From an uncultured Clostridia bacterium (GTDB lineage: Bacteria > Bacillota > Clostridia > Oscillospirales > Acutalibacteraceae), in the NCBI GenBank assembly GCA_944384985.1, contig CALWVM010000007.1:52619-116618 (forward strand): 64,000 bases of DNA, read 5' to 3'. The position numbers and the translations under genes are program-made. The notes under the pieces are model-generated. The model had not been told where the DNA came from. It was given only the letters and a program-made list of their open reading frames with translations, and searched no databases. Positions 1 through 64,000 of the stretch are shown piece after piece. Within the stretch, counting starts at the first letter, position 1. Each line of letters opens with the position of its first letter.

Positions 1-425
1 CCGCGAATGAGAGGAACACCGTCGCCGTGTTGTCGTTCGGGTGGAAGCCCAGCCGCGGCGCGTCGCGCAGGTCCTTGTCAAAATAGACCTCGACTGCACC
101 TGTTGTGTCGTTAATCAGCCCAAACGGAGAAACGGAACCTTTTTTAACATCCAGATATTTCGCCAATCGTTCATCGGAAGCAAAACTCAGCTTTGAGGAC
201 TCGACCTCCACCTGAATTAAGCGCAGGTCGGCATGCTTGCTGCCTTTTAAGACGACGAGCATATGGCGCTTGCCTTTGTAATCACGCAGAAACAGGTTTT
301 TGCAGATCTCGTCATTCGGATTGAAGCCCAACGCGTTGTATTCGTCCATCGTGAACGCGGGGGCGTGCTCGACCAATTCATAAGAAATCCCAAGCGTTTG
401 CAGCCGTTCAAAAATATTTTCTCTG

Positions 426-433
<8 letters not shown>
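1..433 (-). CDS. proX: Prolyl-tRNA editing protein, YbaK/ProX family (partial)
   Basis: Free-standing trans-editing deacylase of the YbaK/ProX (PrdX) family, expected to hydrolyse tRNA-Pro mischarged with alanine or cysteine in the cytoplasm. About 144 residues are visible and the frame runs off the window edge, so the C-terminus is missing. Family features seen are the N-terminal [12 protein letters not shown] stretch, the basic [10 protein letters not shown] strand and the [11 protein letters not shown] segment. The ATG at 433 is fixed by an in-frame TAG directly upstream; it overlaps the end of lepA by 8 bp, so the two are probably cotranscribed. Family assignment is firm; the substrate is inferred. 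Confidence 0.88.
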
Positions 434-2231
<1,798 letters not shown>

Positions 2232-2258
2232 GCGTTACCTCGTATATATTTTGAAACT

Positions 2259-3035
2259 TCAGCGGTCAGAATGTTCGGGCTTATCTTCGTCTTGCGGCCC
2301 GGCGGTTTTGCCATTCGGCTTCTTTTTGCGGAAAAACGGCAGGCTTCTGCAAAGCAGCAGTGCGCCCGCCGCGATCATCAGCAGCGGGACGAGCAGCATA
2401 ATGTGGAACGATTCCACATAATAGCGCGCGATACCGGCGGGCGAATAGGAACTGGAGATCATGGCAAGCGAGCCGTAGCTGATGCCGATCAAGAAAAGCC
2501 CAAGCACAAGGCCGACCCAGTCCACCGCCGCCCCTTTGGAGGGCGCGCGCCGGGCAGTGCGTTTGCTTCCCTTTTCCTTTTTTCGTTTCGGCAAAAAGGG
2601 CAGGAAAAACGGAAGCGAACAGAACAGGAAAAACAGCCCGATGAAAATCAGGTGATTTTCGGATCGATTTGGTCCGCCGATCACAGACTCGGCGGGATTT
2701 TCCGGATTATAAAGGATCGTCGCTTCGCTGCCGCGCGAAGGCACAAAGGATGTGCTGTAAGAGGTGACAAGCGTATACGCCTGCCCGTCCACATTGTAGC
2801 GGTAGACAAGCCTATATGTATCCGCCGTTTCGGTTCTCCGCTGCGGGTCGTAACCGCCTGCTTCCTGCAGCGTGTAATCGGTCAGATAACCGGTCACTTC
2901 GCGGTAGCCGCGCGTGCTGTTTGAAACCGCGTCACGGACGCCGAGAGAGAACAGCACAAGCCCTATCAGCAGACAAAAAATCGGCAAAATCAAGAAAGCG
3001 AGCATTCCACTTTTATTATCCTTTGTTCTACGCAT
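2259..3035 (-). CDS. DUF3592-like membrane protein
   Basis: 258-residue integral membrane protein of unknown function. An N-terminal hydrophobic helix (about 10-32) is followed by an extracytoplasmic beta-rich segment (about 40-125) that has the DUF3592 pattern: a TYRLVYRYNVDGQAYTL strand pair, then VPSRGSEATILYNPENPAES. Three further helices lie near 128-150, 170-192 and 205-230, separated by a basic loop, and the tail is charged. The ATG has the SD GGAAAGGAT. It sits directly before lepA, but the link is probably positional only. DUF3592 membership is by pattern recognition. Confidence 0.7.
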   Translation of the reverse strand: MRRTKDNKSGMLAFLILPIFCLLIGLVLFSLGVRDAVSNSTRGYREVTGYLTDYTLQEAGGYDPQRRTETADTYRLVYRYNVDGQAYTLVTSYSTSFVPSRGSEATILYNPENPAESVIGGPNRSENHLIFIGLFFLFCSLPFFLPFLPKRKKEKGSKRTARRAPSKGAAVDWVGLVLGLFLIGISYGSLAMISSSYSPAGIARYYVESFHIMLLVPLLMIAAGALLLCRSLPFFRKKKPNGKTAGPQDEDKPEHSDR

Positions 3036-3115
3036 CGTATATCCTTTCCAGCCGTACCGCTTTAAGGAATTCGCTTTCGACGATGAAAATTCCTCTTGGC
3101 TGCCCCATTCTCAAA

Positions 3116-4147
3116 TCAGCGGAATTGATTCAATATATGGATAATATCTTTGCCGTACTTTTGGCATTTGCGTTCTGCAAAGCCGTCAATTTGCTGCAAA
3201 TCCTGGGGTGTGACGGGGCAAAGCTGTATGATCGCTTCCATTTGTGCATTATTGAAAATATAGTATGGCTTTATGCCCTCTTTGCGGCTGGTTCCCAAGC
3301 GATAGGCTTTCAGCGCGTTATATAATGCGGTATTGTCTGTATCGGAACTGGGCTTCTCGGCAGCGGATGTCTCGGAAGGCTGCTTATCCATGCGCCGATA
3401 TTTTTCCGTATAATCCACAGGATTTTCGGTATGCATGGTCAGCAGCGCATCGCACAGCTTTTGCATACTTTTGTTTCCGATGATAAACGAGTCCGTATTT
3501 TGGTTTGCAAGATACTGCATATGCGTTTTGAGCTGGTCATATTTAATAATCTGCTCTTTGATCTCTTTTTTCGCGTACTTATCGAAAACGATGGATTTTG
3601 GGTTGGCAATAACCACAACTGAATGCACGCCAGCATTCCAAAGTTGCGGTCTCACTTTTGGAAATATCCCGCTGAGAATCTGTTTTAAGATCGTGCAATG
3701 TCTTTCGTTTTGCACAATTGGGCTGTATATGCCTTCTTTTTTATATGTGCGCCCATCCTCGGTTTTGAAGCGGCGAATAAAATCCCCTTTGGCGGTAATC
3801 TCGATGTCGCCGAGCAGCTTTTTGCATTCGATCACCAAGATAAAGTTCTTATGTAAAACCAGATAATCGATTTGCGCGGTCAAGCCCTTATAATGTAAAA
3901 ATAAATCATGAAAAACATAAATGGGCATAAAGCTCGATTTTAGTTCGTACTCCACATTCTGTTCACCGTGGATTCCGGCTTTCAACATTTTGATATCCTG
4001 TTGAATTTTCAGGTAAAGCGGTGCATTTGCCGGCGTCTCTGCAAGCAAACGTTCCAAAGCGTCCAGTTGTTTTTGCGCGGTAGTATCCGACTTAACAAAA
4101 ATCGGTTCCGTTATGGTATTACTCTTAAAAAAATCAAAAATCCCCAA
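3116..4147 (-). CDS. NERD nuclease-related domain protein with C-terminal HRDC domain
   Basis: 343 aa. The NERD domain (about 58-190) shows the PD-(D/E)XK-like core: GEQNVEYEL (61-69), D94 in IDYLVL, and E107-C-K109 in VIECKK. A C-terminal segment (about 275-343) resembles an HRDC helical bundle (AYRLGTSRKEGIKPYYIF...). HRDC domains bind nucleic acid, so a DNA-processing role is plausible, but no NERD-HRDC protein of this kind has a function I know. Translation starts at TTG, with GAGGAG 7 nt upstream. No helicase or partner gene is adjacent, and this gene is AT-richer than its neighbours. Confidence 0.8.
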   Translation of the reverse strand: MGIFDFFKSNTITEPIFVKSDTTAQKQLDALERLLAETPANAPLYLKIQQDIKMLKAGIHGEQNVEYELKSSFMPIYVFHDLFLHYKGLTAQIDYLVLHKNFILVIECKKLLGDIEITAKGDFIRRFKTEDGRTYKKEGIYSPIVQNERHCTILKQILSGIFPKVRPQLWNAGVHSVVVIANPKSIVFDKYAKKEIKEQIIKYDQLKTHMQYLANQNTDSFIIGNKSMQKLCDALLTMHTENPVDYTEKYRRMDKQPSETSAAEKPSSDTDNTALYNALKAYRLGTSRKEGIKPYYIFNNAQMEAIIQLCPVTPQDLQQIDGFAERKCQKYGKDIIHILNQFR

Positions 4148-4190
4148 AGATATCTCCTCATATCATGTGTTTCTGTTTTTCAAACGAAAA

Positions 4191-5072
4191 TCACACCGCC
4201 GTGCGGCTCTTGAACCCTTCGCCGAGGATGTCGGAAATTTCGGATATCACGACAAAAGCGTTTGCATCCGTTTCGCGGATGATTTGAGTCAGCCGCCAAA
4301 CGTCGCTTGCGCGCACAGCGCAGAACAGCATTTGGCGCTTATCCCCCGTATAGCCGCCGCGCACGTCGAGCACGCTCACGCCGCGGTCGAGCGTGTCCAC
4401 GATCTCGCGCACGGCGCGCGCACCTTGATCGGTAACGATGAACAGCAGCTTGTCGTGCGAAAGACCCGTTTGCGTAAGATCCACTGCCTGCGCGCTGACG
4501 TAGATGACGACCAGCGAATACAGCACGGTCTCAAGGCTGCGGTACACCGCAAAGGACAACAGCACGACCGCCAAATCCAAAAGCAGGATCACGCGCCCCA
4601 TGGACATCTGCGGGTGCCGCCTTTGCAGGAACTTCGAGATGATGTCCGTGCCGCCCGTCGTCGCCCCGCGCAGGAACACGAGCCCCAGCCCTGCGCCGCT
4701 CAGGATGCCGCCGAACAGCGCGGACAGCAGCCGGTCCCCCGAATAAACCGGTAAAAACGGTGCGGTCGCATCCATGAGAAAGGATGAAAAAAAAGTAGCG
4801 ACAACGGTTTTTATAATAAAAGCAAAGCCGAACTTGCGATATGCCAGCAAAAAGAGCGGTACGTTCAAAAGAAACACCACTGTACCGATGGGCGTGCCGA
4901 AAAGGTGGTGGAGCACCGTGGCGAGCCCCGTAAACCCGCCAAGCAGGATGTCGTTCGGCGCCAAAAACACATTGACCGCCGCCGCATACAAAAAGCCGCC
5001 CACAAAATACAGCAGCAGATCCGCCGCAATTTTGCGCGCCGTGTGCTTATTTTGCTTCCCCGTTGCTTTCAC
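4191..5072 (-). CDS. YitT/DUF161 family membrane protein with DUF2179 domain
   Basis: 293 aa. The N-terminal half has five or six hydrophobic helices with the YitT family signature (FGTPIGTVVFLLNVPLFLLAYRKFG and FLRGATTGGTDIISKFLQRR). The C-terminal 80 residues form the soluble DUF2179 domain (TQTGLSHDKLLFIVTD...). Members of this group are widespread in Firmicutes and have no settled function; the topology suggests a transporter or sensor. Start is GTG with SD GGAGAACG, and it overlaps mrnC by 26 bp, showing translational coupling. Confidence 0.9.
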   Translation of the reverse strand: MKATGKQNKHTARKIAADLLLYFVGGFLYAAAVNVFLAPNDILLGGFTGLATVLHHLFGTPIGTVVFLLNVPLFLLAYRKFGFAFIIKTVVATFFSSFLMDATAPFLPVYSGDRLLSALFGGILSGAGLGLVFLRGATTGGTDIISKFLQRRHPQMSMGRVILLLDLAVVLLSFAVYRSLETVLYSLVVIYVSAQAVDLTQTGLSHDKLLFIVTDQGARAVREIVDTLDRGVSVLDVRGGYTGDKRQMLFCAVRASDVWRLTQIIRETDANAFVVISEISDILGEGFKSRTAV

Positions 5073-5457
5073 CGTTCTCCGCCCCGTTCTGCCAAATCCG
5101 ATCGAACAGCGTCCGGAGCCGGGTCATATCCCCGTTAAGGTACAGCCAGCCGAATAATGCTTCCAGCCCCGTGGCGCTGTGATAATCGCCCTCCGACTGG
5201 TTTTTGGGCGTGTGCCCAGGGTGCGCATTACGCCCACGCTTGTAAACGGCAAGCTCTTCTTCCGAAAGCTCGGGCAGAAGGCTTTTGGCTGCTTTTGCCT
5301 GCGCCGCAGCGTTGACAAGCGCCGTCGAAAGGGTATGTAGCCGCCCGGCGGGGCGGTTCGCCTGCAAAAGCAGGCGTTCGCGCACAAGAAGCCCGTATAC
5401 TGCGTCGCCCAAGAAAGCAAGCGAAAGCGGGCTGTACATATTGGTATTGTTCTCCAT
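5047..5457 (-). CDS. mrnC: Mini-ribonuclease 3 (MrnC)
   Basis: 136-residue RNase III catalytic domain without a dsRNA-binding domain, the hallmark of mini-RNase III, which matures 23S rRNA ends in Firmicutes. The two catalytic blocks are present: LAFLGDAVYGLLVRERL (about 13-29, with metal-binding Asp18) and ATGLEALFGWLYL near the C-terminus (acidic Glu). The basic RNA-contacting stretch KRGRNAHPGHTPKNQSEGDYHSA lies between them in shortened form. Cotranscribed with obgE upstream. SD GGGGGAA precedes the ATG. Confidence 0.93.
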   Translation of the reverse strand: MENNTNMYSPLSLAFLGDAVYGLLVRERLLLQANRPAGRLHTLSTALVNAAAQAKAAKSLLPELSEEELAVYKRGRNAHPGHTPKNQSEGDYHSATGLEALFGWLYLNGDMTRLRTLFDRIWQNGAENGESNGEAK

Positions 5458-5490
5458 GGTTCCCCCGTTTATCCGTTTTCCGCCGTCGAA

Positions 5491-6762
5491 TTACGGTACA
5501 TAATCGAATTCGAAGTCGTAGATACTGACGGTGTCGCCCTCCTGAATCCCTTTTTCCCGCAGGGCGTCCAGAATCCCGCTCGTTTGTAAGACCGTCTGGA
5601 AATATTGCAGGGATTCATAGTCATCCATGTCGGTTTTCAAAAGAATTTTATACAGCCATTCGGCTTCCACGATATATACGCCGTCCTGTACGGTAACGGT
5701 AAAGCCGTTTTTCTTCTCCTTTTCGAGCAGTTCCATCGGGATCTCTTCGGGCTCGTAACGTTTGACGGGCGGCAGCGTGGCGAGTTTCGCCGCCACGGCG
5801 TTAATAAGCTCTTTTGTACCGTACTGAATCGGCGCCACGATCTCGAAATATGGCAAGCCCTTATTTTCTATATATCGGCGGAAACGCTCGCGCTGCTCAT
5901 CCTCGGCAAGGTCGATCTTATTCCCCGCGACGATCTGCGGGCGTGCGCTCAGTTCCGGATTGAATTTGCGCAGTTCTTCGTTGATCTTTTCAAAATCTTC
6001 GATTGGGTCACGGCCTTCGCTGCCCGCAACGTCCACCACGTGCACGAGCATCCGGCAGCGTTCAACATGGCGCAAAAACGCATGCCCGAGCCCGACGCCT
6101 TCTGCGGCGCCCTCAATGAGCCCCGGGATATCCGCCATCACAAAGCTCTGCCCATCGCCCATGCGCACCACGCCGAGCACAGGTGTGATCGTCGTAAAAT
6201 GGTAGTCGCCGACAATGGGCTTGGCTTCACTCACAACGGAAAGGAGCGACGATTTGCCAACATTCGGGAAACCCAGAAGTCCCACGTCGGCAATCAGTTT
6301 GAGCTCCAAGGAGACTTCCCATGCCTCCCCCGGCGCGCCGCTTTTCGCAAAACGCGGGGTCTGGCGCGTGGGCGTGGCAAAATGGCGGTTGCCGAAGCCC
6401 CCTTTGCCGCCTTTTGCGGCGATGAACGGTTCGTCGTTCGACATATCAGCCAGTACCGCGCCGCTTTCCACTTCGCGGATGATCGTCCCGCGCGGGACGC
6501 GGATGATGAGATCCTGTCCCTTTTTGCCATTGCAGCGGCCGCCGCGCCCGTTCTGCCCGTTTTCCGCCGTATACTTGCGCTTGTAGCGGAAATCCGCAAG
6601 CGTGGAAAGGCTGTCATCCACGACAAAAACGATGTTGCCGCCGCGCCCGCCGTCGCCGCCGTCCGGGCCGCCGGACGCAACATACTTTTCCCGGTGGAAT
6701 GCGACCGCGCCGTCGCCGCCGTTCCCCGCTTTGATTTTGATTTTTGCAACGTCTACAAACAT
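5491..6762 (-). CDS. obgE: Obg family GTPase (ObgE/CgtA)
   Basis: 423-residue ribosome-assembly and stress GTPase. The glycine-rich Obg fold occupies residues 1-158 (AGNGGDGAVAFHREKYV, GGPDGGDGGRGG). The G domain follows with G1 GFPNVGKSS, G3 DIPGLIEGA and G4 GNKIDLAE, and residues about 345-423 form the OCT domain found in Gram-positive Obg proteins. Length and domain order are standard. It heads the obgE-mrnC-yitT group; the usual rplU-rpmA neighbours are absent. SD GGAAAG. Confidence 0.98.
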   Translation of the reverse strand: MFVDVAKIKIKAGNGGDGAVAFHREKYVASGGPDGGDGGRGGNIVFVVDDSLSTLADFRYKRKYTAENGQNGRGGRCNGKKGQDLIIRVPRGTIIREVESGAVLADMSNDEPFIAAKGGKGGFGNRHFATPTRQTPRFAKSGAPGEAWEVSLELKLIADVGLLGFPNVGKSSLLSVVSEAKPIVGDYHFTTITPVLGVVRMGDGQSFVMADIPGLIEGAAEGVGLGHAFLRHVERCRMLVHVVDVAGSEGRDPIEDFEKINEELRKFNPELSARPQIVAGNKIDLAEDEQRERFRRYIENKGLPYFEIVAPIQYGTKELINAVAAKLATLPPVKRYEPEEIPMELLEKEKKNGFTVTVQDGVYIVEAEWLYKILLKTDMDDYESLQYFQTVLQTSGILDALREKGIQEGDTVSIYDFEFDYVP

Positions 6763-6809
6763 AGTTTCATCTTTCCTTTTGCCGCCTGTTTTGCGGCCGG
6801 GTCGTTGTT

Positions 6810-6815
6810 ATTATA
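6810..6815 (-). promoter_or_regulatory. -10 element for the obgE operon
   Basis: A consensus TATAAT on the minus strand, 47 bp upstream of the obgE start. The -35 region 17 bp further upstream (TTTATC) is weak, so a transcription factor may assist. Confidence 0.55.
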
Positions 6816-6882
6816 GCAAAATCCACCGAAAAGATAAATAGACGATCGGGAAAAAAGGGAAAATTTCTGATAATCTGTTCGG

Positions 6883-6935
6883 TTTACACAAATTGTGTCT
6901 TTCGTATTGACTTACACTATATATTGTGGTATGAT
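6883..6935 (+). promoter_or_regulatory. Promoter with NrdR-box-like tandem operator
   Basis: -35 TTGACT (6907-6912), 17-bp spacer and -10 TATGAT (6930-6935). The spacer is occupied by ACACTATATATTGTGG (6914-6929), which fits the known NrdR consensus ACACWATATATWGTGT at 15 of 16 positions. Fifteen bp upstream lies a half-matching site ending ATTGTGT (6892-6898) inside the perfect palindrome ACACAAATTGTGT (6886-6898). Tandem boxes about 15 bp apart are the normal NrdR arrangement. NrdR is the ATP/dATP-sensing repressor of ribonucleotide reductase genes. The transcript would run into a hairpin at 6973 and then toward the gene at 7098. Confidence 0.55.
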
Positions 6936-6972
6936 AAGCGCGTAAAGGAAAATATTTCTAAATGATTTTTCT

Positions 6973-6998
6973 AAAGTCCGTTTTTTTGGACTTTTGTT
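6973..6998 (+). terminator. Hairpin between the two promoters (possible terminator)
   Basis: AAAGTCC and GGACTTT form a 7-bp stem around an eight-base GTTTTTTT loop and are followed by TTGTTGT. It would end the RNA from the upstream promoter after about 55 nt, or act as an attenuator before the LexA-controlled promoter. The U-tract is imperfect. Confidence 0.4.
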
Positions 6999-7020
6999 GT
7001 AAAAAAATCGAACATTTGTC

Positions 7021-7078
7021 TTGACAAATTTCAAAAGCCTGTTATAATGAGGGTGTAATGAGACAGAACAAATGTTCC
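7021..7078 (+). promoter_or_regulatory. LexA-box (SOS) promoter
   Basis: -35 TTGACA (7021-7026), 16-bp spacer, -10 TATAAT (7043-7048). Just downstream of the predicted start site lies GAAC-AAAT-GTTCC (7066-7078), matching the Gram-positive LexA/DinR consensus CGAACRNRYGTTYC at every position except the first. A second, degenerate copy CGAAC-ATTT-GTCT (7009-7021) abuts the -35 element. This arrangement predicts repression by LexA and induction by DNA damage. Confidence 0.78.
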
Positions 7079-7097
7079 GAACGGAGGTTTGAGACAG

Positions 7098-7343
7098 ATG
7101 ACAGCCGCACTTGCTATTCGTTCCGCCCTGGAATTGGCGTTTATTTTGTTACTGATTTACGGGTTTATCAAAGAAGACAAGCTGATTGCATTTGAGCAGA
7201 AAGTGTACCGCATCATCTTTGTCAATTACCGCCGCTACAAACGCAAAAAGCGGTATGATAAGATGCGGAAAACGCGCGCGTTCCGCGTGTATGAGGGTGG
7301 CAGACCCAAAAAGCCCTCCGGCGGCAGCGTGCATGTAGCCTGA
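7098..7343 (+). CDS. Small SOS-type membrane protein of unknown function
   Basis: 81 aa. One N-terminal hydrophobic helix (about residues 6-24, ALEL-FILLLIYGFI) is followed by a strongly basic cytoplasmic tail (RRYKRKKRYDKMRKTR). The ATG at 7098 is chosen because GGAGG ends 10 nt upstream; the TTG at 7089 is too close to the SD. I do not recognise the family. Small single-pass proteins made from LexA promoters in Gram-positives (YneA, SosA, ChiZ types) often block cell division, so that role is an inference from promoter and topology. There is no LysM domain as in YneA. A strong terminator follows, so it is a single-gene unit. Confidence 0.8.
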   Translation: MTAALAIRSALELAFILLLIYGFIKEDKLIAFEQKVYRIIFVNYRRYKRKKRYDKMRKTRAFRVYEGGRPKKPSGGSVHVA

Positions 7344-7373
7344 CCGATCCTACCTTTCTTTTTTCACACAACA

Positions 7374-7424
7374 CGGCGGCGGGGCGGACTGTTTTGGCGG
7401 TCCGCCCCGCCGCCGCTCTTTTTA
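7374..7424 (+). terminator. Strong intrinsic terminator
   Basis: A perfect 16-bp GC-rich stem (7374-7389 with 7400-7415) and a 10-base loop, followed by CTCTTTTT. It isolates the SOS gene from the MBL gene downstream. Confidence 0.93.
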
Positions 7425-7502
7425 GCGGTTCGGTTCGGGCAGGAAAATCTTTTTTCGAAACAACGCCCGCCGCTGTACGGGCGGAAGCTGAGGAGGCACA
7501 GC

Positions 7503-8264
7503 ATGGAACCCTGGTTTACAACAGACCGCATAGATGCGGACACCTATGTCATAAGTGAATACCGGCACTGGGAAGAAAACCACTGCTATCTGCTGAACGG
7601 TTCGGAACGGAGTTTGCTGCTTGACACAGGGCTTGGCATTTGCGACATCCGCGACGCCGTAACGCCTTTAACGGATCAGCCGGTTACCGCCGTTGCCACC
7701 CATATCCACTGGGACCACATCGGCGGGCATCGGTATTACCCCGACTTTTATGCGCACGCGGCCGAGCTTAGCTGGCTGCAAGGCGGCTTTCCGCAGTCCA
7801 TAGAGACCATACGCGGCTATGTCACAGAGCGCTGCCGCCTGCCGGAGGGCTATGATGTAAATGCCTATGTCTTTTTTCAGGGGACGCCGACAAAGGTGCT
7901 GTGCGGCGGTGAGAAAATTGACCTTGGCAACCGACAGATCACAGTACTGCATACGCCGGGGCATTCGCCCGGGCACATGTGCTTTTGGGAAGCGGACCGC
8001 GGGTATCTATTCACGGGAGACCTCGCGTACAAAGGCGAGCTGACCGCGTATTTCCCCTCCACCGACCCACAGGCGTATCTGCGGTCGCTTGAAACGGTGG
8101 CAGCACTGCCCGCAAAAAGGGTCTTTCCCGCGCACCACGATTTAAGCATGCAACCGGAACTTCTTGCGCGCATGCGCGATGCGTTTCGTGACCTTGCGCA
8201 GTGTGGGAAACTCGTACACGGCAGCGGGAAATTCGATTACGGCGACTGGTCGATTCGGCTGTAA
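7503..8264 (+). CDS. MBL-fold metallohydrolase
   Basis: 253-residue metallo-beta-lactamase fold protein of the glyoxalase II-like type. The metal motif HxHxDH is present as THIHWDHIGGH, followed by HTPGHSPGHMCF and GDLAY, which supply the remaining His and Asp ligands, and a C-terminal FPAHHD. A hydrolytic function on a thioester or ester is likely, but the substrate cannot be read from sequence. SD AGGAGG lies 6-7 nt before the ATG. A small inverted repeat (CGCCCG/CGGGCG, about 7465-7485) lies in the 5' UTR. Monocistronic between two terminators. Confidence 0.88.
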   Translation: MEPWFTTDRIDADTYVISEYRHWEENHCYLLNGSERSLLLDTGLGICDIRDAVTPLTDQPVTAVATHIHWDHIGGHRYYPDFYAHAAELSWLQGGFPQSIETIRGYVTERCRLPEGYDVNAYVFFQGTPTKVLCGGEKIDLGNRQITVLHTPGHSPGHMCFWEADRGYLFTGDLAYKGELTAYFPSTDPQAYLRSLETVAALPAKRVFPAHHDLSMQPELLARMRDAFRDLAQCGKLVHGSGKFDYGDWSIRL

Positions 8265-8283
8265 AATCCATAAAGATGAAACA

Positions 8284-8323
8284 AACAGCGGTATGCCTCT
8301 TTGGAAGCATACCGCTGTTCTTA
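8284..8323. terminator. Bidirectional terminator between convergent genes
   Basis: AACAGCGGTATGC pairs with GCATACCGCTGTT (13 bp) around a 10-base loop. It serves the MBL gene and the radical SAM gene on the opposite strand. Confidence 0.85.
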
Positions 8324-8338
8324 TATCCTGATCTTCCG

Positions 8339-8947
8339 TTATCCTGCGGAGTATGTGCGCACGCGCAGCGGGATGCCCATTTCGTCCGCAAGCTTTTGAC
8401 AGGCGGCAATATCGTCTTTCGAAATCACATCCACTACCGTAAATTTGACATTTACACCGGTTTCTTTGCATTCGCGGGCGAATTTCAAAATCGCGTCAAA
8501 CGCCGCTTTCCCGAACGACGGCGCGCACAGGTCATCGTATTTTTCGGCGGTCGGGGCGTTCAGCGAAATGGAAACCGTATCAAAATATTTGCAGATTTCC
8601 TTTGCGGTCGGCTTTTTGTTGATGAGGTCCGAAAGACCGTTGGTATTCACGCGCAGCTTTAAGCCCTTTTCTTTCAAATAAGCCGCCGTTTTCAACATAT
8701 TATCATATGCGCAGGTCGGCTCGCCGTAACCGCAGAACACAACCTCGTTTTCATACCCGGTGAAATCCCACGCATCAATTGCCGCTTTGATCTCCTCAAA
8801 TGTCGGCGAATGCGCTTCGAACCAAAGCGAATGTGCCTCGCCCACGGCGTCGCCGTTTTGCCGGATGCAGAATTTGCAGCGGCACGGGCAGGCGTTGGTG
8901 AGATTCAAATAGACTTTGTTTTCATAGGTATACACGATGTCCGTCAT
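8339..8947 (-). CDS. Radical SAM protein of the S-component-paired (TIGR04100-like) family
   Basis: 202-residue compact radical SAM enzyme. The [4Fe-4S]-binding CxxxCxxC motif is C20-PCR-C24-KF-C27, followed by GYGEPT (the GGE-like SAM site) and VNTNG. It has no C-terminal SPASM or B12 domain. From memory it resembles TIGR04100, a group that regularly sits next to the TIGR04002 membrane protein, as here. Its reaction is unknown. It is the last gene of a three-gene operon with an ECF S-component and pyridoxal kinase, 12 bp after the S-component, so a role in making or modifying a vitamin-like molecule is an inference. Confidence 0.82.
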   Translation of the reverse strand: MTDIVYTYENKVYLNLTNACPCRCKFCIRQNGDAVGEAHSLWFEAHSPTFEEIKAAIDAWDFTGYENEVVFCGYGEPTCAYDNMLKTAAYLKEKGLKLRVNTNGLSDLINKKPTAKEICKYFDTVSISLNAPTAEKYDDLCAPSFGKAAFDAILKFARECKETGVNVKFTVVDVISKDDIAACQKLADEMGIPLRVRTYSAG

Positions 8948-8959
8948 AATGCCATCTCC

Positions 8960-9502
8960 TTAAAAATTTCGATAGATCCTTTTTTTGATGTCGGCTTTGT
9001 CGAGCGCCGCCGCCGCGGCATAATAGATTACCGCGCTGCCGACCGCCTGCACAACGCTGAACGGAACGGACGTGAGCGCCGTCGGGAAGCTGTATAAAAG
9101 CCCCTCCGCCAAGAAATAGCCCAGCACCGTAACAACGCCGGACACAAGCGGCATAAACGCCGTTGCCTTATTGAGCAGGCGGTGCGGCACGTGCTTCCGC
9201 CGCACATACACAAGTGCAAACGGCAGGGCGTTGCACGCCTTGATGATCGCGGTAAACGGCGCCCAGGCTGCGCTGCCCGCGAGCACATCCGCAAGCGCGC
9301 CGCCCACGGCTGCAGCCCCTGCGGCATACGGCAGCGGCAGAATGCACGAGGCGATATAGATCATGCTGTCGCCGAAATGCACATAACCGTCGTTGATGCC
9401 TGTATTGACCTTGACGAACGCCGTCATCACGACGATGAGCGCGGCGAACAGCGCGCTTAAAATCAGATTATATAACGCCCTTGGCGTTTGCTTTTTGCTC
9501 AT
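8960..9502 (-). CDS. ECF-transporter S-component-like membrane protein (TIGR04002-like)
   Basis: 180 aa with five or six hydrophobic helices, the size and pattern of an energy-coupling-factor substrate-binding S-component (N-terminal LILSALFAALIVVMTAFV, then GDSMIYIASCILPLPYAAGAAAVGGALADVLAG in two parts). It overlaps the pyridoxal kinase by 4 bp (ATGA), so the two are translationally coupled. No EcfA/T genes are in the window; shared modules elsewhere are usual. By guilt with the kinase and the divergent PdxR-type regulator the substrate may be a B6 vitamer. That is inference. Confidence 0.8.
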   Translation of the reverse strand: MSKKQTPRALYNLILSALFAALIVVMTAFVKVNTGINDGYVHFGDSMIYIASCILPLPYAAGAAAVGGALADVLAGSAAWAPFTAIIKACNALPFALVYVRRKHVPHRLLNKATAFMPLVSGVVTVLGYFLAEGLLYSFPTALTSVPFSVVQAVGSAVIYYAAAAALDKADIKKRIYRNF

Positions 9503-10329
9503 AAAAGCATCTCCAGATGGTTTTGAAAATTCACACCGTCGTTGCGGTCCGTACCCGCGCGATAGCTTTCTTCAATAGAAGCCTCCAGAAAGCGGACCGC
9601 TTTGCGCACGGCGGTTTCTGCGTCGATACCGCGCACAAGCTCCCCCGTGATCACGGCGGAAAAGAGATCGCCCGTGCCGGAAAAGCTGCCGCCGAAGCGT
9701 TTGCCCGTGACGACCGTTTCGCCTTCGCGTGTGACCAGCACACAGGAGATCGTGTCCGCATGGCGCACGCCTGTGACCACAACGGTGTGCAGTACGTCGG
9801 ACAGCAGCGTCTTGGCGAGCGCGACCGTTTCTGCCATTCCGTCCCCCTGCGCGCATAGCCGCGCGAGCGCGTCGTAGTCCGCGCCGCAAAGCAGGCAAAG
9901 TTCCGAAAGATTCGGTGTGATAACGTTGGCGCGCCGTGCAAGCTGCACAACTTCGCGGCAAAGCGCGGCGTCGTAGGTATCGTATACCTGACCGTCGTCC
10001 GCCATGACGGGGTCGCAGACGAACAGGGTATCCGATGTTTGAAACGCGTCCAGAAACGCCGCAATGCGCTTTGCCTGCTGCGTACTTGCAAGGTAGCCGG
10101 TCAAAATACCGTCGAAGCGCACATGGCGTTTTTTCCATTCGGCAAGGTATGCGTCCAGATGGTCGGTGAAATCAACGCAGAAAAAACTGTCGTAGCCCGT
10201 TTGATTGGAAAGGATCGCCGTGGGCAGCGGGCAGCACTCCGTGCCGAGCACGGACAGTACCGGAAGCGCCGCTGTGAGCGAACAGCGGCCAAGCCCCGAA
10301 AGATCGTTGACGACCGCGATGCGCTTCAT
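9499..10329 (-). CDS. pdxY: Pyridoxal/pyridoxamine kinase
   Basis: 276-residue ribokinase-fold vitamin B6 kinase (PdxK/PdxY/ThiD superfamily), which phosphorylates pyridoxal, pyridoxine or pyridoxamine in the salvage route to PLP. Seen are the N-terminal NDLSGLGRCSLTAALPVLS, the VCDPVMADDG active-site strand, ITPNLSE, and the anion-hole GGSFSGTGDLFSA (GTGD) with catalytic Asp. The start ATG is preceded by AGGTGG at 4 nt. First gene of the operon, divergent from the MocR regulator, which suggests B6-responsive control. Confidence 0.88.
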   Translation of the reverse strand: MKRIAVVNDLSGLGRCSLTAALPVLSVLGTECCPLPTAILSNQTGYDSFFCVDFTDHLDAYLAEWKKRHVRFDGILTGYLASTQQAKRIAAFLDAFQTSDTLFVCDPVMADDGQVYDTYDAALCREVVQLARRANVITPNLSELCLLCGADYDALARLCAQGDGMAETVALAKTLLSDVLHTVVVTGVRHADTISCVLVTREGETVVTGKRFGGSFSGTGDLFSAVITGELVRGIDAETAVRKAVRFLEASIEESYRAGTDRNDGVNFQNHLEMLL

Positions 10330-10440
10330 AAAACCACCTGCCTTTTGCGTCTTGCATCCTCCTTGGATTTCCTATATAATAGAACAAAGTTGTCATTAAG
10401 AAAATACACAAAATCATATATTTTTTAGGGGACAGATCAC
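10330..10440. promoter_or_regulatory. Divergent control region between pdxY and the MocR regulator
   Basis: A 111-bp AT-rich region. Candidate -10 elements are TATTAT or TATATA on the minus strand (10373-10381) and TATATT on the plus strand, with TTGTCA (10390-10395) as a plus -35. Two partial direct repeats beginning ACAAA (10385 and about 10409) could be regulator sites of the kind MocR proteins use. I cannot assign them firmly. Confidence 0.4.
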
Positions 10441-11787
10441 ATGGAACTGAACGCCGCTTTTTCGCCCCTGCTCGACACGGGCACACCGCTGTATATGCAG
10501 GTATACAATTATTACAAAGATCTGATCGTTACCGGCAAACTGCCGCCAAATACGCGGCTTCCCTCGCTTCGGCGATGCGCCGAAGCGCTTTCAGTCAGCC
10601 GAACGACGGCGGAGGGCGCGTATTTGCAGCTTTGCGCGGACGGGTATATCCTTTCCAAGCCTAAAAGCGGCTATTTTGTGACCGATCTGTTCCGCCCGCA
10701 AAAGCAAGCCCACGCGCCCAAAACGCAGGAGCCGCCTGCCCCGCAATACGATTTTGCGTCGCTTTCCGCCGACCGCGAAAGCTTTGACTTCAATCTCTGG
10801 CGGCGGTATCTGAAAAGCGCGCTGCGTCAGGATGAACGGCTGCTCTCCTACGGCGAAGTACAGGGCGAACGGGACTTGCGCGAGGCGTTGGCGCAATACA
10901 TTGCCGAAAAGCGCAACGTCGTGTGCACGGCGGACAGCATCGTGATCGGCGCGGGCGTGCAAAGCCTTCTGCACCTGCTGTGCCCGGTGCTGCGCGACCG
11001 CAGGACCGTGGCGTTTCAGGATAAGGCGTTTTTACAGGGGCGCGCGGTCTTTCAAGACCACGGTTTTACGATCTGCGAGCGGGAAGCAGACGCGCAGATC
11101 CTCTACACCTCCCCCTCGCACATGAACCGCCGCGGCGATGTGATGCCGACCGATGCGCGCATTGCGCTGCTCAAGCGCACAACGGCGCGCGGCGCACTGC
11201 TCATTGAAGACGATTACGACAACGAATTCTGCTATTTTGACCGCCCTTCCCCCGCGCTGCAGGGGCTGGACGGCGGGCGGCATGTGATCTATATTGGGAC
11301 GTTTTCACGCCTTTTGCTGCCCTCCATCCGTTTGAGCTTTCTGGTGCTGCCCGACAGCCTTTTGACGCGCTACCGGGAGATCGCGCCGCTGTACAACCAA
11401 ACCGCTTCGAAAGCCGAGCAGATCGCGTTGTGCCAGTTTATCCGCGACGGACACCTGGCGGGGCAGATCCGGAAAGTCAGGAAGCTTTACACGCAGAAAG
11501 CACGTTTGCTGGAAGCCGCCGTCCGTGACGCGTTCGGCAGCACAGCAGAAGTCAGCCGCGGCGAAGCCGGCTTTGTGGTGCAGGCGCGTATACAAGTGCC
11601 CTGGGATGCCCGGACTCTGGAACACCGCGCGCGGGCGGTCGGCGTTTCGCTGCGTGCAGAGGACAGCGCAGGCGGTATTTGCACGCTGTTCCTCGCCTGT
11701 TCCGGTGTGCGCGCTACGGACTTTCCCGCGGCAACGGAGCTGCTGCGTGACGTCTGTTTTCCGTCGAGCTCGGAGAAATCTCTCTAA
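10441..11787 (+). CDS. MocR/PdxR-family transcriptional regulator lacking the PLP lysine
   Basis: 448 aa: a GntR-type winged helix (about 10-75, PLYMQVYNYYKDLIVTGKLPP, LPSLRRCAEALSVSRTTAE), a linker, and a fold-type I aminotransferase-like domain (about 105-440). MocR proteins sense PLP or its adducts. The segment IEDDYDNEFCY keeps the Asp that would contact the PLP ring, but the Schiff-base position, normally GTFSK, reads GTFSR here (Arg290, codon CGC at 11308-11310), so no internal aldimine can form. Divergent from pyridoxal kinase, it is the likely regulator of that operon. SD AGGGGA. A hairpin terminator follows. Confidence 0.92.
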   Translation: MELNAAFSPLLDTGTPLYMQVYNYYKDLIVTGKLPPNTRLPSLRRCAEALSVSRTTAEGAYLQLCADGYILSKPKSGYFVTDLFRPQKQAHAPKTQEPPAPQYDFASLSADRESFDFNLWRRYLKSALRQDERLLSYGEVQGERDLREALAQYIAEKRNVVCTADSIVIGAGVQSLLHLLCPVLRDRRTVAFQDKAFLQGRAVFQDHGFTICEREADAQILYTSPSHMNRRGDVMPTDARIALLKRTTARGALLIEDDYDNEFCYFDRPSPALQGLDGGRHVIYIGTFSRLLLPSIRLSFLVLPDSLLTRYREIAPLYNQTASKAEQIALCQFIRDGHLAGQIRKVRKLYTQKARLLEAAVRDAFGSTAEVSRGEAGFVVQARIQVPWDARTLEHRARAVGVSLRAEDSAGGICTLFLACSGVRATDFPAATELLRDVCFPSSSEKSL

Positions 11788-11788
11788 T

Positions 11789-11821
11789 TGTCTCATTTGA
11801 AACAAATTTCAGACATTTTTT
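11789..11821 (+). terminator. Terminator after the MocR gene
   Basis: TGTCT-c-ATTTG pairs with CAAAT-ttc-AGACA around a short AAA loop and runs into TTTTTT. Confidence 0.65.
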
Positions 11822-11836
11822 GTGAAAAAACCAGAA

Positions 11837-11922
11837 TATGTAAAAACATACAAATCAGTAAGAAAATACTGATAAACTTTTTGTAAAAAATGATAGATTT
11901 TTAACATTCTTTCTGTTATAAT
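11837..11922 (+). promoter_or_regulatory. Hydrogenase operon control region with Rex-like operator
   Basis: -10 TATAAT at 11917-11922 with only a poor -35 (TAGATT). Over the -35 lies the imperfect palindrome ATGATAG-ATTT-TTAACAT (11890-11907), which resembles a Rex site (TTGTTAA-N4-TTAACAA), with the right half matching best. Upstream are two perfect inverted repeats, TATGT-AAAA-ACATA (11837-11850) and ATCAGTA-agaaaa-TACTGAT (11854-11873), of unknown meaning. NADH-responsive Rex control of bifurcating hydrogenases is established in clostridia; here it is an inference. Confidence 0.5.
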
Positions 11923-12006
11923 GAGAGTGTATACGCGAAAGTTTCGGACGAATAACACGGCTTGTGTTCATTTGCCCGCACCTTTTGCAAAGGAGGAAAG
12001 TCAAGA

Positions 12007-12504
12007 ATGCTCAAAAAAATCAGTACGGTCCCGTTTCGCGGCACGCCCGAGCAGAAAGAGCGGCTGCAGGCGGTGATCGAGGCGTGCAAGGACGACAAAA
12101 GCCAGCTCATGCACGTCATGCAGGAGGCGCAGGAGATCTACGGCTATCTGCCCTATGAAGTGCAGGTGATGATTGCCGAAGGGATGGATATCCCGCTGGA
12201 GAAGGTCTACGGCGTTTCCACCTTTTACGCGCAATTTTCGCTGTCGCCCAAGGGTGAAACCAACATTTCGGTGTGTCTGGGTACGGCGTGTTACGTCAAG
12301 GGCTCCCAGCAGATCCTCGACAAGCTCTCGGAGCTTTTAGGAATCGGCGCGGGCGAATGCACGCCAGACGGCGCATTTTCGCTGGAGGCGTGCCGCTGCA
12401 TCGGCGCGTGCGGGTTGGCGCCCGTATTGACCGTCAATGACGAAGTGTACGGCAAGATCACCGAGGACGACGTTGCCGGCATTCTTGCGAAATACAGAAG
12501 CTGA
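12007..12504 (+). CDS. hndA: Bifurcating [FeFe] hydrogenase, NuoE-like subunit
   Basis: 165-residue thioredoxin-like [2Fe-2S] subunit, homologous to NuoE/HydC/HndA. The cluster ligands appear as CLGTAC and, about 35 residues later, CRCIGAC. An N-terminal helical domain (QLMHVMQEAQEIYGYLP, STFYAQF) docks on the NuoF-like subunit. It relays electrons between flavin and the hydrogenase core. The ATG at 12007 has AAAGGAGG 10 nt upstream. First gene of the operon, joined to the next by a TGATG overlap. Confidence 0.94.
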   Translation: MLKKISTVPFRGTPEQKERLQAVIEACKDDKSQLMHVMQEAQEIYGYLPYEVQVMIAEGMDIPLEKVYGVSTFYAQFSLSPKGETNISVCLGTACYVKGSQQILDKLSELLGIGAGECTPDGAFSLEACRCIGACGLAPVLTVNDEVYGKITEDDVAGILAKYRS

Positions 12505-13067
12505 TGCGCGAACTTTCGCTCAACGTACTGGACATTGCGCAGAATTCCATTGCGGCAGGCGCGGCGTGCATCCGCATTGAGGTGCTGGAGGACCGCAACG
12601 CGCACACGCTCGTCATCGGCATTTACGACGACGGCTGCGGCATGACCGAAGAACAGGTGCAGCGCGTGCTCGACCCGTTTTACACCACACGCACCACGCG
12701 CAAGGTCGGGATGGGGATCCCGCTCTTTAAAATGGCGGCGCAGCAATCGGGCGGCGACTTGAAGATCTCATCGAAGGTCGGCATTGGCACGAATGTCCGG
12801 GCAACGTTCCACACCGACAATGTGGACTGCACACCGCTCGGGGATATGGCATCCACGATGTGCACGCTCATCACCATGAACACGGACCGGCAGTTTTTAT
12901 ACCGCCACCGTGTGGACGGGCGGGAATTTGTGCTCGACACAGCCGAGCTTACCGCGCTTTTGGACGGCGTACCGCTTTCTGACCCTGCTGTGGCGCAGTG
13001 GCTGCGGGATTTTATCCGGGAAAATACGGAAAGCCTGTATAAAGGAGAAACATATGAAAACGATTGA
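12504..13067 (+). CDS. HATPase_c (GHKL) protein inside the hydrogenase operon
   Basis: 187 aa. A GHKL ATPase domain is visible: N-box LDIAQNSIAAGA, G1 DDGCGM, a lid region FYTTRTTRKVGMGIPL and G2 GIGTNVRATF. There is no dimerisation/His-phosphoacceptor domain, so it is not a classical sensor kinase; it resembles anti-sigma-factor-type serine kinases or stand-alone ATPases that recur in clostridial Hnd operons. Its role there is not settled; regulation or cluster assembly are both possible. It overlaps hndA by one base and hndB by 14 bp, showing tight coupling. Confidence 0.85.
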   Translation: MRELSLNVLDIAQNSIAAGAACIRIEVLEDRNAHTLVIGIYDDGCGMTEEQVQRVLDPFYTTRTTRKVGMGIPLFKMAAQQSGGDLKISSKVGIGTNVRATFHTDNVDCTPLGDMASTMCTLITMNTDRQFLYRHRVDGREFVLDTAELTALLDGVPLSDPAVAQWLRDFIRENTESLYKGETYEND

Positions 13068-13428
13068 AGAATTGATGGCGATTCGCGACAAAGCGAAGAA
13101 AAAAATGACCGTCCGGGAGGAGACGGGCGAAAACTGCACGCGCGTGGTCGTGGGCATGGCGACCTGCGGCATCGCAGCGGGCGCACGGCCGGTGCTTAAC
13201 GCCTTTGTGGATGAGATCGCAAAGCGCGGGCTGCATCACGTCACCGTTTCGCAGACCGGCTGCATCGGCATGTGCCAATACGAGCCGATCGTCGAGGTCT
13301 TTGAACCCGGCAAGGAAAAGATCACCTATGTCAAAATGACCCCTGAAAAGGCGGTCAAAGTTGTAAACGATCATCTTGTAAACGGCAACCCGATCGTAGA
13401 CTTCACGGTCGGCGCCGCGACGAAGTAA
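13054..13428 (+). CDS. hndB: [2Fe-2S] ferredoxin-like subunit of the hydrogenase
   Basis: 124-residue thioredoxin-like [2Fe-2S] protein corresponding to HndB. Ligand cysteines lie in GMATCGIAAGARP and SQTGCIGMCQYEP, spaced as in this family. The N-terminus is a basic helix. The ATG at 13054 has AAAGGAG at 5-6 nt and falls inside the end of the ATPase gene. Electron relay to HndC is inferred from homology. Twelve bp separate it from hndC. Confidence 0.92.
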   Translation: MKTIEELMAIRDKAKKKMTVREETGENCTRVVVGMATCGIAAGARPVLNAFVDEIAKRGLHHVTVSQTGCIGMCQYEPIVEVFEPGKEKITYVKMTPEKAVKVVNDHLVNGNPIVDFTVGAATK

Positions 13429-13440
13429 GGAGGCGCCCCT

Positions 13441-15228
13441 ATGTATCGTTCCCACGTTTTGGTCTGCGGCGGTACCGGCTGCACCTCTTCCAACAGTCCG
13501 GCGATCATCCGGGCGCTTGAAACCGAGATCGCAAACCGCGGCCTTCAAGATGAGATCAAGGTCGTGCGCACGGGCTGTTTCGGCCTTTGCGCGCTCGGCC
13601 CGATTATGATCGTCTACCCCGAAGGCTGCTTTTACAGCCAGGTGAAAGTCTCGGATGTGCCTGAGATCGTCGAGGAGCACCTGCTCAAAGGGCGCATCGT
13701 CAAGCGGCTGCTTTATGATGAGACCGTCACGATGGACGATGTGAAGTCCCTGCAGGAAACGGACTTTTATAAGAAACAGCATCGCGTTGCGCTGCGCAAC
13801 TGCGGTGTCATTGACCCCGAAAACATTGAAGAATATATTGCCTTTGACGGGTACATGGCGCTTGCAAAGTGCTTAAAGGAATACACGCCCCAAGAGGTCA
13901 TCCAGATCGTTTCGGATTCGGGACTGCGCGGGCGCGGGGGCGGCGGCTTCCCGACCGGCAAGAAGTGGAGCTTTACCGCGGCGAACGAAGCCGACCAGAA
14001 ATATGTCGTCTGCAACGCGGACGAGGGAGACCCCGGCGCGTTTATGGACCGTTCCGTTTTGGAAGGCGACCCGCACTGCGTCATTGAGGCGATGGCAATC
14101 TGCGGCTACGCCACGGGCGCGAGCGAAGGCTATGTGTATGTGCGCGCGGAATACCCCATCGCGGTCAAGCGTTTGCAGATCGCGATCGAACAAGCGCGCG
14201 AATACGGGCTCTTAGGCAAAAATATTTTCGATTCCGGCTTTGATTTTGACGTGCATGTGCGTCTCGGCGCCGGTGCGTTTGTGTGCGGCGAGGAGACCGC
14301 GCTGATGACCTCTATCGAGGGCAACCGCGGCGAGCCGCGCCCGCGCCCGCCGTATCCTGCGGTCAAGGGCCTTTTCGGCAAGCCCACCACGGAAAACAAC
14401 GTGGAAACGTTTGCGAACATCCCGCAGATCATTTTGAACGGCGCGGACTGGTTCGCCTCCATGGGCACGGAACGCTCCAAGGGCACCAAGGTATTCGCCC
14501 TCGGCGGCAAGATCCACAACACGGGCCTTGTGGAGATTCCGATGGGTACGACGCTGCGCGAGATCATCGAAGAAATCGGCGGCGGCATACCGAACGGCAA
14601 GAAATTCAAGGCGGCACAGACGGGCGGCCCCTCCGGCGGCTGCATCCCCGCGTCCCTTATGGATACGCCCATCGACTACGACAACCTCACCGCCATCGGC
14701 TGCATGATGGGTTCGGGCGGCTTGATCGTCATGGACGAGGACAACTGCATGGTGGACATCGCGAAGTTCTTCTTGAACTTCACGGTGGATGAATCCTGCG
14801 GGAAATGCACGCCCTGCCGCGTGGGCACCAAGCGGCTTTTAGAGATGCTCGACAAGATCACCGCCGGCAAGGCGACGATGGAGGATCTCGACAAGTTGGA
14901 GGACCTTTGCAACTATATCAAGGCGAACTCCCTTTGCGGCCTTGGGCAGACTGCGCCCAACCCCGTGCTCGCCACGCTCAAATTCTTCCGTGAGGAATAC
15001 GTGGCGCACATCCGCGACAAGCACTGCCCGGCGGGCGTTTGCAAGGCGCTGATGGTTTATGCCATCGACGCGGACAAATGCCGCGGCTGCACCGCCTGTG
15101 CGCGCAAGTGCCCGGCGGACGCGATTTCCGGCAAGGTCAAGGAAGTCCATTCGATCGATCCCGACAAGTGCATCAAGTGCGGTGTTTGCATGGAAACGTG
15201 CAAATTCGGCGCGGTTGTGAAAAGATAA
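13441..15228 (+). CDS. hndC: Bifurcating [FeFe] hydrogenase, NuoF-like NADH/FMN subunit
   Basis: 595 aa, HydB/HndC type. Domain order: N-terminal thioredoxin-like [2Fe-2S] domain (CGGTGCTSSNSP, GCFGLCALGP), NuoF core with the glycine-rich NADH/FMN site (SGLRGRGGGGFPTGKKW, CNADEGDPGAFMDR), SLBB-like segment, the [4Fe-4S] motif ESCGKCTPCR, and a C-terminal two-cluster ferredoxin domain (CRGCTACARKCPADAI, CIKCGVCMETC). This subunit binds NADH and is the flavin site of bifurcation, where NADH and reduced ferredoxin drive H2 formation. SD AAGGAGG. Confidence 0.97.
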   Translation: MYRSHVLVCGGTGCTSSNSPAIIRALETEIANRGLQDEIKVVRTGCFGLCALGPIMIVYPEGCFYSQVKVSDVPEIVEEHLLKGRIVKRLLYDETVTMDDVKSLQETDFYKKQHRVALRNCGVIDPENIEEYIAFDGYMALAKCLKEYTPQEVIQIVSDSGLRGRGGGGFPTGKKWSFTAANEADQKYVVCNADEGDPGAFMDRSVLEGDPHCVIEAMAICGYATGASEGYVYVRAEYPIAVKRLQIAIEQAREYGLLGKNIFDSGFDFDVHVRLGAGAFVCGEETALMTSIEGNRGEPRPRPPYPAVKGLFGKPTTENNVETFANIPQIILNGADWFASMGTERSKGTKVFALGGKIHNTGLVEIPMGTTLREIIEEIGGGIPNGKKFKAAQTGGPSGGCIPASLMDTPIDYDNLTAIGCMMGSGGLIVMDEDNCMVDIAKFFLNFTVDESCGKCTPCRVGTKRLLEMLDKITAGKATMEDLDKLEDLCNYIKANSLCGLGQTAPNPVLATLKFFREEYVAHIRDKHCPAGVCKALMVYAIDADKCRGCTACARKCPADAISGKVKEVHSIDPDKCIKCGVCMETCKFGAVVKR

Positions 15229-15231
15229 GGA

Positions 15232-16983
15232 GTGTGCCCAATGGAAACCGTAAACATCAAAATCAACGGCATGCCCTTAAGCGTGCCGAAAGGCATTTCG
15301 ATTCTGGAAGCTGCCCGGTTCGCCGGCATTGAGATCCCGACGCTTTGCTATCTCAAAGGCATGAACGAGATCGGCGCGTGCCGCATCTGCATGGTCGAGG
15401 TCAAAGGCGCGCGCAATCTGGTAACAGCATGCGTATATCCCGTAAACGAAGGCATGGAGGTCTTCACCAACACCGAGCGCGTGCGCCATTCGCGCAAGAC
15501 GACGTTGGAGCTGATCCTTTCGACGCATGACAAGAAGTGCCTTTCCTGCGTACGAAGCGGCAACTGCGAATTGCAGGCGCTGTGCAAAGAGTTCGGCGTG
15601 GACGACGAAAACGCCTTTGCGGGCGAGACGATCCATTACGACTTCGATGATTCTGCCGCGCATATGGTGCGCGACAACAACAAGTGCATCCTCTGCCGCC
15701 GCTGCGTCGCCGCCTGCGACGCGCAGGGCATTTCGGTCATCGGCGCGAACGCGCGCGGCTTTGACACGCACATCAGTTCCGCCTTCGACAAGGACTTGGC
15801 GGAGGTCTCGTGCATTTCGTGCGGACAGTGCATCGTCAACTGCCCGACGGGCGCAATCGTAGAAAAGGACGACACCGACAAGGTGCTTGCTGCCATCAAC
15901 GATCCCGACAAGTTCGTCATCGTCAACACTGCACCCTCCATCCGCGCGACACTCGGCGAGGCGTTCGGGATGCACATCGGCACCAACGTCGAGGGCAAAA
16001 TGGTCGCGGCGCTGCGCCGGCTCGGCTTTGACCGCGTGTTCGACACGGACTTTGCCGCCGATCTTACGATCATGGAGGAAGCCCACGAGTTTATCGACCG
16101 CGTCCAGAACGGCGGCGTGCTGCCGATGATTACCTCCTGCTCGCCCGGCTGGGTCAAATACTGCGAGCACTATTACCCGGAGCTCATCCCGCACCTGTCT
16201 ACCTGCAAATCCCCGCAGCAGATGTTCGGCGCGACGATGAAGACCTACTATGCGCAAAAGATGGGCATGGACCCGAAAGACATGGTCGTTGTGGGCGTGA
16301 TGCCCTGTACCGCTAAGAAATTCGAGACGAAGCGCCCGAATGAGGCGGCGTCCGGCTACCCGGATGTGGACATCGCCATTACGACCCGCGAGCTTGCGCG
16401 CATGATTGAAAGCGCGGGCATCTTCTTCAAGCACCTGCCTGATGAGAGCTTTGACATCCCGTTCGGCGAATCCACCGGCGCGGGCACCATCTTCGGCGCG
16501 ACAGGCGGCGTGATGGAAGCGGCGCTGCGCACGGCGGTCGAAACGATGACCGGTAAGGAGCTGCCGAGCGTAGACTTTAACGAAGTCCGCGGCATGAAAG
16601 CCATCAAGGAAGCGGAATATGACGTGGACGGCATGAAGATCAAAGTCGCCGTGGCAAGCGGCACAAAGAACGCCAAAGTGCTGCTCGACAAGATCAAGGA
16701 CGGCACAGCGGATTACCAGTTCATTGAGATCATGGGCTGCCCGGGCGGCTGCATCAACGGCGGTGGCCAGCCGATCCAGCACGCGGTCGTGCGCAACTTT
16801 GTGGACCTCAAGGCCCGCCGGGCTGCCGCGTTGTATGACGCGGACGCGAAAAACAAGAAGCGTAAATCGCACGAGAATGAAACGATCCAGAAGATGTACG
16901 CGGAGTTCCTCGGCGAACCCGGCAGCCACAAGGCGCATGAGATTTTGCACACTTCCTATATTGCGCGCAAAAAATACAATTAA
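15232..16983 (+). CDS. hndD: Bifurcating [FeFe] hydrogenase catalytic subunit
   Basis: 583 aa, HydA/HndD type. N-terminal plant-type [2Fe-2S] domain (CYLKGMNEIGACRICMVEV), a His/Cys [4Fe-4S] module (HDKKCLSCVRSGNCELQ), two [4Fe-4S] clusters (CILCRRCVAAC, CISCGQCIVNCP), then the H-domain. All three H-cluster signatures are intact: TSCSPGW, MPCTAKKFE and EIMGCPGGCINGGGQP. A C-terminal small domain closes the chain. Produces H2 from NADH plus ferredoxin in the cytoplasm. Only 3 bp after hndC. The maturases HydEFG are not in the window. Confidence 0.98.
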   Translation: MCPMETVNIKINGMPLSVPKGISILEAARFAGIEIPTLCYLKGMNEIGACRICMVEVKGARNLVTACVYPVNEGMEVFTNTERVRHSRKTTLELILSTHDKKCLSCVRSGNCELQALCKEFGVDDENAFAGETIHYDFDDSAAHMVRDNNKCILCRRCVAACDAQGISVIGANARGFDTHISSAFDKDLAEVSCISCGQCIVNCPTGAIVEKDDTDKVLAAINDPDKFVIVNTAPSIRATLGEAFGMHIGTNVEGKMVAALRRLGFDRVFDTDFAADLTIMEEAHEFIDRVQNGGVLPMITSCSPGWVKYCEHYYPELIPHLSTCKSPQQMFGATMKTYYAQKMGMDPKDMVVVGVMPCTAKKFETKRPNEAASGYPDVDIAITTRELARMIESAGIFFKHLPDESFDIPFGESTGAGTIFGATGGVMEAALRTAVETMTGKELPSVDFNEVRGMKAIKEAEYDVDGMKIKVAVASGTKNAKVLLDKIKDGTADYQFIEIMGCPGGCINGGGQPIQHAVVRNFVDLKARRAAALYDADAKNKKRKSHENETIQKMYAEFLGEPGSHKAHEILHTSYIARKKYN

Positions 16984-16992
16984 GGGTTGAGA

Positions 16993-17024
16993 AAAGCGCG
17001 CCCATTTTTGGGCGCGCTTTTTGG
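16993..17024 (+). terminator. Terminator of the hydrogenase operon
   Basis: AAAGCGCGCCCA and TGGGCGCGCTTT form a 12-bp stem with a TTTT loop, followed by TT-GG-TTTTT. Confidence 0.92.
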
Positions 17025-17067
17025 TTTTTGTGCAAAGAGAATTCGGAGCGCACATAGGAGAATACAC

Positions 17068-17679
17068 ATGAACGGCAAACCGGAAGTCCCGCTTTACTGC
17101 CTGTTTCAAGGCTGCTACAACCCCGCGTTTGAAGCGGAAATTCGCAAGGCGAAGGACAAATGCTACAAGTATAATCAGCTCAATCCCAACGACCGCGAAG
17201 CGCAGGAAGAGATCTTGCGCGAATTGCTTGGCAAAATGGGGAAAGAGGTTGTGTTCACCCCGCCGTTTTGGTGCGATTACGGCTACAACATTTCGGTTGG
17301 GGACTGGTTTTATGCGAACCATAACCTTGTCATCACCGATGGTGCAAAGGTCACGTTCGGCGATCACGTGTTCATCGCGCCGAACTGCTGTTTTACGACC
17401 GCCGAGCACCCCACTGACCCCGAACAGCGCAAGGCCGGCTTAGAGATCGCAAAGCCCATCACCGTCGGCAACAACGTTTGGATCGGGGCGGGCTCGACCG
17501 TGCTTGCGGGCGTGACGATCGGGGACAATGCAGTCATCGGCGCAGGCAGCGTGGTGACAAAGGACATTCCCCAAAATGTCGTCGCCGTGGGCGTGCCCTG
17601 CCGCGTGGTGCGCGAGATCACGCAAGCCGATAAAGACCGTTATCCGATGTTTGACCCCGAAACGTATATCGCGCCGTAA
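17068..17679 (+). CDS. Maltose/galactoside-type O-acetyltransferase (left-handed beta helix)
   Basis: 203-residue hexapeptide-repeat acetyltransferase of the Maa/LacA/NodL type. An N-terminal helical region (AKDKCYKYNQLNPNDREAQ) precedes the beta-helix with repeats such as ITVGNNVWIGAGSTVLAGV and IGDNAVIGAGSVVTKDIP. The catalytic His lies in TAEHPTDPEQR. It transfers acetyl from acetyl-CoA to a sugar; the acceptor is unknown. The ATG at 17068 is preferred because AGGAG lies 7 nt upstream and a longer in-frame start would lie inside the hydrogenase terminator. Confidence 0.9.
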   Translation: MNGKPEVPLYCLFQGCYNPAFEAEIRKAKDKCYKYNQLNPNDREAQEEILRELLGKMGKEVVFTPPFWCDYGYNISVGDWFYANHNLVITDGAKVTFGDHVFIAPNCCFTTAEHPTDPEQRKAGLEIAKPITVGNNVWIGAGSTVLAGVTIGDNAVIGAGSVVTKDIPQNVVAVGVPCRVVREITQADKDRYPMFDPETYIAP

Positions 17680-17707
17680 AAGCAGAAACGATATTGCGGT
17701 GTTTGCC

Positions 17708-17821
17708 ATGACGAACGACAGATATTATCAAAAGTGCATTACCTTTGACCGAGCGGCGGAAGGGCTGCGTGCGGATTTTCAGACGCAGCTCAAAGAAATG
17801 CAGCACGAACTTGGCTGTTAA
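17708..17821 (+). CDS. Possible small ORF, 37 aa
   Basis: An open frame MTNDRYYQKCITFDRAAEGL... of 37 codons starting 28 bp after the acetyltransferase. No good SD is visible and I recognise no family; it is mildly amphipathic. It may be a real small gene or a remnant in a decayed stretch between two genes. Confidence 0.2.
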   Translation: MTNDRYYQKCITFDRAAEGLRADFQTQLKEMQHELGC

Positions 17822-17849
17822 CAGTGGCTTTCCGGCAATACATTTCAGC

Positions 17850-18016
17850 TTAACGGATGGATATCCCGTCGTCACATGGTTTGAGCCGTACCGCCCACGG
17901 CGGCGACAGCGTATATTCTCCATTTTCCGTTGCCCGTACCCATACACCAATCCATTTCCCTGCACCGCCGCAGTCGAAGCGCGCAATCCCTGTTTGACGT
18001 GCGGTGCATTTTTTTA
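17850..18016 (-). pseudogene. Possible C-terminal gene remnant
   Basis: On the minus strand an open frame without a start codon reads like protein (ARFDCGGAGKWIGVWVRA, then TENGEYTLSPPWAVRLKP) and ends at TAA 17850-17852. An in-frame TAA lies just upstream, in the sulfatase promoter region. It could be the decayed end of a lost gene; chance cannot be excluded. Confidence 0.2.
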
Positions 18017-18023
18017 GTATAAT
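17994..18023 (+). promoter_or_regulatory. Promoter of the sulfatase-anSME operon
   Basis: -35 TTGACG (17994-17999), 18-bp spacer, -10 TATAAT (18018-18023). A second TATAAT follows at 18028-18033. A strong SD, AGGAGGAG, stands before the ATG at 18060. Confidence 0.75.
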
Positions 18024-18059
18024 TTAGTATAATCAAAAATGCCTTTCAGGAGGAGAACT

Positions 18060-20075
18060 ATGAAGCAGAGAATCTCTCTAGGCTGGGAAAAGAAAGTCTT
18101 TCCGTGGCTGACGACGGCGATTGGCGTTGTGCTGATGCTCGCACAGTGGATCGTGCGGCTCAACCTCGTGAGTGTAGTCGCCGTTGCATACTGCTGCATC
18201 CTGTCCGCTGTAATCTTCATTGCTCTGCTCGCCAAAAAGAAGGTGTACGCACCCATGGTGCTCGGCTATGCCGCTTCGATGGTCGGCATCATCGTGTATT
18301 ACATAATTTGGGGTGCAGATGCGGGCTTCGGCGCATTCACCTCGGGACTTGCGGGCTTTTCCACGGCTGAGCATCCGTATTTTACAGACGCGGGCAATTT
18401 TGGTACGCGCCTTTTAGGCAACCTGCTTTTGGCACTGCCCGGCGCGGTGGTGCTGTGGGCGCTGTTTTTGACCGCACGCAACGGCGGCAAGCGCATCAAG
18501 CTGCAAAGGGTGTCCTCGTTTTTCCTCGTTCTGCTGCTCATGGGCACAAGCGTTTTGTATGTGCTGACCATGAACCTGCGTTCAAAGCCCAATACCGAGC
18601 GCATGTGGGAGGGGCATGACGATTACCTGAGCAAAGTAGACAATACCGCCACATCAGACAACCCCAACGTGCTGGTCATCTTAATGGACGACATGGGCTG
18701 GGGCGATATTTCGCTCAACGGCGCGATCTACGACACGCCGAACATCGACAGCATTGGGGAAAACGGACTGAATTTAGAGAACTTCTATTCCTCCTACTCC
18801 GTTTGCTCCCCTGCGCGCTTCGCTGCCATGACGGGGCGTTATCCCTACCGCGGCTATGCCGACAACGTGATGTACCCAACGGTCGCTACGCTCTCGCCGT
18901 TTGCTTCCACGCGCATCTTCAATTCCATTGAAATGGGCGCCAATGCCGACGGTATGCTTGGCGATGAGGTCACTGTGGCGGAAACTTTCCAAGCGGCGGG
19001 CTACACGACGGGGCTGTTCGGCAAATGGCACCTTGGCGATTACGGCGAGTACCTGCCGACCAATCAAGGATTTGACTATTTTTACGGCAGCCACCATGTC
19101 AACGATATGACGCCGTTCTACCATGTGCGTGAGGAGGGCGGTGAATACACCATCGCACACGGCACGGACGAGCTTCGCGACCAATCCAAGGCGACCGAAT
19201 GGATCCATGAGGAACTGACGGATTGGATCACCGCACAGGTAGAAGCCGACCAACCGTTTATGGCATATTACACTTCGCCGTGGCCGCATGCGCCCGTTTA
19301 TGCCGGCGACGAATTTGACGGGATCAGCGGCATGGGCACCTATGTAGACTGCATCACGGAATTCGACACCTATCTCGGCGAACTGTTCGCGACACTTGAA
19401 GAACTCGGCGAGCTGGAAGATACCATCATCGTGTTCACCAGCGACAACGGCCCCGCACTGGAGGGTTCGGTCGACAACCTGCGCGGCGGAAAATACCTTG
19501 CTTATGAGGGCGGGCAGAAGGTGCCGTTTTTGATTCGCTGGGACAACGATAACGGCGCGCTTGGCGGCAAGGGTGAAACACGCACACAATCCGCCACGCT
19601 GGTAGACCTGTACCCGACGCTTGTGGAACTGTGCGGCATCACGGGAGAGAACAGCACAAAAGAGAACTTCCTGCCGGAGGACCGTGTGATCGACGGTATT
19701 TCCATGACCTCGCTTTTGCGCGACGACGCGGTGATCCATACGAAGGAGCACCCCATTCTGCACATGAAGCGCGAGGATATCAAGGCGATTCAATATACCG
19801 TTCCCACCGCCGAGGTGCGCGCGCAGTACCCGGACTATACCTATGACATCCTGACGGAAAACGAATACATCACCTTTAAGTATTTCGACCGCATCCAAAA
19901 CGACAACTCGGCTTTCTTTGATAAGTATCGCAACAACTGGCTGCACATCCTCACCGATGACGCAGGCGAAAACTACAACCGCACCACCGTGTATCCCGAA
20001 ATCGCGGATGAGTACCACGAAAGGCTTGACGAGATCCAGCGTGATTTTGCGGAGAACCGCCGCGGCATCCTGTAA
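18060..20075 (+). CDS. Membrane-anchored Cys-type sulfatase
   Basis: 671 aa. About five hydrophobic helices fill residues 10-170, then an extracytoplasmic sulfatase domain (about 198-600) begins NVLVILMDDMGWGD. The formylglycine motif is C249-S-P-A-R, so this is a Cys-type enzyme needing oxidation of Cys249; GKWHLG and FTSDNGPALEG supply further metal and substrate ligands. Five helices plus a sulfatase fold is the layout of lipoteichoic acid synthases, which instead use Thr, so the architecture is unusual for a true sulfatase. The ATG at 18060 is chosen for its SD. The next gene encodes its maturase. Confidence 0.9.
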   Translation: MKQRISLGWEKKVFPWLTTAIGVVLMLAQWIVRLNLVSVVAVAYCCILSAVIFIALLAKKKVYAPMVLGYAASMVGIIVYYIIWGADAGFGAFTSGLAGFSTAEHPYFTDAGNFGTRLLGNLLLALPGAVVLWALFLTARNGGKRIKLQRVSSFFLVLLLMGTSVLYVLTMNLRSKPNTERMWEGHDDYLSKVDNTATSDNPNVLVILMDDMGWGDISLNGAIYDTPNIDSIGENGLNLENFYSSYSVCSPARFAAMTGRYPYRGYADNVMYPTVATLSPFASTRIFNSIEMGANADGMLGDEVTVAETFQAAGYTTGLFGKWHLGDYGEYLPTNQGFDYFYGSHHVNDMTPFYHVREEGGEYTIAHGTDELRDQSKATEWIHEELTDWITAQVEADQPFMAYYTSPWPHAPVYAGDEFDGISGMGTYVDCITEFDTYLGELFATLEELGELEDTIIVFTSDNGPALEGSVDNLRGGKYLAYEGGQKVPFLIRWDNDNGALGGKGETRTQSATLVDLYPTLVELCGITGENSTKENFLPEDRVIDGISMTSLLRDDAVIHTKEHPILHMKREDIKAIQYTVPTAEVRAQYPDYTYDILTENEYITFKYFDRIQNDNSAFFDKYRNNWLHILTDDAGENYNRTTVYPEIADEYHERLDEIQRDFAENRRGIL

Positions 20076-20090
20076 GGGAAAGGAGATTCC

Positions 20091-21203
20091 ATGCCCCCGC
20101 TTTCTTTGATGATCAAGCCCGCCTCCTCGCTTTGCAATTTGAGCTGCGAATATTGCTTTTATCGTGATGTTTCCGAACACCGCGAGCATCTCGGCTTCGG
20201 CATTATGACCCCTGAGACCTCGGCGTGCCTGATCGAAAAGGCGCTGGCGTTCGCCGACGGCAAAAGCGTAGCGTTCGCCTTTCAGGGCGGCGAACCGACC
20301 CTGGCGGGGCTTTCGTATTTCGAGCATTTTGTGCGGACCGTGCAGAAAAAAAATAAAAAGAACAGCCCTGTTTTTTACAGCATCCAAACCAACGGCACGC
20401 AATTGAACGATGCGTGGGCACGTTTTCTTGCAAGGCACAATTTTCTTACGGGGTTGAGCCTGGACGGCGATTTTGACGGCAATAAATTCCGCAAGAAGCC
20501 CTCTGGACAAAACACGTATTATCAAATCCAAAACGCCGCCGCCGTTTTGGAAAAGCACGGCGCGCAGTTCAACATTTTGACGGTGCTCACGGGCTATTGT
20601 GCCGAAAATGGCGAGCGCATCTACCGATTTTTCCGCAAAAAGGGCTATCGGTATTTGCAGTTTATCCCCTGCCTGCGGCCGTTCGGCTCCGACGAGGAAA
20701 GCGAGCTTTATATGACAAGCGCGCAGTATGCCGACTTTTTGATCCGTGTATTCAACCTGTATGTTAAGGACTATGTGCGCGGACAATACATCAGTGTGCG
20801 GGAATTTGATAACCTCGTGCGTCTGTACTTAGGGCAGAAGCCCGAGCAATGTGGCATGGCGGGGCACTGCTCGCACCAGTTTGTTTCGGAAAGCAACGGC
20901 AACATCTACCCCTGCGATTTTTACTGTATGGACGAATACCTCCTCGGCAACATTGCCGATACGGACTTTGCTGCTATGGCACAAAGCGAGACCGCTGTGC
21001 GCTTCATAAAAGAAAGTCTGCCCGTACCCGAACGCTGCCGTGCTTGCAAGTTCTTCCCGCTGTGCCGTGCGGGCGGCTGCAAGCGCACGAGAGAGAGCGC
21101 CGATTACTGCGAGGCGTACAAAACATTTTTCTCCGCCTGCCTGCCGCTGTTCCGTGTGTTCGCCGGGGAAGCTAAGCATCCGCCGCTTTTTATGGATGGT
21201 TGA
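20091..21203 (+). CDS. Anaerobic sulfatase-maturating radical SAM enzyme (anSME)
   Basis: 370-residue radical SAM/SPASM protein that converts the active-site Cys of sulfatases to formylglycine without oxygen. The SAM cluster motif is CNLSCEYC (CxxxCxxC) with the following FYRDV, then FQGGEPTLAG. The C-terminal SPASM region carries cysteines in CGMAGHCSHQFV, YPCDFYC and CRACKFFPLCRAGGC, ligands of two auxiliary [4Fe-4S] clusters. It starts 15 bp after the sulfatase, its evident substrate. SD AAAGGAG. Length fits the family. Confidence 0.95.
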   Translation: MPPLSLMIKPASSLCNLSCEYCFYRDVSEHREHLGFGIMTPETSACLIEKALAFADGKSVAFAFQGGEPTLAGLSYFEHFVRTVQKKNKKNSPVFYSIQTNGTQLNDAWARFLARHNFLTGLSLDGDFDGNKFRKKPSGQNTYYQIQNAAAVLEKHGAQFNILTVLTGYCAENGERIYRFFRKKGYRYLQFIPCLRPFGSDEESELYMTSAQYADFLIRVFNLYVKDYVRGQYISVREFDNLVRLYLGQKPEQCGMAGHCSHQFVSESNGNIYPCDFYCMDEYLLGNIADTDFAAMAQSETAVRFIKESLPVPERCRACKFFPLCRAGGCKRTRESADYCEAYKTFFSACLPLFRVFAGEAKHPPLFMDG

Positions 21204-21253
21204 CAAAAGCAACGCTGAATTGTTTCGATTGTGTTACATTTTTCGTCAGAAAG

Positions 21254-21282
21254 TTGCAAAGAACGGGATAATCTGATAAAAT
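21254..21282 (+). promoter_or_regulatory. Promoter of the MltG-like gene
   Basis: -35 TTGCAA (21254-21259), 17-bp spacer, -10 TAAAAT (21277-21282), 47 bp before the start codon. Confidence 0.7.
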
Positions 21283-21328
21283 AGCGGATAAGCAATATGT
21301 CGCTTATTCTTTCCAATCGGAGCATACC

Positions 21329-22216
21329 ATGAAGTATAAATTTAAATCCTTTTTTTGCCTGCTTTTGACGTGCGCGCTGTTGGTACTGACGGCGTGCGGT
21401 TCCGGGGACGATGGCGCGGCCTCGGAGGAAAGCCCCTACGGCACAACAAAATTCAGCGGCGGCGTTTATGCCGACGGCACCGACGCACCTGAAACGTACG
21501 CACAGCAATCCAACCTGATTTCCGTCACCGTGCCCGAAGGGTATACCCTTGTGCGCATCTCGTGGCTTTTAGAGGAAAAGGGCATTTGCTCGAGCGACGA
21601 TTTTATTGAGGCGGCGCAAAATTACGATCTCTCTTCGAACCCCCTGCTTGCCGATGTACGCGCAGCAAAAAATGTCTGTTTCCCCTTGGAAGGGTATCTG
21701 TTCCCCGCGACCTATGAATTTGAAAAGGATACAGATCCCAAGGCTGTCCTTGACGAAATGGTCGCCGCGTCCGCCGCGCGGATCACAGACAGCATGAAAA
21801 GCAAGGCAAAATCCATGGGGTATTCCATCCATGAGATTTTGACGATGGCTTCTATTATTGAAAAAGAGGCCTACACCGCCGAACAGCGCACGCTGATTGC
21901 CTCCACGCTTTACAATCGTTTGGATGCGGGTATGAAGCTGCAGTGTGACGTGACCGTTAAATACTGCACGGGCGTGATCGAGCTGCAATATCCGGACCAG
22001 ATCGACCACTACAAATACTATTACAACACCTATCGCTGTTATGGCCTGCCGGCGGGCCCCATCTGCAACCCGGGGCTTTCCTCCATCAACGCGGCGCTGA
22101 ACCCCGACGATACAGATTATCTGTATTTTGTGATTGATACCGAACCCCCGTACGAAGCGCGTTTTGCCGCAACGTATGAGGAACACCAGAAAAACTGCGA
22201 AGAGATGGGCTATTAA
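21329..22216 (+). CDS. mltG: Endolytic transglycosylase MltG-like lipoprotein
   Basis: 295 aa. A lipoprotein signal (FFCLLLTCALLVLTAC, lipobox LTAC with Cys23) replaces the usual membrane helix. The YceG/MltG domain follows: LVRISWLLEEKGICSSDDF, FPLEGYLFPATYEF, catalytic Glu in ASIIEKEA, and YNTYRCYGLPAGPICNPG near the C-terminus. MltG cleaves nascent peptidoglycan and sets glycan length. It is shorter than typical MltG and lacks a LysM domain. It stands alone, with its own promoter. Confidence 0.92.
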   Translation: MKYKFKSFFCLLLTCALLVLTACGSGDDGAASEESPYGTTKFSGGVYADGTDAPETYAQQSNLISVTVPEGYTLVRISWLLEEKGICSSDDFIEAAQNYDLSSNPLLADVRAAKNVCFPLEGYLFPATYEFEKDTDPKAVLDEMVAASAARITDSMKSKAKSMGYSIHEILTMASIIEKEAYTAEQRTLIASTLYNRLDAGMKLQCDVTVKYCTGVIELQYPDQIDHYKYYYNTYRCYGLPAGPICNPGLSSINAALNPDDTDYLYFVIDTEPPYEARFAATYEEHQKNCEEMGY

Positions 22217-22343
22217 GCTTTTGGCAACTGCCCGTAGCAACCGCAGGTTGCAGGAAAAATTCCCGCCGCAAACCGGAATGGATGGAAAATTCTGCCGTGA
22301 TTTTTTATAATACTGAAAACAACCGCTTGAAGGGAGTATGGAC

Positions 22344-22979
22344 ATGAATATTGAAATTGCGAACCGCTTGGTCGCGCTGCGCAAGGCAAACGGGCTCTCG
22401 CAGGAGGCGCTTGCCGAGAAGCTCGGCATCAGCCGTCAGGCGATCTCCAAATGGGAGCGCGCCGAAGCTTCGCCGGATACCGACAATCTCATGGCGCTGG
22501 CATCGCTTTACGGCATGACGCTTGACGATCTTTTAAATACCCAAAACGACGCCTATGTGCTGGATGGCGCAAACGGCGAAGCGCAGGCGGAAAAGACGGA
22601 AAAGCTGCCGAAAACCGCCCTGCAAAAGCATGGGAGAAGCATGTTGAAATTCCCCTTCCCGCTGGTAGTGATCGTCGTTTATCTGGTATTCGGCTTTGTG
22701 TGGCATTTGTGGCATCCCGCGTGGCTGATATTCCTGTTCATCCCGATCTATTACCATCTGGCCGGGGCGCTGACGATCCGCAGCAAAAAAGCCCGCGCGC
22801 TTACCATGCCCGTGCCCGAGATCATTGTGCTCGTGTATCTGACGCTTGGGTTTTTGGCACATCTTTGGAATCCGAGCTGGATCCTTTTCCTGCTCATCCC
22901 GCTGTATTACTGGAGCGTGGCATGCTTCTATAAGCCGAACAAAGCAGCGGAGCAGAAACCGGAAAACGAGCAAAAATAA
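22344..22979 (+). CDS. XRE-family regulator with C-terminal membrane helices
   Basis: 211 aa from the second ATG, which has AGGGAG 7 nt upstream; the ATG at 22338 is too close to the SD. Residues 1-65 are a Cro/C1-type helix-turn-helix (LSQEALAEKLGISRQAISKWERAEASPD). The C-terminal half holds two internal repeats, each a pair of helices (FGFVWHLWHPAWLIFLFIPIYY and GFLAHLWNPSWILFLLIPLYY). HTH-membrane fusions of this sort are common in Firmicutes; their signal is unknown. A terminator follows directly. Confidence 0.88.
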   Translation: MNIEIANRLVALRKANGLSQEALAEKLGISRQAISKWERAEASPDTDNLMALASLYGMTLDDLLNTQNDAYVLDGANGEAQAEKTEKLPKTALQKHGRSMLKFPFPLVVIVVYLVFGFVWHLWHPAWLIFLFIPIYYHLAGALTIRSKKARALTMPVPEIIVLVYLTLGFLAHLWNPSWILFLLIPLYYWSVACFYKPNKAAEQKPENEQK

Positions 22980-22998
22980 CTACTTTTTCCCACAGAAA

Positions 22999-23029
22999 AC
23001 GGTAAAGCACAGCGCTTTGCCGTTTTTTT
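22999..23029 (+). terminator. Terminator after the XRE-membrane gene
   Basis: ACGGTAAAGC pairs with GCTTTGCCGT (one T-G wobble) around a 5-base loop and runs into seven Ts. Confidence 0.88.
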
Positions 23030-23033
23030 GCGG

Positions 23034-23078
23034 GCTATGGAATTTTCCATAGCATTTAGAAAGAAAATATGATACAAT
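23034..23078 (+). promoter_or_regulatory. Palindromic operator and promoter of the FprA gene
   Basis: A perfect 20-bp palindrome, GCTATGGAA-TT-TTCCATAGC (23034-23053), overlaps the -35 position of a promoter with -10 TACAAT (23073-23078); the -35 (TAGCAT) is weak. Its position suggests a repressor or activator site. I do not recognise the regulator. Confidence 0.5.
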
Positions 23079-23127
23079 GCTTGTACCGGTTGGAAACCGC
23101 AGAAAAAGCAATCGGAGGGATCAAACC

Positions 23128-24333
23128 ATGTATTGCACTCGCAAAATCACAGACGATATTTCTTACATCGGCGGCAGCGACCGCCGGCTTGCGCTGTTTG
23201 AAAACATCTACCCCGTACCGAACGGCATATCTTACAACGCTTATTTTATTGACGATGAGAAAACGGCGATCCTCGACACAGTGGACAAGGCCGTTTCCGA
23301 ACTCTATCTTGAAAACGTCGAGGCCATGCTGCACGGCAGGGCGCCGGATTATGTGATTGTCAACCATATGGAACCCGATCACTGCGCCGCGCTCGGCGAA
23401 CTCTGCGCGCGGTATCCCGCGTTGCAAATCGTCTGTACCGCTAAGGCGGCGGCGCTCATCGGGCAGTTCTATAACACTGACCTCGCCGCACGCTGCGTAC
23501 AGGTCAAAGAGGGCGACACGCTCTCTTTAGGGCGGCACACGCTGGCTTTTTATACCGCGCCCATGGTGCACTGGCCCGAAGTCATGGTCACATACGATCA
23601 GACCGAGCACATCCTGTTCTCTGCGGACGCGTTCGGCACGTTTGGGGCTCTCGGCGGCAGTATTTTCGCCGATGAAACAGGCTTCTGCAAAGCGGACTTC
23701 GCCGAAGCGCGGCGCTATTATGCAAACATCGTGGGCAAATACGGCCCGCAAGTGCTGGCGCTGCTCAAAAAGGCGGCGGGGCTCACGATCGACTATATCT
23801 GCCCGCTGCACGGGCCCATCTGGCGCAAGGACATCGGCGTATTTGTAGAAAAATATCAGAAATGGGCTTCGTACACCCCGGAGGAAAAGGCGGTGCTCAT
23901 CGCCTACGCCTCGATTTACGGCGGCACGCAGAACGCGGCGGAGATTCTGGCTGCGAAGCTCGCGGACCGCGGGGTGACAAACCTTGCCGTATATGACGTT
24001 TCCTGCATCCATCCGTCCTATCTCGTCAGCGAAGCGTTTCGGTGCAGCCACTTGGTGTTCGCCTCGTCTACCTATAACAACGGTATTTTCACCAATATGG
24101 AAACGCTGCTGCTCGACTTGCAGGCCCACGCGCTGAAAAACCGCACGGTCGCGCTCATGGAAAATGGCTCGTGGGCGCCGCAGAGCGGCAAGCTCATGCG
24201 CGAGCTGCTGGCTTCCATGAAAGACACCAAGCTTTTGGAGGAGTCGGTTTCTCTGCGTTCGACTGTAAAGTCGGACGACTTGACGAAAATAGATGCGCTG
24301 GCGGATGCGCTGACGGCGGATATGCAGCAGTAA
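23128..24333 (+). CDS. FprA-type flavodiiron protein
   Basis: 401 aa. An N-terminal MBL-fold diiron domain (NHMEPDHCAA supplying the HxExDH ligands, later MVHWPEVM, FSADAFGTFG and CPLHGPIWR) is followed by a flavodoxin-like FMN domain (about 255-395, IAYASIYGGTQNAAEIL). Flavodiiron proteins reduce O2 or NO and protect strict anaerobes. The ATG at 23128 is fixed by GGAGGG at 8 nt. No rubredoxin gene is adjacent. Monocistronic behind a palindromic control site. Confidence 0.95.
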   Translation: MYCTRKITDDISYIGGSDRRLALFENIYPVPNGISYNAYFIDDEKTAILDTVDKAVSELYLENVEAMLHGRAPDYVIVNHMEPDHCAALGELCARYPALQIVCTAKAAALIGQFYNTDLAARCVQVKEGDTLSLGRHTLAFYTAPMVHWPEVMVTYDQTEHILFSADAFGTFGALGGSIFADETGFCKADFAEARRYYANIVGKYGPQVLALLKKAAGLTIDYICPLHGPIWRKDIGVFVEKYQKWASYTPEEKAVLIAYASIYGGTQNAAEILAAKLADRGVTNLAVYDVSCIHPSYLVSEAFRCSHLVFASSTYNNGIFTNMETLLLDLQAHALKNRTVALMENGSWAPQSGKLMRELLASMKDTKLLEESVSLRSTVKSDDLTKIDALADALTADMQQ

Positions 24334-24354
24334 GCACCGAAAGCAACGGAGGAA

Positions 24355-25422
24355 ATGAGATTGCACAACGGAAAATGGGGAAAATTCAAACGCTTTTGCA
24401 GGCAGAACCAAAAGGCGCTGGGGATCGCGGCAGGTGCGCTTGCGCTTGTGCTGATTTGTACGGCAATTACGGTTGTTGCCGTGCGGCGGCACAGGGCCGC
24501 CTTGGAAGCAGAGGCGGCAGCGCGGGTTGAAACGGCGACGACGGCAGCGCCGACGACCACAACGGAGACGACGACGATTCCCGAAACGACGACCGAAGCG
24601 CCGACTACAACCGAACCGCCCAAGCCCGTAGGCACGACGAAACCCGTGGCTCCGGAGGAAACCAAACCGCCGAAACGTGAGCCGCCGAAACAAACGGCTT
24701 CTGTCTGCCTGGATGTGCCATACATTAACCAGCGAGCGAAGTACCCCACCGGCTGCGAAAGCGTGTCGGCGGTGATGGTGATGCGCTATTGGGGCATGAA
24801 CATTTCTCCCGAATATTTCATTGACAACCTGCTTGCCAAAGGCAGCGTACCCGTGCGCGACAGCACCGGGACGTATTTTGGCGACGACCCGCGCAAGGTC
24901 TTTTTGGGCAATCCATACAGTGAATTGGGCTGGGGATGCTATGCACCTGTGATCGTCAACGCCATCAATAAATACATTGACCATGACAAGTTTGAAGTCA
25001 ATGCGGTCTACGGTCTTTCACCGGATACGCTCTGCAAGCGGTACATTGACAACGGCATTCCCGTCCTCTTCTGGGCGACGGCAGACATGGAGCCGGCGGA
25101 GAACGGCAAGACCTGGTACATCAACGGCACTTCGGAGACCTTTACCTGGAAGCGCCCGATGCACTGTCTGGTGCTGGTCGGCTACAACGACAGCGGATAT
25201 TTCTTCAACGACCCGCTGCAAAGCAAAAACTTCTACTATTCGAAAAGTTCGGTAACAGCCGCCTACAACGCACTCGGGCGGCAGGCGGTCATTTTGCAAA
25301 AGGCAGCGCCGAAGCCCACAGATCCGCCAACCACTGCAACCACTGAACCGACAACGCTTCCTGAAACCACCTTGCCCGCAACAACGGGCGGTGAATCGAC
25401 GGAATCGGCGGCCGCATCGTAA
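24355..25422 (+). CDS. Membrane-anchored C39-like peptidase with Thr-rich linkers
   Basis: 355 aa. A cytoplasmic basic N-terminus, one membrane helix (about 22-42, LGIAAGALALVLICTAITVV), a Thr/Pro/Glu-rich stalk (about 55-110), then a Peptidase_C39_2-like domain: LDVPYINQRAKYPTGCESVSA with the putative catalytic Cys, PMHCLVLVGY with His, and FFNDPL. A second Thr/Pro-rich tail ends the protein. An extracytoplasmic thiol protease or transglutaminase-like role is inferred. The ATG lies only 2 nt from GGAGG; a TTG six bases downstream is an alternative start. Confidence 0.85.
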   Translation: MRLHNGKWGKFKRFCRQNQKALGIAAGALALVLICTAITVVAVRRHRAALEAEAAARVETATTAAPTTTTETTTIPETTTEAPTTTEPPKPVGTTKPVAPEETKPPKREPPKQTASVCLDVPYINQRAKYPTGCESVSAVMVMRYWGMNISPEYFIDNLLAKGSVPVRDSTGTYFGDDPRKVFLGNPYSELGWGCYAPVIVNAINKYIDHDKFEVNAVYGLSPDTLCKRYIDNGIPVLFWATADMEPAENGKTWYINGTSETFTWKRPMHCLVLVGYNDSGYFFNDPLQSKNFYYSKSSVTAAYNALGRQAVILQKAAPKPTDPPTTATTEPTTLPETTLPATTGGESTESAAAS

Positions 25423-25423
25423 A

Positions 25424-25452
25424 AAAACGCTTCCCGTAACGGGAAGCGTTTT
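25424..25452. terminator. Bidirectional terminator between convergent genes
   Basis: AAAACGCTTCCCG and CGGGAAGCGTTTT pair perfectly (13 bp) with a TAA loop. It serves both the C39 gene and panE. Confidence 0.92.
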
Positions 25453-25472
25453 ACTAAGCAAAAATCGGGAAT

Positions 25473-26384
25473 CTATTCGGCAAAGCCGAACTGTTTGGCA
25501 ATTTTCCGGTAACAGGGTGTGGGCACGCCATACTTCTTTCCCAGCCGAACGGGCTCGAACAGCAGACCGTCCATTTCGGAGGGCTTTCCCGCGCGCAGGT
25601 CGCGCTGCATGGAGGTTGAGGCATTAGGGCTAAGCGCATCGAGGATGGCAAGGTTCGTTTGGACGATGTCGATGTCAAACGGGGCGCCCATCGCCGCGGC
25701 AAGGGCTTCGATTTCCCGCATAAGCGAGACGAACAGCGCGCGTTCCTCCCCTTCTCTTTGAAAGCGGTCCGCGTCCGCGTCAAAGTACAATCCGGCTGCC
25801 GCCATGGGTGACGTGTAGGCATATTTTTTCAGCGTGTCGCGGCGGATGTGCTCTGAAAGCACCGGCGTGATCCCCGCCGCGCGCAGATCCTCTGCAATTC
25901 TTTGCAGGACGGGGCGTTTCTGCGCGTTGTCCCGCACGCCGTACACCACGCGAAAGATCTCCCCTTGCATCGCCACGGTCCCCGGTTTCGGTGCAGAAGC
26001 GGCAATGTAAATACAGCCGTCTGTCACCAGGGGTTTCGGCAGCTTTTTCTGCAGCGCCGCGCCCGTGCCGTAGATGTTGAGAAGCGGGATAACCACCGTA
26101 TTTCCCTTGCACACGCGCGAGAGCGCGGGCAGGATGCTGTCCAACGAATAGCCTTTGACTGCGACAAAGATCACATCCGGCCGTTCATTATAGGCTTCGC
26201 TTGTGGAAGCAAGTCCGCACGGTACGGTTTGCGTCTTTCCGTTTTGCACAAGCCGGATCCCCCCGCTTTGCAGCGCCTCCAGCGTTTTGCCGCGGGCAAT
26301 GACGTCGCACATAAACCCTGCGCGCAGCAGGTATGCTACAACCGCCCCGCCGACTGCGCCTGCACCAACCACACAATATCGCAT
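25473..26384 (-). CDS. panE: 2-dehydropantoate 2-reductase family protein (ApbA/PanE)
   Basis: 303 aa. The N-terminal Rossmann motif GAGAVGG (7-13) binds NADPH; KGYSLDS carries a catalytic-type Lys, and the C-terminal helical domain includes KYAYTSPMAAAGL. The family reduces ketopantoate for CoA synthesis, but many paralogues exist and the C-terminal Asn/Lys pattern is not classical, so the substrate is uncertain. The start at 26384 (MRYCVVGAG) is set by the Rossmann motif and a good promoter upstream. No panB/C/D genes are nearby. Confidence 0.8.
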   Translation of the reverse strand: MRYCVVGAGAVGGAVVAYLLRAGFMCDVIARGKTLEALQSGGIRLVQNGKTQTVPCGLASTSEAYNERPDVIFVAVKGYSLDSILPALSRVCKGNTVVIPLLNIYGTGAALQKKLPKPLVTDGCIYIAASAPKPGTVAMQGEIFRVVYGVRDNAQKRPVLQRIAEDLRAAGITPVLSEHIRRDTLKKYAYTSPMAAAGLYFDADADRFQREGEERALFVSLMREIEALAAAMGAPFDIDIVQTNLAILDALSPNASTSMQRDLRAGKPSEMDGLLFEPVRLGKKYGVPTPCYRKIAKQFGFAE

Positions 26385-26415
26385 AAAAGAACCTTCTTTT
26401 CCATAAACTCCTTTT

Positions 26416-26443
26416 ATTGTAGCACAAGTCGCCACTTTGTAAA
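26416..26443 (-). promoter_or_regulatory. Promoter of panE
   Basis: On the minus strand: -35 TTTACA (26438-26443), 16-bp spacer, -10 TACAAT (26416-26421). Confidence 0.65.
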
Positions 26444-26478
26444 AGCCCGCTGTATATTTTTTCGGAGAGGATCCTATT

Positions 26479-27162
26479 ATGTCCCCAAAAGCCAAAGCCA
26501 ATCTTTTGGCCGGTGTAAAAATTGCCGTTGCTGCAGCCGTTTTCATCACCGTGCTGCTGTTTTATGACGAGCTGACGCATCTGGACGTGCGTGCGCTGAC
26601 CGCAGCCGCTTCGTCCGTTTTCGCTGCGGCACTTTTGGTGCTCGGCGTATATATCCTCAAAGGGCTCGTTTTCATCATTCCTGCCGCGCTTTTGTATATC
26701 CCGGTCGGGATGGCGTTTCCTTCCGGCACGGCGGTTGCCATCAATCTGGCGGGCGTTGCGCTGGAGGTGGTGGTATCTTATCTGTTCGGCCGGTTTTTGG
26801 GTGGGGAAAAGATCCGCGCGCTCCTGCAAAGGAAAAAGGGCGGTCAAAAGATCCTGAAGTGGCAGGAAGAAAGAAGCGGAAGCGCTTCCGTGTTCGTTAT
26901 GCGGCTGCTGCCGGTCTTCCCCATCGACTTTGTCAGCCTGTTCTTGGGCGCAAGCCATTTCCCGTTCTGGCGGTATGCGGTGCTGTCCGTCCTCGGGATC
27001 GCGCCGCGTGTGATCCTTTTCACCCTGCTTGGGGACGCGGCATATGACTATATCCCGACGAACCTGATTCTCATTGCCATTTTGATTGCCGCCCCGGCTG
27101 CTGCAATCGGGATTTTGATCAAAACGGTGCTCGAACGCCGCAAAGCTTCCAAAGAATCGTAA
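26479..27162 (+). CDS. TVP38/TMEM64 family (VTT domain) membrane protein
   Basis: 227 aa with about six hydrophobic segments and the SNARE-associated/VTT domain: GVYILKGLVFIIPAALLYIPVG, the amphipathic loop FGRFLGG, and VMRLLPVFPIDFVSLFLGA. Members of the DedA/TVP38 superfamily are thought to move lipids or lipid carriers across the membrane; the precise role here is unknown. SD GGAGAGG precedes the ATG. Thirteen bp separate it from ylmH. Confidence 0.88.
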   Translation: MSPKAKANLLAGVKIAVAAAVFITVLLFYDELTHLDVRALTAAASSVFAAALLVLGVYILKGLVFIIPAALLYIPVGMAFPSGTAVAINLAGVALEVVVSYLFGRFLGGEKIRALLQRKKGGQKILKWQEERSGSASVFVMRLLPVFPIDFVSLFLGASHFPFWRYAVLSVLGIAPRVILFTLLGDAAYDYIPTNLILIAILIAAPAAAIGILIKTVLERRKASKES

Positions 27163-27175
27163 AGGAGAAAATAAG

Positions 27176-27925
27176 ATGCAGACCTCTGATGAACTGCTGC
27201 GCAAGCGGTTTTCTGAGCTTGCCGGGCGCGCCGAGGTGAGCGGAAAAGTCATCGTTTCGGATTTTTTGAACCTGCATGAACAAAGCCTGCTGACGGTAGT
27301 TTCCTGCGGCGTACCTGTGACGCTGTTCGGCGGCTTTGACGGCGCGGAGCGCAAGGCTGCCTGTTTCGGCGCGGCAGCTTTGCAGGATGCAAAAGACGCG
27401 GCGGACTTTCGGCTTTTACGCATTGCGCCCGCCAACCCAAAATTTGCCGACGCGCTTTCACACCGGGATTTTCTGGGCAGCATGTTGAGCCTTGGTCTGC
27501 GGCGGGAGAAGCTGGGCGACATCCTGCTTGCAGACAACTGCGCCTATGTGTTTTGCACGGCGCGTGCGGCGGATTTTCTGGCGGAGAATCTGGAGCGCGT
27601 GCGGCACACCACCGTGCGCTGCGCGTTCGTGGACACGCTTCCGCCGGAGGCGGAGCCGGTGCTGGAGCCGCGCGAAGCGGTGATTGCATCCGAACGTCTG
27701 GATGCGCTGGTCGCCGCGGTATTCCACCTGTCGCGCAGCGAGGCGCAGAAGCTCATTGCCGCCGAGCGCGTATCTGTAGACAGCGCCGCCGTGCTGCGCG
27801 CTGATGCGCTGCCGAAGCCCGGGCAGATTCTTTCGGTGCGCGGGCATGGAAGATTTCGGTACGATGGCATTTTGCGCGAGACAAAAAAAGGCAAACTGCG
27901 CGCACAAGTCAGCCTGTATGTGTAA
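27176..27925 (+). CDS. ylmH: YlmH-like S4-domain RNA-binding protein
   Basis: 249 aa. N-terminal region matches YlmH (LLRKRFSELAGRAE, VVSCGVPVTLFGGFDGAERKAACF), a central RRM-like part (LSHRDFLGSMLSLGLRREKLGDI), and a C-terminal S4 domain (about 180-240, ERLDALVAAVFHLSRSEAQKLI). YlmH belongs to ribosome-associated quality control and binds stalled 50S-peptidyl-tRNA in Bacillus. Usually next to sepF/divIVA, it stands here behind a TVP38 gene. SD AAAGGAG. Confidence 0.92.
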   Translation: MQTSDELLRKRFSELAGRAEVSGKVIVSDFLNLHEQSLLTVVSCGVPVTLFGGFDGAERKAACFGAAALQDAKDAADFRLLRIAPANPKFADALSHRDFLGSMLSLGLRREKLGDILLADNCAYVFCTARAADFLAENLERVRHTTVRCAFVDTLPPEAEPVLEPREAVIASERLDALVAAVFHLSRSEAQKLIAAERVSVDSAAVLRADALPKPGQILSVRGHGRFRYDGILRETKKGKLRAQVSLYV

Positions 27926-27943
27926 ATGTGTTGACATTCCTCG

Positions 27944-28011
27944 TGTAAAGAGAATTAGCTTTACATAAAAGAAACAGCCGGATGGCCGCCGATTGTGGTC
28001 CTCCGGCTGTT
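27944..28011. terminator. Two inverted repeats between convergent genes
   Basis: TGTAAAG-agaattag-CTTTACA (27944-27965) is followed by a larger stem, AACAGCCGGA (27973-27982) with TCCGGCTGTT (28002-28011). The latter runs into TGTTTTGTTTT and is a bidirectional terminator for ylmH and the FAD gene. Confidence 0.82.
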
Positions 28012-28027
28012 GTTTTGTTTTATGCCG

Positions 28028-29626
28028 TCAGTGCTCGTCGCGCAAAACAGCTTCGGCGCATTTAATGCCGTCCACTGCGGCGGAGACGATGCCGCCCGCG
28101 TAGCCTGCACCCTCGCCGCATGGGAAAAGCCCGTTTGCCTTGCTCTGGAAGAATTCATCGCGCACGATGCGCACCGGTGAAGAAGAGCGCGTCTCGGGCG
28201 CGGTCAGCACCGCTTCGGGGAACGCGAAACCGTGGAGCATGGCGTCCATTTTCACGATCGCCTCACGCATGGTCTGCGTCACACGCTCGGGCAGCAGGTC
28301 GTACAGATTCGCAAGACGAACGCCCGTGGGGCAGGTCGGCGTAACCGAACCCAGTTTTTTCGACGGCGTACCGCGCAGGAAATCGCCGACGAGCATGGCG
28401 GGTGCGGTATAGTCGCCGCCGCCGAGCTGAAATGCTTTCTGCTCAATGGCAAGCTGGTAATACATCCCGTCGAGTGGATGGTCACCGGGGAACTGCTCGG
28501 GTTCGACGCCTACAAGCAGCGCGGCATTCGCGTTTTCGCCATCGCGCGCATAGGGGCTCATGCCGTTGGTCACAACGGTCCCCGGCTCGCTGGCGGCGCA
28601 GACCACCGTACCGCCCGGGCACATACAGAAAGTATACGCCCCCCTGCCGCCATAGGGGTGGCAGGCAAGTTTATAATCCGCGGCATGCAGCTTCGGATGC
28701 CCTGCAAACGTGCCGTATTGCGCTTGGTCGATCATCTCCTGTTTATGCTCGATGCGCGCACCGATGGAAAAGGCTTTTTGCTGGATCGGCACGCCGCGGC
28801 GATAGAGCATCTCGACCGTGTCGCGCGCGGAATGCCCGATTGCGAGCACCACCGCATCGGTTTCCAAATCATCCTCTTTTCCGTTTTTATCCGTCATGCG
28901 TACGCCCTGTACCGCGCCGTTGTTCAAAAAAATATCGGTCAAGCGCGTCTCAAAGCGGACTTCGCCGCCTAAGGCGATGATCTCCTCGCGGAACGCGCGC
29001 ACTACGGCAGGGAGCTTGTCGGTGCCGATGTGGGGCTTGGCACTGTAAAGAATCTCCGGTGGCGCGCCATGCGCAACGAACTGCCGCAGCACCTCGCGCT
29101 GGCGGGTATCTTTTGTCCCCGTATTGAGCTTTCCGTCAGAGAACGTCCCCGCGCCGCCCTCGCCAAACTGGACGTTGGTATTGGGGTCGAGCACCCGGGT
29201 ATCCCAAAAGCGCTGCACGCTTTTCTGCCGCTCTTCCACGCATTTCCCGCGCTCAAGCACAACAGGCCGAAGCCCTGCGCGTGCCAGGATCAGGGCGGCA
29301 AACATGCCCGCCGGGCCGAAGCCCGCCACCACAGGGCGCAGATCCGTTTTCCGGCGGTTTTCGGGAATCTCGTACACATACGCCTGCACCTTCTGCACGC
29401 GGTTGGAATGGATACGCGAAAGCAGGCGGTCCTCGTCGCCGTCTATCTCCACGTCCACAGTATAGATAAATTTAATATCCTCTTTTTTGCGGCAGTCCAG
29501 AGATTTGCGGAAAATGGAAAGCCGCCGGATGTTCCGCGCATCGATGCGCAGCGCTTTTGCCGCAAGGCGCGGCAGGATCTGCTCATCCTCCTCAAGCGGG
29601 ATCTTCAACTCCTGAATCCGCAGCAC
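28028..29626 (-). CDS. FAD-dependent dehydrogenase, COG2509 type
   Basis: 532 aa. An N-terminal DUF-like ferredoxin-fold region (about 1-90) precedes the FAD-binding GFGPAGMFAAL (about 106-116). Then come NVQFGEGGAGTFSDGKL, a second Rossmann segment (VVLAIGHSARDTV) and a C-terminal GEGAGYAGGIVSAAVDG. This large uncharacterised group is conserved in Firmicutes; the substrate is unknown. Its start overlaps the end of the upstream flavoprotein gene by 35 bp, so the two are coupled. Confidence 0.88.
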   Translation of the reverse strand: MLRIQELKIPLEEDEQILPRLAAKALRIDARNIRRLSIFRKSLDCRKKEDIKFIYTVDVEIDGDEDRLLSRIHSNRVQKVQAYVYEIPENRRKTDLRPVVAGFGPAGMFAALILARAGLRPVVLERGKCVEERQKSVQRFWDTRVLDPNTNVQFGEGGAGTFSDGKLNTGTKDTRQREVLRQFVAHGAPPEILYSAKPHIGTDKLPAVVRAFREEIIALGGEVRFETRLTDIFLNNGAVQGVRMTDKNGKEDDLETDAVVLAIGHSARDTVEMLYRRGVPIQQKAFSIGARIEHKQEMIDQAQYGTFAGHPKLHAADYKLACHPYGGRGAYTFCMCPGGTVVCAASEPGTVVTNGMSPYARDGENANAALLVGVEPEQFPGDHPLDGMYYQLAIEQKAFQLGGGDYTAPAMLVGDFLRGTPSKKLGSVTPTCPTGVRLANLYDLLPERVTQTMREAIVKMDAMLHGFAFPEAVLTAPETRSSSPVRIVRDEFFQSKANGLFPCGEGAGYAGGIVSAAVDGIKCAEAVLRDEH

Positions 29627-30851
29627 AAGCCTTCCTCCTTTGCTCTTTTTGCCGTTTTATAATTGCTTCGCCTGCCGCACGACCCGAGCTCCACGCCCAT
29701 TGCAGGTTATAGCCGCCGCAGTCGCCATCCACGTTGAGTGCTTCCCCGCATGCATACAGGTTTTCATAATCGTTTGCGCGCATGGTTTGCGGGGAAAAAG
29801 CACGGCAGTCCGCACCGCCCGCCGTCACCTGTGCAAAATCAAAGCCGCGCGGGCGCTCGACTTCGACGGTGAACGCCTGTACGATTCCCGCAAAGCTGCG
29901 CAGACGCGCTTCGGGAAGCGCGCCGACGGGGGTATCCTTTCGAATACCGCTTTGCAGCAGCAGGTAATCCCCGAGCGCGCGCGGCAACAGCCCTTCTGCC
30001 AGCACGCCGGAACTTTTTTCCGGCGTTTTGCGCACGGCGGTATGCAGGAAATCGAGCAGAGCCGACGCAGACAGAGCAGGCACGCAGTTGACGCGGACAA
30101 AGACCGGCTGTGTGCTTTCGGAAGCCCTGCGCGACAGGGAAAAAATCGGGATGCCCGAAAGCCCGTATTCCGTAAACTGCACTTCGCCTTCGCACTCGGC
30201 GAGCGTTTTCTCGCGCGTGCACAGCGTAACGATGCAGTCGCAGCGCACACCTTTCAGATTTTTCGGGAAGCGTTTGCACACGAGCGCCGTGAGCGCCGGC
30301 ACGGGCGGTACCACCGGGATGCCGAGCTGTTTACATAATCGAAACGCACCGCCGTCTGTTCCATGCTGCGGGGCGGCGCTGCCGCCGGCACTGAGCACCA
30401 AAATATCGCAAAAATAGGTTTGGTTGAGCAAAAATCCTTTTTCCTGCGCACGCACCTCGGTGATCTCGCAGTCTGTAACGATCTGCACTGAAAGCCGCCG
30501 GGCCTCTTCAAGCAGCACATCGCGCACGGACGACGCCTGCCCCGAAAGCGGATACACGCGCCCCGCATCCTCTTCTTTGGTGCAAAGCCCCATCGAGCGA
30601 AAAAAAGACCGCGTGCTTTGCGGCGGGAACCGTGAAAGCACCGCTTCGGCAAACCGTGCGTCGCCGCAATAGTGTGCGGTATTTGCCTGCATGTTGGTGA
30701 GGTTGCAGCGCCCGTTGCCTGTGGCAAGCAGTTTTTTCAAGGGCTTTTGCAGCCGCTCATATATCGTGACGGAAAAGCCCCCCGCACGCGCAATGGTGAC
30801 AGCCGCCGCAAAACCGGACGCGCCGCCGCCGACGATAGAGACCCGCTGCAT
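29592..30851 (-). CDS. HI0933/BaiN-like flavoprotein
   Basis: 419 aa, COG2081. N-terminal FAD site GGGASGFAAAVTIARAG (8-24), then RLQKPLKKLLATGNGRCNLTN, the family signature. Further motifs are LVLSAGGSAAPQHGTDGG and a C-terminal VDGDCGGYNLQWAWSSGRAAG. Related to BaiN and other NAD(P)/FAD reductases, but without known substrate. First gene of a two-gene flavoprotein operon. Confidence 0.9.
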   Translation of the reverse strand: MQRVSIVGGGASGFAAAVTIARAGGFSVTIYERLQKPLKKLLATGNGRCNLTNMQANTAHYCGDARFAEAVLSRFPPQSTRSFFRSMGLCTKEEDAGRVYPLSGQASSVRDVLLEEARRLSVQIVTDCEITEVRAQEKGFLLNQTYFCDILVLSAGGSAAPQHGTDGGAFRLCKQLGIPVVPPVPALTALVCKRFPKNLKGVRCDCIVTLCTREKTLAECEGEVQFTEYGLSGIPIFSLSRRASESTQPVFVRVNCVPALSASALLDFLHTAVRKTPEKSSGVLAEGLLPRALGDYLLLQSGIRKDTPVGALPEARLRSFAGIVQAFTVEVERPRGFDFAQVTAGGADCRAFSPQTMRANDYENLYACGEALNVDGDCGGYNLQWAWSSGRAAGEAIIKRQKEQRRKACAADSGVEDPA

Positions 30852-30923
30852 AACAACACCTCCGAACGAAAATCGCGCCTACACGACCCTGCTGAAAGCA
30901 GCGGGAACGGGCGCACACAGGTT

Positions 30924-30952
30924 ATTGTACCTTTTCCGCGCCGATGTGTCAA
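30924..30952 (-). promoter_or_regulatory. Promoter of the flavoprotein operon
   Basis: On the minus strand: -35 TTGACA (30947-30952), 17-bp spacer, -10 TACAAT (30924-30929). Confidence 0.8.
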
Positions 30953-30966
30953 CCGAAACCATGCAC

Positions 30967-31004
30967 GCAAAAAGCGACCGGGAATCGCTCTTCCCGGCCG
31001 CTTT
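30967..31004 (-). terminator. Terminator of the XRE gene
   Basis: GCGGCCGGGA pairs with TCCCGGTCGC (one wobble) around an eight-base loop and is followed on the minus strand by TTTTTGCG. Confidence 0.85.
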
Positions 31005-31022
31005 GTTTCTTACAGGCTCTGC

Positions 31023-31421
31023 TTATTTTTCTTTTTTAAAGGAATTGCAGGCGGCAATGGTCTTGCGCACCTTTTTCTTGTCCTTTTCGCTTAAAATGCG
31101 GTATTCGCCGATGAGCTCGCGCTCCTCCTTGCTGAGCTTCGAGACAAGCGAGCAATCGCTGCTGTCCGCCTCATAGGCTTCCACCTCGTCGCAGAGCGTA
31201 TCAAGGTTTTGCGTATCGATATGCAAAATAAAGTCGATATCCACCGAAAAGATCTTGGCGAACGCGTCGAGCAGCATGATGTCGGGCGTATTCTTAGAGA
31301 TCTCATAAGACGTGTATGTTGTACGGTCAATATTCAAAATATCTGCAATCTGCTGTTGGGTATAGTGGTTCACGGTACGAAGCGCACGCATTTGTTTCGC
31401 GAGCTCGGGATTTTTCATCAT
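31023..31421 (-). CDS. XRE-family transcriptional regulator
   Basis: 132 aa. Residues 8-62 form a Cro/C1 helix-turn-helix (YTQQQIADILNIDRTTYTSYEISKNTPDI). The C-terminal half is acidic then basic, with no recognisable ligand domain (LSKEERELIGEYRILSEKDKKKV, a motif common in such regulators). It faces its own perfect palindrome over the -10 element, so autorepression is likely. It is separated from neighbours by a terminator and has its own promoter. Confidence 0.9.
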   Translation of the reverse strand: MMKNPELAKQMRALRTVNHYTQQQIADILNIDRTTYTSYEISKNTPDIMLLDAFAKIFSVDIDFILHIDTQNLDTLCDEVEAYEADSSDCSLVSKLSKEERELIGEYRILSEKDKKKVRKTIAACNSFKKEK

Positions 31422-31444
31422 CGTTTTTCACCCTCAAAATTTAC

Positions 31445-31484
31445 TATAATGACATTATAATAGATATTTTCGTCATTATGTAAA
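31445..31484 (-). promoter_or_regulatory. Promoter and palindromic operator of the XRE gene
   Basis: The perfect 15-bp palindrome TATAATG-A-CATTATA (31445-31459) contains the -10 TATAAT (31454-31459, minus). A matching half-site CATTAT (31474-31479) lies near the -35 (TTTACA at 31479-31484, 19-bp spacing). Typical of an autoregulated XRE repressor. From 31485 to 31599 I see nothing recognisable. Confidence 0.65.
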
Positions 31485-31599
31485 TTTGTGCGAAATAATC
31501 ACAGAATTTTTTGATTTACTTGCGATTCCGCACGCCCCGTCCCCGCAGCAAAGCGCCAAACCATTGCCACTCTGCCTTTTTGCACGCGCTTTCGCAAGA

Positions 31600-32841
31600 T
31601 TACGAAAGGAAATGGATAAACAAACCGCTCAACAGCTTCGGTTCAAACCAAGTGGATTTCGGCGGCATGATCTTGCCGGCATCGGCGATCGCCAAAAGCT
31701 CCGAAAGCGAAGTCGGGAACATGGCGAATGCCGCCGCTTCGCCCGCGTCTACGCGCTTTTCCAATTCCGAAAGCCCGCGAATGCCGCCGACAAAATCAAT
31801 GCGGTCGCTGCGGCGCGGGTCATCGATGCCCAATATCGGCGCAATGACGCGCGACTGCAGCACAGAAACGTCCAGGCTCGCAACCGGGTCATGCTCATCC
31901 ACCGTACCGGGTTTTAAGGCGAGCACATACCATTTTCCACCCAGATACAGCCCGAACATGTGCCGTTTTTCGGGGCGGTAAGGGGAAGCGGGCGCGGGCG
32001 TGACGGTGAAATCCGCCTGCAATTTTTGCAAAAATTCCTCTCCTGTCAGCCCGTTCAGATCCTTGACCACGCGGTTATAATCCAAGATTTCCAGTTCTTC
32101 GGCGGGGAACAGGACGGAAAGGAAAAAATTGAATTCCTCGGTGCCGTCGTAATCAGGGTGCGCGGCACGGCGCATCTGCGCCACTTTTACTGCAGACGCC
32201 GCGCGGTGGTGCCCATCCGCGATGTAAAGCGCAGGAACTGCCGCAAAGGACGCGCAAAGCGATTCAATGACCGAAGCGTCGTCAATGACCCAGACCCGCT
32301 GGCGTACATCATCCGCGGTAAAATCATATACGGCTTCGTGCGACTGCTTCCAGCTTTCAAGCACATTTGAAATCTCCGCTTTGCCGCGATAGGTCAGGAA
32401 GATCGGCCCTGTGTTTGCGTCGAGCGCATCGACGTGGCGAATGCGGTCCTGTTCTTTGTCCGCGCGCGTAAGCTCATGCTTTTTGATGATGTTTTGCAGG
32501 TAGTCGTCCACCGACGTGCAGCCGACAAGCCCCGTCTGCACACGCCCGTTTCGCGTCTGCGCATAAATATATAAGCAGGGTGTTTCATCCTGCCGCAGCA
32601 CATCCGCCGAGATCAGCTTGCGCAGATTCTTCACCGCCGTCTCATAGACACGGTCGTCATAAATGTCTACGGTCTTTGGCAGATCGATTTCCGCCTTATC
32701 CACATGCAAAAAGGAATACGGATTCCCGAATGCAGCGCGGCGCGCCTCGTCGGAACTCATCACATCATAGGGCAGCGCCGCGACCTTGTCGGCGTACCCC
32801 GCCGCCGGGCGGTATGCCCGGAATGCTTTCAAAACCGCCAT
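31600..32841 (-). CDS. DUF1015 family protein
   Basis: 413 aa from the ATG at 32841 (SD GAGG at 8 nt). DUF1015 signatures are AFRAYRPAAGYADKVAALPYDVMSS split over the N-terminus, NPYSFLHVDKAEID, and the central YIADGHHRAASA, a kinase-like HHR motif. The family often lies beside serA/serC in Firmicutes and has been linked to serine metabolism; here those genes are absent, with VanZ and an OppA-like protein upstream instead. Function uncertain. Confidence 0.92.
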   Translation of the reverse strand: MAVLKAFRAYRPAAGYADKVAALPYDVMSSDEARRAAFGNPYSFLHVDKAEIDLPKTVDIYDDRVYETAVKNLRKLISADVLRQDETPCLYIYAQTRNGRVQTGLVGCTSVDDYLQNIIKKHELTRADKEQDRIRHVDALDANTGPIFLTYRGKAEISNVLESWKQSHEAVYDFTADDVRQRVWVIDDASVIESLCASFAAVPALYIADGHHRAASAVKVAQMRRAAHPDYDGTEEFNFFLSVLFPAEELEILDYNRVVKDLNGLTGEEFLQKLQADFTVTPAPASPYRPEKRHMFGLYLGGKWYVLALKPGTVDEHDPVASLDVSVLQSRVIAPILGIDDPRRSDRIDFVGGIRGLSELEKRVDAGEAAAFAMFPTSLSELLAIADAGKIMPPKSTWFEPKLLSGLFIHFLS

Positions 32842-32851
32842 ACTGTAAACC

Positions 32852-33349
32852 TCACTTGCTTTTGTTTCTGTTTCGTATGTGCAAATATACCCGGTACGCC
32901 GCGACTGCAAACAGGAGGCCCGCCGCCGCGCCGAGGGTATCAATAAACACGTCCCGCAGCAGGCAGGCGCGCCCCGCCGAGAAATACTGGTGGATCTCAT
33001 CCGTGGTCGCATAAAACGCCGCTGTAAGCAGGGCGAGCAGCGGCTGCGGACTGCCGAAAGACTGTAGATAGGCATTGTAAAGCAGCAGTGCAAAGCCGCA
33101 GTATTCCAACATATGCGCCGCCTTGCGGACGATATGCGATGTCAGCGTAATCCCCAGGCGTTCAAATAAAAGGGCAAGCACGCCGTTGCTGCGCGCCGTA
33201 GACTCTGTGGCATCATCGGCGGACAGCAGAAAGATGACCGCCGCGCACGCCGCAACCGCCGCCCACGAGCAGAACACGATCCAAAAGCGCCTGTTTTGCC
33301 GGAACGAAAGACGTCCGTTACTTTTTGACTGCGTTGATAAAGTAAACAT
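32852..33349 (-). CDS. VanZ-like membrane protein
   Basis: 165 aa with four hydrophobic segments. The VanZ family core is seen: VRKAAHMLEYCGFALLLYN and ATTDEIHQYF-SAGRACLLRDVFIDTLGAAAG (shown in two parts). VanZ proteins give low-level teicoplanin resistance in enterococci by an unknown mechanism; chromosomal copies like this are common in Clostridia. It overlaps the upstream lipoprotein gene by 32 bp and precedes DUF1015 by 10 bp. Confidence 0.9.
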   Translation of the reverse strand: MFTLSTQSKSNGRLSFRQNRRFWIVFCSWAAVAACAAVIFLLSADDATESTARSNGVLALLFERLGITLTSHIVRKAAHMLEYCGFALLLYNAYLQSFGSPQPLLALLTAAFYATTDEIHQYFSAGRACLLRDVFIDTLGAAAGLLFAVAAYRVYLHIRNRNKSK

Positions 33350-34952
33350 AATCCTCCGAAGAATAGAAATAGATGCCGGATGTATCGGCAGAAGTCACAA
33401 AACAGCTTTGCAGGTAGCAGACCGGCAGCAAAACCGCGTGCTGCAACAGGTAATCCTCTGCTGCGGCGCAGGCGGTTTGAAGTTCCGAAAAGCTGCCCGC
33501 GTTTTCGTGTACGGTGTCCAGCAGCGTACGGTATCCTGCATCCGAAAAGCCGAACAGGTTGTCCTCGCCGAAGCTTTCGAGAAAGCCGGCAGTAGAAGAG
33601 GAATCGGCAGCCAGCGGATACAGCGCGACGGTGAAATTGCCGTCGGCAATGCTCGCTTGGAGCATGGAGGCGCTCACGGCGCGGACCGTCGCGACGAATT
33701 TGACGCCCAGCGCGCGCTGCCATGCCTGCACAGTCTGCCGCGCAAGCTCGGCATACGCCTCATCGCACAAAACCTCGATTTCCACCGACGATGCGCCAAG
33801 TTCCAAAAGCGCCTCTTTGAAATAGGCGCTCGCCGCACTTTCGTCATATGCCAAAGCGTTCGCACTGCCCCGCGCGGTACGATAGCTGTTTTCCCCGACG
33901 GTGCAATACGGCGGAACGATCCCCTCGGCGGGCACGACGTCCTCGCCCAGTGTGGAAAGCCGGTCCGGCGAGAACGCAGTCACAAGCGCTTTGCGCAAAT
34001 TCTCATTGGCAAGCGAGTCGGATGTCTGATTGAACAGGAACGACAGGGTGATGTTGTCAATGCTCCGGATCGAAAGGTCAGACGTATCTCCCAGCGCATC
34101 CACCTGCGCCTGCGTCAAGAATGCGGCGTCATAGTTCCCGGACGCCAAGCGTTCCGGAATTTCTTCCGCATTTTCTACATACGTGAGCGTAAGGGACGCA
34201 GGCTTTACAGCCCGTGCGCCATGGTAATCGTCATTGCGCACAAGGCGGATAGAGGTCTCTTCCGTCCAGCGGTACACATGCAGCGGCCCGTTGCACAGGG
34301 TATAGCCCGGCTCCAGCCCGTAGCGGCCGCCCGTCAACACAAAGAACGCCTCATCGCACGGCATGGCGGCGGGTGCACAAAGCGTATACAACAGATTGTC
34401 GTCCGGGTAGGCAAGCGTGATGCGCACGGTAAACGGGTCCGGCGCTTCCACGCCGAGCGTGGCGACCGCCGCCCTGCCCGCCATAATATCGCGCGCACCG
34501 GAGATCGCCGAAAACAGATAGGCATCCGGGGACGCAGTCTGCGGGTCCACGGCGCGGCGCAGGGCAAACACGAAATCCTCGGCATACACGGTGCTGTCGA
34601 AGGTTTCGGCATAATTTTCACCCAGCAGTTCCTCATGGCTTGAAAACAGCGCCCAATGCGCATCCTGCCGCAGTGTGAACGTATAGACGAGCCCGTCGTC
34701 GGAAACGGTGTAGCTTTCCGCCACCCCCGGCAGCAGCGTGCCGTTTTCATCGACGGTCATCAAGCCCTCATAACAGTTTACCGCCACGAGGCGTTCCGCG
34801 TTGGAATCGGCAATCTGGGGGTCGAGGCTGTCCGGCTCGTCCGTGACGGGCATGGAAAAAGGCTCGTCCTCCTGCATTCTGCCGAAGCACCCCGAAAGCG
34901 GCAGCGTGACGCACAGCAGCACCAAAAGCACAGCAAGTATCTTGGTTCGCAC
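33318..34952 (-). CDS. OppA-like extracellular solute-binding lipoprotein
   Basis: 544 aa, SBP family 5. Lipoprotein signal with lipobox LSGC (Cys22). SBP motifs are EPDSLDPQIADSNAERLVAV, the LVYTFTLRQDAHW strand, and VYAEDFVFALRRAVDP. Such proteins bind peptides or nickel for an ABC importer, but no permease or ATPase genes are adjacent, so it is an orphan. Its start codon lies downstream of the inverted-repeat element at 35.1 kb. Confidence 0.9.
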   Translation of the reverse strand: MRTKILAVLLVLLCVTLPLSGCFGRMQEDEPFSMPVTDEPDSLDPQIADSNAERLVAVNCYEGLMTVDENGTLLPGVAESYTVSDDGLVYTFTLRQDAHWALFSSHEELLGENYAETFDSTVYAEDFVFALRRAVDPQTASPDAYLFSAISGARDIMAGRAAVATLGVEAPDPFTVRITLAYPDDNLLYTLCAPAAMPCDEAFFVLTGGRYGLEPGYTLCNGPLHVYRWTEETSIRLVRNDDYHGARAVKPASLTLTYVENAEEIPERLASGNYDAAFLTQAQVDALGDTSDLSIRSIDNITLSFLFNQTSDSLANENLRKALVTAFSPDRLSTLGEDVVPAEGIVPPYCTVGENSYRTARGSANALAYDESAASAYFKEALLELGASSVEIEVLCDEAYAELARQTVQAWQRALGVKFVATVRAVSASMLQASIADGNFTVALYPLAADSSSTAGFLESFGEDNLFGFSDAGYRTLLDTVHENAGSFSELQTACAAAEDYLLQHAVLLPVCYLQSCFVTSADTSGIYFYSSEDYVYFINAVKK

Positions 34953-35060
34953 CGAAGCGCCTCCTTCCCGGAAAATCCGATGGTTTGTAATATTGTAACA
35001 CAGTTGCCGCGGAAAATCTACCGCATTCTCCCCTTGCGCGCAAAAAATCGCGCAAGGAAA

Positions 35061-35284
35061 AGGACGCCCGCGTTGTGGGCGTCCTCAGACTGTCAATAAA
35101 GTCTTTTTGCCTCCCTCTGACGAGGGAGGTGGCACGCGCGAAGCGTGTGCCGGAGGGAGAGAACCTTGAAATAGCAAGGTTTTTGACTACCCCTCAGTCC
35201 TGCTTTGCTCGACAGCTCCCCTGACAAGGGGAGCAAAAGGCACTTTTTTTGACAAACTCAGGACGCCCGCAATGCGGGCGTCCG
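35061..35284. repeat. Small inverted-repeat (MITE/REP-like) element
   Basis: A 224-bp non-coding unit. Its outer ends are near-identical hairpins built from GGACGCCC/GGGCGTCC (35062-35084 and 35261-35283), and just inside them are imperfect terminal inverted repeats, CTCAGACTGTCAA (35084-35096) and TTGACAAACTCAG (35249-35261). Between them are four further stem-loops: CCTCCCTC-tga-cGAGGGAGG, GGCACgcGCGaaGCGTGTGCC, AACCTTG/CAAGGTT and GCTCCCC/GGGGAGC. I recall similar CCTCCCT...GAGGGAGG units dispersed in Clostridia genomes. It sits between the LCP and OppA-like genes and can terminate transcription. Confidence 0.75.
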
Positions 35285-35332
35285 AACGATTGGAAACTGT
35301 AAGCACAACGTATCTGCGACAATGCGTCCGTG

Positions 35333-36742
35333 CTATGCTGCCGCATTCGGCAGTGTTGTGTGCTCCGTGGGAGGGTCTGTCACCTCTGGCGGATCGGTAA
35401 CGGGCTCAAGCGGCGCAGTCGTTGTCTCTGACGGGGTCGTAGTCGTCACATGTGGGGTTGTAGTCGTCACACCCGCGTGCGTCGTTGTCTCCCCGTCTTC
35501 TCGTTCTCCGGCGTGTGTAGAGGTGGTTGTCTCCGACCGGCCACCGGACGAGGACCCACTCCCGCCGCTGCTGCCCGAGCCGCCGCTGTTGTTCAAATCA
35601 ACAGACGTCGCCGTTTCACTCACTTCACCGTAAATGAACATATGCAGCCGTTCGGTCGCGGCGGTCAGGTCGTACCGCCACACCCAAGCGCCGTCATAGA
35701 TGCCGCCGATGGCGTTGTCTTCATCCCCCGGGATCACAATAGACTGGATATTCAAGTCCTGATTGATCATCGGCGCAAACGACATGATTTCGGAGAAAGA
35801 AAGGGAGGTCTCGCATAGCGACATCATCGTGCGCAGCACCTCGGCATAGCGCGTGGGGCTGATCTGCCGCGCCTTAACAAGCAGCGCGTCGAGCACCTTG
35901 CGCTGGCGTTCGGAACGCGCCACATCCGAATCGATATGGCGGATGCGCGCATACACGACAGCCTGTTTCCCGTTCAAATGCACAAGCCCGGCGTTTTCGA
36001 CATACGGGAAATCGGGATCATCGTCGTCGCCGATATTGTTGACTTCTTCGCGCTCCCGCTCGGTGATTTCGATATCCACGCCGCCGAGAACATCGATCGC
36101 TTCGGCGACCTTGGCAAAATTCACTGTCACATAGTCGGTGATATTCATGCCGAAATTCTGGTTCAGCGTTTTAATGGCAAGTTCTGCGCCGCCGTACATA
36201 TAGGCGTGTGTGATCTTCTGGTTCTTATGCCCTTCGATCGCCACATAGCTGTCGCGCAGGATCGAGGACAGCTTCACAGTATTGTTTGCCTTGTCGACGC
36301 TCACAATGATGATGGTGTCGGACCTGCCGGAGAACGAATTCTCATCGCGCGTATCCACACCGAACAGCGCCACGTTGAAAATGTCTGTGTTGCCGTACTT
36401 ATCTTCAATCTCGGACGAAATGCCGAGGTTTTCCTCATTGATGTCATTGCGGAAGCTGTTGTAAATGCCGTATACCACGCCGAACAGGAGCAGCGCCAAA
36501 AGCAGAATCGCGAGCACAACATAGACGACCACACGTTTCCACTTTTTCATGCCGAACCATTTTTTGCCAAACTTGCTGTTGCGGAATTTGCTGTTCGCCC
36601 GCTTTTCGGCACGCTTACGCTCTTTTCGCCGCTTTTTGCGCGCCTTGATCTGTTCGTCGCGAAATTTTTTATCCACCTTTGCGTCCAATTTGCGGTTCAG
36701 CCGCACTTCCCGCTCCTCGGAACGACGATTTTCGTTTGCCAT
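35333..36742 (-). CDS. LytR-CpsA-Psr (LCP) family glycopolymer ligase
   Basis: 469 aa from the ATG at 36742 (SD GAGG at 6 nt). A very basic cytoplasmic N-terminus (about 1-70), one membrane helix (about 72-95), the LCP domain (about 120-360) with FGVDTRDE, RSDTIIIVSVD, ILRDSYV and AYMYGG, and RIRHIDSDVARSERQR. The tail is Gly/Ser then Thr/Pro-rich. LCP enzymes attach wall teichoic acid or capsule to peptidoglycan. The Thr-rich tail resembles that of the C39 protein at 24.4 kb. Confidence 0.94.
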   Translation of the reverse strand: MANENRRSEEREVRLNRKLDAKVDKKFRDEQIKARKKRRKERKRAEKRANSKFRNSKFGKKWFGMKKWKRVVVYVVLAILLLALLLFGVVYGIYNSFRNDINEENLGISSEIEDKYGNTDIFNVALFGVDTRDENSFSGRSDTIIIVSVDKANNTVKLSSILRDSYVAIEGHKNQKITHAYMYGGAELAIKTLNQNFGMNITDYVTVNFAKVAEAIDVLGGVDIEITEREREEVNNIGDDDDPDFPYVENAGLVHLNGKQAVVYARIRHIDSDVARSERQRKVLDALLVKARQISPTRYAEVLRTMMSLCETSLSFSEIMSFAPMINQDLNIQSIVIPGDEDNAIGGIYDGAWVWRYDLTAATERLHMFIYGEVSETATSVDLNNSGGSGSSGGSGSSSGGRSETTTSTHAGEREDGETTTHAGVTTTTPHVTTTTPSETTTAPLEPVTDPPEVTDPPTEHTTLPNAAA

Positions 36743-36953
36743 CTCACACCTCAAGGATAGTATTCCTGCGCCGATACGAACCATGTATCCAGATGTCGGG
36801 CTTTGCCCGAGCTGTTTGTCGAATGTATATTTCAGTTGATTATACTTCTTTCGACGAAATCTGTCAAACCCTATCTTTACGCGCCTCGCCGAAATGGTCA
36901 AAATCTGCGCGCCGCAAGTACGGATTCTCGGCGTTTTTGCGGCGAAATATAGG

Positions 36954-36982
36954 TTGATAAATATGCCTTGGGGTGATAAAAT
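36954..36982 (+). promoter_or_regulatory. Promoter of the hexuronate operon
   Basis: -35 TTGATA (36954-36959), 17-bp spacer, -10 TAAAAT (36977-36982). The rest of the 36743-36953 gap shows no gene; I found no obvious operator. Confidence 0.75.
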
Positions 36983-37032
36983 AATCAAAAAACGGGAAAT
37001 ATTTCTTTTTCCTTTGAAAGGTGATGATCGTT

Positions 37033-38103
37033 TTGCAGATGACGTTTCGCTGGTTCGGCAGCGGTAAAGACACCGTAACGCTCGAGCAGATCCGTCAGAT
37101 CCCCGGTGTGACGGGCGTGGTGCCCGCGCTGCACTACCTGCCTGCAGGAGAGCCCTGGCCGCTCGACGACATCTTGAAGATGAAAGCCCAGATCGAAGAA
37201 GCGGGCCTCACGATGGAGTGCATCGAAAGCGTCAATGTGCACGAGGACATTAAGATCGGCCTGCCCACACGCGAGCAGTACATTGAAAATTACAAAGAGA
37301 GCATCCGCAATCTCGCAAAAGCGGGCGTGAAGGTGATCTGCTACAACTTCATGCCGGTGTTCGACTGGACGCGTACGGACCTTTCCATGCGCACAGCGGA
37401 CGGTTCCACCTGCCTTGCCTACGACGGCACGCAGATCGAGGGGAAATCCCCCGAAGAGATGTTCCGCGAAATCGACGACAATTCCAACGGCTACGCCATG
37501 CCCGGCTGGGAGACCGAGCGCATGCCCGAAATCAAAGAGCTGTTTGAAAAATACAAGGGCGTGGACGAAGAGACGCTTTGGCGCAACCTCATTTACTTCT
37601 TAGAGCAGATCATGCCGGTCTGCGAAGAATGCGACGTCAAAATGGCGATCCATCCGGATGATCCGCCATGGGGCATTTTCGGGCTGCCGCGCATTATCAC
37701 GAATATTGACGCGCTAAAGCGCCTGCTTGCAGCCGTGCCGAGCAAATATAACGGAATCACCTTCTGCACGGGGTCTTTGGGCGCGAGTTTAGACAACGAC
37801 CTGCCCGCGATGATCCGGGAGGTGGGCGACCGCATCTATTTTGCGCATCTGCGCAACGTCAAGGTCGAGGGTCGGCATTTCAACGAGACCGCACATGAGA
37901 GCGACGCGGGCTCGCTCGACATGTATGAGATCATCAAGGCGCTTCAGGATGTCGGGTTTGACGGGTATATCCGCCCCGATCACGGCAGAATGATCTGGGG
38001 CGAAGTCGCGCGCCCCGGCTATGGGCTTTATGACCGGGCGCTGGGCGCGGCATATCTGAACGGGCTTTGGGAAGCCGTAAAAAAACAGAAAGCGGGGAAA
38101 TAA
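37033..38103 (+). CDS. uxuA: Mannonate dehydratase
   Basis: 356 aa. Dehydrates D-mannonate to 2-keto-3-deoxygluconate in glucuronate breakdown. TIM-barrel UxuA signatures are MTFRWFG at the N-terminus, GVVPALHYLPAGE, CIESVNVHEDIK, CYNFMPVFDWTRTDL, and metal ligands in IHPDDPPW, FCTGSLG, HLRNVK and RPDHGRMIW. I place the start at TTG 37033 (MQMTFRW) because most homologues begin there and AAAGGTG lies 9 nt upstream; GTG 37021 and ATG 37024 are alternatives. Confidence 0.95.
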   Translation: MQMTFRWFGSGKDTVTLEQIRQIPGVTGVVPALHYLPAGEPWPLDDILKMKAQIEEAGLTMECIESVNVHEDIKIGLPTREQYIENYKESIRNLAKAGVKVICYNFMPVFDWTRTDLSMRTADGSTCLAYDGTQIEGKSPEEMFREIDDNSNGYAMPGWETERMPEIKELFEKYKGVDEETLWRNLIYFLEQIMPVCEECDVKMAIHPDDPPWGIFGLPRIITNIDALKRLLAAVPSKYNGITFCTGSLGASLDNDLPAMIREVGDRIYFAHLRNVKVEGRHFNETAHESDAGSLDMYEIIKALQDVGFDGYIRPDHGRMIWGEVARPGYGLYDRALGAAYLNGLWEAVKKQKAGK

Positions 38104-38104
38104 C

Positions 38105-38953
38105 ATGACACACGAGAATTTGAAAGGCCGGGTCGCCGTTGTCACGGGCGGCGGCGGCGTGCTGTGCGGCGATTTTGCAAAGGCGCTTGCGCGCCAGGGC
38201 GTGAAGGTCGCCGTGCTGGATTTGAATGAGGCGGCTGCACAGAAGATTGCAGATGAAATCACCGCAGAGGGCGGCGAGGCGATTGCAGTCCCCTGCAATG
38301 TGCTTGAGCCCGAAAGCATGGAAGCGGCGCGCAAGATCGTAAACGAGCGCTTGGGCACTTGCGACATCCTCTTAAACGGTGCGGGCGGCAACAACCCGAA
38401 AGGTACAACCACCAAGGAAACGCTGGAAGCGGTCGATTTGGTGGAAAAAGACGAGAACGTCAAGACCTTTTTCGACCTCGACCCGCAGGGCATTTCGTTT
38501 GTATTCAACCTAAATTTCTTAGGTACGCTGATCCCGACGCAGGTTTTTGCACGCGACATGGCGGCGAAAGAGAATACCTGCATCGTGATGATCACCTCGA
38601 TGAACGCATTCCGTCCGCTGACAAAGATTCCCGCCTATTCCGCGGCAAAAGCGGCGGTCAAGAACTTTACCGAATTCATGGCGGTGCACTTTGCCGAAGT
38701 GGGCATCCGCGTCAACAGCATTGCGCCGGGCTTCTTCTCGACCAACCAGAACAAGACGCTTTTGTGGAACGAGGACGGCACGCCGACGGCGCGCACCGGC
38801 AAAATCCTTGCCGCCACACCGATGAAGCGGTTCGGCGAGCCCGAAGAGCTGGAAGGCGCGCTTCTGTTCCTGTGCGACGAGAGCTATTCGAGCTTTATCA
38901 CGGGCACGACCATCGCCGTGGACGGCGGGTTTAACGCGTATTCAGGTGTATAA
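38105..38953 (+). CDS. uxuB: D-mannonate oxidoreductase, SDR type
   Basis: 282-residue short-chain dehydrogenase. Cofactor motif TGGGGVLCG (15-23), NGAGG, and catalytic Ser-Tyr-Lys in ITSMNAF and YSAAKAA. It reduces D-fructuronate to D-mannonate. This SDR enzyme replaces the long-chain UxuB of E. coli and resembles B. subtilis YjmF. It starts 1 bp after uxuA ends, so the operon is tightly packed. Assigned from family plus context. Confidence 0.92.
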   Translation: MTHENLKGRVAVVTGGGGVLCGDFAKALARQGVKVAVLDLNEAAAQKIADEITAEGGEAIAVPCNVLEPESMEAARKIVNERLGTCDILLNGAGGNNPKGTTTKETLEAVDLVEKDENVKTFFDLDPQGISFVFNLNFLGTLIPTQVFARDMAAKENTCIVMITSMNAFRPLTKIPAYSAAKAAVKNFTEFMAVHFAEVGIRVNSIAPGFFSTNQNKTLLWNEDGTPTARTGKILAATPMKRFGEPEELEGALLFLCDESYSSFITGTTIAVDGGFNAYSGV

Positions 38954-38981
38954 CGGCAAAAAGCAAATGGAGTGAAACACG

Positions 38982-40079
38982 ATGGATTTACAGTTGAAAG
39001 CACCGGGCACATATACCTATGATATGATCTCCTTAGGTGAGATCATGCTGCGGCTCGACCCCGGTGAAGGGCGCATCAAAAACGCACGCAGCTTTCGCGT
39101 CTGGGAGGGCGGCGGCGAATACAACGTCGCGCGCGGCCTGCGGCGCTGCTTTGGGCTAAAAACTGCCGCGGTCACGGCTTTGGCGGATAACGAAGTCGGG
39201 CGGCTGGTGGAGGACTTTATGCTCCAAGGCGGCGTGGACACAACGCTTATCCGCTGGGTGCCGTATGACGGCATCGGCAGGACGGTGCGCAACGGGCTCA
39301 ACTTCACGGAACGCGGCTACGGCATCCGCGGGGCGGTCGGCGTTTCCGACCGCGGCAACACGGCGACGGCACAGTTAAAGGCCGGAGACATCGATTGGGA
39401 TTACATTTTCGGCACGCTCGGCGTGCGCTGGCTGCATACGGGCGGCATTTTTGCCGCTCTGTCCGACACGACGGCGGATGTGGTCATTGAAGCGGTCAAG
39501 ACGGCAAAGAAATACGGCACGGTCGTTTCCTACGACTTAAACTACCGCCCCTCCTTGTGGAAGGACATCGGCGGCAAGGAAAAGGCGCAGGAGATCAACC
39601 GCGAGATCGCGCCCTACATTGATGTGATGATCGGCAATGAAGAGGACTTCACCGCCTGCCTCGGCTTTGAAGTCGAGGGCAACGACGAAAATCTCAAATC
39701 CCTGAACATTGAGGGCTACTATAAAATGCTCGGCGAAGTGGTCAAGGTCTATCCGAACTTCAAGGTCATTGCTACGACGCTGCGCACCGTTAAGACGGCG
39801 ACCATCAACGACTGGAGCGCTATCTGCTATGCGGACGGCAAGGTCTACAACGGGCTGTCGCTGCCGAACCTTGAGATCTTTGACCGCGTGGGCGGCGGCG
39901 ATTCGTTCGCGTCGGGGCTCATTTACGGGCTTATGACCACCGGCGACCCGCAGAAAGCGGTCAACTACGGCGTGGCACACGGCGCTTTGGCGATGACGAC
40001 GCCCGGCGACACCTCCATGGCGTCTTTAAAAGAAGTCGAAAACATCGTAAACGGCGCGGGCGCACGGGTGCAGCGATAA
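38982..40079 (+). CDS. kdgK: 2-keto-3-deoxygluconate kinase (PfkB family)
   Basis: 365 aa. PfkB signatures: the N-terminal GGGEYNVARGLRRCFG, the Asn-rich YDLNYRPSLW, and the C-terminal anion-hole motif DRVGGGDSFASGL with catalytic Asp. It phosphorylates KDG to KDPG. Slightly longer than many KdgK because of an insertion near residues 225-250. Context uxuA-uxuB-kdgK-eda makes the substrate assignment strong. Confidence 0.93.
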   Translation: MDLQLKAPGTYTYDMISLGEIMLRLDPGEGRIKNARSFRVWEGGGEYNVARGLRRCFGLKTAAVTALADNEVGRLVEDFMLQGGVDTTLIRWVPYDGIGRTVRNGLNFTERGYGIRGAVGVSDRGNTATAQLKAGDIDWDYIFGTLGVRWLHTGGIFAALSDTTADVVIEAVKTAKKYGTVVSYDLNYRPSLWKDIGGKEKAQEINREIAPYIDVMIGNEEDFTACLGFEVEGNDENLKSLNIEGYYKMLGEVVKVYPNFKVIATTLRTVKTATINDWSAICYADGKVYNGLSLPNLEIFDRVGGGDSFASGLIYGLMTTGDPQKAVNYGVAHGALAMTTPGDTSMASLKEVENIVNGAGARVQR

Positions 40080-40116
40080 ACCCGCAACACCGACAAAGCA
40101 GGGGTGAAACATCCGT

Positions 40117-40566
40117 ATGGCAATTCAAATATTGTCCCCGCAGGATTTTGAAAAATGCTCCAACATTTGGAATCTGCGTAAAAACAAGCAGATGGCGGAA
40201 AAATTCTATCGGGAAGTTGTCAGCGGCGAAAGAATCACCTTTGTTTACACGGAAAAGGGGCGGTTTATCGGCGAAGCGAGCATCGTTTTTGATAACCAAG
40301 ATCGGGATTACACCATTCCGAATCAAAGGGCCTATTTTTCCCGACTGATCGTAAAGAAAGAATACCGTCGCCGGGGGATCGGCACCGCGTTGTGTCAATA
40401 TGTGATACGATATGCAAAAGAGCTCGGTTACAGCGAGATCTCGATCGGTGTAGATCTTGAAAACTATGCTGCATTGAAGCTGTATTGGCAGCTTGGCTTT
40501 GATCGTCTGCTTTTTGTCGGTGAAGATACCGACGGGAAATATGTCAAATTACTGAAATCTATATAA
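40117..40566 (+). CDS. GNAT-family N-acetyltransferase inserted in the uxu operon
   Basis: 149 aa. GNAT fold with the acetyl-CoA motif A as VKKEYRRRGIGTALCQYVI (Q/RxxGxG/A) and a typical LENYAALKLYWQLGFDR motif B. The substrate is unknown. Its codon use is AT-richer than the flanking kdgK and eda, and it separates two pathway genes, so it may have been acquired later. SD GGGGTG. Confidence 0.88.
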   Translation: MAIQILSPQDFEKCSNIWNLRKNKQMAEKFYREVVSGERITFVYTEKGRFIGEASIVFDNQDRDYTIPNQRAYFSRLIVKKEYRRRGIGTALCQYVIRYAKELGYSEISIGVDLENYAALKLYWQLGFDRLLFVGEDTDGKYVKLLKSI

Positions 40567-40582
40567 ATTTGGAGATGCAAGT

Positions 40583-41239
40583 ATGGATAAAGAACAGATT
40601 TTACAGAAGATCCAGGACTGCGGCATTGTCGCCGTTGTTCGTGCGGAATCGGTGGACACGGCGATCCGCATCACCGACGCGTGCATCGAGGGCGGCGTGG
40701 CAGCCATTGAACTGACCTTCACCGTGCCGCATGCGGACAAGGTCATTGAAGAACTGACAAAGCGTTACACGCCCGACCAAATTATCCTCGGCGCCGGGAC
40801 GGTGCTTGACGCGACCACCGCGCGCATTGCGATGCTTTCGGGCGCACAGTATATCGTAAGCCCCGCTTTGGACTTGGACACCCTGCATTTGTGCAACCGC
40901 TACCGCGTGCCGATGATGCCCGGCATCATGAGCGTGCGCGAGGGGCTTCTCGCCATGGAAAACGGTGCGGACATTCTCAAGGTGTTCCCCGCCGACCTGT
41001 TCGGGCCGAAGATCATCAAGGACATTCGCGGGCCCATCCCCTACGCCAAAATGATGCCAACAGGCGGCGTGACTGCGGACAACGTGGGCGAATGGATCAA
41101 GGCGGGCGCCGTCGCTGTGGGCGCGGGTTCGTCCTTGACGGCGGGTGCAAAGACCGGCGACTATAAAAAGATCACCGAGACCGGCCGCCGCTTTGTGGAG
41201 AACATCCGCGCAGCGCGCGCCGAGCTTGCAGGCAAATAA
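40583..41239 (+). CDS. eda: KDPG/KHG aldolase
   Basis: 218 aa, class I aldolase. Motifs: GIVAVVRAESVD, GVAAIELTFTVPHADKVI (the catalytic Glu), ILGAGTVLD, and the Schiff-base Lys in LKVFPADLFGPK, followed by MPTGGVTADN. Splits KDPG into pyruvate and glyceraldehyde 3-phosphate, completing uronate catabolism. SD GGAG 8 nt before the ATG. Confidence 0.96.
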   Translation: MDKEQILQKIQDCGIVAVVRAESVDTAIRITDACIEGGVAAIELTFTVPHADKVIEELTKRYTPDQIILGAGTVLDATTARIAMLSGAQYIVSPALDLDTLHLCNRYRVPMMPGIMSVREGLLAMENGADILKVFPADLFGPKIIKDIRGPIPYAKMMPTGGVTADNVGEWIKAGAVAVGAGSSLTAGAKTGDYKKITETGRRFVENIRAARAELAGK

Positions 41240-41260
41240 TTTTTAGGGAGAAGAATAACA

Positions 41261-41836
41261 ATGGAAAAAACTGTTTTGGTAGAAACTTCTGCTCGCCATG
41301 TGCATGTGACGAAGGAAACGCTTGCGACACTGTTCGGCGAAGGATATACCTTAACCAAGAAAAAAGACCTTTCGCAGCCCGGGCAGTTTTCGTGCGAGGA
41401 GCGCGTGCAGGTCATCGGCCCCAAGGGCAGCTTCCCGGCGGTTTCGATCTTGGGCCCGGAGCGTTCGGCGGACCAGGTGGAGCTTTCCGCCTCCGACGCG
41501 CGCAAGATCGGCATTACCGCGCCCGTGCGCGAATCCGGTGACGTGAAGGGCAGCGGCGCATGCAAGCTCGTCGGCCCCAAAGGCGAAGTGGAGCTTTCGG
41601 AGGGCGTTATCATTGCCAAGCGCCACATCCACATGACGCCCGAGGACGCCGAAAAATACGGGATGCGCGACAAACAGGTTGTCTCTGTGCAGATCAAATC
41701 GGCAGAGCGTTCTTTGATCTTCGGCGACACGGTCGTGCGCGTGAGCCCGAACTATGCGCTTGCCATGCACATTGACACAGATGAATCCAACGCTGTTATG
41801 GCGCCGGCGGGCACGCTTGGCGTGATTCTGGACTGA
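41261..41836 (+). CDS. pduL: PduL-type phosphate acyltransferase
   Basis: 191 aa. PduL catalyses acyl-CoA + Pi to acyl-phosphate + CoA and in many Clostridia replaces Pta. Two duplicated beta-barrel domains are visible, each with metal-binding histidines: SARHVHVT (N-terminal half) and AKRHIHMTPEDA (C-terminal half). There is no N-terminal microcompartment-targeting extension and no shell genes nearby, so a cytosolic acetate-forming role is likely. Last catabolic gene of the operon. Confidence 0.93.
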   Translation: MEKTVLVETSARHVHVTKETLATLFGEGYTLTKKKDLSQPGQFSCEERVQVIGPKGSFPAVSILGPERSADQVELSASDARKIGITAPVRESGDVKGSGACKLVGPKGEVELSEGVIIAKRHIHMTPEDAEKYGMRDKQVVSVQIKSAERSLIFGDTVVRVSPNYALAMHIDTDESNAVMAPAGTLGVILD

Positions 41837-41846
41837 GGCGCAGTCT

Positions 41847-42455
41847 ATGCAAGAACAAAACGCTCCCAAAAAGGCGCAGGCGATTTCCGGTGTGCGCGCT
41901 GTCATCCTGGTTGGCGTATTTGCTGCCATCACCGCGGTGCTCTCGCAGCTTTCTGTTCCGATCGGTCCCGTACCGATCTCCTGCTCGCTGATCGCCGTTT
42001 ACTTAACAGGGTTGCTGCTGCCCGTGAAATTCGCATTGGTAAGCCAGCTTGTCTATTTGCTGCTGGGAACAGTGGGCGTCCCTGTTTTTGCGGGCTTTCA
42101 GGCGGGTGCGGCGCGCCTTGCCGGCCCGACGGGCGGGTACTTACTTGTCTACCCCATCATGGCGGTCCTGATCGCCGCGCTGATGCAAATTTACGACAAG
42201 CGCTTTTCCGGAAAACGTCTGGCGCTGCGCGCGGCGTTTTTGGCTGGCGTTCTGCTTTTCTCCCTGCTCGTCTGCTATGCCGGCGGCACGGCGTGGTTCA
42301 CCGTTTTTTCCGGCTCCGGCTTCCAAGCGGCGCTCACGCTGACCGTTATCCCCTTTATCGCCGGGGACATTGCCAAAATCGTGCTTTGCGTGGTGTTCAC
42401 ACTTGCCGCACGGGAAAGGCTGAAAAAAGTGATGCGCGGCAGAATGGCGCGATAA
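41847..42455 (+). CDS. bioY: Biotin transporter BioY (ECF S-component)
   Basis: 202 aa with six membrane helices. BioY signatures are LSQLSVPIGPVPISCS near the N-terminus and GTVGVPVFAGFQAGAARLAGPTGGYL (in two parts: GVPVFAGFQAG, GPTGGYLLVYP). Takes up biotin, alone or with an EcfAAT module. It starts 10 bp after pduL; the positional link to the uronate genes is probably incidental, although birA lies elsewhere in this window. Confidence 0.95.
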   Translation: MQEQNAPKKAQAISGVRAVILVGVFAAITAVLSQLSVPIGPVPISCSLIAVYLTGLLLPVKFALVSQLVYLLLGTVGVPVFAGFQAGAARLAGPTGGYLLVYPIMAVLIAALMQIYDKRFSGKRLALRAAFLAGVLLFSLLVCYAGGTAWFTVFSGSGFQAALTLTVIPFIAGDIAKIVLCVVFTLAARERLKKVMRGRMAR

Positions 42456-42483
42456 GCCGTTTTCAAAACATATATATCAAAAA

Positions 42484-42521
42484 GATCCCCTAAGGTCGCT
42501 ATGGATGCCTTGGGGGATTTT
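42484..42521. terminator. Terminator between bioY and the coat-protein genes
   Basis: ATCCCC-t-AAGG pairs with CCTT-g-GGGGAT around a 12-base loop and runs into TTTT. Ends the uxu-bioY operon; probably bidirectional. Confidence 0.78.
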
Positions 42522-42555
42522 GTATCTGCATTTTCGCTTTACAGCGGATCGCGTT

Positions 42556-42837
42556 CTAAAGCGAATTGCCCGCGTTTTGAAATTTGATTTTAGTTTCTTC
42601 AATTTGCACCTGCTCGGCGGGCGCGGGACTGTACCAGCCACGCTTTTTCATTTCGGTGAACACAGCGGATTGCAGATTGTGCTCTTCGCGCAAAATGTTC
42701 ATCATATCGCTTTCCAGCGCCGGGCTGCTGCATTCGCTCGCAAACGTATTGTACAGTGTTTCCATATGCTTTTGCGACGCGAGCAGATCGTCAAGGATCT
42801 CGCGGTCGGAAAGCGGCTGCGGCTGGGATTTCGGCAT
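42556..42837 (-). CDS. CotF-like spore coat protein
   Basis: 93 aa from the ATG at 42837, which has AAAAGGAG 9 nt upstream. Helical ferritin-like coat F domain: LSDREILDDLLASQKHMETLYNTFASECSSP is the family pattern (seen in pieces), then ILREEHNLQSAVFTEMKKRGWY. CotF-type proteins are spore coat or spore-associated, implying that the organism can sporulate. Follows a second small coat-like gene by 67 bp. Confidence 0.82.
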   Translation of the reverse strand: MPKSQPQPLSDREILDDLLASQKHMETLYNTFASECSSPALESDMMNILREEHNLQSAVFTEMKKRGWYSPAPAEQVQIEETKIKFQNAGNSL

Positions 42838-42904
42838 AAAGATCGTCTCCTTTTCGTCGGGCTGCGCCGCGTCTTTCTGCGGCGGTTCGGCGTGCGTGCG
42901 TTTG

Positions 42905-43090
42905 TTATGAGAGATTTCCCAAAAGCGTATCATAATGCTGCTTATGCTGCGCGGCAAGCTGCTCGCACAATCCCCGCACGGTCGGGTCGGCGGTCATTTG
43001 CGCGTAATTTTTATATTTCAAAATCAGTAGTTTTTCCGCGTTCAAGCCGTCCTCGATGCCTTTCAGTTCGGTGGTGCTCAGATTTGCCAT
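42905..43090 (-). CDS. Small coat F-like protein
   Basis: 61 aa, helical (LSTTELKGIEDGLNAEKLLI, LCEQLAAQHKQHYDTLLGNL). The pattern matches the small partner proteins often found directly before CotF-like genes in Clostridia. AAAGGAG precedes the ATG. Probably expressed with the downstream gene during sporulation; no sigma factor site was identified by eye. Confidence 0.75.
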   Translation of the reverse strand: MANLSTTELKGIEDGLNAEKLLILKYKNYAQMTADPTVRGLCEQLAAQHKQHYDTLLGNLS

Positions 43091-43160
43091 AGCACAGGCT
43101 CCTTTCTTTTTCCTTAGGATTTGCAGCTAAATCTACGCTATGCATTTCAATTTTTTTGTA

Positions 43161-43194
43161 AGAAAGAGCACCGCCGTCCGGCAGCGCTCTTTCT
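43161..43194 (-). terminator. Terminator of mazF
   Basis: AGAAAGAGC and GCTCTTTCT pair around a 16-base loop that contains a smaller stem. On the minus strand it is followed by TTACAAAAAAATTG; the U-tract is offset. Confidence 0.65.
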
Positions 43195-43215
43195 GCTATG
43201 CGTTTGGCGGGGAAA

Positions 43216-43566
43216 TCATTCTGCGCCGAGCCCGAAGCTGACGGAGAGCGCGTGGTCTACGCGTTCCATTTCCGCCTGCGGCAAATTGCCCATTCGCTCT
43301 TTTAAGCGCTTTTTGTCGATGGTCCGCACCTGCTCAAGCAGGACGATGGAATCCTTTTGCAGCCCGCAGTTTTCCGCATGCACACGGATGTGCGTGGGAA
43401 GCTGCGTTTTGTATTTTTGGCTGGTGATCGCGGCGGCAATGACGGTGGGGCTGTATTTGTTGCCGACGTCATTCTGAACGATCAGGACCGGCCGTGTGCC
43501 ACCCTGCTCCGAGCCGACGACGGGACTTAAGTCCGCATAATAGATGTCCCCGCGTTTGATCGTCAT
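43216..43566 (-). CDS. mazF: EndoA/MazF-type mRNA endoribonuclease
   Basis: 116 aa. PemK/MazF fold with [29 protein letters not shown], the B. subtilis EndoA pattern (here in two parts), the strand [20 protein letters not shown] with catalytic Thr/Ser, and the [11 protein letters not shown] helix. Cleaves mRNA at specific sites. No MazE/EndoAI antitoxin gene and no alr gene are adjacent on either side, so it is an orphan in this window. GGAG 10 nt upstream of ATG. Confidence 0.93.
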
Positions 43567-43710
43567 CTTGCATCACGCTCCAAAGAAGATTTGATGTACT
43601 GGTACCTTTAGTTTTGCCACCAAATCCCTTGCATAAACATATTTTCTGAAAAACGTGGGGAGCAGTACAGTATATGCTCGTTTTCGGACAGCGGTTCTGT
43701 GCGGTATGGC

Positions 43711-43739
43711 TTGTCTTTTTCAGAAAGATCGTGTAAAAT
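43711..43739 (+). promoter_or_regulatory. Promoter of the GNAT gene
   Basis: -35 TTGTCT (43711-43716), 17-bp spacer, -10 TAAAAT (43734-43739); start codon 44 bp further. Confidence 0.65.
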
Positions 43740-43782
43740 AGCCGCTGAACATTACAAAACTTTTTCGCGGGGAGGTGCCGAC

Positions 43783-44313
43783 ATGGAAACCGAACGATTG
43801 CTTTTGCGGGAGATGACAGATGCGGACTACCCTGCCCTTTGCCGCATGTTGCAGGATGAAGAGGTCATGTACGCCTACGCACACGCCTTTTCGGACGAAG
43901 AAGCGCACGCGTGGCTTGCGCGCCAGCAGGCGCGCTACCGGCAGAATGGTTTCGGGCTTTGGGCAGTAATTCTGAAGTCAAGCGGCGAAATAATCGGGCA
44001 GTGCGGCGTGACGGTCCAGGACTGCGACGGCAAAGACGTTTTGGAGGTCGGGTACCTGTTCTGCAAGGCCTTTTGGGGACAGGGCTACGCCACAGAGGCG
44101 GCAAGGGCATGCAAGGAATATGCCTTTATACATTTGCACGCCGAAGAAGTTTTCTCCATCATCCGCGACAACAACTACCCCTCGCAGCGCGTAGCAGAAC
44201 GCAACGGGATGCACCCGTGCGGCAGCTTTACAAAGCACTATTACGGGCTCGACATGCCGCATATCGTATATTCCATACGGCGCGAAGAATGGGAAAAGGA
44301 ACAAAGAAAATAA
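43783..44313 (+). CDS. RimJ/RimL-type GNAT acetyltransferase
   Basis: 176 aa. Begins METERLLLREMTDADYPAL, the typical RimJ/RimL opening. Motif A is present as CKAFWGQGYATEAARACKEYAF and motif B as NYPSQRVAERNGMHPCG. Transfers acetyl from acetyl-CoA to an amine; substrate unknown (ribosomal protein, antibiotic or metabolite). Start at 43783 set by GGAGG 8 nt upstream. Monocistronic. Confidence 0.9.
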   Translation: METERLLLREMTDADYPALCRMLQDEEVMYAYAHAFSDEEAHAWLARQQARYRQNGFGLWAVILKSSGEIIGQCGVTVQDCDGKDVLEVGYLFCKAFWGQGYATEAARACKEYAFIHLHAEEVFSIIRDNNYPSQRVAERNGMHPCGSFTKHYYGLDMPHIVYSIRREEWEKEQRK

Positions 44314-44317
44314 AAAA

Positions 44318-44359
44318 GCCGCGTGCGTTTTTGGCGGGACGCACGCGGCAGTTGTTTTT
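44318..44359. terminator. Terminator between convergent genes
   Basis: GCCGCGTGCGT and ACGCACGCGGC form an 11-bp stem with a 10-base loop, followed by AG-TTG-TTTTTTT; AAAAAA on the other side makes it bidirectional. Confidence 0.9.
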
Positions 44360-44369
44360 TTCGGGATAT

Positions 44370-45191
44370 TCAGTTTTCCGTGCTTTCCCCTGTCGGTTCG
44401 GAAAGCAGCATACGGTCATTGTCGAGCACTTTGCCCGCTTTTTCGCGGTACAGGTCCATGAGCGCGGGCAGGGTCATTTTTTCGCGCGCCTCGCCCTGCA
44501 GATCGAGCACAATGCGCCCGCCTGCAAGCATAATGGTGCGTGTGCCCGTGTGCAGCGCCTGCTCGATATTGTGGGTGATCATCATGGTGGTGATGTGGTT
44601 TTTCGAGACGATCTCTTTCGTGATATCCATGACCTTTTGCGCCGTGACGGGGTCCAGCGCAGCGGTGTGCTCGTCTAAAAGCAGCAATTTAGGCGTGACC
44701 ATGGTGCTCATCAAAAGTGTGACCGCCTGGCGCTGTCCGCCGGAAAGCTGCCCAACTTTGGTGCGCATGCGCTCTTCCAGACCCATGTGCAGCCGTTCGA
44801 GCTGCTTGCGGAAAAACGCCGTATCCTTTTTGCGGTGCGCGGGCGCGAGGATGCGGCGCGTCGCTTTGGAGTAGGCAAGCGCCAGATTTTCTTCGACCGT
44901 GAGATCCGGCGCGGTGCCCTTCATCGGGTCCTGGAAGATCCGCCCGATCTGCCGCGCACGCAGGTGCTCTTTTTGATAGGTGATGTCCGTGCCGTCGAGT
45001 AAAATTTCACCGCCGTCGCACAGGAAACTGCCCGCGATGGCATTGAACAGCGTAGATTTTCCCGCGCCGTTCGAACCGATGACCGTGACGAACTCGCCGG
45101 GGACAAGGTGCAGCGAAAAATCACGCAGCGCCGTGTGCTCGTTGGGCGTGCCTTTTAAAAAGGTCTTGGTGATATGCCGAACGTTAAGCAT
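44370..45191 (-). CDS. trpZ: ABC transporter ATPase, TrpXYZ type
   Basis: 273 aa. Walker A IGSNGAGKST, Q-loop IFQDPMKG, ABC signature LSGGQRQAV and Walker B LLLLDEHTAALDP are all present. The start MLNVRHITK at 45191 overlaps the permease end by 8 bp. It energises the upstream permease/binding-protein pair. The PF04392-type binding protein and the T-box leader upstream point to an aromatic amino acid, most likely tryptophan. Confidence 0.92.
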   Translation of the reverse strand: MLNVRHITKTFLKGTPNEHTALRDFSLHLVPGEFVTVIGSNGAGKSTLFNAIAGSFLCDGGEILLDGTDITYQKEHLRARQIGRIFQDPMKGTAPDLTVEENLALAYSKATRRILAPAHRKKDTAFFRKQLERLHMGLEERMRTKVGQLSGGQRQAVTLLMSTMVTPKLLLLDEHTAALDPVTAQKVMDITKEIVSKNHITTMMITHNIEQALHTGTRTIMLAGGRIVLDLQGEAREKMTLPALMDLYREKAGKVLDNDRMLLSEPTGESTEN

Positions 45192-46089
45192 GGCGCTTCG
45201 CCCCCTTTCGCGTGCGGTACCGCGCAATCGCGGCGCGCATGGCGGGCACCGAAAGCGTGATGCCGACGATTACCGCAGAAATCAGCTTCAAAGCATCTGC
45301 GGAGAACACCGTGCTTTCAAGCGCGAGCGCGATAATCAAACGGTACACGACCGAGCCAACCACGGCGGAAATGAGCCCCAAAGCCAATGAACGCCTGCCG
45401 CCGAACACAACCTCGCCGATGATGACGGAGGCAAGCCCCACGACGATCATGCCGCTGCCGCCGTTGATGTCGGCAAATCCGTTTGTCTGCGCAAGAAGCG
45501 CACCGGAAAGGCCGACAAGCGCATTCGCCATGCACAGTGCGGTGATCTTCGTGGCGTTGGTGTTGATAGAGGAAGCGCGCACCATGTCCTCGTTATTGCC
45601 CGTGGCACGGATGCAAAGCCCGAACACCGTGCGGAAGAACAAAATCAGAAGCGTGGTCACCACAACGCACAGCACCGCGACCGCGAGGATCTCGGGCGTG
45701 TCCTTGCCCGCATTCGGCAAAAGCGCGTCCACAAAATCATAAAAACGGGGTTTCCCGATGAGCGAGACGTTCGGCGCGCCCATGATCGTGATGTTGACGG
45801 TATACAGCCCGCTCATGGTCAAAATACCCGCCAGGATCGGATGGATGCCGGCTTTCGTCTGTAAAAAGCCCGTCACGCCGCCCGCGAGCGCGCCGCAGGC
45901 GAGCGCCGCCAACAGCCCTAAGAACGGATGTCCTGCCACGCTCAGCACCGCTGAGACCGCCGCGCCGAGCGTAAAGCTGCCGTCCACGGTCAGGTCGGGG
46001 ATATTGAGCACGCGGAAGGTGATGTAGACGCCGAGCGCCAGCATGGCGTATTGCAGCCCCAAAAGCAGGGCGCTGAGTACAATATCCAC
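45184..46089 (-). CDS. trpY: ABC transporter permease, TrpXYZ type
   Basis: 301 aa with about eight hydrophobic helices, of the LivH-like/ABC2 branched-amino-acid permease superfamily that accompanies PF04392 binding proteins (YAMLALGVYITFRVLNIPDLTVDGSF, VFGGRRSLALGLISAVVG). It forms the membrane channel of the importer. 76 bp separate it from the binding-protein gene upstream. Confidence 0.9.
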   Translation of the reverse strand: MDIVLSALLLGLQYAMLALGVYITFRVLNIPDLTVDGSFTLGAAVSAVLSVAGHPFLGLLAALACGALAGGVTGFLQTKAGIHPILAGILTMSGLYTVNITIMGAPNVSLIGKPRFYDFVDALLPNAGKDTPEILAVAVLCVVVTTLLILFFRTVFGLCIRATGNNEDMVRASSINTNATKITALCMANALVGLSGALLAQTNGFADINGGSGMIVVGLASVIIGEVVFGGRRSLALGLISAVVGSVVYRLIIALALESTVFSADALKLISAVIVGITLSVPAMRAAIARYRTRKGAKRHA

Positions 46090-46164
46090 AAACGCTTTCT
46101 CCTTCCTGAGAAACGGGCAGCCGTGCTGCGGCTGCCCGAAAATCTTCTGCTAAACTGTTTTATA

Positions 46165-47157
46165 TCAGCCGATCACCTGATAGTTGTCGCCTTCGGGGAT
46201 GGCGATGCCGAGCGTTTCGGCGGTCGCACGGCTGATGACATACTGATATTCATCGAGCGCTTCGGCAGGCACTTCGGCGACCGGCGTGCCGCGCAAAATT
46301 TCATCCGCCATTTCGGCGCTGCGTTCGCCGAGCTGTGTGTTGCTGACGCTCACGCACGCGAGTGCACCGGACTGCACCATAACCGGGTCGCTGCCGTACA
46401 CGGGGATCTTCGCGGCGTTTGCCGCTTCGACGACCTGCGCCATGGCGGCCTGCACGGTGGAGTCAATCGGGATATAGATCGCGTCCACATCCGACGCAAG
46501 CGACTGCGCCGCCTGCTGCACTTCCGCAGAGTTCGCCACGGTCACTTCGCGGTAGGTAAAGCCGTTTTCAGACAGATACGTTTTTGCCTTTTCGGCCGTC
46601 TGCACGGCGTTCTGCTCACCCGAGCAGTAAAGGATGCCGATGTTCTGCACCGACGGGGTCAGCTGCTTTGCCAGCGTGAAGATCTGATCGACCGGGACAA
46701 TATTCGACGTGCCTGTTGCGTTTTTATCGGGGGCTTCCATCGTGGTGAGAATGCCCGAAGCGACGGGATCCGTTACGGAGATGAACACCACGGGGCAGTC
46801 CGGCTCACCGTTGACGACGGAAATGGTCGCAGGTGTAACGATGGGCACGATCAGGTCGTAATCTCCGTTGCAGACCTGCTGGGTAATGCTCGCGAGCATG
46901 GACTGGTCGCCCTGCGCGTTTTGAATGTCGAAGCTCATCATCGCCTCGTCATAGCCGAGCGCACGCATCCGCGAAATAAACGCCTCGCGCATTTCGGTGA
47001 ACGCAGCGTTGTCGGCATACTGCACGATCGCGACTTTGTAGGTGTTGTCGGTGTCGCGCGGGGTAGTCTGGCCGGCTGTGCCGGTTTCGCCGCCGCACGC
47101 GGTGCAAACGCCTAAAACAAGCGCGAGCCCCAAAAGGATGGATACAAGTTTTTTCAT
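46165..47157 (-). CDS. trpX: ABC substrate-binding lipoprotein, TrpX type
   Basis: 330 aa. Lipoprotein signal ending in VCTAC (lipobox Cys22 region), then the ABC_sub_bind (PF04392) fold: YKVAIVQYADNAAFTEMREAF, PDCPVVFISVTDPVASG, and IPVYGSDPVMVQSGALACVSV. The start is fixed by GGGAGGAA. The gene is preceded by a T-box leader. Predicted tryptophan binding rests on the family's known association with Trp T-boxes. Confidence 0.92.
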   Translation of the reverse strand: MKKLVSILLGLALVLGVCTACGGETGTAGQTTPRDTDNTYKVAIVQYADNAAFTEMREAFISRMRALGYDEAMMSFDIQNAQGDQSMLASITQQVCNGDYDLIVPIVTPATISVVNGEPDCPVVFISVTDPVASGILTTMEAPDKNATGTSNIVPVDQIFTLAKQLTPSVQNIGILYCSGEQNAVQTAEKAKTYLSENGFTYREVTVANSAEVQQAAQSLASDVDAIYIPIDSTVQAAMAQVVEAANAAKIPVYGSDPVMVQSGALACVSVSNTQLGERSAEMADEILRGTPVAEVPAEALDEYQYVISRATAETLGIAIPEGDNYQVIG

Positions 47158-47204
47158 GTCGGGTTCCTCCCAAAAAATGTTTTTGTCCGTCAGGCGGCGG
47201 CGAA

Positions 47205-47458
47205 GAAATAAAAACGCCTGCCCTTGCAAATACAAGGACAGGCGAAAATTACCTGCGGTACCACCTTGCTTGACGGCAAAAACGCCGCCCGCTCAAACAG
47301 GATACGGACATATCCCTCTTTCTATAACGGGAAAGCCCCGTCGCATCTTTTCAATGCGCCCTCAACGGACCATTTGTCTGCTGCGTTTGCTGCGGGGCTC
47401 TCAGCGCCGCCCGCTCTCTGTAAGCGCGTCATGCAGTTTTACTTCCGTTTCATCGGTT
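47205..47458 (-). promoter_or_regulatory. T-box leader (probable tRNA-Trp riboswitch)
   Basis: On the minus strand, after the promoter, stem I contains AGTA opposite a specifier loop reading GACAAATGG-TCCGTT, closed by AACGGA/TCCGTT and CTGC/GCAG. The T-box sequence AAGGTGGTACCGCAGG (47252-47267) matches the consensus AGGGTGGNACCGCG and is followed by a terminator, CGCCTG/CAGGCG with an inner CCTTG/CAAGG-type stem, and TTTTTATTT (47205-47244). Uncharged tRNA binding would form the antiterminator and turn on trpXYZ. UGG is the best specifier given the transporter family; AUG, one base earlier, cannot be excluded. Confidence 0.9.
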
Positions 47459-47464
47459 TCGTCT

Positions 47465-47493
47465 ATTTAAGCACAAAAAAACGGTTTTGTCAA
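47465..47493 (-). promoter_or_regulatory. Promoter of the T-box/trpXYZ operon
   Basis: On the minus strand: -35 TTGACA (47488-47493), 17-bp spacer, -10 TTAAAT (47465-47470). Confidence 0.8.
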
Positions 47494-47542
47494 CACTTTC
47501 TTTTTTGAAAATTTGTGCTACAATAAAACAGAGGTGAAAACA

Positions 47543-47836
47543 ATGGTTCGTCACATTTTATTCTGGCGGTTTTCGGATGCAGTCACGCCAGACAACCGCG
47601 CCGAGGTGTTTGACCTGCTGCACCGCTCTGTGGAGACGCTTGAAGCGATTGACGGCGTGGTGCGCTGTGAGATCGGCGAGGCACTCCCAAAAAGCGACTG
47701 CGATTTTGTCTTTTACACGGAATTTACGTCCGAAGAGGCGCTGCGTGCGTTCCAGGACCACCCCTTACATCTGGCGCACAAACAGCGCATGGCACCGTAT
47801 GTGAAAAACCGTCTTGCAGCGGATTATCTCTTCTAA
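47543..47836 (+). CDS. Dabb (stress-responsive alpha/beta barrel) domain protein
   Basis: 97 aa. Starts MVRHILFWRF, the Dabb opening, with the central EALPKSDCDFVFYTEFTSEEAL and a C-terminal YVKNRLAADY. Dabb proteins are small ferredoxin-like dimers, some of them cyclases or stress proteins; no function can be assigned here. GAGGTG 7-8 nt before ATG 47543. A candidate -10 TACAAT lies at 47518-47523. Confidence 0.88.
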   Translation: MVRHILFWRFSDAVTPDNRAEVFDLLHRSVETLEAIDGVVRCEIGEALPKSDCDFVFYTEFTSEEALRAFQDHPLHLAHKQRMAPYVKNRLAADYLF

Positions 47837-47888
47837 ATATGCAATTCCCCGAAAAACGTTGATTTTTGCCGAATTCCCAAAAACATAT

Positions 47889-47917
47889 TGAAATATCCGG
47901 AAAAATATTGTATAGTA
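47889..47917 (+). promoter_or_regulatory. Promoter of the YhhN-like gene
   Basis: -35 TTGAAA (47889-47894), 17-bp spacer, -10 TATAGT (47912-47917). Its position excludes start codons before about 47924. Confidence 0.7.
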
Positions 47918-48039
47918 TTACTGAAATTCCGGATAGCAGCGAATTCGTTTGGCTTGGGCAAAACGGCACGACATCACAAACACGATACCGCCATGCCGCC
48001 CAGGCTCCCTCGCGCGTCCGAAAGGCTTGGAGTGATTTT

Positions 48040-48732
48040 GTGTACTGGGTGCTGTTGGGTGTCGGCATTGTGGCAACGGCGGTGTTTCTGTTCCTGCGCG
48101 TAAAATACGGCGGCATTGCCGCGCTGTATGCAAAAGCAGTGGCAAGCCTTTGCTTCATCGCCACTGCGGTGGCGGCGACGAATGAAAATCACGCGTTTTT
48201 GAAATTCGGCTCGCTGATGACGTTCGGGCTGATTTGCGGGCTTTTGGGCGACGTCTGGCTCGACCTGAAATGGATCTATTTGCAGGATAAGGATTCCTAC
48301 CTCTATTCCGGTTTCATCTTCTTCCTGCTCGGGCACGTCTGCTTTGTTACCGCCGTGCTGACCACAAGCGACTTTACGACGAAAACCATTCTGATCTCGG
48401 CAGGCGCCGCATTTGTGATCGCCTTGATCGCACTTGGGATGGAAAAGCCGCTCAAAATGCATTACGGCAAGTTCAAGTGGATCGTCTTTCTGTATTCGTT
48501 CATGCTCGCATGGACGATGACGAGCGCCATGGTGACGGCGTATACTTCGGGTTTTCAAAAGATGTGGGTGGTCATGTCCATCGGCGGCATCCTGTTTTTC
48601 CTCTCCGATCTGGTGCTTTCGGGCATGTATTTCGGCGAAGGCAAGAACACCAAGGGCAACATCATCCTCAACCACACACTTTACTACGCCGCGCAGTTCA
48701 CGATGGCGGCAACCATTCTTTGCGCACAATAA
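48040..48732 (+). CDS. YhhN/TMEM86-like lysoplasmalogenase family protein
   Basis: About 230 aa, eight hydrophobic helices. YhhN signatures are FGLICGLLGDVWLDL with an acidic residue, YSGFIFFLLGHVCFVTAV, and a C-terminal ILNHTLYYAAQF. Characterised relatives hydrolyse lysoplasmalogen; plasmalogens occur in many anaerobic Clostridia. The start is uncertain: I choose GTG 48040, which has GGAG 7 nt upstream and begins right at the first helix; the frame is open further upstream but crosses the promoter. Confidence 0.82.
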   Translation: MYWVLLGVGIVATAVFLFLRVKYGGIAALYAKAVASLCFIATAVAATNENHAFLKFGSLMTFGLICGLLGDVWLDLKWIYLQDKDSYLYSGFIFFLLGHVCFVTAVLTTSDFTTKTILISAGAAFVIALIALGMEKPLKMHYGKFKWIVFLYSFMLAWTMTSAMVTAYTSGFQKMWVVMSIGGILFFLSDLVLSGMYFGEGKNTKGNIILNHTLYYAAQFTMAATILCAQ

Positions 48733-48751
48733 ATAAAGGATTACGTTTTCT

Positions 48752-49594
48752 ATGGATACCCTGCACGCCATTCTCGATTATTCCGTTGGCAGCTTCACCG
48801 TGGGCAAAATTTTGTCCGCGGTTGTTGTGTTTGTCATCTGCTATTTGCTCCAGCGGCTGCTGTGCAAGCTTTTTGACCGCCTGTTCGCCCGCGTTTCACT
48901 CGACGCAACGCTTTTAAAGATCCTGCGCGCCATCATCAAGCTGGTGCTCTGGTTCATTACGGCGATGCTGGTGATTGAAACGCTCGGCGTTTCGATCACC
49001 TCGCTGATCGCGGCATTTTCTGTTGTGGGTCTTGCGGCGTCGCTCGCCGTGCAGGACAGCCTCGCAAATGTTGCAAGCGGCATCATGCTGCTGGTCACAC
49101 AGCCTTTTAAGATCGGCGACTATGTGGAGATCGACGATGTGAGCGGCACGGTCAGTTTTATCAGCCTCATCCACACAAAACTCAAAACAACGGACAACAA
49201 GATCATCTATGTGCCCAACAGCAAGGTCGTTGACACAAAGATCATCAATTATACCCAGCAGGAACAACGGCTTGTGGACTTAAGCATTGCCGTTTCTTAT
49301 GATGCGCCGATGGAAGAGGTCCGCCGCTCGCTGCTCGATTCCGTGCAGGCCGTCGGCATGTTTACAGAGGAACCCGACCCACCCTTTGCCGCGGTACAGG
49401 CTTTTGACGACAGCAGTATTTCATATGTCCTGCGCGCTTGGGTCAAAACGTCGGATTACTGGGCGGCGCGTTATCGCCTTTTGGAGCAGATCAAAACCGA
49501 TTTTGATGCACGGGGGATCGAAATGACCTACCCGCACATCAACGTGCATATTGCTGAAGCGGCGACGCTTCAAAAAGGAGGTACAAAAGAATGA
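48752..49594 (+). CDS. Small-conductance mechanosensitive channel (MscS family)
   Basis: 280 aa. Three N-terminal membrane helices, the pore-lining third one being LIAAFSVVGLAASLAVQDSLANVASG; then the beta domain QPFKIGDYVEIDDVSGTV and YVPNSKVVDTKIINYTQQEQR; then an alpha/beta C-terminal domain. Releases solutes under hypo-osmotic shock. Length is close to E. coli MscS. Its stop overlaps the next start (ATGA). Confidence 0.94.
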   Translation: MDTLHAILDYSVGSFTVGKILSAVVVFVICYLLQRLLCKLFDRLFARVSLDATLLKILRAIIKLVLWFITAMLVIETLGVSITSLIAAFSVVGLAASLAVQDSLANVASGIMLLVTQPFKIGDYVEIDDVSGTVSFISLIHTKLKTTDNKIIYVPNSKVVDTKIINYTQQEQRLVDLSIAVSYDAPMEEVRRSLLDSVQAVGMFTEEPDPPFAAVQAFDDSSISYVLRAWVKTSDYWAARYRLLEQIKTDFDARGIEMTYPHINVHIAEAATLQKGGTKE

Positions 49595-50052
49595 TTTTGG
49601 ATAGCATTGAGAATTTCATGAAATATGCACACAAAAACCAAAACACCATTCTGGCGTATGATTTCATTATGAACGACAGGAAAAATCCGCTGCCGCCCGG
49701 GCGCTATGAACTGGACGGGGACCGCTGCTTTGCCCTTGTGCAAACCTATGACACGGATTTTGCATCGGAAAAGGATTTTGAAGCGCACCGCAATTACGCC
49801 GACATCCAGTATATGTCCGACGGCAACGAGCAGATGCTCTGGGCACCTGTTGCCGCGCTGGAAAGCACCGTTCCCTATGCCCCAGAAAAAGACATTGCTT
49901 TTTTTGCGGGGGACGAAGGTGTGCGCAGCTTCTCTGTGCGTGCAGGGGAATTCGCTGTGTTCTATCCGCAGGACGCGCACAAGCCCGGCTGCTGTGTAGA
50001 CGACAAACCCGCCGCCGTGCGCAAGATCGTCATTAAAATTATGTTGGATTAA
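49591..50052 (+). CDS. YhcH/YjgK/YiaL family protein (DUF386)
   Basis: 153 aa cupin-like beta-barrel. Family motifs: FEAHRNYADIQYMSDGNEQM, FAVFYPQDAHKPGCCVDD with conserved His residues, and a C-terminal VRKIVIKI. YhcH-like proteins are tied to sialic acid, beta-galactoside or uronate metabolism and may act as sugar isomerases or anomerases. Coupled to mscS by a 4-bp overlap, which gives little functional hint. Confidence 0.92.
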   Translation: MILDSIENFMKYAHKNQNTILAYDFIMNDRKNPLPPGRYELDGDRCFALVQTYDTDFASEKDFEAHRNYADIQYMSDGNEQMLWAPVAALESTVPYAPEKDIAFFAGDEGVRSFSVRAGEFAVFYPQDAHKPGCCVDDKPAAVRKIVIKIMLD

Positions 50053-50075
50053 GCCGCCTTCTTTGCAAAAAATTT

Positions 50076-50109
50076 TGCACGGCAGGGGGTCTCCCCTGCC
50101 GTGCATTTT
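50076..50109. terminator. Bidirectional terminator between convergent genes
   Basis: TGCACGGCAGGGG and CCCCTGCCGTGCA form a 13-bp stem with GTCT loop; AAAATTT on the left and TTTTC on the right. Confidence 0.92.
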
Positions 50110-50140
50110 CTTTGGCTTTCGGTTTTTGAAAGCCGCCGCT

Positions 50141-51124
50141 TTACTTGTAATATGCGATCTTGTAGAAGTTCGGATACACACTTATAAACGCGGAAAGCGT
50201 GGTGCGCGAATTCGAACCCGGATCGTTGACGGTGAAGTTCGCAGCGGAAAGCGAACCGCCCGTAAAACCGGTCACGACGACCCAGTGCTGGCTGCCGCTC
50301 GACTTTTTCATGCCGAGAATCACAGGCTTGCCCTGCGAAAGCAGATTATAGAGCGTTTGCAGGTAGTTCGTTCCATTGGTGCTCGTTACATAGTTGGACG
50401 GCCAGTACAGCCAGCCTGCGGGCGCATAGGTGAGTTTTTTCGCCATATCCGCGGGCGTGAGCGTTGTGCCCGTGCGGAAAGATTCGGTCATGGCAAGCGC
50501 CGTGGTGGTGCAGCCGGACTGCGCGATGGTCTCGCCCGACGAACCGAGCAGTACGTTTGCCCAGCGGGAATCCGTCTGCTTAAAGCTCGGCACAGAAAGC
50601 CGCACCGCGCTGTAACCGCCGGTCGTCCCGGACGACACGGATGCCAGATACGATGCGCTCACGTACCCTGTGCTCTTGCCGTTATAGACGATTTTTGCCC
50701 AGCCGCCGGACTGCGAAAGCACGACGACGACTCTGCCGTTCGGCAGCGACGCTTTAACGGAATAGCCCGTACCCGCGCCCGAGCGGACGTTCAGGTTGCC
50801 GCTCGTCGTTTTGACGCGCATCGCGTAACTGCCGGAAACTTCCGCAATATAGCTTGCCGAAGTATATCCGCTTTTGCCGTTCGCATATTCCACGCGCCAC
50901 CAATTTCCCTCTTTAGAAAGCAGCGTGACGGTCTCATTCTTATAAAGCGACGCGACGACGCCTGCCGAGGTTGTAGGTGCCGAACGGACGTTCAGACTGC
51001 CCGAGGAAATGCGCACCGTGCCCGCGCGGCTGCCGGCGTCCGCAGCGAACGACGGAACGGCGAGTGCCAATACAGCCGCAACGACGAGCAGCGCCGAACA
51101 GATTTTCTTCATGGTATTTTTCAC
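50141..51124 (-). CDS. Secreted C39-like peptidase with two SH3b domains
   Basis: 327 aa. Sec signal peptide (about 1-28, ending PSFAADA), two bacterial SH3 domains (about 34-95 and 100-163, both with SGxLNVRSxxxTxxxV and GYxSASYxA), and a C-terminal C39-like domain: SVPSFKQTDSRWANVLLG, catalytic Cys in AQSGCTTTALAM, His in SQHWVVVTGF, and VNDPGSN. Probably a wall-bound amidase or peptidase. GTG start with AAAGGAGG 8 nt upstream. The 220 bp upstream to 51344 contain no recognisable gene; TATACT is its candidate -10. Confidence 0.88.
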   Translation of the reverse strand: MKNTMKKICSALLVVAAVLALAVPSFAADAGSRAGTVRISSGSLNVRSAPTTSAGVVASLYKNETVTLLSKEGNWWRVEYANGKSGYTSASYIAEVSGSYAMRVKTTSGNLNVRSGAGTGYSVKASLPNGRVVVVLSQSGGWAKIVYNGKSTGYVSASYLASVSSGTTGGYSAVRLSVPSFKQTDSRWANVLLGSSGETIAQSGCTTTALAMTESFRTGTTLTPADMAKKLTYAPAGWLYWPSNYVTSTNGTNYLQTLYNLLSQGKPVILGMKKSSGSQHWVVVTGFTGGSLSAANFTVNDPGSNSRTTLSAFISVYPNFYKIAYYK

Positions 51125-51344
51125 GTTGTGTTCCTCCTTTGTCCGATGCCGTCAAGCATCGTGTGGCCTCAGTATAGCGTACCGGCGCCGTATTTGCACG
51201 CTCCAAATACCGGCCGGAAAGGAAGCCTGCGGTGCTGTCGGAAGAAGCTGGACGCGCAGCAATCATTCTGCCCAAAAAGCTTTTTGAACGCATGGGCTGT
51301 TTTTGTGTAACGCGACAAATCGTGCAAAAATTTTCCGGTTTTCG

Positions 51345-51372
51345 TTGACAAAACGGGATAGACGGATATAAT
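51345..51372 (+). promoter_or_regulatory. Promoter of glnA
   Basis: -35 TTGACA (51345-51350), 16-bp spacer, -10 TATAAT (51367-51372). Predicted start of RNA at about 51379. Confidence 0.85.
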
Positions 51373-51386
51373 AGTACCATAAACGC

Positions 51387-51430
51387 AGGGCAACGACGTC
51401 TTACGATAAGGCGTCGCTGCCCTCTTTTTT
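51387..51430 (+). terminator. Terminator-like hairpin in the glnA leader (possible attenuator)
   Basis: AGGGCA (51387-51392) pairs with TGCCCT (51418-51423), and inside a 2x2 internal loop GACGTCTTA (51395-51403) pairs with TAAGGCGTC (51407-51415), leaving a CGA loop. CTTTTTT follows. The stem begins a few bases from the predicted 5' end, and glnA starts 22 bp after the T-run. Expression therefore needs read-through or antitermination, or the hairpin defines a roughly 50-nt RNA. Confidence 0.75.
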
Positions 51431-51451
51431 ATTCGAAAGGAGAAAAAACAA

Positions 51452-52774
51452 ATGGGTTACACAAAAGAAGACGTTCTGCGCATTGCAAAGGAAAAAGACG
51501 TAAAATTTATTCGTCTGCAGTTTACTGATATTTTCGGTCAGCTGAAAAACGTCGCCATCACCGAAAGCCAGCTTGAAAAAGCGCTGGACAACGACTGCAT
51601 GTTCGACGGTTCCTCGATCGAGGGTTTTGTGCGCATTGATGAATCCGATATGTATCTGCGCCCCGACTATGATTCCTTTGTGCTGCTGCCGTGGAAAGAC
51701 AGAGTCGCGCGCATGATCTGCGACGTCTACTGTGCAGACGGCACAACGCCGTTTTTGGGCGACCCCAGAAACGTCCTGAAAAAAGTCATTAAAGAAGCCG
51801 CCGATATGGGCTACACGTTCAATGTCGGTCCGGAGTGCGAGTTCTTCCTGTTCCAGCTGGATGAAGAGGGTAACCCCACCACCAAGACCGGCGATGTCGC
51901 AGGCTATTTCGACATGGGCCCCTCCGATCAGGGTGAACAGTGCCGCCGCGAGATCTGCCTGGCGCTGGAAGACATGGGCTTCGAAATTGAAGCTTCGCAC
52001 CACGAGGTCGCCGCAGGTCAACATGAAATCGACTTCCGTTTTGACGAAGTCCTGAAAACGGCGGACAATGTTATGACCTTCAAACATGTCGTTAAGACCT
52101 ATGCACGCCGCCACGGTCTGCACGCGACGTTCATGCCCAAACCCGTATTCGGTATCAACGGTTCGGGCATGCACACCAACATGTCGCTGATGAAAGACGG
52201 CAAAAACGCTTTCTATGATCCCGACACGGAACTGGGCTTAAGCGAAACCGCCATGTACTTTATCGCGGGGCTCTTGAAGCACATCAAAGGCATTGCGGCT
52301 GTCTCGAATCCGTTGGTCAACTCCTACAAGCGTCTGGTTCCCGGCTATGAAGCGCCCGTTTACCTTTCTTGGTCCGCTTCCAACCGTTCCGCACTGATCC
52401 GTGTGCCTGCTGCGCGCGGTATGGGTACGCGCGTTGAACTGCGCTGCCCTGATCCGTCCTGCAACCCGTATCTTGAAATGGCGCTTTGCCTTGCCGCGGG
52501 TCTTGACGGCATCAAAAACAAGCTTACCCCGCCCGCGGGCACGAACAAAAACATCTTTGCCATGTTGCCCGAAGAGCTGGCGGCGGACGGGATCGACAGC
52601 CTGCCCGGTTCGCTTGCAGAAGCGCTGGTCGAATTCCAGAAGGATCCGTTCATCAAGGAAGCACTCGGCGAGCATGTCTTTACAAAGTATCTGGAAGGCA
52701 AGGAGCATGAGTGGGATAAATACCGCACCAGCGTCAGTGACTGGGAGATTGGAAACTACCTCACCAAGTATTAA
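51452..52774 (+). CDS. glnA: Glutamine synthetase type I
   Basis: 440 aa, GSI-alpha length. N-terminal beta-grasp with the Asp50-type loop [17 protein letters not shown]; catalytic core [24 protein letters not shown], and [11 protein letters not shown]-terminal [17 protein letters not shown]. No adenylylation insertion (the [10 protein letters not shown] region is followed directly by the alpha-type C-terminus), so control is expected at transcription and by feedback. AAAGGAG 8-9 nt before ATG. Confidence 0.97.
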
Positions 52775-52839
52775 TCTAAGGCAAGAAAGCGGTGTGCTTT
52801 GCACCGCTCTCTGATAAATACCTCATTTTTTCTCCTGTG

Positions 52840-52880
52840 GCGCCGGCGCGGTTTCCCTTCCGCGTCGGCGCATCCCTTTT
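52840..52880 (+). terminator. Terminator of glnA
   Basis: GCGCCGGCGCGG and CCGCGTCGGCGC form a 12-bp stem with an eight-base loop; ATCCCTTTTATTT follows. A smaller hairpin AGCGGTG/CACCGCT precedes it at about 52789. Confidence 0.75.
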
Positions 52881-52920
52881 ATTTAGAAAAGCCATTCGCC
52901 TTTCGCAAAAACAGAAGCGC

Positions 52921-53062
52921 ACGAAAAAGCCGCCCGAGGGGAACCCGGACGGCTTTTTCGCTTTTTGTAAAAAAGAAAGGGGGAGAAATGAAAAAGTTCT
53001 GCCAAACAGAAGGGGGAATTCTGTTTGCGTCGCCTCAAGAGTGGGGTTTCTCTTGATTTGAT
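52921..53062 (-). ncRNA. C-rich small RNA, copy A
   Basis: Predicted minus-strand RNA of about 140 nt. Promoter: -35 TTGTAT (53091-53096), 16-bp spacer, -10 TATACT (53069-53074). The RNA folds by eye into TCAAGAG-aaacccca-CTCTTGA, then CAAACAGAA-ttccccc-TTCTGTTTG, then a single-stranded CATTTCTCCCCCTTTC, then a terminator stem CGAAAAAGCCG... (52922-52960) with CCCC in its loop. Every loop exposes a run of four or five Cs, a pattern of Gram-positive sRNAs that pair with Shine-Dalgarno sequences. Not a known family to me. Confidence 0.7.
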
Positions 53063-53163
53063 GGTTACAGTATACCGGTAAATTATGGCGATACAATAGA
53101 AATTTATTGAACGTTTTGTAAACTCACAAAGCGCCTGTGCGGACGACCGCAGCCGGGGCTTAC

Positions 53164-53310
53164 AGATAAGGAAAAGCCGCCCGAGAGGGGCCCGGGCGGC
53201 TTTCCTTCTTTTCGTAAAAAAAGAAAGGGGGAGAAATGAAAAAGTTCTGCCAAACAGAAGGGGGAGTTCTGTTTGCCTCGAATCAGGAGTGGGGTATCTC
53301 TTGATTCGAT
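53164..53310 (-). ncRNA. C-rich small RNA, copy B
   Basis: Second copy, about 147 nt. Promoter: -35 TTGTAT (53339-53344), 16-bp spacer, -10 TATACT (53317-53322). Hairpins: CGAATCAaGAG-atacccca-CTCcTGATTCG, CAAACAGAA-ctccccc-TTCTGTTTG, unpaired TTTCTCCCCCTTTC, and a terminator stem (53168-53207) with GGCCCCTCT in the loop. Compared with copy A the first stem has changed sequence on both arms yet still pairs, while CCCC loops are kept. No terminator separates it from pheA upstream, so read-through from the aro operon could also produce it. Confidence 0.7.
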
Positions 53311-53400
53311 GGTCACAGTATACCGGTAAATTATGGCGATACAATAGAGATTTATTGAACGTTTTGTAAACTCAAAGCAAAGATGATTTTTACTTTTTGT

Positions 53401-54552
53401 TTACAGAATCTCACTGTAACTCCCAAGATAACTGAACTGCTCTGCGGAAGATTCCAATTCTGTAATCATCCGCAGGAAATTTTCGGAATAGACCGACGCT
53501 TCTATATCGAAATAGAACAGAAATTCAAAATCGCTGTTGGGCTTCGGGCGGCTTTCAAGCTTTAAGAGGTTGATATCCAGCGCATAAAACCGCGAAAGCA
53601 CTTCGTAAAGCGCACCGGGGCGGTGCGGCAGGGTGAGCATCAGACTCGTTTTGTTAGCGCCTGAAAAAATCTCCAAATCTTTGCCGATGCAGATAAAGCG
53701 CGTGTAGTTGTTTGCGTTGTTCTGCACGCTCTCGCCGAGCAACGACAGCCCGTAAAGCGCCATGCAATCCTTCGATGAGATCGCGGCAACATCGGTGCGC
53801 TCGCTTTCGGAAACGCGCTTTGCGGCAGCGGCGGTGTTCTCGCAGACCGTGACCTTGACGTTCGGGAGCTTCGAAAGGAACACGCTGCACTGCTGGATCG
53901 CCTGTTCGTGCGAAAAAATCTCGCGCACATCGGAAAGCTTTGTGCCGGGTTTCGCCAGCAGTGTGTGGTCAACTTTTAGGCGCACGCTTTTGACGATATA
54001 GAAGTTGTGCCGGTTCATCAGGTCATACACATGGTTGACGGAGCCCGCTGTGCTGTTTTCGATCGGCAAAATCCCGTAACGGCAAAGCCCCTGCTGAACC
54101 GCAGAAAAAACATCCTCCCACGAAGCAAAAAACATAATATTCGGATTTTTGAACAGCCGCTCACACGCAAGGGAGGAATACGCGCCCTCCACACCCTGGC
54201 ACGCGACCACAGCGCTTTCGGGCAGGTTTTGCATGGAAAAGCGTTCCGCACTTTCACGAATGCGGCGGCTCAGCGCAGAACTGCCGGGATCCAGATATTT
54301 ATGCTGATATGAGCGCGAAAGCCCCATAATCGTGGAATACAGCAGCCGTGTATACAGCTTCAGATCCTCGTTCTCCGATTTTTCGGCGACGCGGTCAAGC
54401 AGCTGACGCTCCCGCGCGCGGTCAAGAACGGGCAGATGGTTTTCCTGTTTATACTTTGCGACTTCCAAAGACACGCCCATGCGTTTTAAAAACAAGGGCA
54501 CGAGTTCGTCGTCAATGCGGTTGATCTCGCCGCGCAGATCCTGAATATCCAT
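53401..54552 (-). CDS. pheA: Bifunctional chorismate mutase/prephenate dehydratase
   Basis: 383 aa. Residues 1-85 are an AroQ-type chorismate mutase (DLRGEINRIDDELVPLFLKRM, KYKQENHLPVLDRARE). About 108-285 is prephenate dehydratase (QGVEGAYSS, PIENSTAGSV, and the catalytic NNYTRF). About 297-375 is an ACT domain (RPGALYEVLSRF, LLKLESRP), which binds Phe for feedback inhibition. Start at 54552 set by GGAGG 8 nt upstream. Last gene of the aro operon. Confidence 0.97.
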   Translation of the reverse strand: MDIQDLRGEINRIDDELVPLFLKRMGVSLEVAKYKQENHLPVLDRARERQLLDRVAEKSENEDLKLYTRLLYSTIMGLSRSYQHKYLDPGSSALSRRIRESAERFSMQNLPESAVVACQGVEGAYSSLACERLFKNPNIMFFASWEDVFSAVQQGLCRYGILPIENSTAGSVNHVYDLMNRHNFYIVKSVRLKVDHTLLAKPGTKLSDVREIFSHEQAIQQCSVFLSKLPNVKVTVCENTAAAAKRVSESERTDVAAISSKDCMALYGLSLLGESVQNNANNYTRFICIGKDLEIFSGANKTSLMLTLPHRPGALYEVLSRFYALDINLLKLESRPKPNSDFEFLFYFDIEASVYSENFLRMITELESSAEQFSYLGSYSEIL

Positions 54553-54556
54553 ATCG

Positions 54557-55630
54557 TCAACCTCCGAGAATGTCAAGCATTGTGATTGCTGTAACGGCTT
54601 CCACAACGGGCACGGCGCGCGGGACGATGCACGGGTCGTGCCGCCCCTTGATGACAAGCGTCGTTTGCGTATCTGTCGCAAGATCCACGCTTTGCTGTGG
54701 TTTTGCGATAGAGGCGGTAGGTTTGATCGCTACACGGAACACCACAGGCATGCCGGACGTGATGCCGCCCAAGATCCCGCCGTGGTTGTTCGTAGCCGTG
54801 GTGACGTGCCCCGAACCGTCGGTCAAAAACGCGTCGTTGTTTTCGCTGCCGCGAAGTTTGCTTCCCGCAAACCCGCTGCCAAATTCCAGCCCTTTCACAG
54901 CGGGGATACCGAACAGCGCTTGCGCAAGGCGGTTTTCAATGCCGTCGAACATCGGCTCGCCGTATCCCGCCGGGAAGCCGGTCACAGCGCATTCCACCAC
55001 GCCGCCGACAGAATCACAGTCCATGCGCGCCTGTTCGATTACGCCGCGCATCCTTTCGCCCTGCTTATCGGAAAGCACGGGGAACGGTTTTGCCCCTACG
55101 TCGTCGATCTGGACGTGCACGGGGTCATACGGCGTATCCAAAACGTCCGCGATAGAATAGATGTGCGCGCGCACCTGCACGCCGCGCGCTTCGAGGATCT
55201 GCAAACAGATGCCGCCCGCGAAGCAAAGCGGGGCGGTCAGACGGCCGGAGAAATGCCCGCCGCCCGCAACGTCCTGAAAGCCGTGGAACTTTACATTCGC
55301 AGCAAAATCCGCATGCGACGGTCGCGGGGTATTGCGCAGATTATCGTAGTCGCCCGAACGGGTATTCGTATTTTCAATCAGCATCCCAAGCGGCGCGCCG
55401 CAGGTCACACCGTCGCAAAGGCCCGATAAAATCACGGGTTCATCCGCCTCTTTACGTGCAGTGGAAAAACTCGCGTTCCCGGGTGCGCGGCGCTTTGTAA
55501 AGGCTTTCAACTTGTCGAAATCAATTCGGAACCCGGCGGGCAAGCCGTCGATCACCGCGCCGATGGCTTTGGAATGTGACTGCCCGAATACCGACACGCG
55601 GATATGATTACCTTGCAGGATCGAGGACAT
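54557..55630 (-). CDS. aroC: Chorismate synthase
   Basis: 357 aa. Converts EPSP to chorismate with reduced FMN. Signatures: GQSHSKAIGAVIDGLPAG, the FMN site in RPSHADFAANVKFHGFQDVAGGGHFSGR (in parts: RPSHADF, GGGHFSGR), and SGMPVVFRVAIKPTASI. It overlaps aroA by 23 bp and lies 4 bp before pheA, giving tight coupling. Full length. Confidence 0.97.
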   Translation of the reverse strand: MSSILQGNHIRVSVFGQSHSKAIGAVIDGLPAGFRIDFDKLKAFTKRRAPGNASFSTARKEADEPVILSGLCDGVTCGAPLGMLIENTNTRSGDYDNLRNTPRPSHADFAANVKFHGFQDVAGGGHFSGRLTAPLCFAGGICLQILEARGVQVRAHIYSIADVLDTPYDPVHVQIDDVGAKPFPVLSDKQGERMRGVIEQARMDCDSVGGVVECAVTGFPAGYGEPMFDGIENRLAQALFGIPAVKGLEFGSGFAGSKLRGSENNDAFLTDGSGHVTTATNNHGGILGGITSGMPVVFRVAIKPTASIAKPQQSVDLATDTQTTLVIKGRHDPCIVPRAVPVVEAVTAITMLDILGG

Positions 55631-56894
55631 CGACCTTACCTCCTAACTTTTTGAAATCGTCAAAGAATTGCGGATAGGATTTTTCGACTGCCTCGGCACC
55701 ATCGATCGTAACGGGCGCCGCGGCGAGAACGGATGCAATTGCCGCTGCCATCACCATGCGGTGATCGCCGAAGCCTGATGTTTCGCCGCCGGAAAGATAC
55801 TGCCCGCCGGGGACCAAAAGCCCATCCGCCGTTTCGGTGCATCGAATGCCGAAGGCACCGAGCATCCTGTGAATCGCCGCAAGGCGGTCGCTTTCTTTCA
55901 GCCGCAGCCGTGCCGCGTTCTGGATAGCGGTCTCCCCGGTTCGCGCGCCTGCCGCCGCGACGGAGAAGATTGGCGCGAGATCGGGAATATCCGCCATATC
56001 CTGTGCGATTCCATGAAGCTGCCCCGGCGAGACGGTGACCGCCTCCCCTGCCGTTTTGACCTGAGCGCCCATGCGTTGTAGGATATCTAAAATCGCTTTG
56101 TCGCCCTGCGGAGAATCCGGATTTAACCCCGTAACCGTAACCGGCGCGCCGAGCGCGCCCGCCGTCAGGAAAAACGCCGCGTTCGACCAGTCGCCCTCGA
56201 CGGACACGGTGCCGGGCGAGTGATAGGTTTGATTCCCGTTTATAAAATAAGTATAGCCCTCGCGCCGCACAGCGATGCCAAAGCGTGCAAGCGTTGCAAG
56301 GGTCATTTCGATATAGGGTTTAGACTCCACAGGCGGTAAAAGCCGCAGGGTGCTGTCACCCGTAAGCAGCGGCAGAGCAAACAGAAGCCCGGTAACATAC
56401 TGGGAACTGACGTCGCCGCGCAGGATATATTCCCCCGCCTCGAGCACCCCGCTTGTATGGATGGGGAACGCACCTTTCGGGGAAAAGCGGACACCGTGGG
56501 CTTCCATGGCTTCCCGCAGTTCCGTTACAGGGCGCTGTGGAAGCCGTCCGCCGCCCGTGAACACGCCGTTTTTACCCAAAGCCGAAACGACGGGCAGTAA
56601 AAAGCGTAAAGTCGAACCGCTTTCACCGCAGTCCAATGTCACCGGCAATGCTTTAACGGCGTTTTCGCGCGAGATGGGGTGGACAAGCATCCGGTTTTCC
56701 GAAAAGTCCACCTGTGCACCGAGTGCAGTAAGGCTGCGGGCAGTTGTGCGGATGTCCTCGGACAGGACATTGCAGGTGATCTCAGTCTTGCGGTCTGCGA
56801 GCGCGGCGGCCAACAGCAGCCGGTGCACATCGGATTTCGAGGAGATTGCAGGAATACTGCCGCAAAGCTTCGCGGGCGTCAAACGCACCTTCAT
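55608..56894 (-). CDS. aroA: EPSP synthase
   Basis: 428 aa. 3-phosphoshikimate 1-carboxyvinyltransferase. Seen: SKSDVHRLLLAAALAD (shikimate-3-phosphate site), DCGESGSTLRFLLPV, and the C-terminal RLRLKESDRLAA and GDHRMVMAAAIA. The N-terminal glyphosate-loop region is DCGESGSTLRF rather than the NAGTAMRPL of class I, so it groups with divergent class II-like enzymes. Overlaps aroB by 4 bp. Confidence 0.96.
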   Translation of the reverse strand: MKVRLTPAKLCGSIPAISSKSDVHRLLLAAALADRKTEITCNVLSEDIRTTARSLTALGAQVDFSENRMLVHPISRENAVKALPVTLDCGESGSTLRFLLPVVSALGKNGVFTGGGRLPQRPVTELREAMEAHGVRFSPKGAFPIHTSGVLEAGEYILRGDVSSQYVTGLLFALPLLTGDSTLRLLPPVESKPYIEMTLATLARFGIAVRREGYTYFINGNQTYHSPGTVSVEGDWSNAAFFLTAGALGAPVTVTGLNPDSPQGDKAILDILQRMGAQVKTAGEAVTVSPGQLHGIAQDMADIPDLAPIFSVAAAGARTGETAIQNAARLRLKESDRLAAIHRMLGAFGIRCTETADGLLVPGGQYLSGGETSGFGDHRMVMAAAIASVLAAAPVTIDGAEAVEKSYPQFFDDFKKLGGKVDVLDPAR

Positions 56895-57949
56895 GCTTCC
56901 ATCCCCTTTTGAATGATCGGCAGCAACGCCTTTGTTTCAATGGTGTGGAGCACGCAGTGCCCGAGCGTTTCGGGGATAATCAGCGTAATATGGCTGCCGC
57001 TTCGTTTTTTATCGGAAAGCGCTTTTTCGCAAAGGGCTTCTGCGGTGTACGTCGTTTCTGTCGGCAAACCGTATTGCTGCAGCAAAGCGGCGATCTCACC
57101 GGAACAGTCCGTTTTCGTCAACCCGCACCGATATGCCGCGCGGGATAGGAGCACCATGCCGATGCCGACCGCGCTGCCGTGGGATATGGTAAAATTACTG
57201 CACCCCTCGATGGCATGGCCGAGCGTATGTCCGAAGTTTAAGAGCCCGCGCCTGCCGCGGTCGGTCTCGTCTTCTGCGACGACGTCGCGCTTGAGCGTCA
57301 CGCAGCGGGCAATGACGGTTTCCAGAGCCGCATGCGCATCGTTCTCTTTCAAAAAATCAAAAAACGCGCGGTCAAAAATCGCACCGTATTTGATGACCTC
57401 CGCCATGCCGTCCGCAAAGATCGCATCGGGCAGTGTGGAAAGCGTCTCATAATCGCAAAGCACGGCTTTGGGCTGGTAAAACGCGCCCGCAAGGTTCTTG
57501 CCGGCTTTGAGGTCCACTGCCGTTTTGCCGCCGACAGAGGAATCCACACACGCAAGCAAGGTTGTCGGGACCTGCACAAAATCCACGCCGCGCTGGTACA
57601 CTGCGGCGGCAAAGCCTGCAAGGTCCCCGACCACGCCGCCGCCGAGCGCGACAATGCAGTCCGCGCGTGTTACATGGTTTTCCGCCAAAAATTCCAGCAA
57701 ACGTCCAAGCACAGTAAGGTTTTTGGACGCTTCGCCGTTCGGGAACACGAACCGCAGCGTGCGAAAGCCTGCTTCCTGCAGACAGTCGAGCACCTGCGCG
57801 GCATAGAGCCCGTCTACGATATCGTCGGTCACGACCACCGCCGTTTCAGCCTGTGTGACCGCGCGCACACATGCCCCGACGTTTTTCAAAAGCCCCGCGC
57901 CTATCTGCACGGTATACTTCCGGCTTGCCTGTACTTCGATATTCTGCAT
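56891..57949 (-). CDS. aroB: 3-dehydroquinate synthase
   Basis: 352 aa. NAD-dependent, metal-containing lyase forming 3-dehydroquinate from DAHP. Signatures: FPNGEASKNL, ALGGGVVGDLAGFAAAVYQRGVDFVQ (in parts: GGGVVGDLAGF, QVPTTLLA), DSSVGGKTAVD, and metal ligands in RRGLLNFGHTLGHAIE. Starts 11 bp after tyrA. Standard length. Confidence 0.97.
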   Translation of the reverse strand: MQNIEVQASRKYTVQIGAGLLKNVGACVRAVTQAETAVVVTDDIVDGLYAAQVLDCLQEAGFRTLRFVFPNGEASKNLTVLGRLLEFLAENHVTRADCIVALGGGVVGDLAGFAAAVYQRGVDFVQVPTTLLACVDSSVGGKTAVDLKAGKNLAGAFYQPKAVLCDYETLSTLPDAIFADGMAEVIKYGAIFDRAFFDFLKENDAHAALETVIARCVTLKRDVVAEDETDRGRRGLLNFGHTLGHAIEGCSNFTISHGSAVGIGMVLLSRAAYRCGLTKTDCSGEIAALLQQYGLPTETTYTAEALCEKALSDKKRSGSHITLIIPETLGHCVLHTIETKALLPIIQKGMEA

Positions 57950-57960
57950 CGCGACTCTCC

Positions 57961-58806
57961 TTAATTGCGGTACACGCCGTCGATCTGCTCTTTGCGGTCG
58001 CTGCCCGCCTTTAAGAGCGCATGGAGCGTTTGTGCGTCTTTGGCTTTGAGCGCGGCGCTGTATTGCTGCAAATTCGCAATGAGCGCGTCCAATTCCGCAG
58101 TGAGATTGTCCTGATTGTCTAAAAACAATTCAGTCCACATATCGGCGTTGAGCTTTGCCACGCGCGTTAAGTCCTTATAGCTGCCCGCCGAAAAGCCCTT
58201 GTGCACCTTGGCTTCAGGGCTTTTGACATAGGCGTTGGAGACGACGTGCGCGAGCTGTGAGGTGTAAGCGATAATGCGGTCGTGCTCGTCGGGATTCGAA
58301 ATCTGGATATTCGTAAACCCGATGGATTTGAACAGCGCCTTGAGTGCGGCGAGCGTTTCGATGTCTGCATCGTCTGGCGGGATGAGGATCATGGACGCGT
58401 TTTCGAACATCGTGACCTCGGAATACTGAAAGCCCGAAAAATGCAGCCCCGCCATGGGGTGCGCGCCGTAAAAATGGAAACCATTTTCTTTGGCGCACGC
58501 CATCAGCGGCGCGCAGATCACGCGCTTGACGCCGCAGCAGTCCATCACGATCGCACCTTTTTTGAACTTCGCCGCATTTTGCTGCACGAAGTCGAGCGTA
58601 TCCTGCGGATACAGCGCCACGATCAGAAGATCGCACTGTGCCAGATCCTGCTCGCACAATTCCTCATCGACAGCGCCCAAAAGCTTTGCTTTTAAGAGCA
58701 CGTCGCGATCCGTATCTGTTCCGAGCACGGTGTGCTCGGTGTTGTATTTCAGAGCCTTGGCGAGCGAGCCGCCGATCAGCCCCAAGCCGACGATTCCGAT
58801 CTTCAT
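57961..58806 (-). CDS. tyrA: Prephenate dehydrogenase
   Basis: 281 aa. Rossmann motif GLGLIGGSLAKALK (7-20) binds NAD(P); FYGAHPMAGLHFSG carries the catalytic His, and a helical C-terminal domain follows (YTSQLAHVVSNAYV). No ACT domain, so feedback by tyrosine must act through this core or through operon attenuation. Lies 3 bp after aroF. Confidence 0.95.
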   Translation of the reverse strand: MKIGIVGLGLIGGSLAKALKYNTEHTVLGTDTDRDVLLKAKLLGAVDEELCEQDLAQCDLLIVALYPQDTLDFVQQNAAKFKKGAIVMDCCGVKRVICAPLMACAKENGFHFYGAHPMAGLHFSGFQYSEVTMFENASMILIPPDDADIETLAALKALFKSIGFTNIQISNPDEHDRIIAYTSQLAHVVSNAYVKSPEAKVHKGFSAGSYKDLTRVAKLNADMWTELFLDNQDNLTAELDALIANLQQYSAALKAKDAQTLHALLKAGSDRKEQIDGVYRN

Positions 58807-58809
58807 GGT

Positions 58810-59817
58810 TTACAGTCCTTTTACTACTTGCAGAATTTTATTGACGCCGTCCGTTACCTCGGCGAACTCCTCGGGCCGCAGCGCCTGCGGGCCGTCGCAC
58901 AGCGCGTGCGAGGGGTCGTTGTGAACTTCGATCATCAAACCGTCCGCGCCGCAGGCCGCCGCCGCAAACGCCATGGGCTTCACAAGCCGCGCAATGCCAG
59001 TCGCATGGCTCGGATCCACGACCACGGGCAAGTGGGACATCTCTTTGAGCATCGGCACAGCGGACAGATCCAGTGTGTTGCGCGTAGCTGTCTCAAACGT
59101 GCGGATGCCGCGCTCGCACAGGATGACATTTTCGTTGCCCTCCGCCATAATGTATTCGGCGCTCATCAAAAGCTCCTGCAAGGTGGCGGCAAGCCCGCGT
59201 TTTAAGAAGATCGGCTTTCTGGTTTTGCCGAGTTCTTTTAAAAGCTCGAAGTTCTGCATGTTGCGCGCGCCGACCTGAATGATGTCCACATCCTCGAACA
59301 GCGGCAGGTGCGAGGCATCCATGATCTCGGTGACGATGGGCATGCCCGTTTCCTTTTTCGCCTCGAGCATCAGCTTGAGCCCGTCCTCGCGCATACCCTG
59401 GAACGCGTAGGGCGAAGTGCGCGGCTTGAACGCGCCGCCGCGCAGGATCTTCGCACCTGCTTTCTGCACGTCCTTGGCGATCGAAACGATCTGGTCACGC
59501 CCCTCGATTGAGCAGGGACCCGCGAAGAACTGGAAGTTCCCGCCGCCGATCTTCACGCCGTTTACGTCAATGACGGTGTCGTCGGGGTGGAATTTGCGGT
59601 TGGCGTTTTTGTAAGGCTCGGAAATGCGTTTGACATCATCGACGATGTCCAGCCCCTGGATGAGGTCGATGTCCACCTTGCTCGTGTCGCCGATAAGGCC
59701 GAGGATCGTCTGGTATTTCCCGACCACCGAATGAACGGCAAGCCCCTGGTTTTCCAGCCAGTCCGTTAAATTCTTGACCTTCTTTTTGTCCGCGTTGTCC
59801 TTTAAGATAACAACCAT
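58810..59817 (-). CDS. aroF: 3-deoxy-7-phosphoheptulonate synthase (type I-beta)
   Basis: 335 aa. First enzyme of the shikimate pathway. An N-terminal ferredoxin-like regulatory domain (about 1-68, MVVILKDNADKKKVKNLTDWL) precedes the TIM barrel (FFAGPCSIEGRDQI, RGGAFKPRTSPYAFQG, LKRGLAATLQELLMSAEY, DPSHATG). This is the Thermotoga/Bacillus-like arrangement in which Tyr or Phe binds the N-terminal domain. First structural gene after the attenuator; AGGAG 8 nt before ATG. Confidence 0.97.
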   Translation of the reverse strand: MVVILKDNADKKKVKNLTDWLENQGLAVHSVVGKYQTILGLIGDTSKVDIDLIQGLDIVDDVKRISEPYKNANRKFHPDDTVIDVNGVKIGGGNFQFFAGPCSIEGRDQIVSIAKDVQKAGAKILRGGAFKPRTSPYAFQGMREDGLKLMLEAKKETGMPIVTEIMDASHLPLFEDVDIIQVGARNMQNFELLKELGKTRKPIFLKRGLAATLQELLMSAEYIMAEGNENVILCERGIRTFETATRNTLDLSAVPMLKEMSHLPVVVDPSHATGIARLVKPMAFAAAACGADGLMIEVHNDPSHALCDGPQALRPEEFAEVTDGVNKILQVVKGL

Positions 59818-59850
59818 TTTGCATCGCTCCTATTATAGAATCTTTTTCAT

Positions 59851-59884
59851 AAAAAAACTCCGCAGTGCGGTTCACTGCGGAGTA
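59851..59884 (-). terminator. Attenuator terminator before aroF
   Basis: ACTCCGCAGTG and CACTGCGGAGT form an 11-bp stem with a five-base loop; on the minus strand TTTTTTT follows at once. It lies 30 bp after the leader peptide stop codon and 34 bp before aroF. I could not find the competing antiterminator by eye. Confidence 0.93.
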
Positions 59885-59913
59885 GCTTTACAAGGCTCAC
59901 GGGAAAACGAAAA

Positions 59914-60006
59914 CTACACATTTACAGCGAACGCCGAACTAACCCTACCGAAAAAGCCGGTAAAGTAAAAGTAAAAGTATTCGGCTGCAAATGCAAACTT
60001 CGACAT
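59914..60006 (-). CDS. Phe/Tyr-rich leader peptide of the aro operon
   Basis: A 30-codon ORF with its own SD (AAAGG, 7-8 nt before ATG). The peptide begins MSKFAFAAE and continues YFYFYFTGFFGR, with eight Phe and three Tyr in 30 residues, seven of them Phe and the Tyr all before residue 20. It is followed by the intrinsic terminator and then aroF. This is the classic layout of ribosome-mediated transcription attenuation: starved for Phe or Tyr the ribosome stalls and the terminator does not form. Such leaders are well known in enterobacteria; in Firmicutes aromatic operons T-box or TRAP control is more usual. Confidence 0.88.
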   Translation of the reverse strand: MSKFAFAAEYFYFYFTGFFGRVSSAFAVNV

Positions 60007-60026
60007 TTCGCTTTTCCTTTCGATTT

Positions 60027-60083
60027 TTTGCAGACGCTCGGCGTCGCTGCAAGTATATTAGCACCGTGCCCGCCGTTTGTCAA
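60027..60083 (-). promoter_or_regulatory. Promoter and 5' hairpin of the aro operon
   Basis: On the minus strand: -35 TTGACA (60078-60083), 17-bp spacer, -10 TAATAT (60055-60060). The predicted 5' end starts with a hairpin, GCAGCGACGC-cga-GCGTCTGC (about 60030-60051), upstream of the leader ORF. Confidence 0.82.
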
Positions 60084-60090
60084 CCCTTTT

Positions 60091-61335
60091 TTACCGTTTG
60101 CGGCGCGCAGCGCGGTCGTTTTTCACGGCGCGTATAAGTTCACCGAATTTCGGAGGCTTTCCGTACATCAGCACGCCCACGCGATAGATTGCCGCAGCCG
60201 CGTACCCGATGCCCACGGTGCAGCCCACGAGGATCACAATAGAAAGCACAATCTCCCACGGTGCGACGCTGCCCATACAGATGCGTGTGAACATCGCCAT
60301 TGGCGAAGTAAACGGCACAAAAGACGCCACGCGCATCAAGAGACTGTCCACGTCACCGAGCATCGAGAAGATGGAAACCATAAACGCAATAATCATCAGG
60401 AACGTCACGGGCATAACCAGCGTATTGATATCTTCCAGCCGGCTTGCAAGCGACGCAAGCGCACCATACAAAAACGCATACAGCAAGAAGCCCAGCACAA
60501 AGAACAAGATCGTATAAAGCAGGATGGGAAGCGGCATATCGAATATGGACGCGACGGTAGCATTGCCCGCCCAATAATCCGCATTGACACGGTACAGGAG
60601 AAATGCGCTGCCCAAAAGGAGGATGAGCTGCGTAAAGCCCGCCGCGCCCGCGCCGAGCACCTTGCCAAACATCAGATTGACCGGTTTCGCCGACGTGATA
60701 AGCAGTTCCATAGCACGCGAGCTTTTTTCCACAGCGACGCTTTGCGCGACAAACTGGCCGTAGATCATCACCGCCATATACAAAAGGAAGATCAGGATAT
60801 ACGTATAGAAAAACGTCTGGGACTGGTCGTTGCCTAAGGTTACAGGCACGGCGGTGACAGCGGCATTCATAGCAGAGGCGACCTGCGCATCGGTCAGCCC
60901 GTAAGAGGCAAGCTGTATGCTTTGCAGCCGTGCGGACAGCGCCTCACTGACCGTCATGGACGTGGTATCCGTTAAAGACGCGGTTTCGGTGATATACTGA
61001 TACTGCGTTGGACTCTCCAGCAGAATCACCGCGTCGTATTCTCCGGAAAGGACGCTTGCGTGCAGCGCCGCTTCATCCGCCGAAGCCGTGGTCACACGGT
61101 CATAGGGCAGCACCGTTTGCAGGAATGCTGCAACGGAATCCGCGTCTTCGCCTGCCACCGCCAGCGTGCGCGCCTCACCCGCCATAAGCCCGGAGAGGAA
61201 ATCCCCGCTTGAAAACCGTGGGAAGCACAGCACCACCGCCATGATGAGAATCAAAATGACGGTTGTCGCCACAAACGCCTTGTTTTTGGCGTAGCTGCGG
61301 TATTCGAATGCAAAAATATGCCGAAACTGTTTCAT
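60091..61335 (-). CDS. ABC-2 type permease, NatB-like
   Basis: 414 aa. One N-terminal membrane helix (about 22-42), a large extracytoplasmic domain (about 45-170), then five or six helices (LLYMAVMIYGQFVAQSVAVEKSSRAMELLI... is the ABC2_membrane_3 signature, read in parts). A conserved SPMAMFTRICMG lies near the end. Forms an exporter with the ATPase encoded upstream; the substrate may be Na+, a lipid or a peptide. Overlaps the ATPase by 4 bp. Confidence 0.9.
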   Translation of the reverse strand: MKQFRHIFAFEYRSYAKNKAFVATTVILILIMAVVLCFPRFSSGDFLSGLMAGEARTLAVAGEDADSVAAFLQTVLPYDRVTTASADEAALHASVLSGEYDAVILLESPTQYQYITETASLTDTTSMTVSEALSARLQSIQLASYGLTDAQVASAMNAAVTAVPVTLGNDQSQTFFYTYILIFLLYMAVMIYGQFVAQSVAVEKSSRAMELLITSAKPVNLMFGKVLGAGAAGFTQLILLLGSAFLLYRVNADYWAGNATVASIFDMPLPILLYTILFFVLGFLLYAFLYGALASLASRLEDINTLVMPVTFLMIIAFMVSIFSMLGDVDSLLMRVASFVPFTSPMAMFTRICMGSVAPWEIVLSIVILVGCTVGIGYAAAAIYRVGVLMYGKPPKFGELIRAVKNDRAARRKR

Positions 61336-62246
61336 ACCGACGCCCCCTTTGTATAATGTACGAAAATTTCATTGAGCGACGGCTCCCGCACCGAAACTGC
61401 GTCGAGCGCATCGGCACAGGGTGCGAGCGCGCGGTACAATTCCCCTTTATCAGCTGGGTCGCGCAGCGTCACGGCGAGCGTATCTTCCTGCTTTTCCATA
61501 CCGGCAAGCCAAGGTTTCTCCCCCGCGCGCAGGAGATCCAGCACGCGCCCGAAATCCGTGCTGCGGATCTCCAGCATATTGCGTGGGAAGCTGCGCTTAA
61601 TGTCGCGCAGCGCGCCCGAGAGCACGATCTTTCCCTCGTGCAGGATGGCGATGTTGTCGCAAAACTCCTCGATGTAATTCATTTGATGGCTTGAAAACAG
61701 AACCAGCTTGCCGCGCCCGATCAGCTCGCGCACCACGTCTTTGAGAAGCTGCGCATTGACCGGGTCGAGCCCCGAAAACGGCTCGTCGAGAATCACGATC
61801 TGGGGGTCGGCGATCAAGGTCGCGACCAACTGGATCTTTTGCTGGTTGCCTTTGGAAAGCGTTTCAAGCCGCCGATCGCGGTATTCCGTGACCTCGAGGC
61901 GGTCAAGCAGCCGCTCGGCGTTTTGCAACGCCTGTTTTTTCGAAATCCCCGCGAGCAGTCCGAAATACACAAGCTGCTCCATAATCGGTTTTTTCGGATA
62001 CAGCCCCCGCTCCTCGGGCAGATAACCGATACGCACACGGTCCGTACGCAGGCGTTCGCCATCGAGCAGGACCTCCCCGCTGTCCGGCGGGAAAACCTGC
62101 ATCAAAATTCGGATACTGGTGGTTTTGCCCGCGCCGTTCCGTCCCAAAAGCCCGAGTGCGCGCCCGCTCTCGACCGAGAACGAAACATCGCGCAGCACGT
62201 GCTTCTCGCCGAAACTTTTTGTGATGTTCTTGGCTTCCAGCCGCAT
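61332..62246 (-). CDS. ABC transporter ATPase, NatA-like
   Basis: 304 aa. Walker A GLLGRNGAGKTT, Q-loop YLPEERGLYPKK, signature LSKGNQQKI, Walker B IVILDEPFSGLDP, H-loop SSHQM. The C-terminal 80 residues form the DUF4162-like extension of NatA-type ATPases. Start MRLEAKN at 62246 with GGAGG 11 nt upstream. Partner of the ABC-2 permease. Confidence 0.92.
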   Translation of the reverse strand: MRLEAKNITKSFGEKHVLRDVSFSVESGRALGLLGRNGAGKTTSIRILMQVFPPDSGEVLLDGERLRTDRVRIGYLPEERGLYPKKPIMEQLVYFGLLAGISKKQALQNAERLLDRLEVTEYRDRRLETLSKGNQQKIQLVATLIADPQIVILDEPFSGLDPVNAQLLKDVVRELIGRGKLVLFSSHQMNYIEEFCDNIAILHEGKIVLSGALRDIKRSFPRNMLEIRSTDFGRVLDLLRAGEKPWLAGMEKQEDTLAVTLRDPADKGELYRALAPCADALDAVSVREPSLNEIFVHYTKGASV

Positions 62247-62266
62247 AAAAGTTTGCACCTCCGCAC

Positions 62267-62295
62267 TTGATTGACTGGGACAAATGATGTATAAT
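62267..62295 (+). promoter_or_regulatory. Promoter of birA
   Basis: -35 TTGATT (62267-62272), 17-bp spacer, -10 TATAAT (62290-62295). Confidence 0.75.
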
Positions 62296-62373
62296 GCTAC
62301 AATAACATGTGGGATACCCCACTTTTTTGCAGGGCGCTTTCGCCCCGACGAAATCCAAAACGGTGAGGTCAAA

Positions 62374-63165
62374 ATGGTTCGAGAACTCAGTGAAAAAAAC
62401 CTGATCTATCAGATCCGGCAGTATCGCATGAAGCGGCGCGTACACTTTTTCCCGGAGGTGGATTCCACCAACACAGCCGCCAAAGCGCTTTGCGAAAAGG
62501 GCAAGGGCACGGGGGCGCTGGTGGTTGCCAACTGCCAGACCGCGGGGCGCGGCCGCCTTGGGCGCGATTTCGTTTCGCCGCCCGACACAGGTGTATATTT
62601 GAGCGCGGTATACACGCTTTCCGGCGCGGAAAAGAATCTGGACATGCTCTCGCCGCTTGCGGGGCTCGCCGTGCGCGACACGCTGTATAATATGTTCGAC
62701 CTGCAGGTACAGATCAAGTGGCCCAACGATATTTTGCATGAAGGGCGCAAGCTCTGTGGGATCCTGTGCGAAATCCTCAACGAGCAGGACCGCCCGAAAT
62801 ATGTGATCGTTGGCGTGGGGCTCAATATCCAGCGCGGCGCGTTTCCCGACGACGTGGACTGCATCGCGGGCGCGGTCGGCGAATATTACAAGGGTGAGAT
62901 CGACCGCAACGAGCTCTGCATTGAGCTTGTGCACAATATGGATCGCTATATCCAAAGGAGCGGCGCGCTCACGGAGGACCGTAAAGAAGTTGTGGATCGA
63001 TTGAAAGCTTGCTCGGCAACGGTCGGGCAGCTGATCCGCGTGCAGACACCCGACGGCGGCTATGAGGCACGCGCCGTAGACATCGCCCCGAGCGGGGGGC
63101 TTGTGGTCAGCACCGCTGAGGGGGAAAAAGTCATCACTTCGGGCGAGATCGTGCATATCCGGTAA
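62374..63165 (+). CDS. birA: Biotin-[acetyl-CoA-carboxylase] ligase (monofunctional)
   Basis: 263 aa. Catalytic domain with EVDSTNTAAKAL, TAGRGRLGRDFVSP (the biotinyl-AMP loop), IKWPNDILHEGRKLCGILCE (in parts: KWPNDI, KLCGILCE) and VGVGLNIQ; a C-terminal SH3-like domain follows (GQLIRVQTPDGGYEARAV). There is no N-terminal helix-turn-helix, so it biotinylates carboxyl carriers but cannot repress. ATG 62374 with GAGG at 7 nt. Works with biotin imported by the BioY encoded at 41.8 kb. Confidence 0.95.
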   Translation: MVRELSEKNLIYQIRQYRMKRRVHFFPEVDSTNTAAKALCEKGKGTGALVVANCQTAGRGRLGRDFVSPPDTGVYLSAVYTLSGAEKNLDMLSPLAGLAVRDTLYNMFDLQVQIKWPNDILHEGRKLCGILCEILNEQDRPKYVIVGVGLNIQRGAFPDDVDCIAGAVGEYYKGEIDRNELCIELVHNMDRYIQRSGALTEDRKEVVDRLKACSATVGQLIRVQTPDGGYEARAVDIAPSGGLVVSTAEGEKVITSGEIVHIR

Positions 63166-63202
63166 CCCCGCTGCGGCGTTTTTATAAAGATCGGTTTCAC
63201 TT

Positions 63203-63233
63203 GGGAGGGGCTGTTTGCTCCTCCCTTATTTTT
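63203..63233 (+). terminator. Terminator of birA
   Basis: GGGAGGGGC pairs with GCTCCTCCC (one wobble) around a TGTTT loop; TTATTTTT follows. Confidence 0.88.
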
Positions 63234-63358
63234 ACCACATCGTTCCCCTCTTAGCAAGACTGAATCCGATAGGATCACGAATTTTGCATGAAGGCACGTA
63301 AACTTTGCACGAATCCAGCGTCACATATTTATATATTTCCGTCATGCCGCATTTTAGG

Positions 63359-63437
63359 ATGACATTCTATGAATGTCATTTTGCCTGATATTCCAACATA
63401 AAATACTCCTGTTGACAAGTACTGAATGTCAATTTGG
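63359..63437 (+). promoter_or_regulatory. Operator region of the small XRE gene
   Basis: A perfect palindrome, ATGACATTC-tat-GAATGTCAT (63359-63379), and a direct repeat of its right arm, GAATGTCATTTTG (63371) and GAATGTCAATTTG (63424), flank a candidate -10 TAAAAT (63399-63404). TTGACA...TGTCAA around 63412-63432 forms another inverted repeat. The rest of 63234-63358 shows nothing except two TTTGCA-GAA-like repeats. Likely autoregulation by the XRE protein. Confidence 0.55.
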
Positions 63438-63446
63438 GAGGCTTTT

Positions 63447-63719
63447 ATGTTCAAAAACAAAAGTGCGGACGGGCGCAACAACCTTTGCGGTAAAAAAATT
63501 GCAGAACTGCGGCGTGCGCAGGTCCCTTATATGAGCCAACGGATGCTTGCCGACCGTTTGCAGCTGATGGGCTTGGATATAGACAAAAACGCCGTACAGC
63601 GTATGGAATGCGGCAAGCGGTTCATTACAGACATTGAGCTTACGGCGCTTTGCCGCACGTTCGGCATTACGCCGAATGAATTTTTGGATTTTGAGAATAA
63701 TGCAGGTGACAACGTCTAA
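63447..63719 (+). CDS. Small XRE-family regulator
   Basis: 90 aa. A single Cro/C1-type helix-turn-helix fills most of the protein (GKKIAELRRAQVPYMSQRMLADRL, DIDKNAVQRMECGKRFITDIELTALC, FGITPNEFLDF), with almost no C-terminal extension. The ATG at 63447 has GGGAGG 5-6 nt upstream. Repeated GAATGTCA sites upstream suggest autoregulation. No adjacent target gene. Confidence 0.87.
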   Translation: MFKNKSADGRNNLCGKKIAELRRAQVPYMSQRMLADRLQLMGLDIDKNAVQRMECGKRFITDIELTALCRTFGITPNEFLDFENNAGDNV

Positions 63720-63855
63720 GATTTTCCTCGCGTCTCCGGCGGAATGCCAATGCGTTTGCTTTGCGCGCAAGACGGCGTAAACCCATGCCGGCGACCCGAC
63801 CGGCGGGCCTTTCACAGTCCGCAGCAAAAAGCATGCGTCTTTTTGCAAAAATTGC
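63720..63855. other. Gap with a hairpin, no gene seen
   Basis: GC-rich DNA after the XRE gene. GCAAAAAG-catgcgt-CTTTTTGC (63824-63846) is a perfect 8-bp stem that may terminate transcription on either strand. No ORF with a good start is visible. Checked against c-di-GMP and other common riboswitch cores without a match. Confidence 0.4.
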
Positions 63856-63884
63856 TTGACAGAAACGCGAACCTTTGCTATAAT
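63856..63884 (+). promoter_or_regulatory. Promoter of the tRNA-Leu gene
   Basis: Full consensus: -35 TTGACA (63856-63861), 17-bp spacer, -10 TATAAT (63879-63884), 33 bp before the mature tRNA 5' end. Confidence 0.9.
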
Positions 63885-63916
63885 TATCACCGTTGCGAAA
63901 GCAGCAAAAAGAATAT

Positions 63917-64000
63917 GCGAGAGTGGCGGAATCGGCAGACGCGCACGTTTGAGGGGCGTGTGGTAATCCCGTACGGGTTCAAGTCCCGTCTCTCGCACCA
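63917..64000 (+). tRNA. tRNA-Leu (anticodon GAG)
   Basis: 84 nt with encoded CCA. Acceptor stem GCGAGAG/CTCTCGC, D-arm GGCGGAATCGGCAGACGCG, anticodon stem CACGT/GCGTG with loop TTGAGGG (anticodon GAG), a variable arm around TGGTAATCCCGTA typical of class II tRNAs, and TPsiC arm CGGGTTCAAGTCCCG. Reads CUC/CUU leucine codons. The window ends at its last base, so any further tRNA genes in an array are not visible. Confidence 0.97.

What the first reader, a model, noticed from the sequence alone, without database searches (positions are those of the whole stretch)
52921..53344. Tandem duplicated C-rich small RNA genes between glnA and the aro operon
Seen: two 248-bp-spaced copies, each with a minus-strand promoter (TTGTAT-16-TATACT), two hairpins whose loops are ACCCCA and TCCCCC, an unpaired TCTCCCCCTTTC and a terminator with CCCC in its loop. 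Stem arms differ between copies but still pair largely, while C-loops are kept. Known: Gram-positive C-rich sRNAs such as RsaE-type RNAs pair with G-rich Shine-Dalgarno sequences. Inference: this is a multi-copy SD-blocking sRNA family, not one I know.
Basis: partly seen in the sequence, partly recalled or inferred. Interest (0 to 1): 0.85.

Follow-up and report, generated by a model that had tools for sequence, protein, structure and literature searches.

The report
Stress-linked C-rich small RNA family
Two neighbouring copies of a small RNA gene, found in many species of one gut-bacterium genus, keep an exposed stretch complementary to an idealised protein-synthesis start site, so they probably switch off groups of messenger RNAs by covering their start sites, in a way known from other Gram-positive bacteria but in a family that matches no catalogued one.

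Summary
Window 52921-53371, minus strand, has two small-RNA genes 248 nt apart, each with promoter, two C-looped hairpins, a CU-rich open stretch and a terminator. No Rfam family reaches its cut-off there or in 18 relatives' sRNA regions. I count relatives in 27 of 39 genus genomes, in four sequence types; a seed search of 394 genomes of the order found none convincing outside the genus. Helix arms diverge but keep pairing, while the seed is nearly frozen: 31 invariant nt in eight type I species. Reversed, every seed type spells SD-spacer-AUG-AAA; the plus-strand ORF this makes is not conserved.

In 31 of 32 copies a direct-repeat box sits exactly 32 nt before the -10; the same box precedes hsp20 and marR genes, suggesting a stress-responsive OmpR-type activator (inference).

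Best explanation: a trans-acting, stress-induced sRNA that blocks translation starts, like LhrC and RsaE/RoxS. The RNA family is well supported; targets are not: the best predicted target is not conserved and a seed/target test gave only a weak, uncontrolled trend. Expression is untested.

The parts
53355..53371 (-). copy 2: upstream box GTTTACAAAACGTTCAA (11-bp direct repeat, putative activator site)
   Evidence: 32 nt before the -10 as in 31 of 32 sRNA copies
53317..53344 (-). copy 2: promoter TTGTAT-16-TATACT
   Evidence: read directly; conserved in relatives
53168..53312 (-). copy 2: small RNA, about 145 nt; 5' end predicted from the -10, not mapped
   Evidence: R1 157.4 bits; this copy is in the model
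53278..53309 (-). copy 2: hairpin 1 (loop with ACCCCA)
53251..53275 (-). copy 2: hairpin 2, stem CAAACAGAA/TTCTGTTTG, loop with CCCCC
53221..53244 (-). copy 2: seed CTTTTTCATTTCTCCCCCTTTCTT, mostly single-stranded; reverse complement = SD-AGAA-ATG-AAA-AAG
53171..53205 (-). copy 2: intrinsic terminator, CCCC in loop
53107..53123 (-). copy 1: upstream box GTTTACAAAACGTTCAA
53069..53096 (-). copy 1: promoter TTGTAT-16-TATACT
52921..53064 (-). copy 1: small RNA, about 144 nt; 5' end predicted
   Evidence: R1 176.6 bits; this copy is in the model
53030..53061 (-). copy 1: hairpin 1
53003..53027 (-). copy 1: hairpin 2
52973..52996 (-). copy 1: seed CTTTTTCATTTCTCCCCCTTTCTT
52922..52960 (-). copy 1: terminator hairpin, CCCC in loop
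   Evidence: not listed by the scan
53401..54552 (-). pheA (chorismate mutase / prephenate dehydratase), last gene of the aro operon, directly upstream on the same strand; start taken at MDIQDLRGEI
51452..52774 (+). glnA (glutamine synthetase), convergent neighbour; the sRNA cannot be its leader

Best explanation
Each copy is an independently transcribed, terminator-ended, trans-acting small RNA. Shown by sequence: a conserved promoter, diverging but pairing hairpins, C-rich loops, and a nearly invariant, largely unpaired seed whose reverse complement is an ideal start site (G-rich Shine-Dalgarno, short spacer, AUG, AAA-AAG). Inferred: an OmpR/PhoB-type response regulator bound to the 11-bp direct repeat switches the RNA on together with heat-shock and MarR-type regulator genes under protein or envelope stress; the seed, helped by the other C-rich loops, pairs with the SD-to-AUG region of mRNAs with G-rich SDs and lysine-rich starts (typical of exported proteins and lipoproteins), so 30S ribosomes cannot load. 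Two copies give dose and room for divergence.
For: RNA gene: fold z -5.2/-6.6; family in 27 of 39 genus genomes by my reading; type I helix, 83.7% of cells paired against 37.5-50.0% when slid, covariation score reached by 0 of 500 shuffles; arm-swap test, own arms mean -10.7 against swapped -6.2 kcal/mol, 212 of 300 swaps weaker than both parents. Seed: CTTTTTCATTT invariant in the 13 type II rows aligned; 31 nt invariant in 8 of 8 type I genomes, whose pheA in the five loci that hold it is 58.7-64.0% identical to the window's; identical seed in two divergent paralogues whose hairpins are unrelated. Regulator box: 55 exact GTTTACANNNNGTTCA in 39 genomes against 2 for the reversed control, among them 18 sRNA promoters, 7 hsp20 and 7 marR genes; the 17-nt box ends exactly 32 nt before the -10 in 31 of 32 sRNA copies of all four types, the other being cut by a contig end (23 by the script, 8). 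Known precedents: LhrC (PMC4132741, passages) and RoxS (PMC4409812, passages).
Against: No transcript or target shown. The full seed complement (21 nt) occurs nowhere else in this genome with up to 3 mismatches. The best non-self start (-31.6 kcal/mol) belongs to a protein found in 2 of 39 genomes, own included, the other a partial 38% match. On 116 start sites of seven genomes, own-type seeds paired better on average in 5 of 6 genomes that have the RNA, but only by 0.2-0.7 kcal/mol, type I G023 went the other way (0.76), and G030, with no detected copy, gave a difference as large (0.67); no significance was computed. The box could belong to another regulator class, and it also occurs inside coding regions. 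In one search, two of five measures were reached by 249 and 486 of 500 shuffles. Folds leave 9/20 to 24/24 seed positions unpaired. No copy was detected in 12 of 39 genomes.
Confidence: 0.68

Rival explanations
1. It is a remote homologue of RsaE/RoxS (Bacillus/Staphylococcus), not an independent invention: hairpin CAAACA-CCCC-UGUUUG, then an open CU-rich stretch, then a terminator, under a response regulator.
For: RsaE matches over its full model length on the sRNA strand in 8 of 10 type II loci (25.1-36.5 bits; not L027 or L124) and in both window copies (29.6 and 24.5 bits). Local alignment to the RsaE consensus without terminator: 0 of 500 shuffles reach the score for three of the four nearest members tested and 2 of 500 for the fourth. 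RoxS has a response-regulator site near -65 (PMC4409812 passages).
Against: All scores are far below the 79-bit cut-off. Antisense-strand hits to an unrelated leader family (ylbH) reach 26.7-42.1 bits, so such scores arise without homology. More divergent members lose the likeness: G006 80/500, type I G029 21/500, G025 paralogue 11/500.
Confidence: 0.15
2. The RNA acts by binding a protein (Rho, a cold-shock protein or another pyrimidine-binding protein) as a decoy; the CU-rich seed is a protein site.
For: Long invariant pyrimidine-rich unpaired stretch; no conserved mRNA target found and only a weak trend. That Rho and cold-shock proteins like such RNA is recalled knowledge.
Against: A protein site would not need CAU at start-codon distance from the C-run in every type (types I-IV and the G006 and G007 variants).
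Confidence: 0.1
3. The plus strand encodes a small peptide (SD AAAGGGGG, ATG AAA AAG ...), and the conservation is coding.
For: Perfect SD-ATG context; 22-aa frame open in both window copies and in the closest relatives.
Against: Only M-K-K is shared by all; in 14 copies the frames are 9 to 39 aa with different ends; the minus-strand promoter and 5' end are conserved outside the frame; a terminator hairpin lies just upstream of the supposed ATG with little room for a promoter.
Confidence: 0.03
4. Cis element: 3' UTR or terminator of the pheA/aro operon, or an attenuator.
For: The 12 type II loci and five type I loci follow pheA, three type I loci follow aroC.
Against: Own promoter at constant layout; types III and IV lie elsewhere; the downstream gene glnA is convergent; two complete copies in tandem.
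Confidence: 0.04

Closest known systems
LhrC1-5 of Listeria monocytogenes
   Same: Multi-copy; UCCC motifs in loop A, in the single-stranded stretch and in the terminator loop; activator-responsive element upstream of -53; pairs with an SD to block translation (PMC4132741, passages seen).
   Different: No LhrC match up to E = 10 in the Rfam scan (that Rfam holds an LhrC model is recalled). Here two hairpins precede the seed, and the seed covers SD, AUG and two lysine codons. Regulator and targets unknown.
RsaE/RoxS (RF01820)
   Same: Several C-rich regions including a CCCC hairpin loop with a CAAACA/UGUUUG stem, an open CU-rich stretch before the terminator, a response-regulator site near -65 (PMC4409812, passages seen).
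   Different: 29.6 and 24.5 bits in the window against a 79-bit cut-off; divergent members lose the likeness; extra hairpin 1; found only in this genus in my searches.
CiaR-controlled csRNAs of streptococci
   Same: Multi-copy small RNAs under a response regulator with an 11-bp direct repeat (recalled; papers seen only in the listing).
   Different: No sequence relation tested beyond the Rfam scan.

Membership tests
RsaE/RoxS (RF01820) | Score at or above the Rfam gathering cut-off (79 bits) | tested here: not met
   29.6 and 24.5 bits in the window; 25.1-36.5 bits in type II relatives
RsaE/RoxS (RF01820) | Multiple C-rich regions, one in a hairpin loop and one in an open stretch before the terminator | tested here: met
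   for type II; type I lacks hairpin 2
RsaE/RoxS (RF01820) | ResD/SrrA control and induction by NO | not testable with these tools
   a direct-repeat box lies at about -61 to -45 but its regulator is unknown
LhrC | Match to the family's covariance model | tested here: not met
   no LhrC among 36 matches up to E = 10; presence of that model in the library is recalled
LhrC | Multi-copy with UCCC in loop, open stretch and terminator loop | tested here: met
LhrC | LisRK dependence | not testable with these tools
   no expression data
C-rich SD-blocking sRNAs (functional kind) | Accessible C-rich motif complementary to SD sequences | tested here: met
   reverse complement is SD-spacer-AUG-AAA-AAG
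C-rich SD-blocking sRNAs (functional kind) | Blocks translation initiation of named mRNAs | not testable with these tools
   prediction only; the best target is not conserved
Transcribed, terminator-ended sRNA gene | Mapped transcript | not testable with these tools
   no RNA-seq available

The most novel reading that the evidence does not exclude
The seed is a generic antisense of a whole translation start (SD, spacer, AUG and the first two lysine codons), frozen for up to 31 nt across species while the rest of the RNA turns over. The RNA would be a class-level silencer of exported-protein and lipoprotein mRNAs, fired by the same regulator that turns on hsp20 and a MarR-type regulator, to relieve the secretion/envelope load during stress in gut Clostridia.
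Probability: 0.3. Interest if true: 0.72.

Novelty: new member of a known kind. Interest (0 to 1): 0.52.

Why it matters
My paper searches (open library only) listed no paper on this RNA. The case gives a concrete family in uncultured gut Clostridia with strand, seed, sequence types and a shared promoter box, so expression, regulator and targets can be tested directly. A frozen start-site antisense with rapidly renewed helices and several lineage types is a good case for how C-rich sRNAs arise and diverge, and whether LhrC, RsaE and this RNA are convergent. The shared box also points to an unexplored stress regulon.

Tried and rejected
Rfam: no gathering match for the sRNA in the window or in 18 relative loci; the only matches were a tRNA at 63917-63997 and an unrelated T-box in L124. 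Weak R1 hits on the antisense strand of glnA starts (window 51388-51520; in L034, L035, L036, L038 and at the corresponding place in L086) come from an SD and a leader hairpin that resemble seed plus terminator; the alignment was viewed for the window hit only. glnA is not a strong pairing partner (rank 35 of 85 starts). Third copy in this genome: none found; the partial model hit at C2:14058 (E 0.0014) is the antisense of a gene start. In one search, 35 of 39 genomes had a match at E <= 1; many are terminators or antisense hits, and the count of 27 is from reading sequences, not from that tally. Order-wide seed search (394 genomes): 7 genomes, 4 in the genus; the other 3 (L192-L194) lack promoter and architecture on reading. 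That pattern misses diverged seeds (it missed the genus members G007 and G033), so absence outside the genus is only absence of a close seed. One search's one hit outside the genus (L028, 26 nt) is not the sRNA. Conserved target: the best candidate was dropped. Seed/target test: one search's list was truncated; 7 of 24 genomes were used, with antisense self hits and nested duplicates removed by hand, G012 (cut off) dropped and 16 genomes not listed (the window's own among them). Boxes inside long ORFs were taken as chance. The Fur-family neighbour (L261) is doubtful: the box lies in a stretch open for 230 codons and 306 nt before the ORF; htpG (L267) has the box but no recognisable -10 at the usual distance. 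RNAalifold on all 13 rows lost hairpin 2 because the aligner shifted one arm; nine rows were used for the model.

Papers were seen as passages (PMC4132741, PMC4409812, PMC6222199, PMC12548384, PMC8216469, PMC5419742) or as listings; none was read whole.

Full report
WHAT IS THERE. On the minus strand between convergent glnA (51452-52774 +) and pheA (last gene of the aro operon, -; Pfam) lie two copies, 248 nt apart, 94% identical over 158 nt. Each has an upstream box GTTTACAAAACGTTCAA, a promoter TTGTAT-16-TATACT, then an RNA of about 145 nt: hairpin 1 with ACCCCA in the loop, hairpin 2 (CAAACAGAA/TTCTGTTTG) with CCCCC in the loop, an open CU-rich stretch CTTTTTCATTTCTCCCCCTTTCTT, and a terminator hairpin with CCCC in the loop. 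Both fold better than all 200 shuffles (z -5.2, -6.6). RNA ends are predicted, not mapped. The generic scan listed neither this promoter nor the terminator of copy 1, and it listed terminator-like sites on the plus strand too.

HOW FAR IT GOES. blastn found it in 11 of 59 genomes, the window's own included; one of these (L028, 26 nt, another family) is chance. A covariance model built from nine copies (R1) and seed and box patterns extended this inside the genus (39 genomes, own included). By reading the hits I count 27 of 39 genomes; the raw tally (35 of 39 at E <= 1) includes chance. Type II (12: G000, G018, G019, G025, G059, G013, G024, G003, G015, G031, G007, G006): two hairpins and a CUCCCCCUU seed. 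Type I (8: G001, G002, G060, G023, G028, G022, G029, G034): one hairpin, seed ACTTTTTCATTTATCCCTTTTCTTCCCCTAA. Type III (5: G061, G009, G011, G010, G017): TTTCATTTTCATTCTCCTTTC. Type IV (2: G026, G033): CCCCCC, then CTTTTTCATTTCTCCTTTC. Types III and IV are tied to I and II by promoter box, box distance and seed logic rather than by strong model scores, so their common descent is tentative. Five genomes carry two copies (G000, G018, G019, G025, G059); in G025 and G059 the second copy has unrelated hairpins but the same seed. One public record that carries it is titled Candidatus Fimenecus (L037). In 394 genomes of the order a 24-nt seed pattern (1 mismatch) hit 7, of which 4 are in the genus and 3 do not look like the RNA; the pattern misses diverged seeds. 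Among 80 glnA-linked public loci, L034, L035, L037 and L038 carry it.

IT IS CONSERVED AS AN RNA. In type I the hairpin is supported by changes on both sides: 83.7% of cells paired against 37.5-50.0% for slid partners, and none of 500 shuffles reached the observed covariation score; on two of five measures shuffles did as well (249 and 486 of 500). Across 18 hairpin-1 versions, own arms fold at -10.7 kcal/mol on average and swapped arms at -6.2; 212 of 300 swaps are weaker than both parents. The seed does the opposite: CTTTTTCATTT is invariant in 13 aligned type II rows (G006 and the paralogues were not in that alignment) and 31 nt are invariant in all 8 type I genomes, while pheA in the five type I loci that hold it is 58.7-64.0% identical to the window's.

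NOT CODING, NOT CIS. The plus strand shows SD-ATG-AAA-AAG, but the frames that follow are 9 to 39 aa long and share only M-K-K across 14 copies. All 12 type II and five type I genomes have the RNA just 3' of pheA (in G019 the pair is split over two contigs), three type I copies follow aroC instead, and types III and IV lie elsewhere, so it is not a fixed operon part. glnA is convergent, so it is not a leader.

CONTROL. GTTTACANNNNGTTCA occurs 55 times exactly in the 39 genomes against 2 for the reversed pattern (my sum of the table). Of these, 18 are sRNA promoters; 7 precede hsp20 genes, each with a CIRCE-like repeat next to the box; 7 precede MarR-family genes. One member of each protein group was checked by Pfam, the others by their similar N-termini. 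One box precedes htpG (Pfam HSP90) but without a recognisable -10 at the usual distance, one precedes a Fur-family gene doubtfully, and others precede exported proteins or lie inside coding regions. In the sRNA promoters the 17-nt box ends exactly 32 nt before the -10 in 31 of 32 copies of all four types (23, 8); the last is cut by a contig end. Counted from GTTCA, the -10 is 33 nt away in sRNA promoters, 32 in hsp20 and 43-44 in marR, about one helical turn more. In type IV the box is GTTCAY-N5-GTTCAC. Direct repeats 11 bp apart are what OmpR-family regulators often bind (PMC6222199 and PMC12548384 passages; start of the abstract of PMC4832192). That the activator is of this family is inference.

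TARGETS. The seed's reverse complement reads SD-spacer-AUG-AAA in all types, with CAU 1 to about 8 nt from the C-run. In this genome 63 starts with G-rich SDs from two patterns, the two antisense self-starts included, were scored; the best non-self are a predicted membrane-anchored protein starting MKKEKG (-31.6 kcal/mol) and a lipoprotein starting MKKKNILQ (-28.0). One of the two patterns demands ATGAAAA, so the class bias is partly built in. The first is not conserved (2 of 39). On 116 starts of seven genomes, own-type seeds did slightly better in 5 of the 6 genomes with the RNA (0.2-0.7 kcal/mol), G023 went the other way, and G030 without a detected copy showed a difference as large (0.67); I read this as no evidence. 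The target class is a proposal.

PLACE AMONG KNOWN RNAs. By layout it works like LhrC (several copies, UCCC in loop, open stretch and terminator loop, activator element beyond -53; PMC4132741) and RsaE/RoxS (C-rich regions, CRR3 blocks the SD, regulator site near -65; PMC4409812). It is filed under neither: no LhrC match, and RsaE scores 24.5-36.5 bits against 79. The likeness to RsaE is above shuffles for near members and fades in far ones, which fits convergence better than descent, but descent is not excluded.

VERDICT. A real, new sRNA family of a known functional kind; mechanism probable, expression and targets untested.

Noticed in passing
window 51340-51450 (+): glnA leader: promoter-like TTGACA/TATAAT followed by a G+C-rich hairpin and a T-run just before the SD, which looks like an attenuator or antitermination site upstream of glnA.
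   Followed up: partly
L248 (G000:C2:29708), L228, L245, L258, L269, L270, L271: Seven hsp20 promoters carry a CIRCE-like repeat next to the GTTTACA-N4-GTTCA box, so HrcA-type repression and an activator may meet at one promoter.
   Followed up: partly
L233, L235, L237, L239, L240, L250, L264: Seven genomes have the same box about one helical turn further from the -10 in front of a MarR-family gene, with repeated GGTTAT/GGTTAA-like motifs just after the -10 that may be its own operator.
   Followed up: partly
L020:1244-1393 and L118 (second copies in G025 and G059): Divergent paralogues with unrelated hairpins but an identical seed: hairpins replaced while the seed is kept.
   Followed up: yes
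L022, L023, L024, L027 promoter regions: A further 11-bp repeat unit may lie upstream of the box in some species (for example GTTAAT-N5-GTTTAC-N5-GTTCAA).
   Followed up: no
L124:280-478: T-box leader on the minus strand near the G006 sRNA locus (Rfam RF00230).
   Followed up: no
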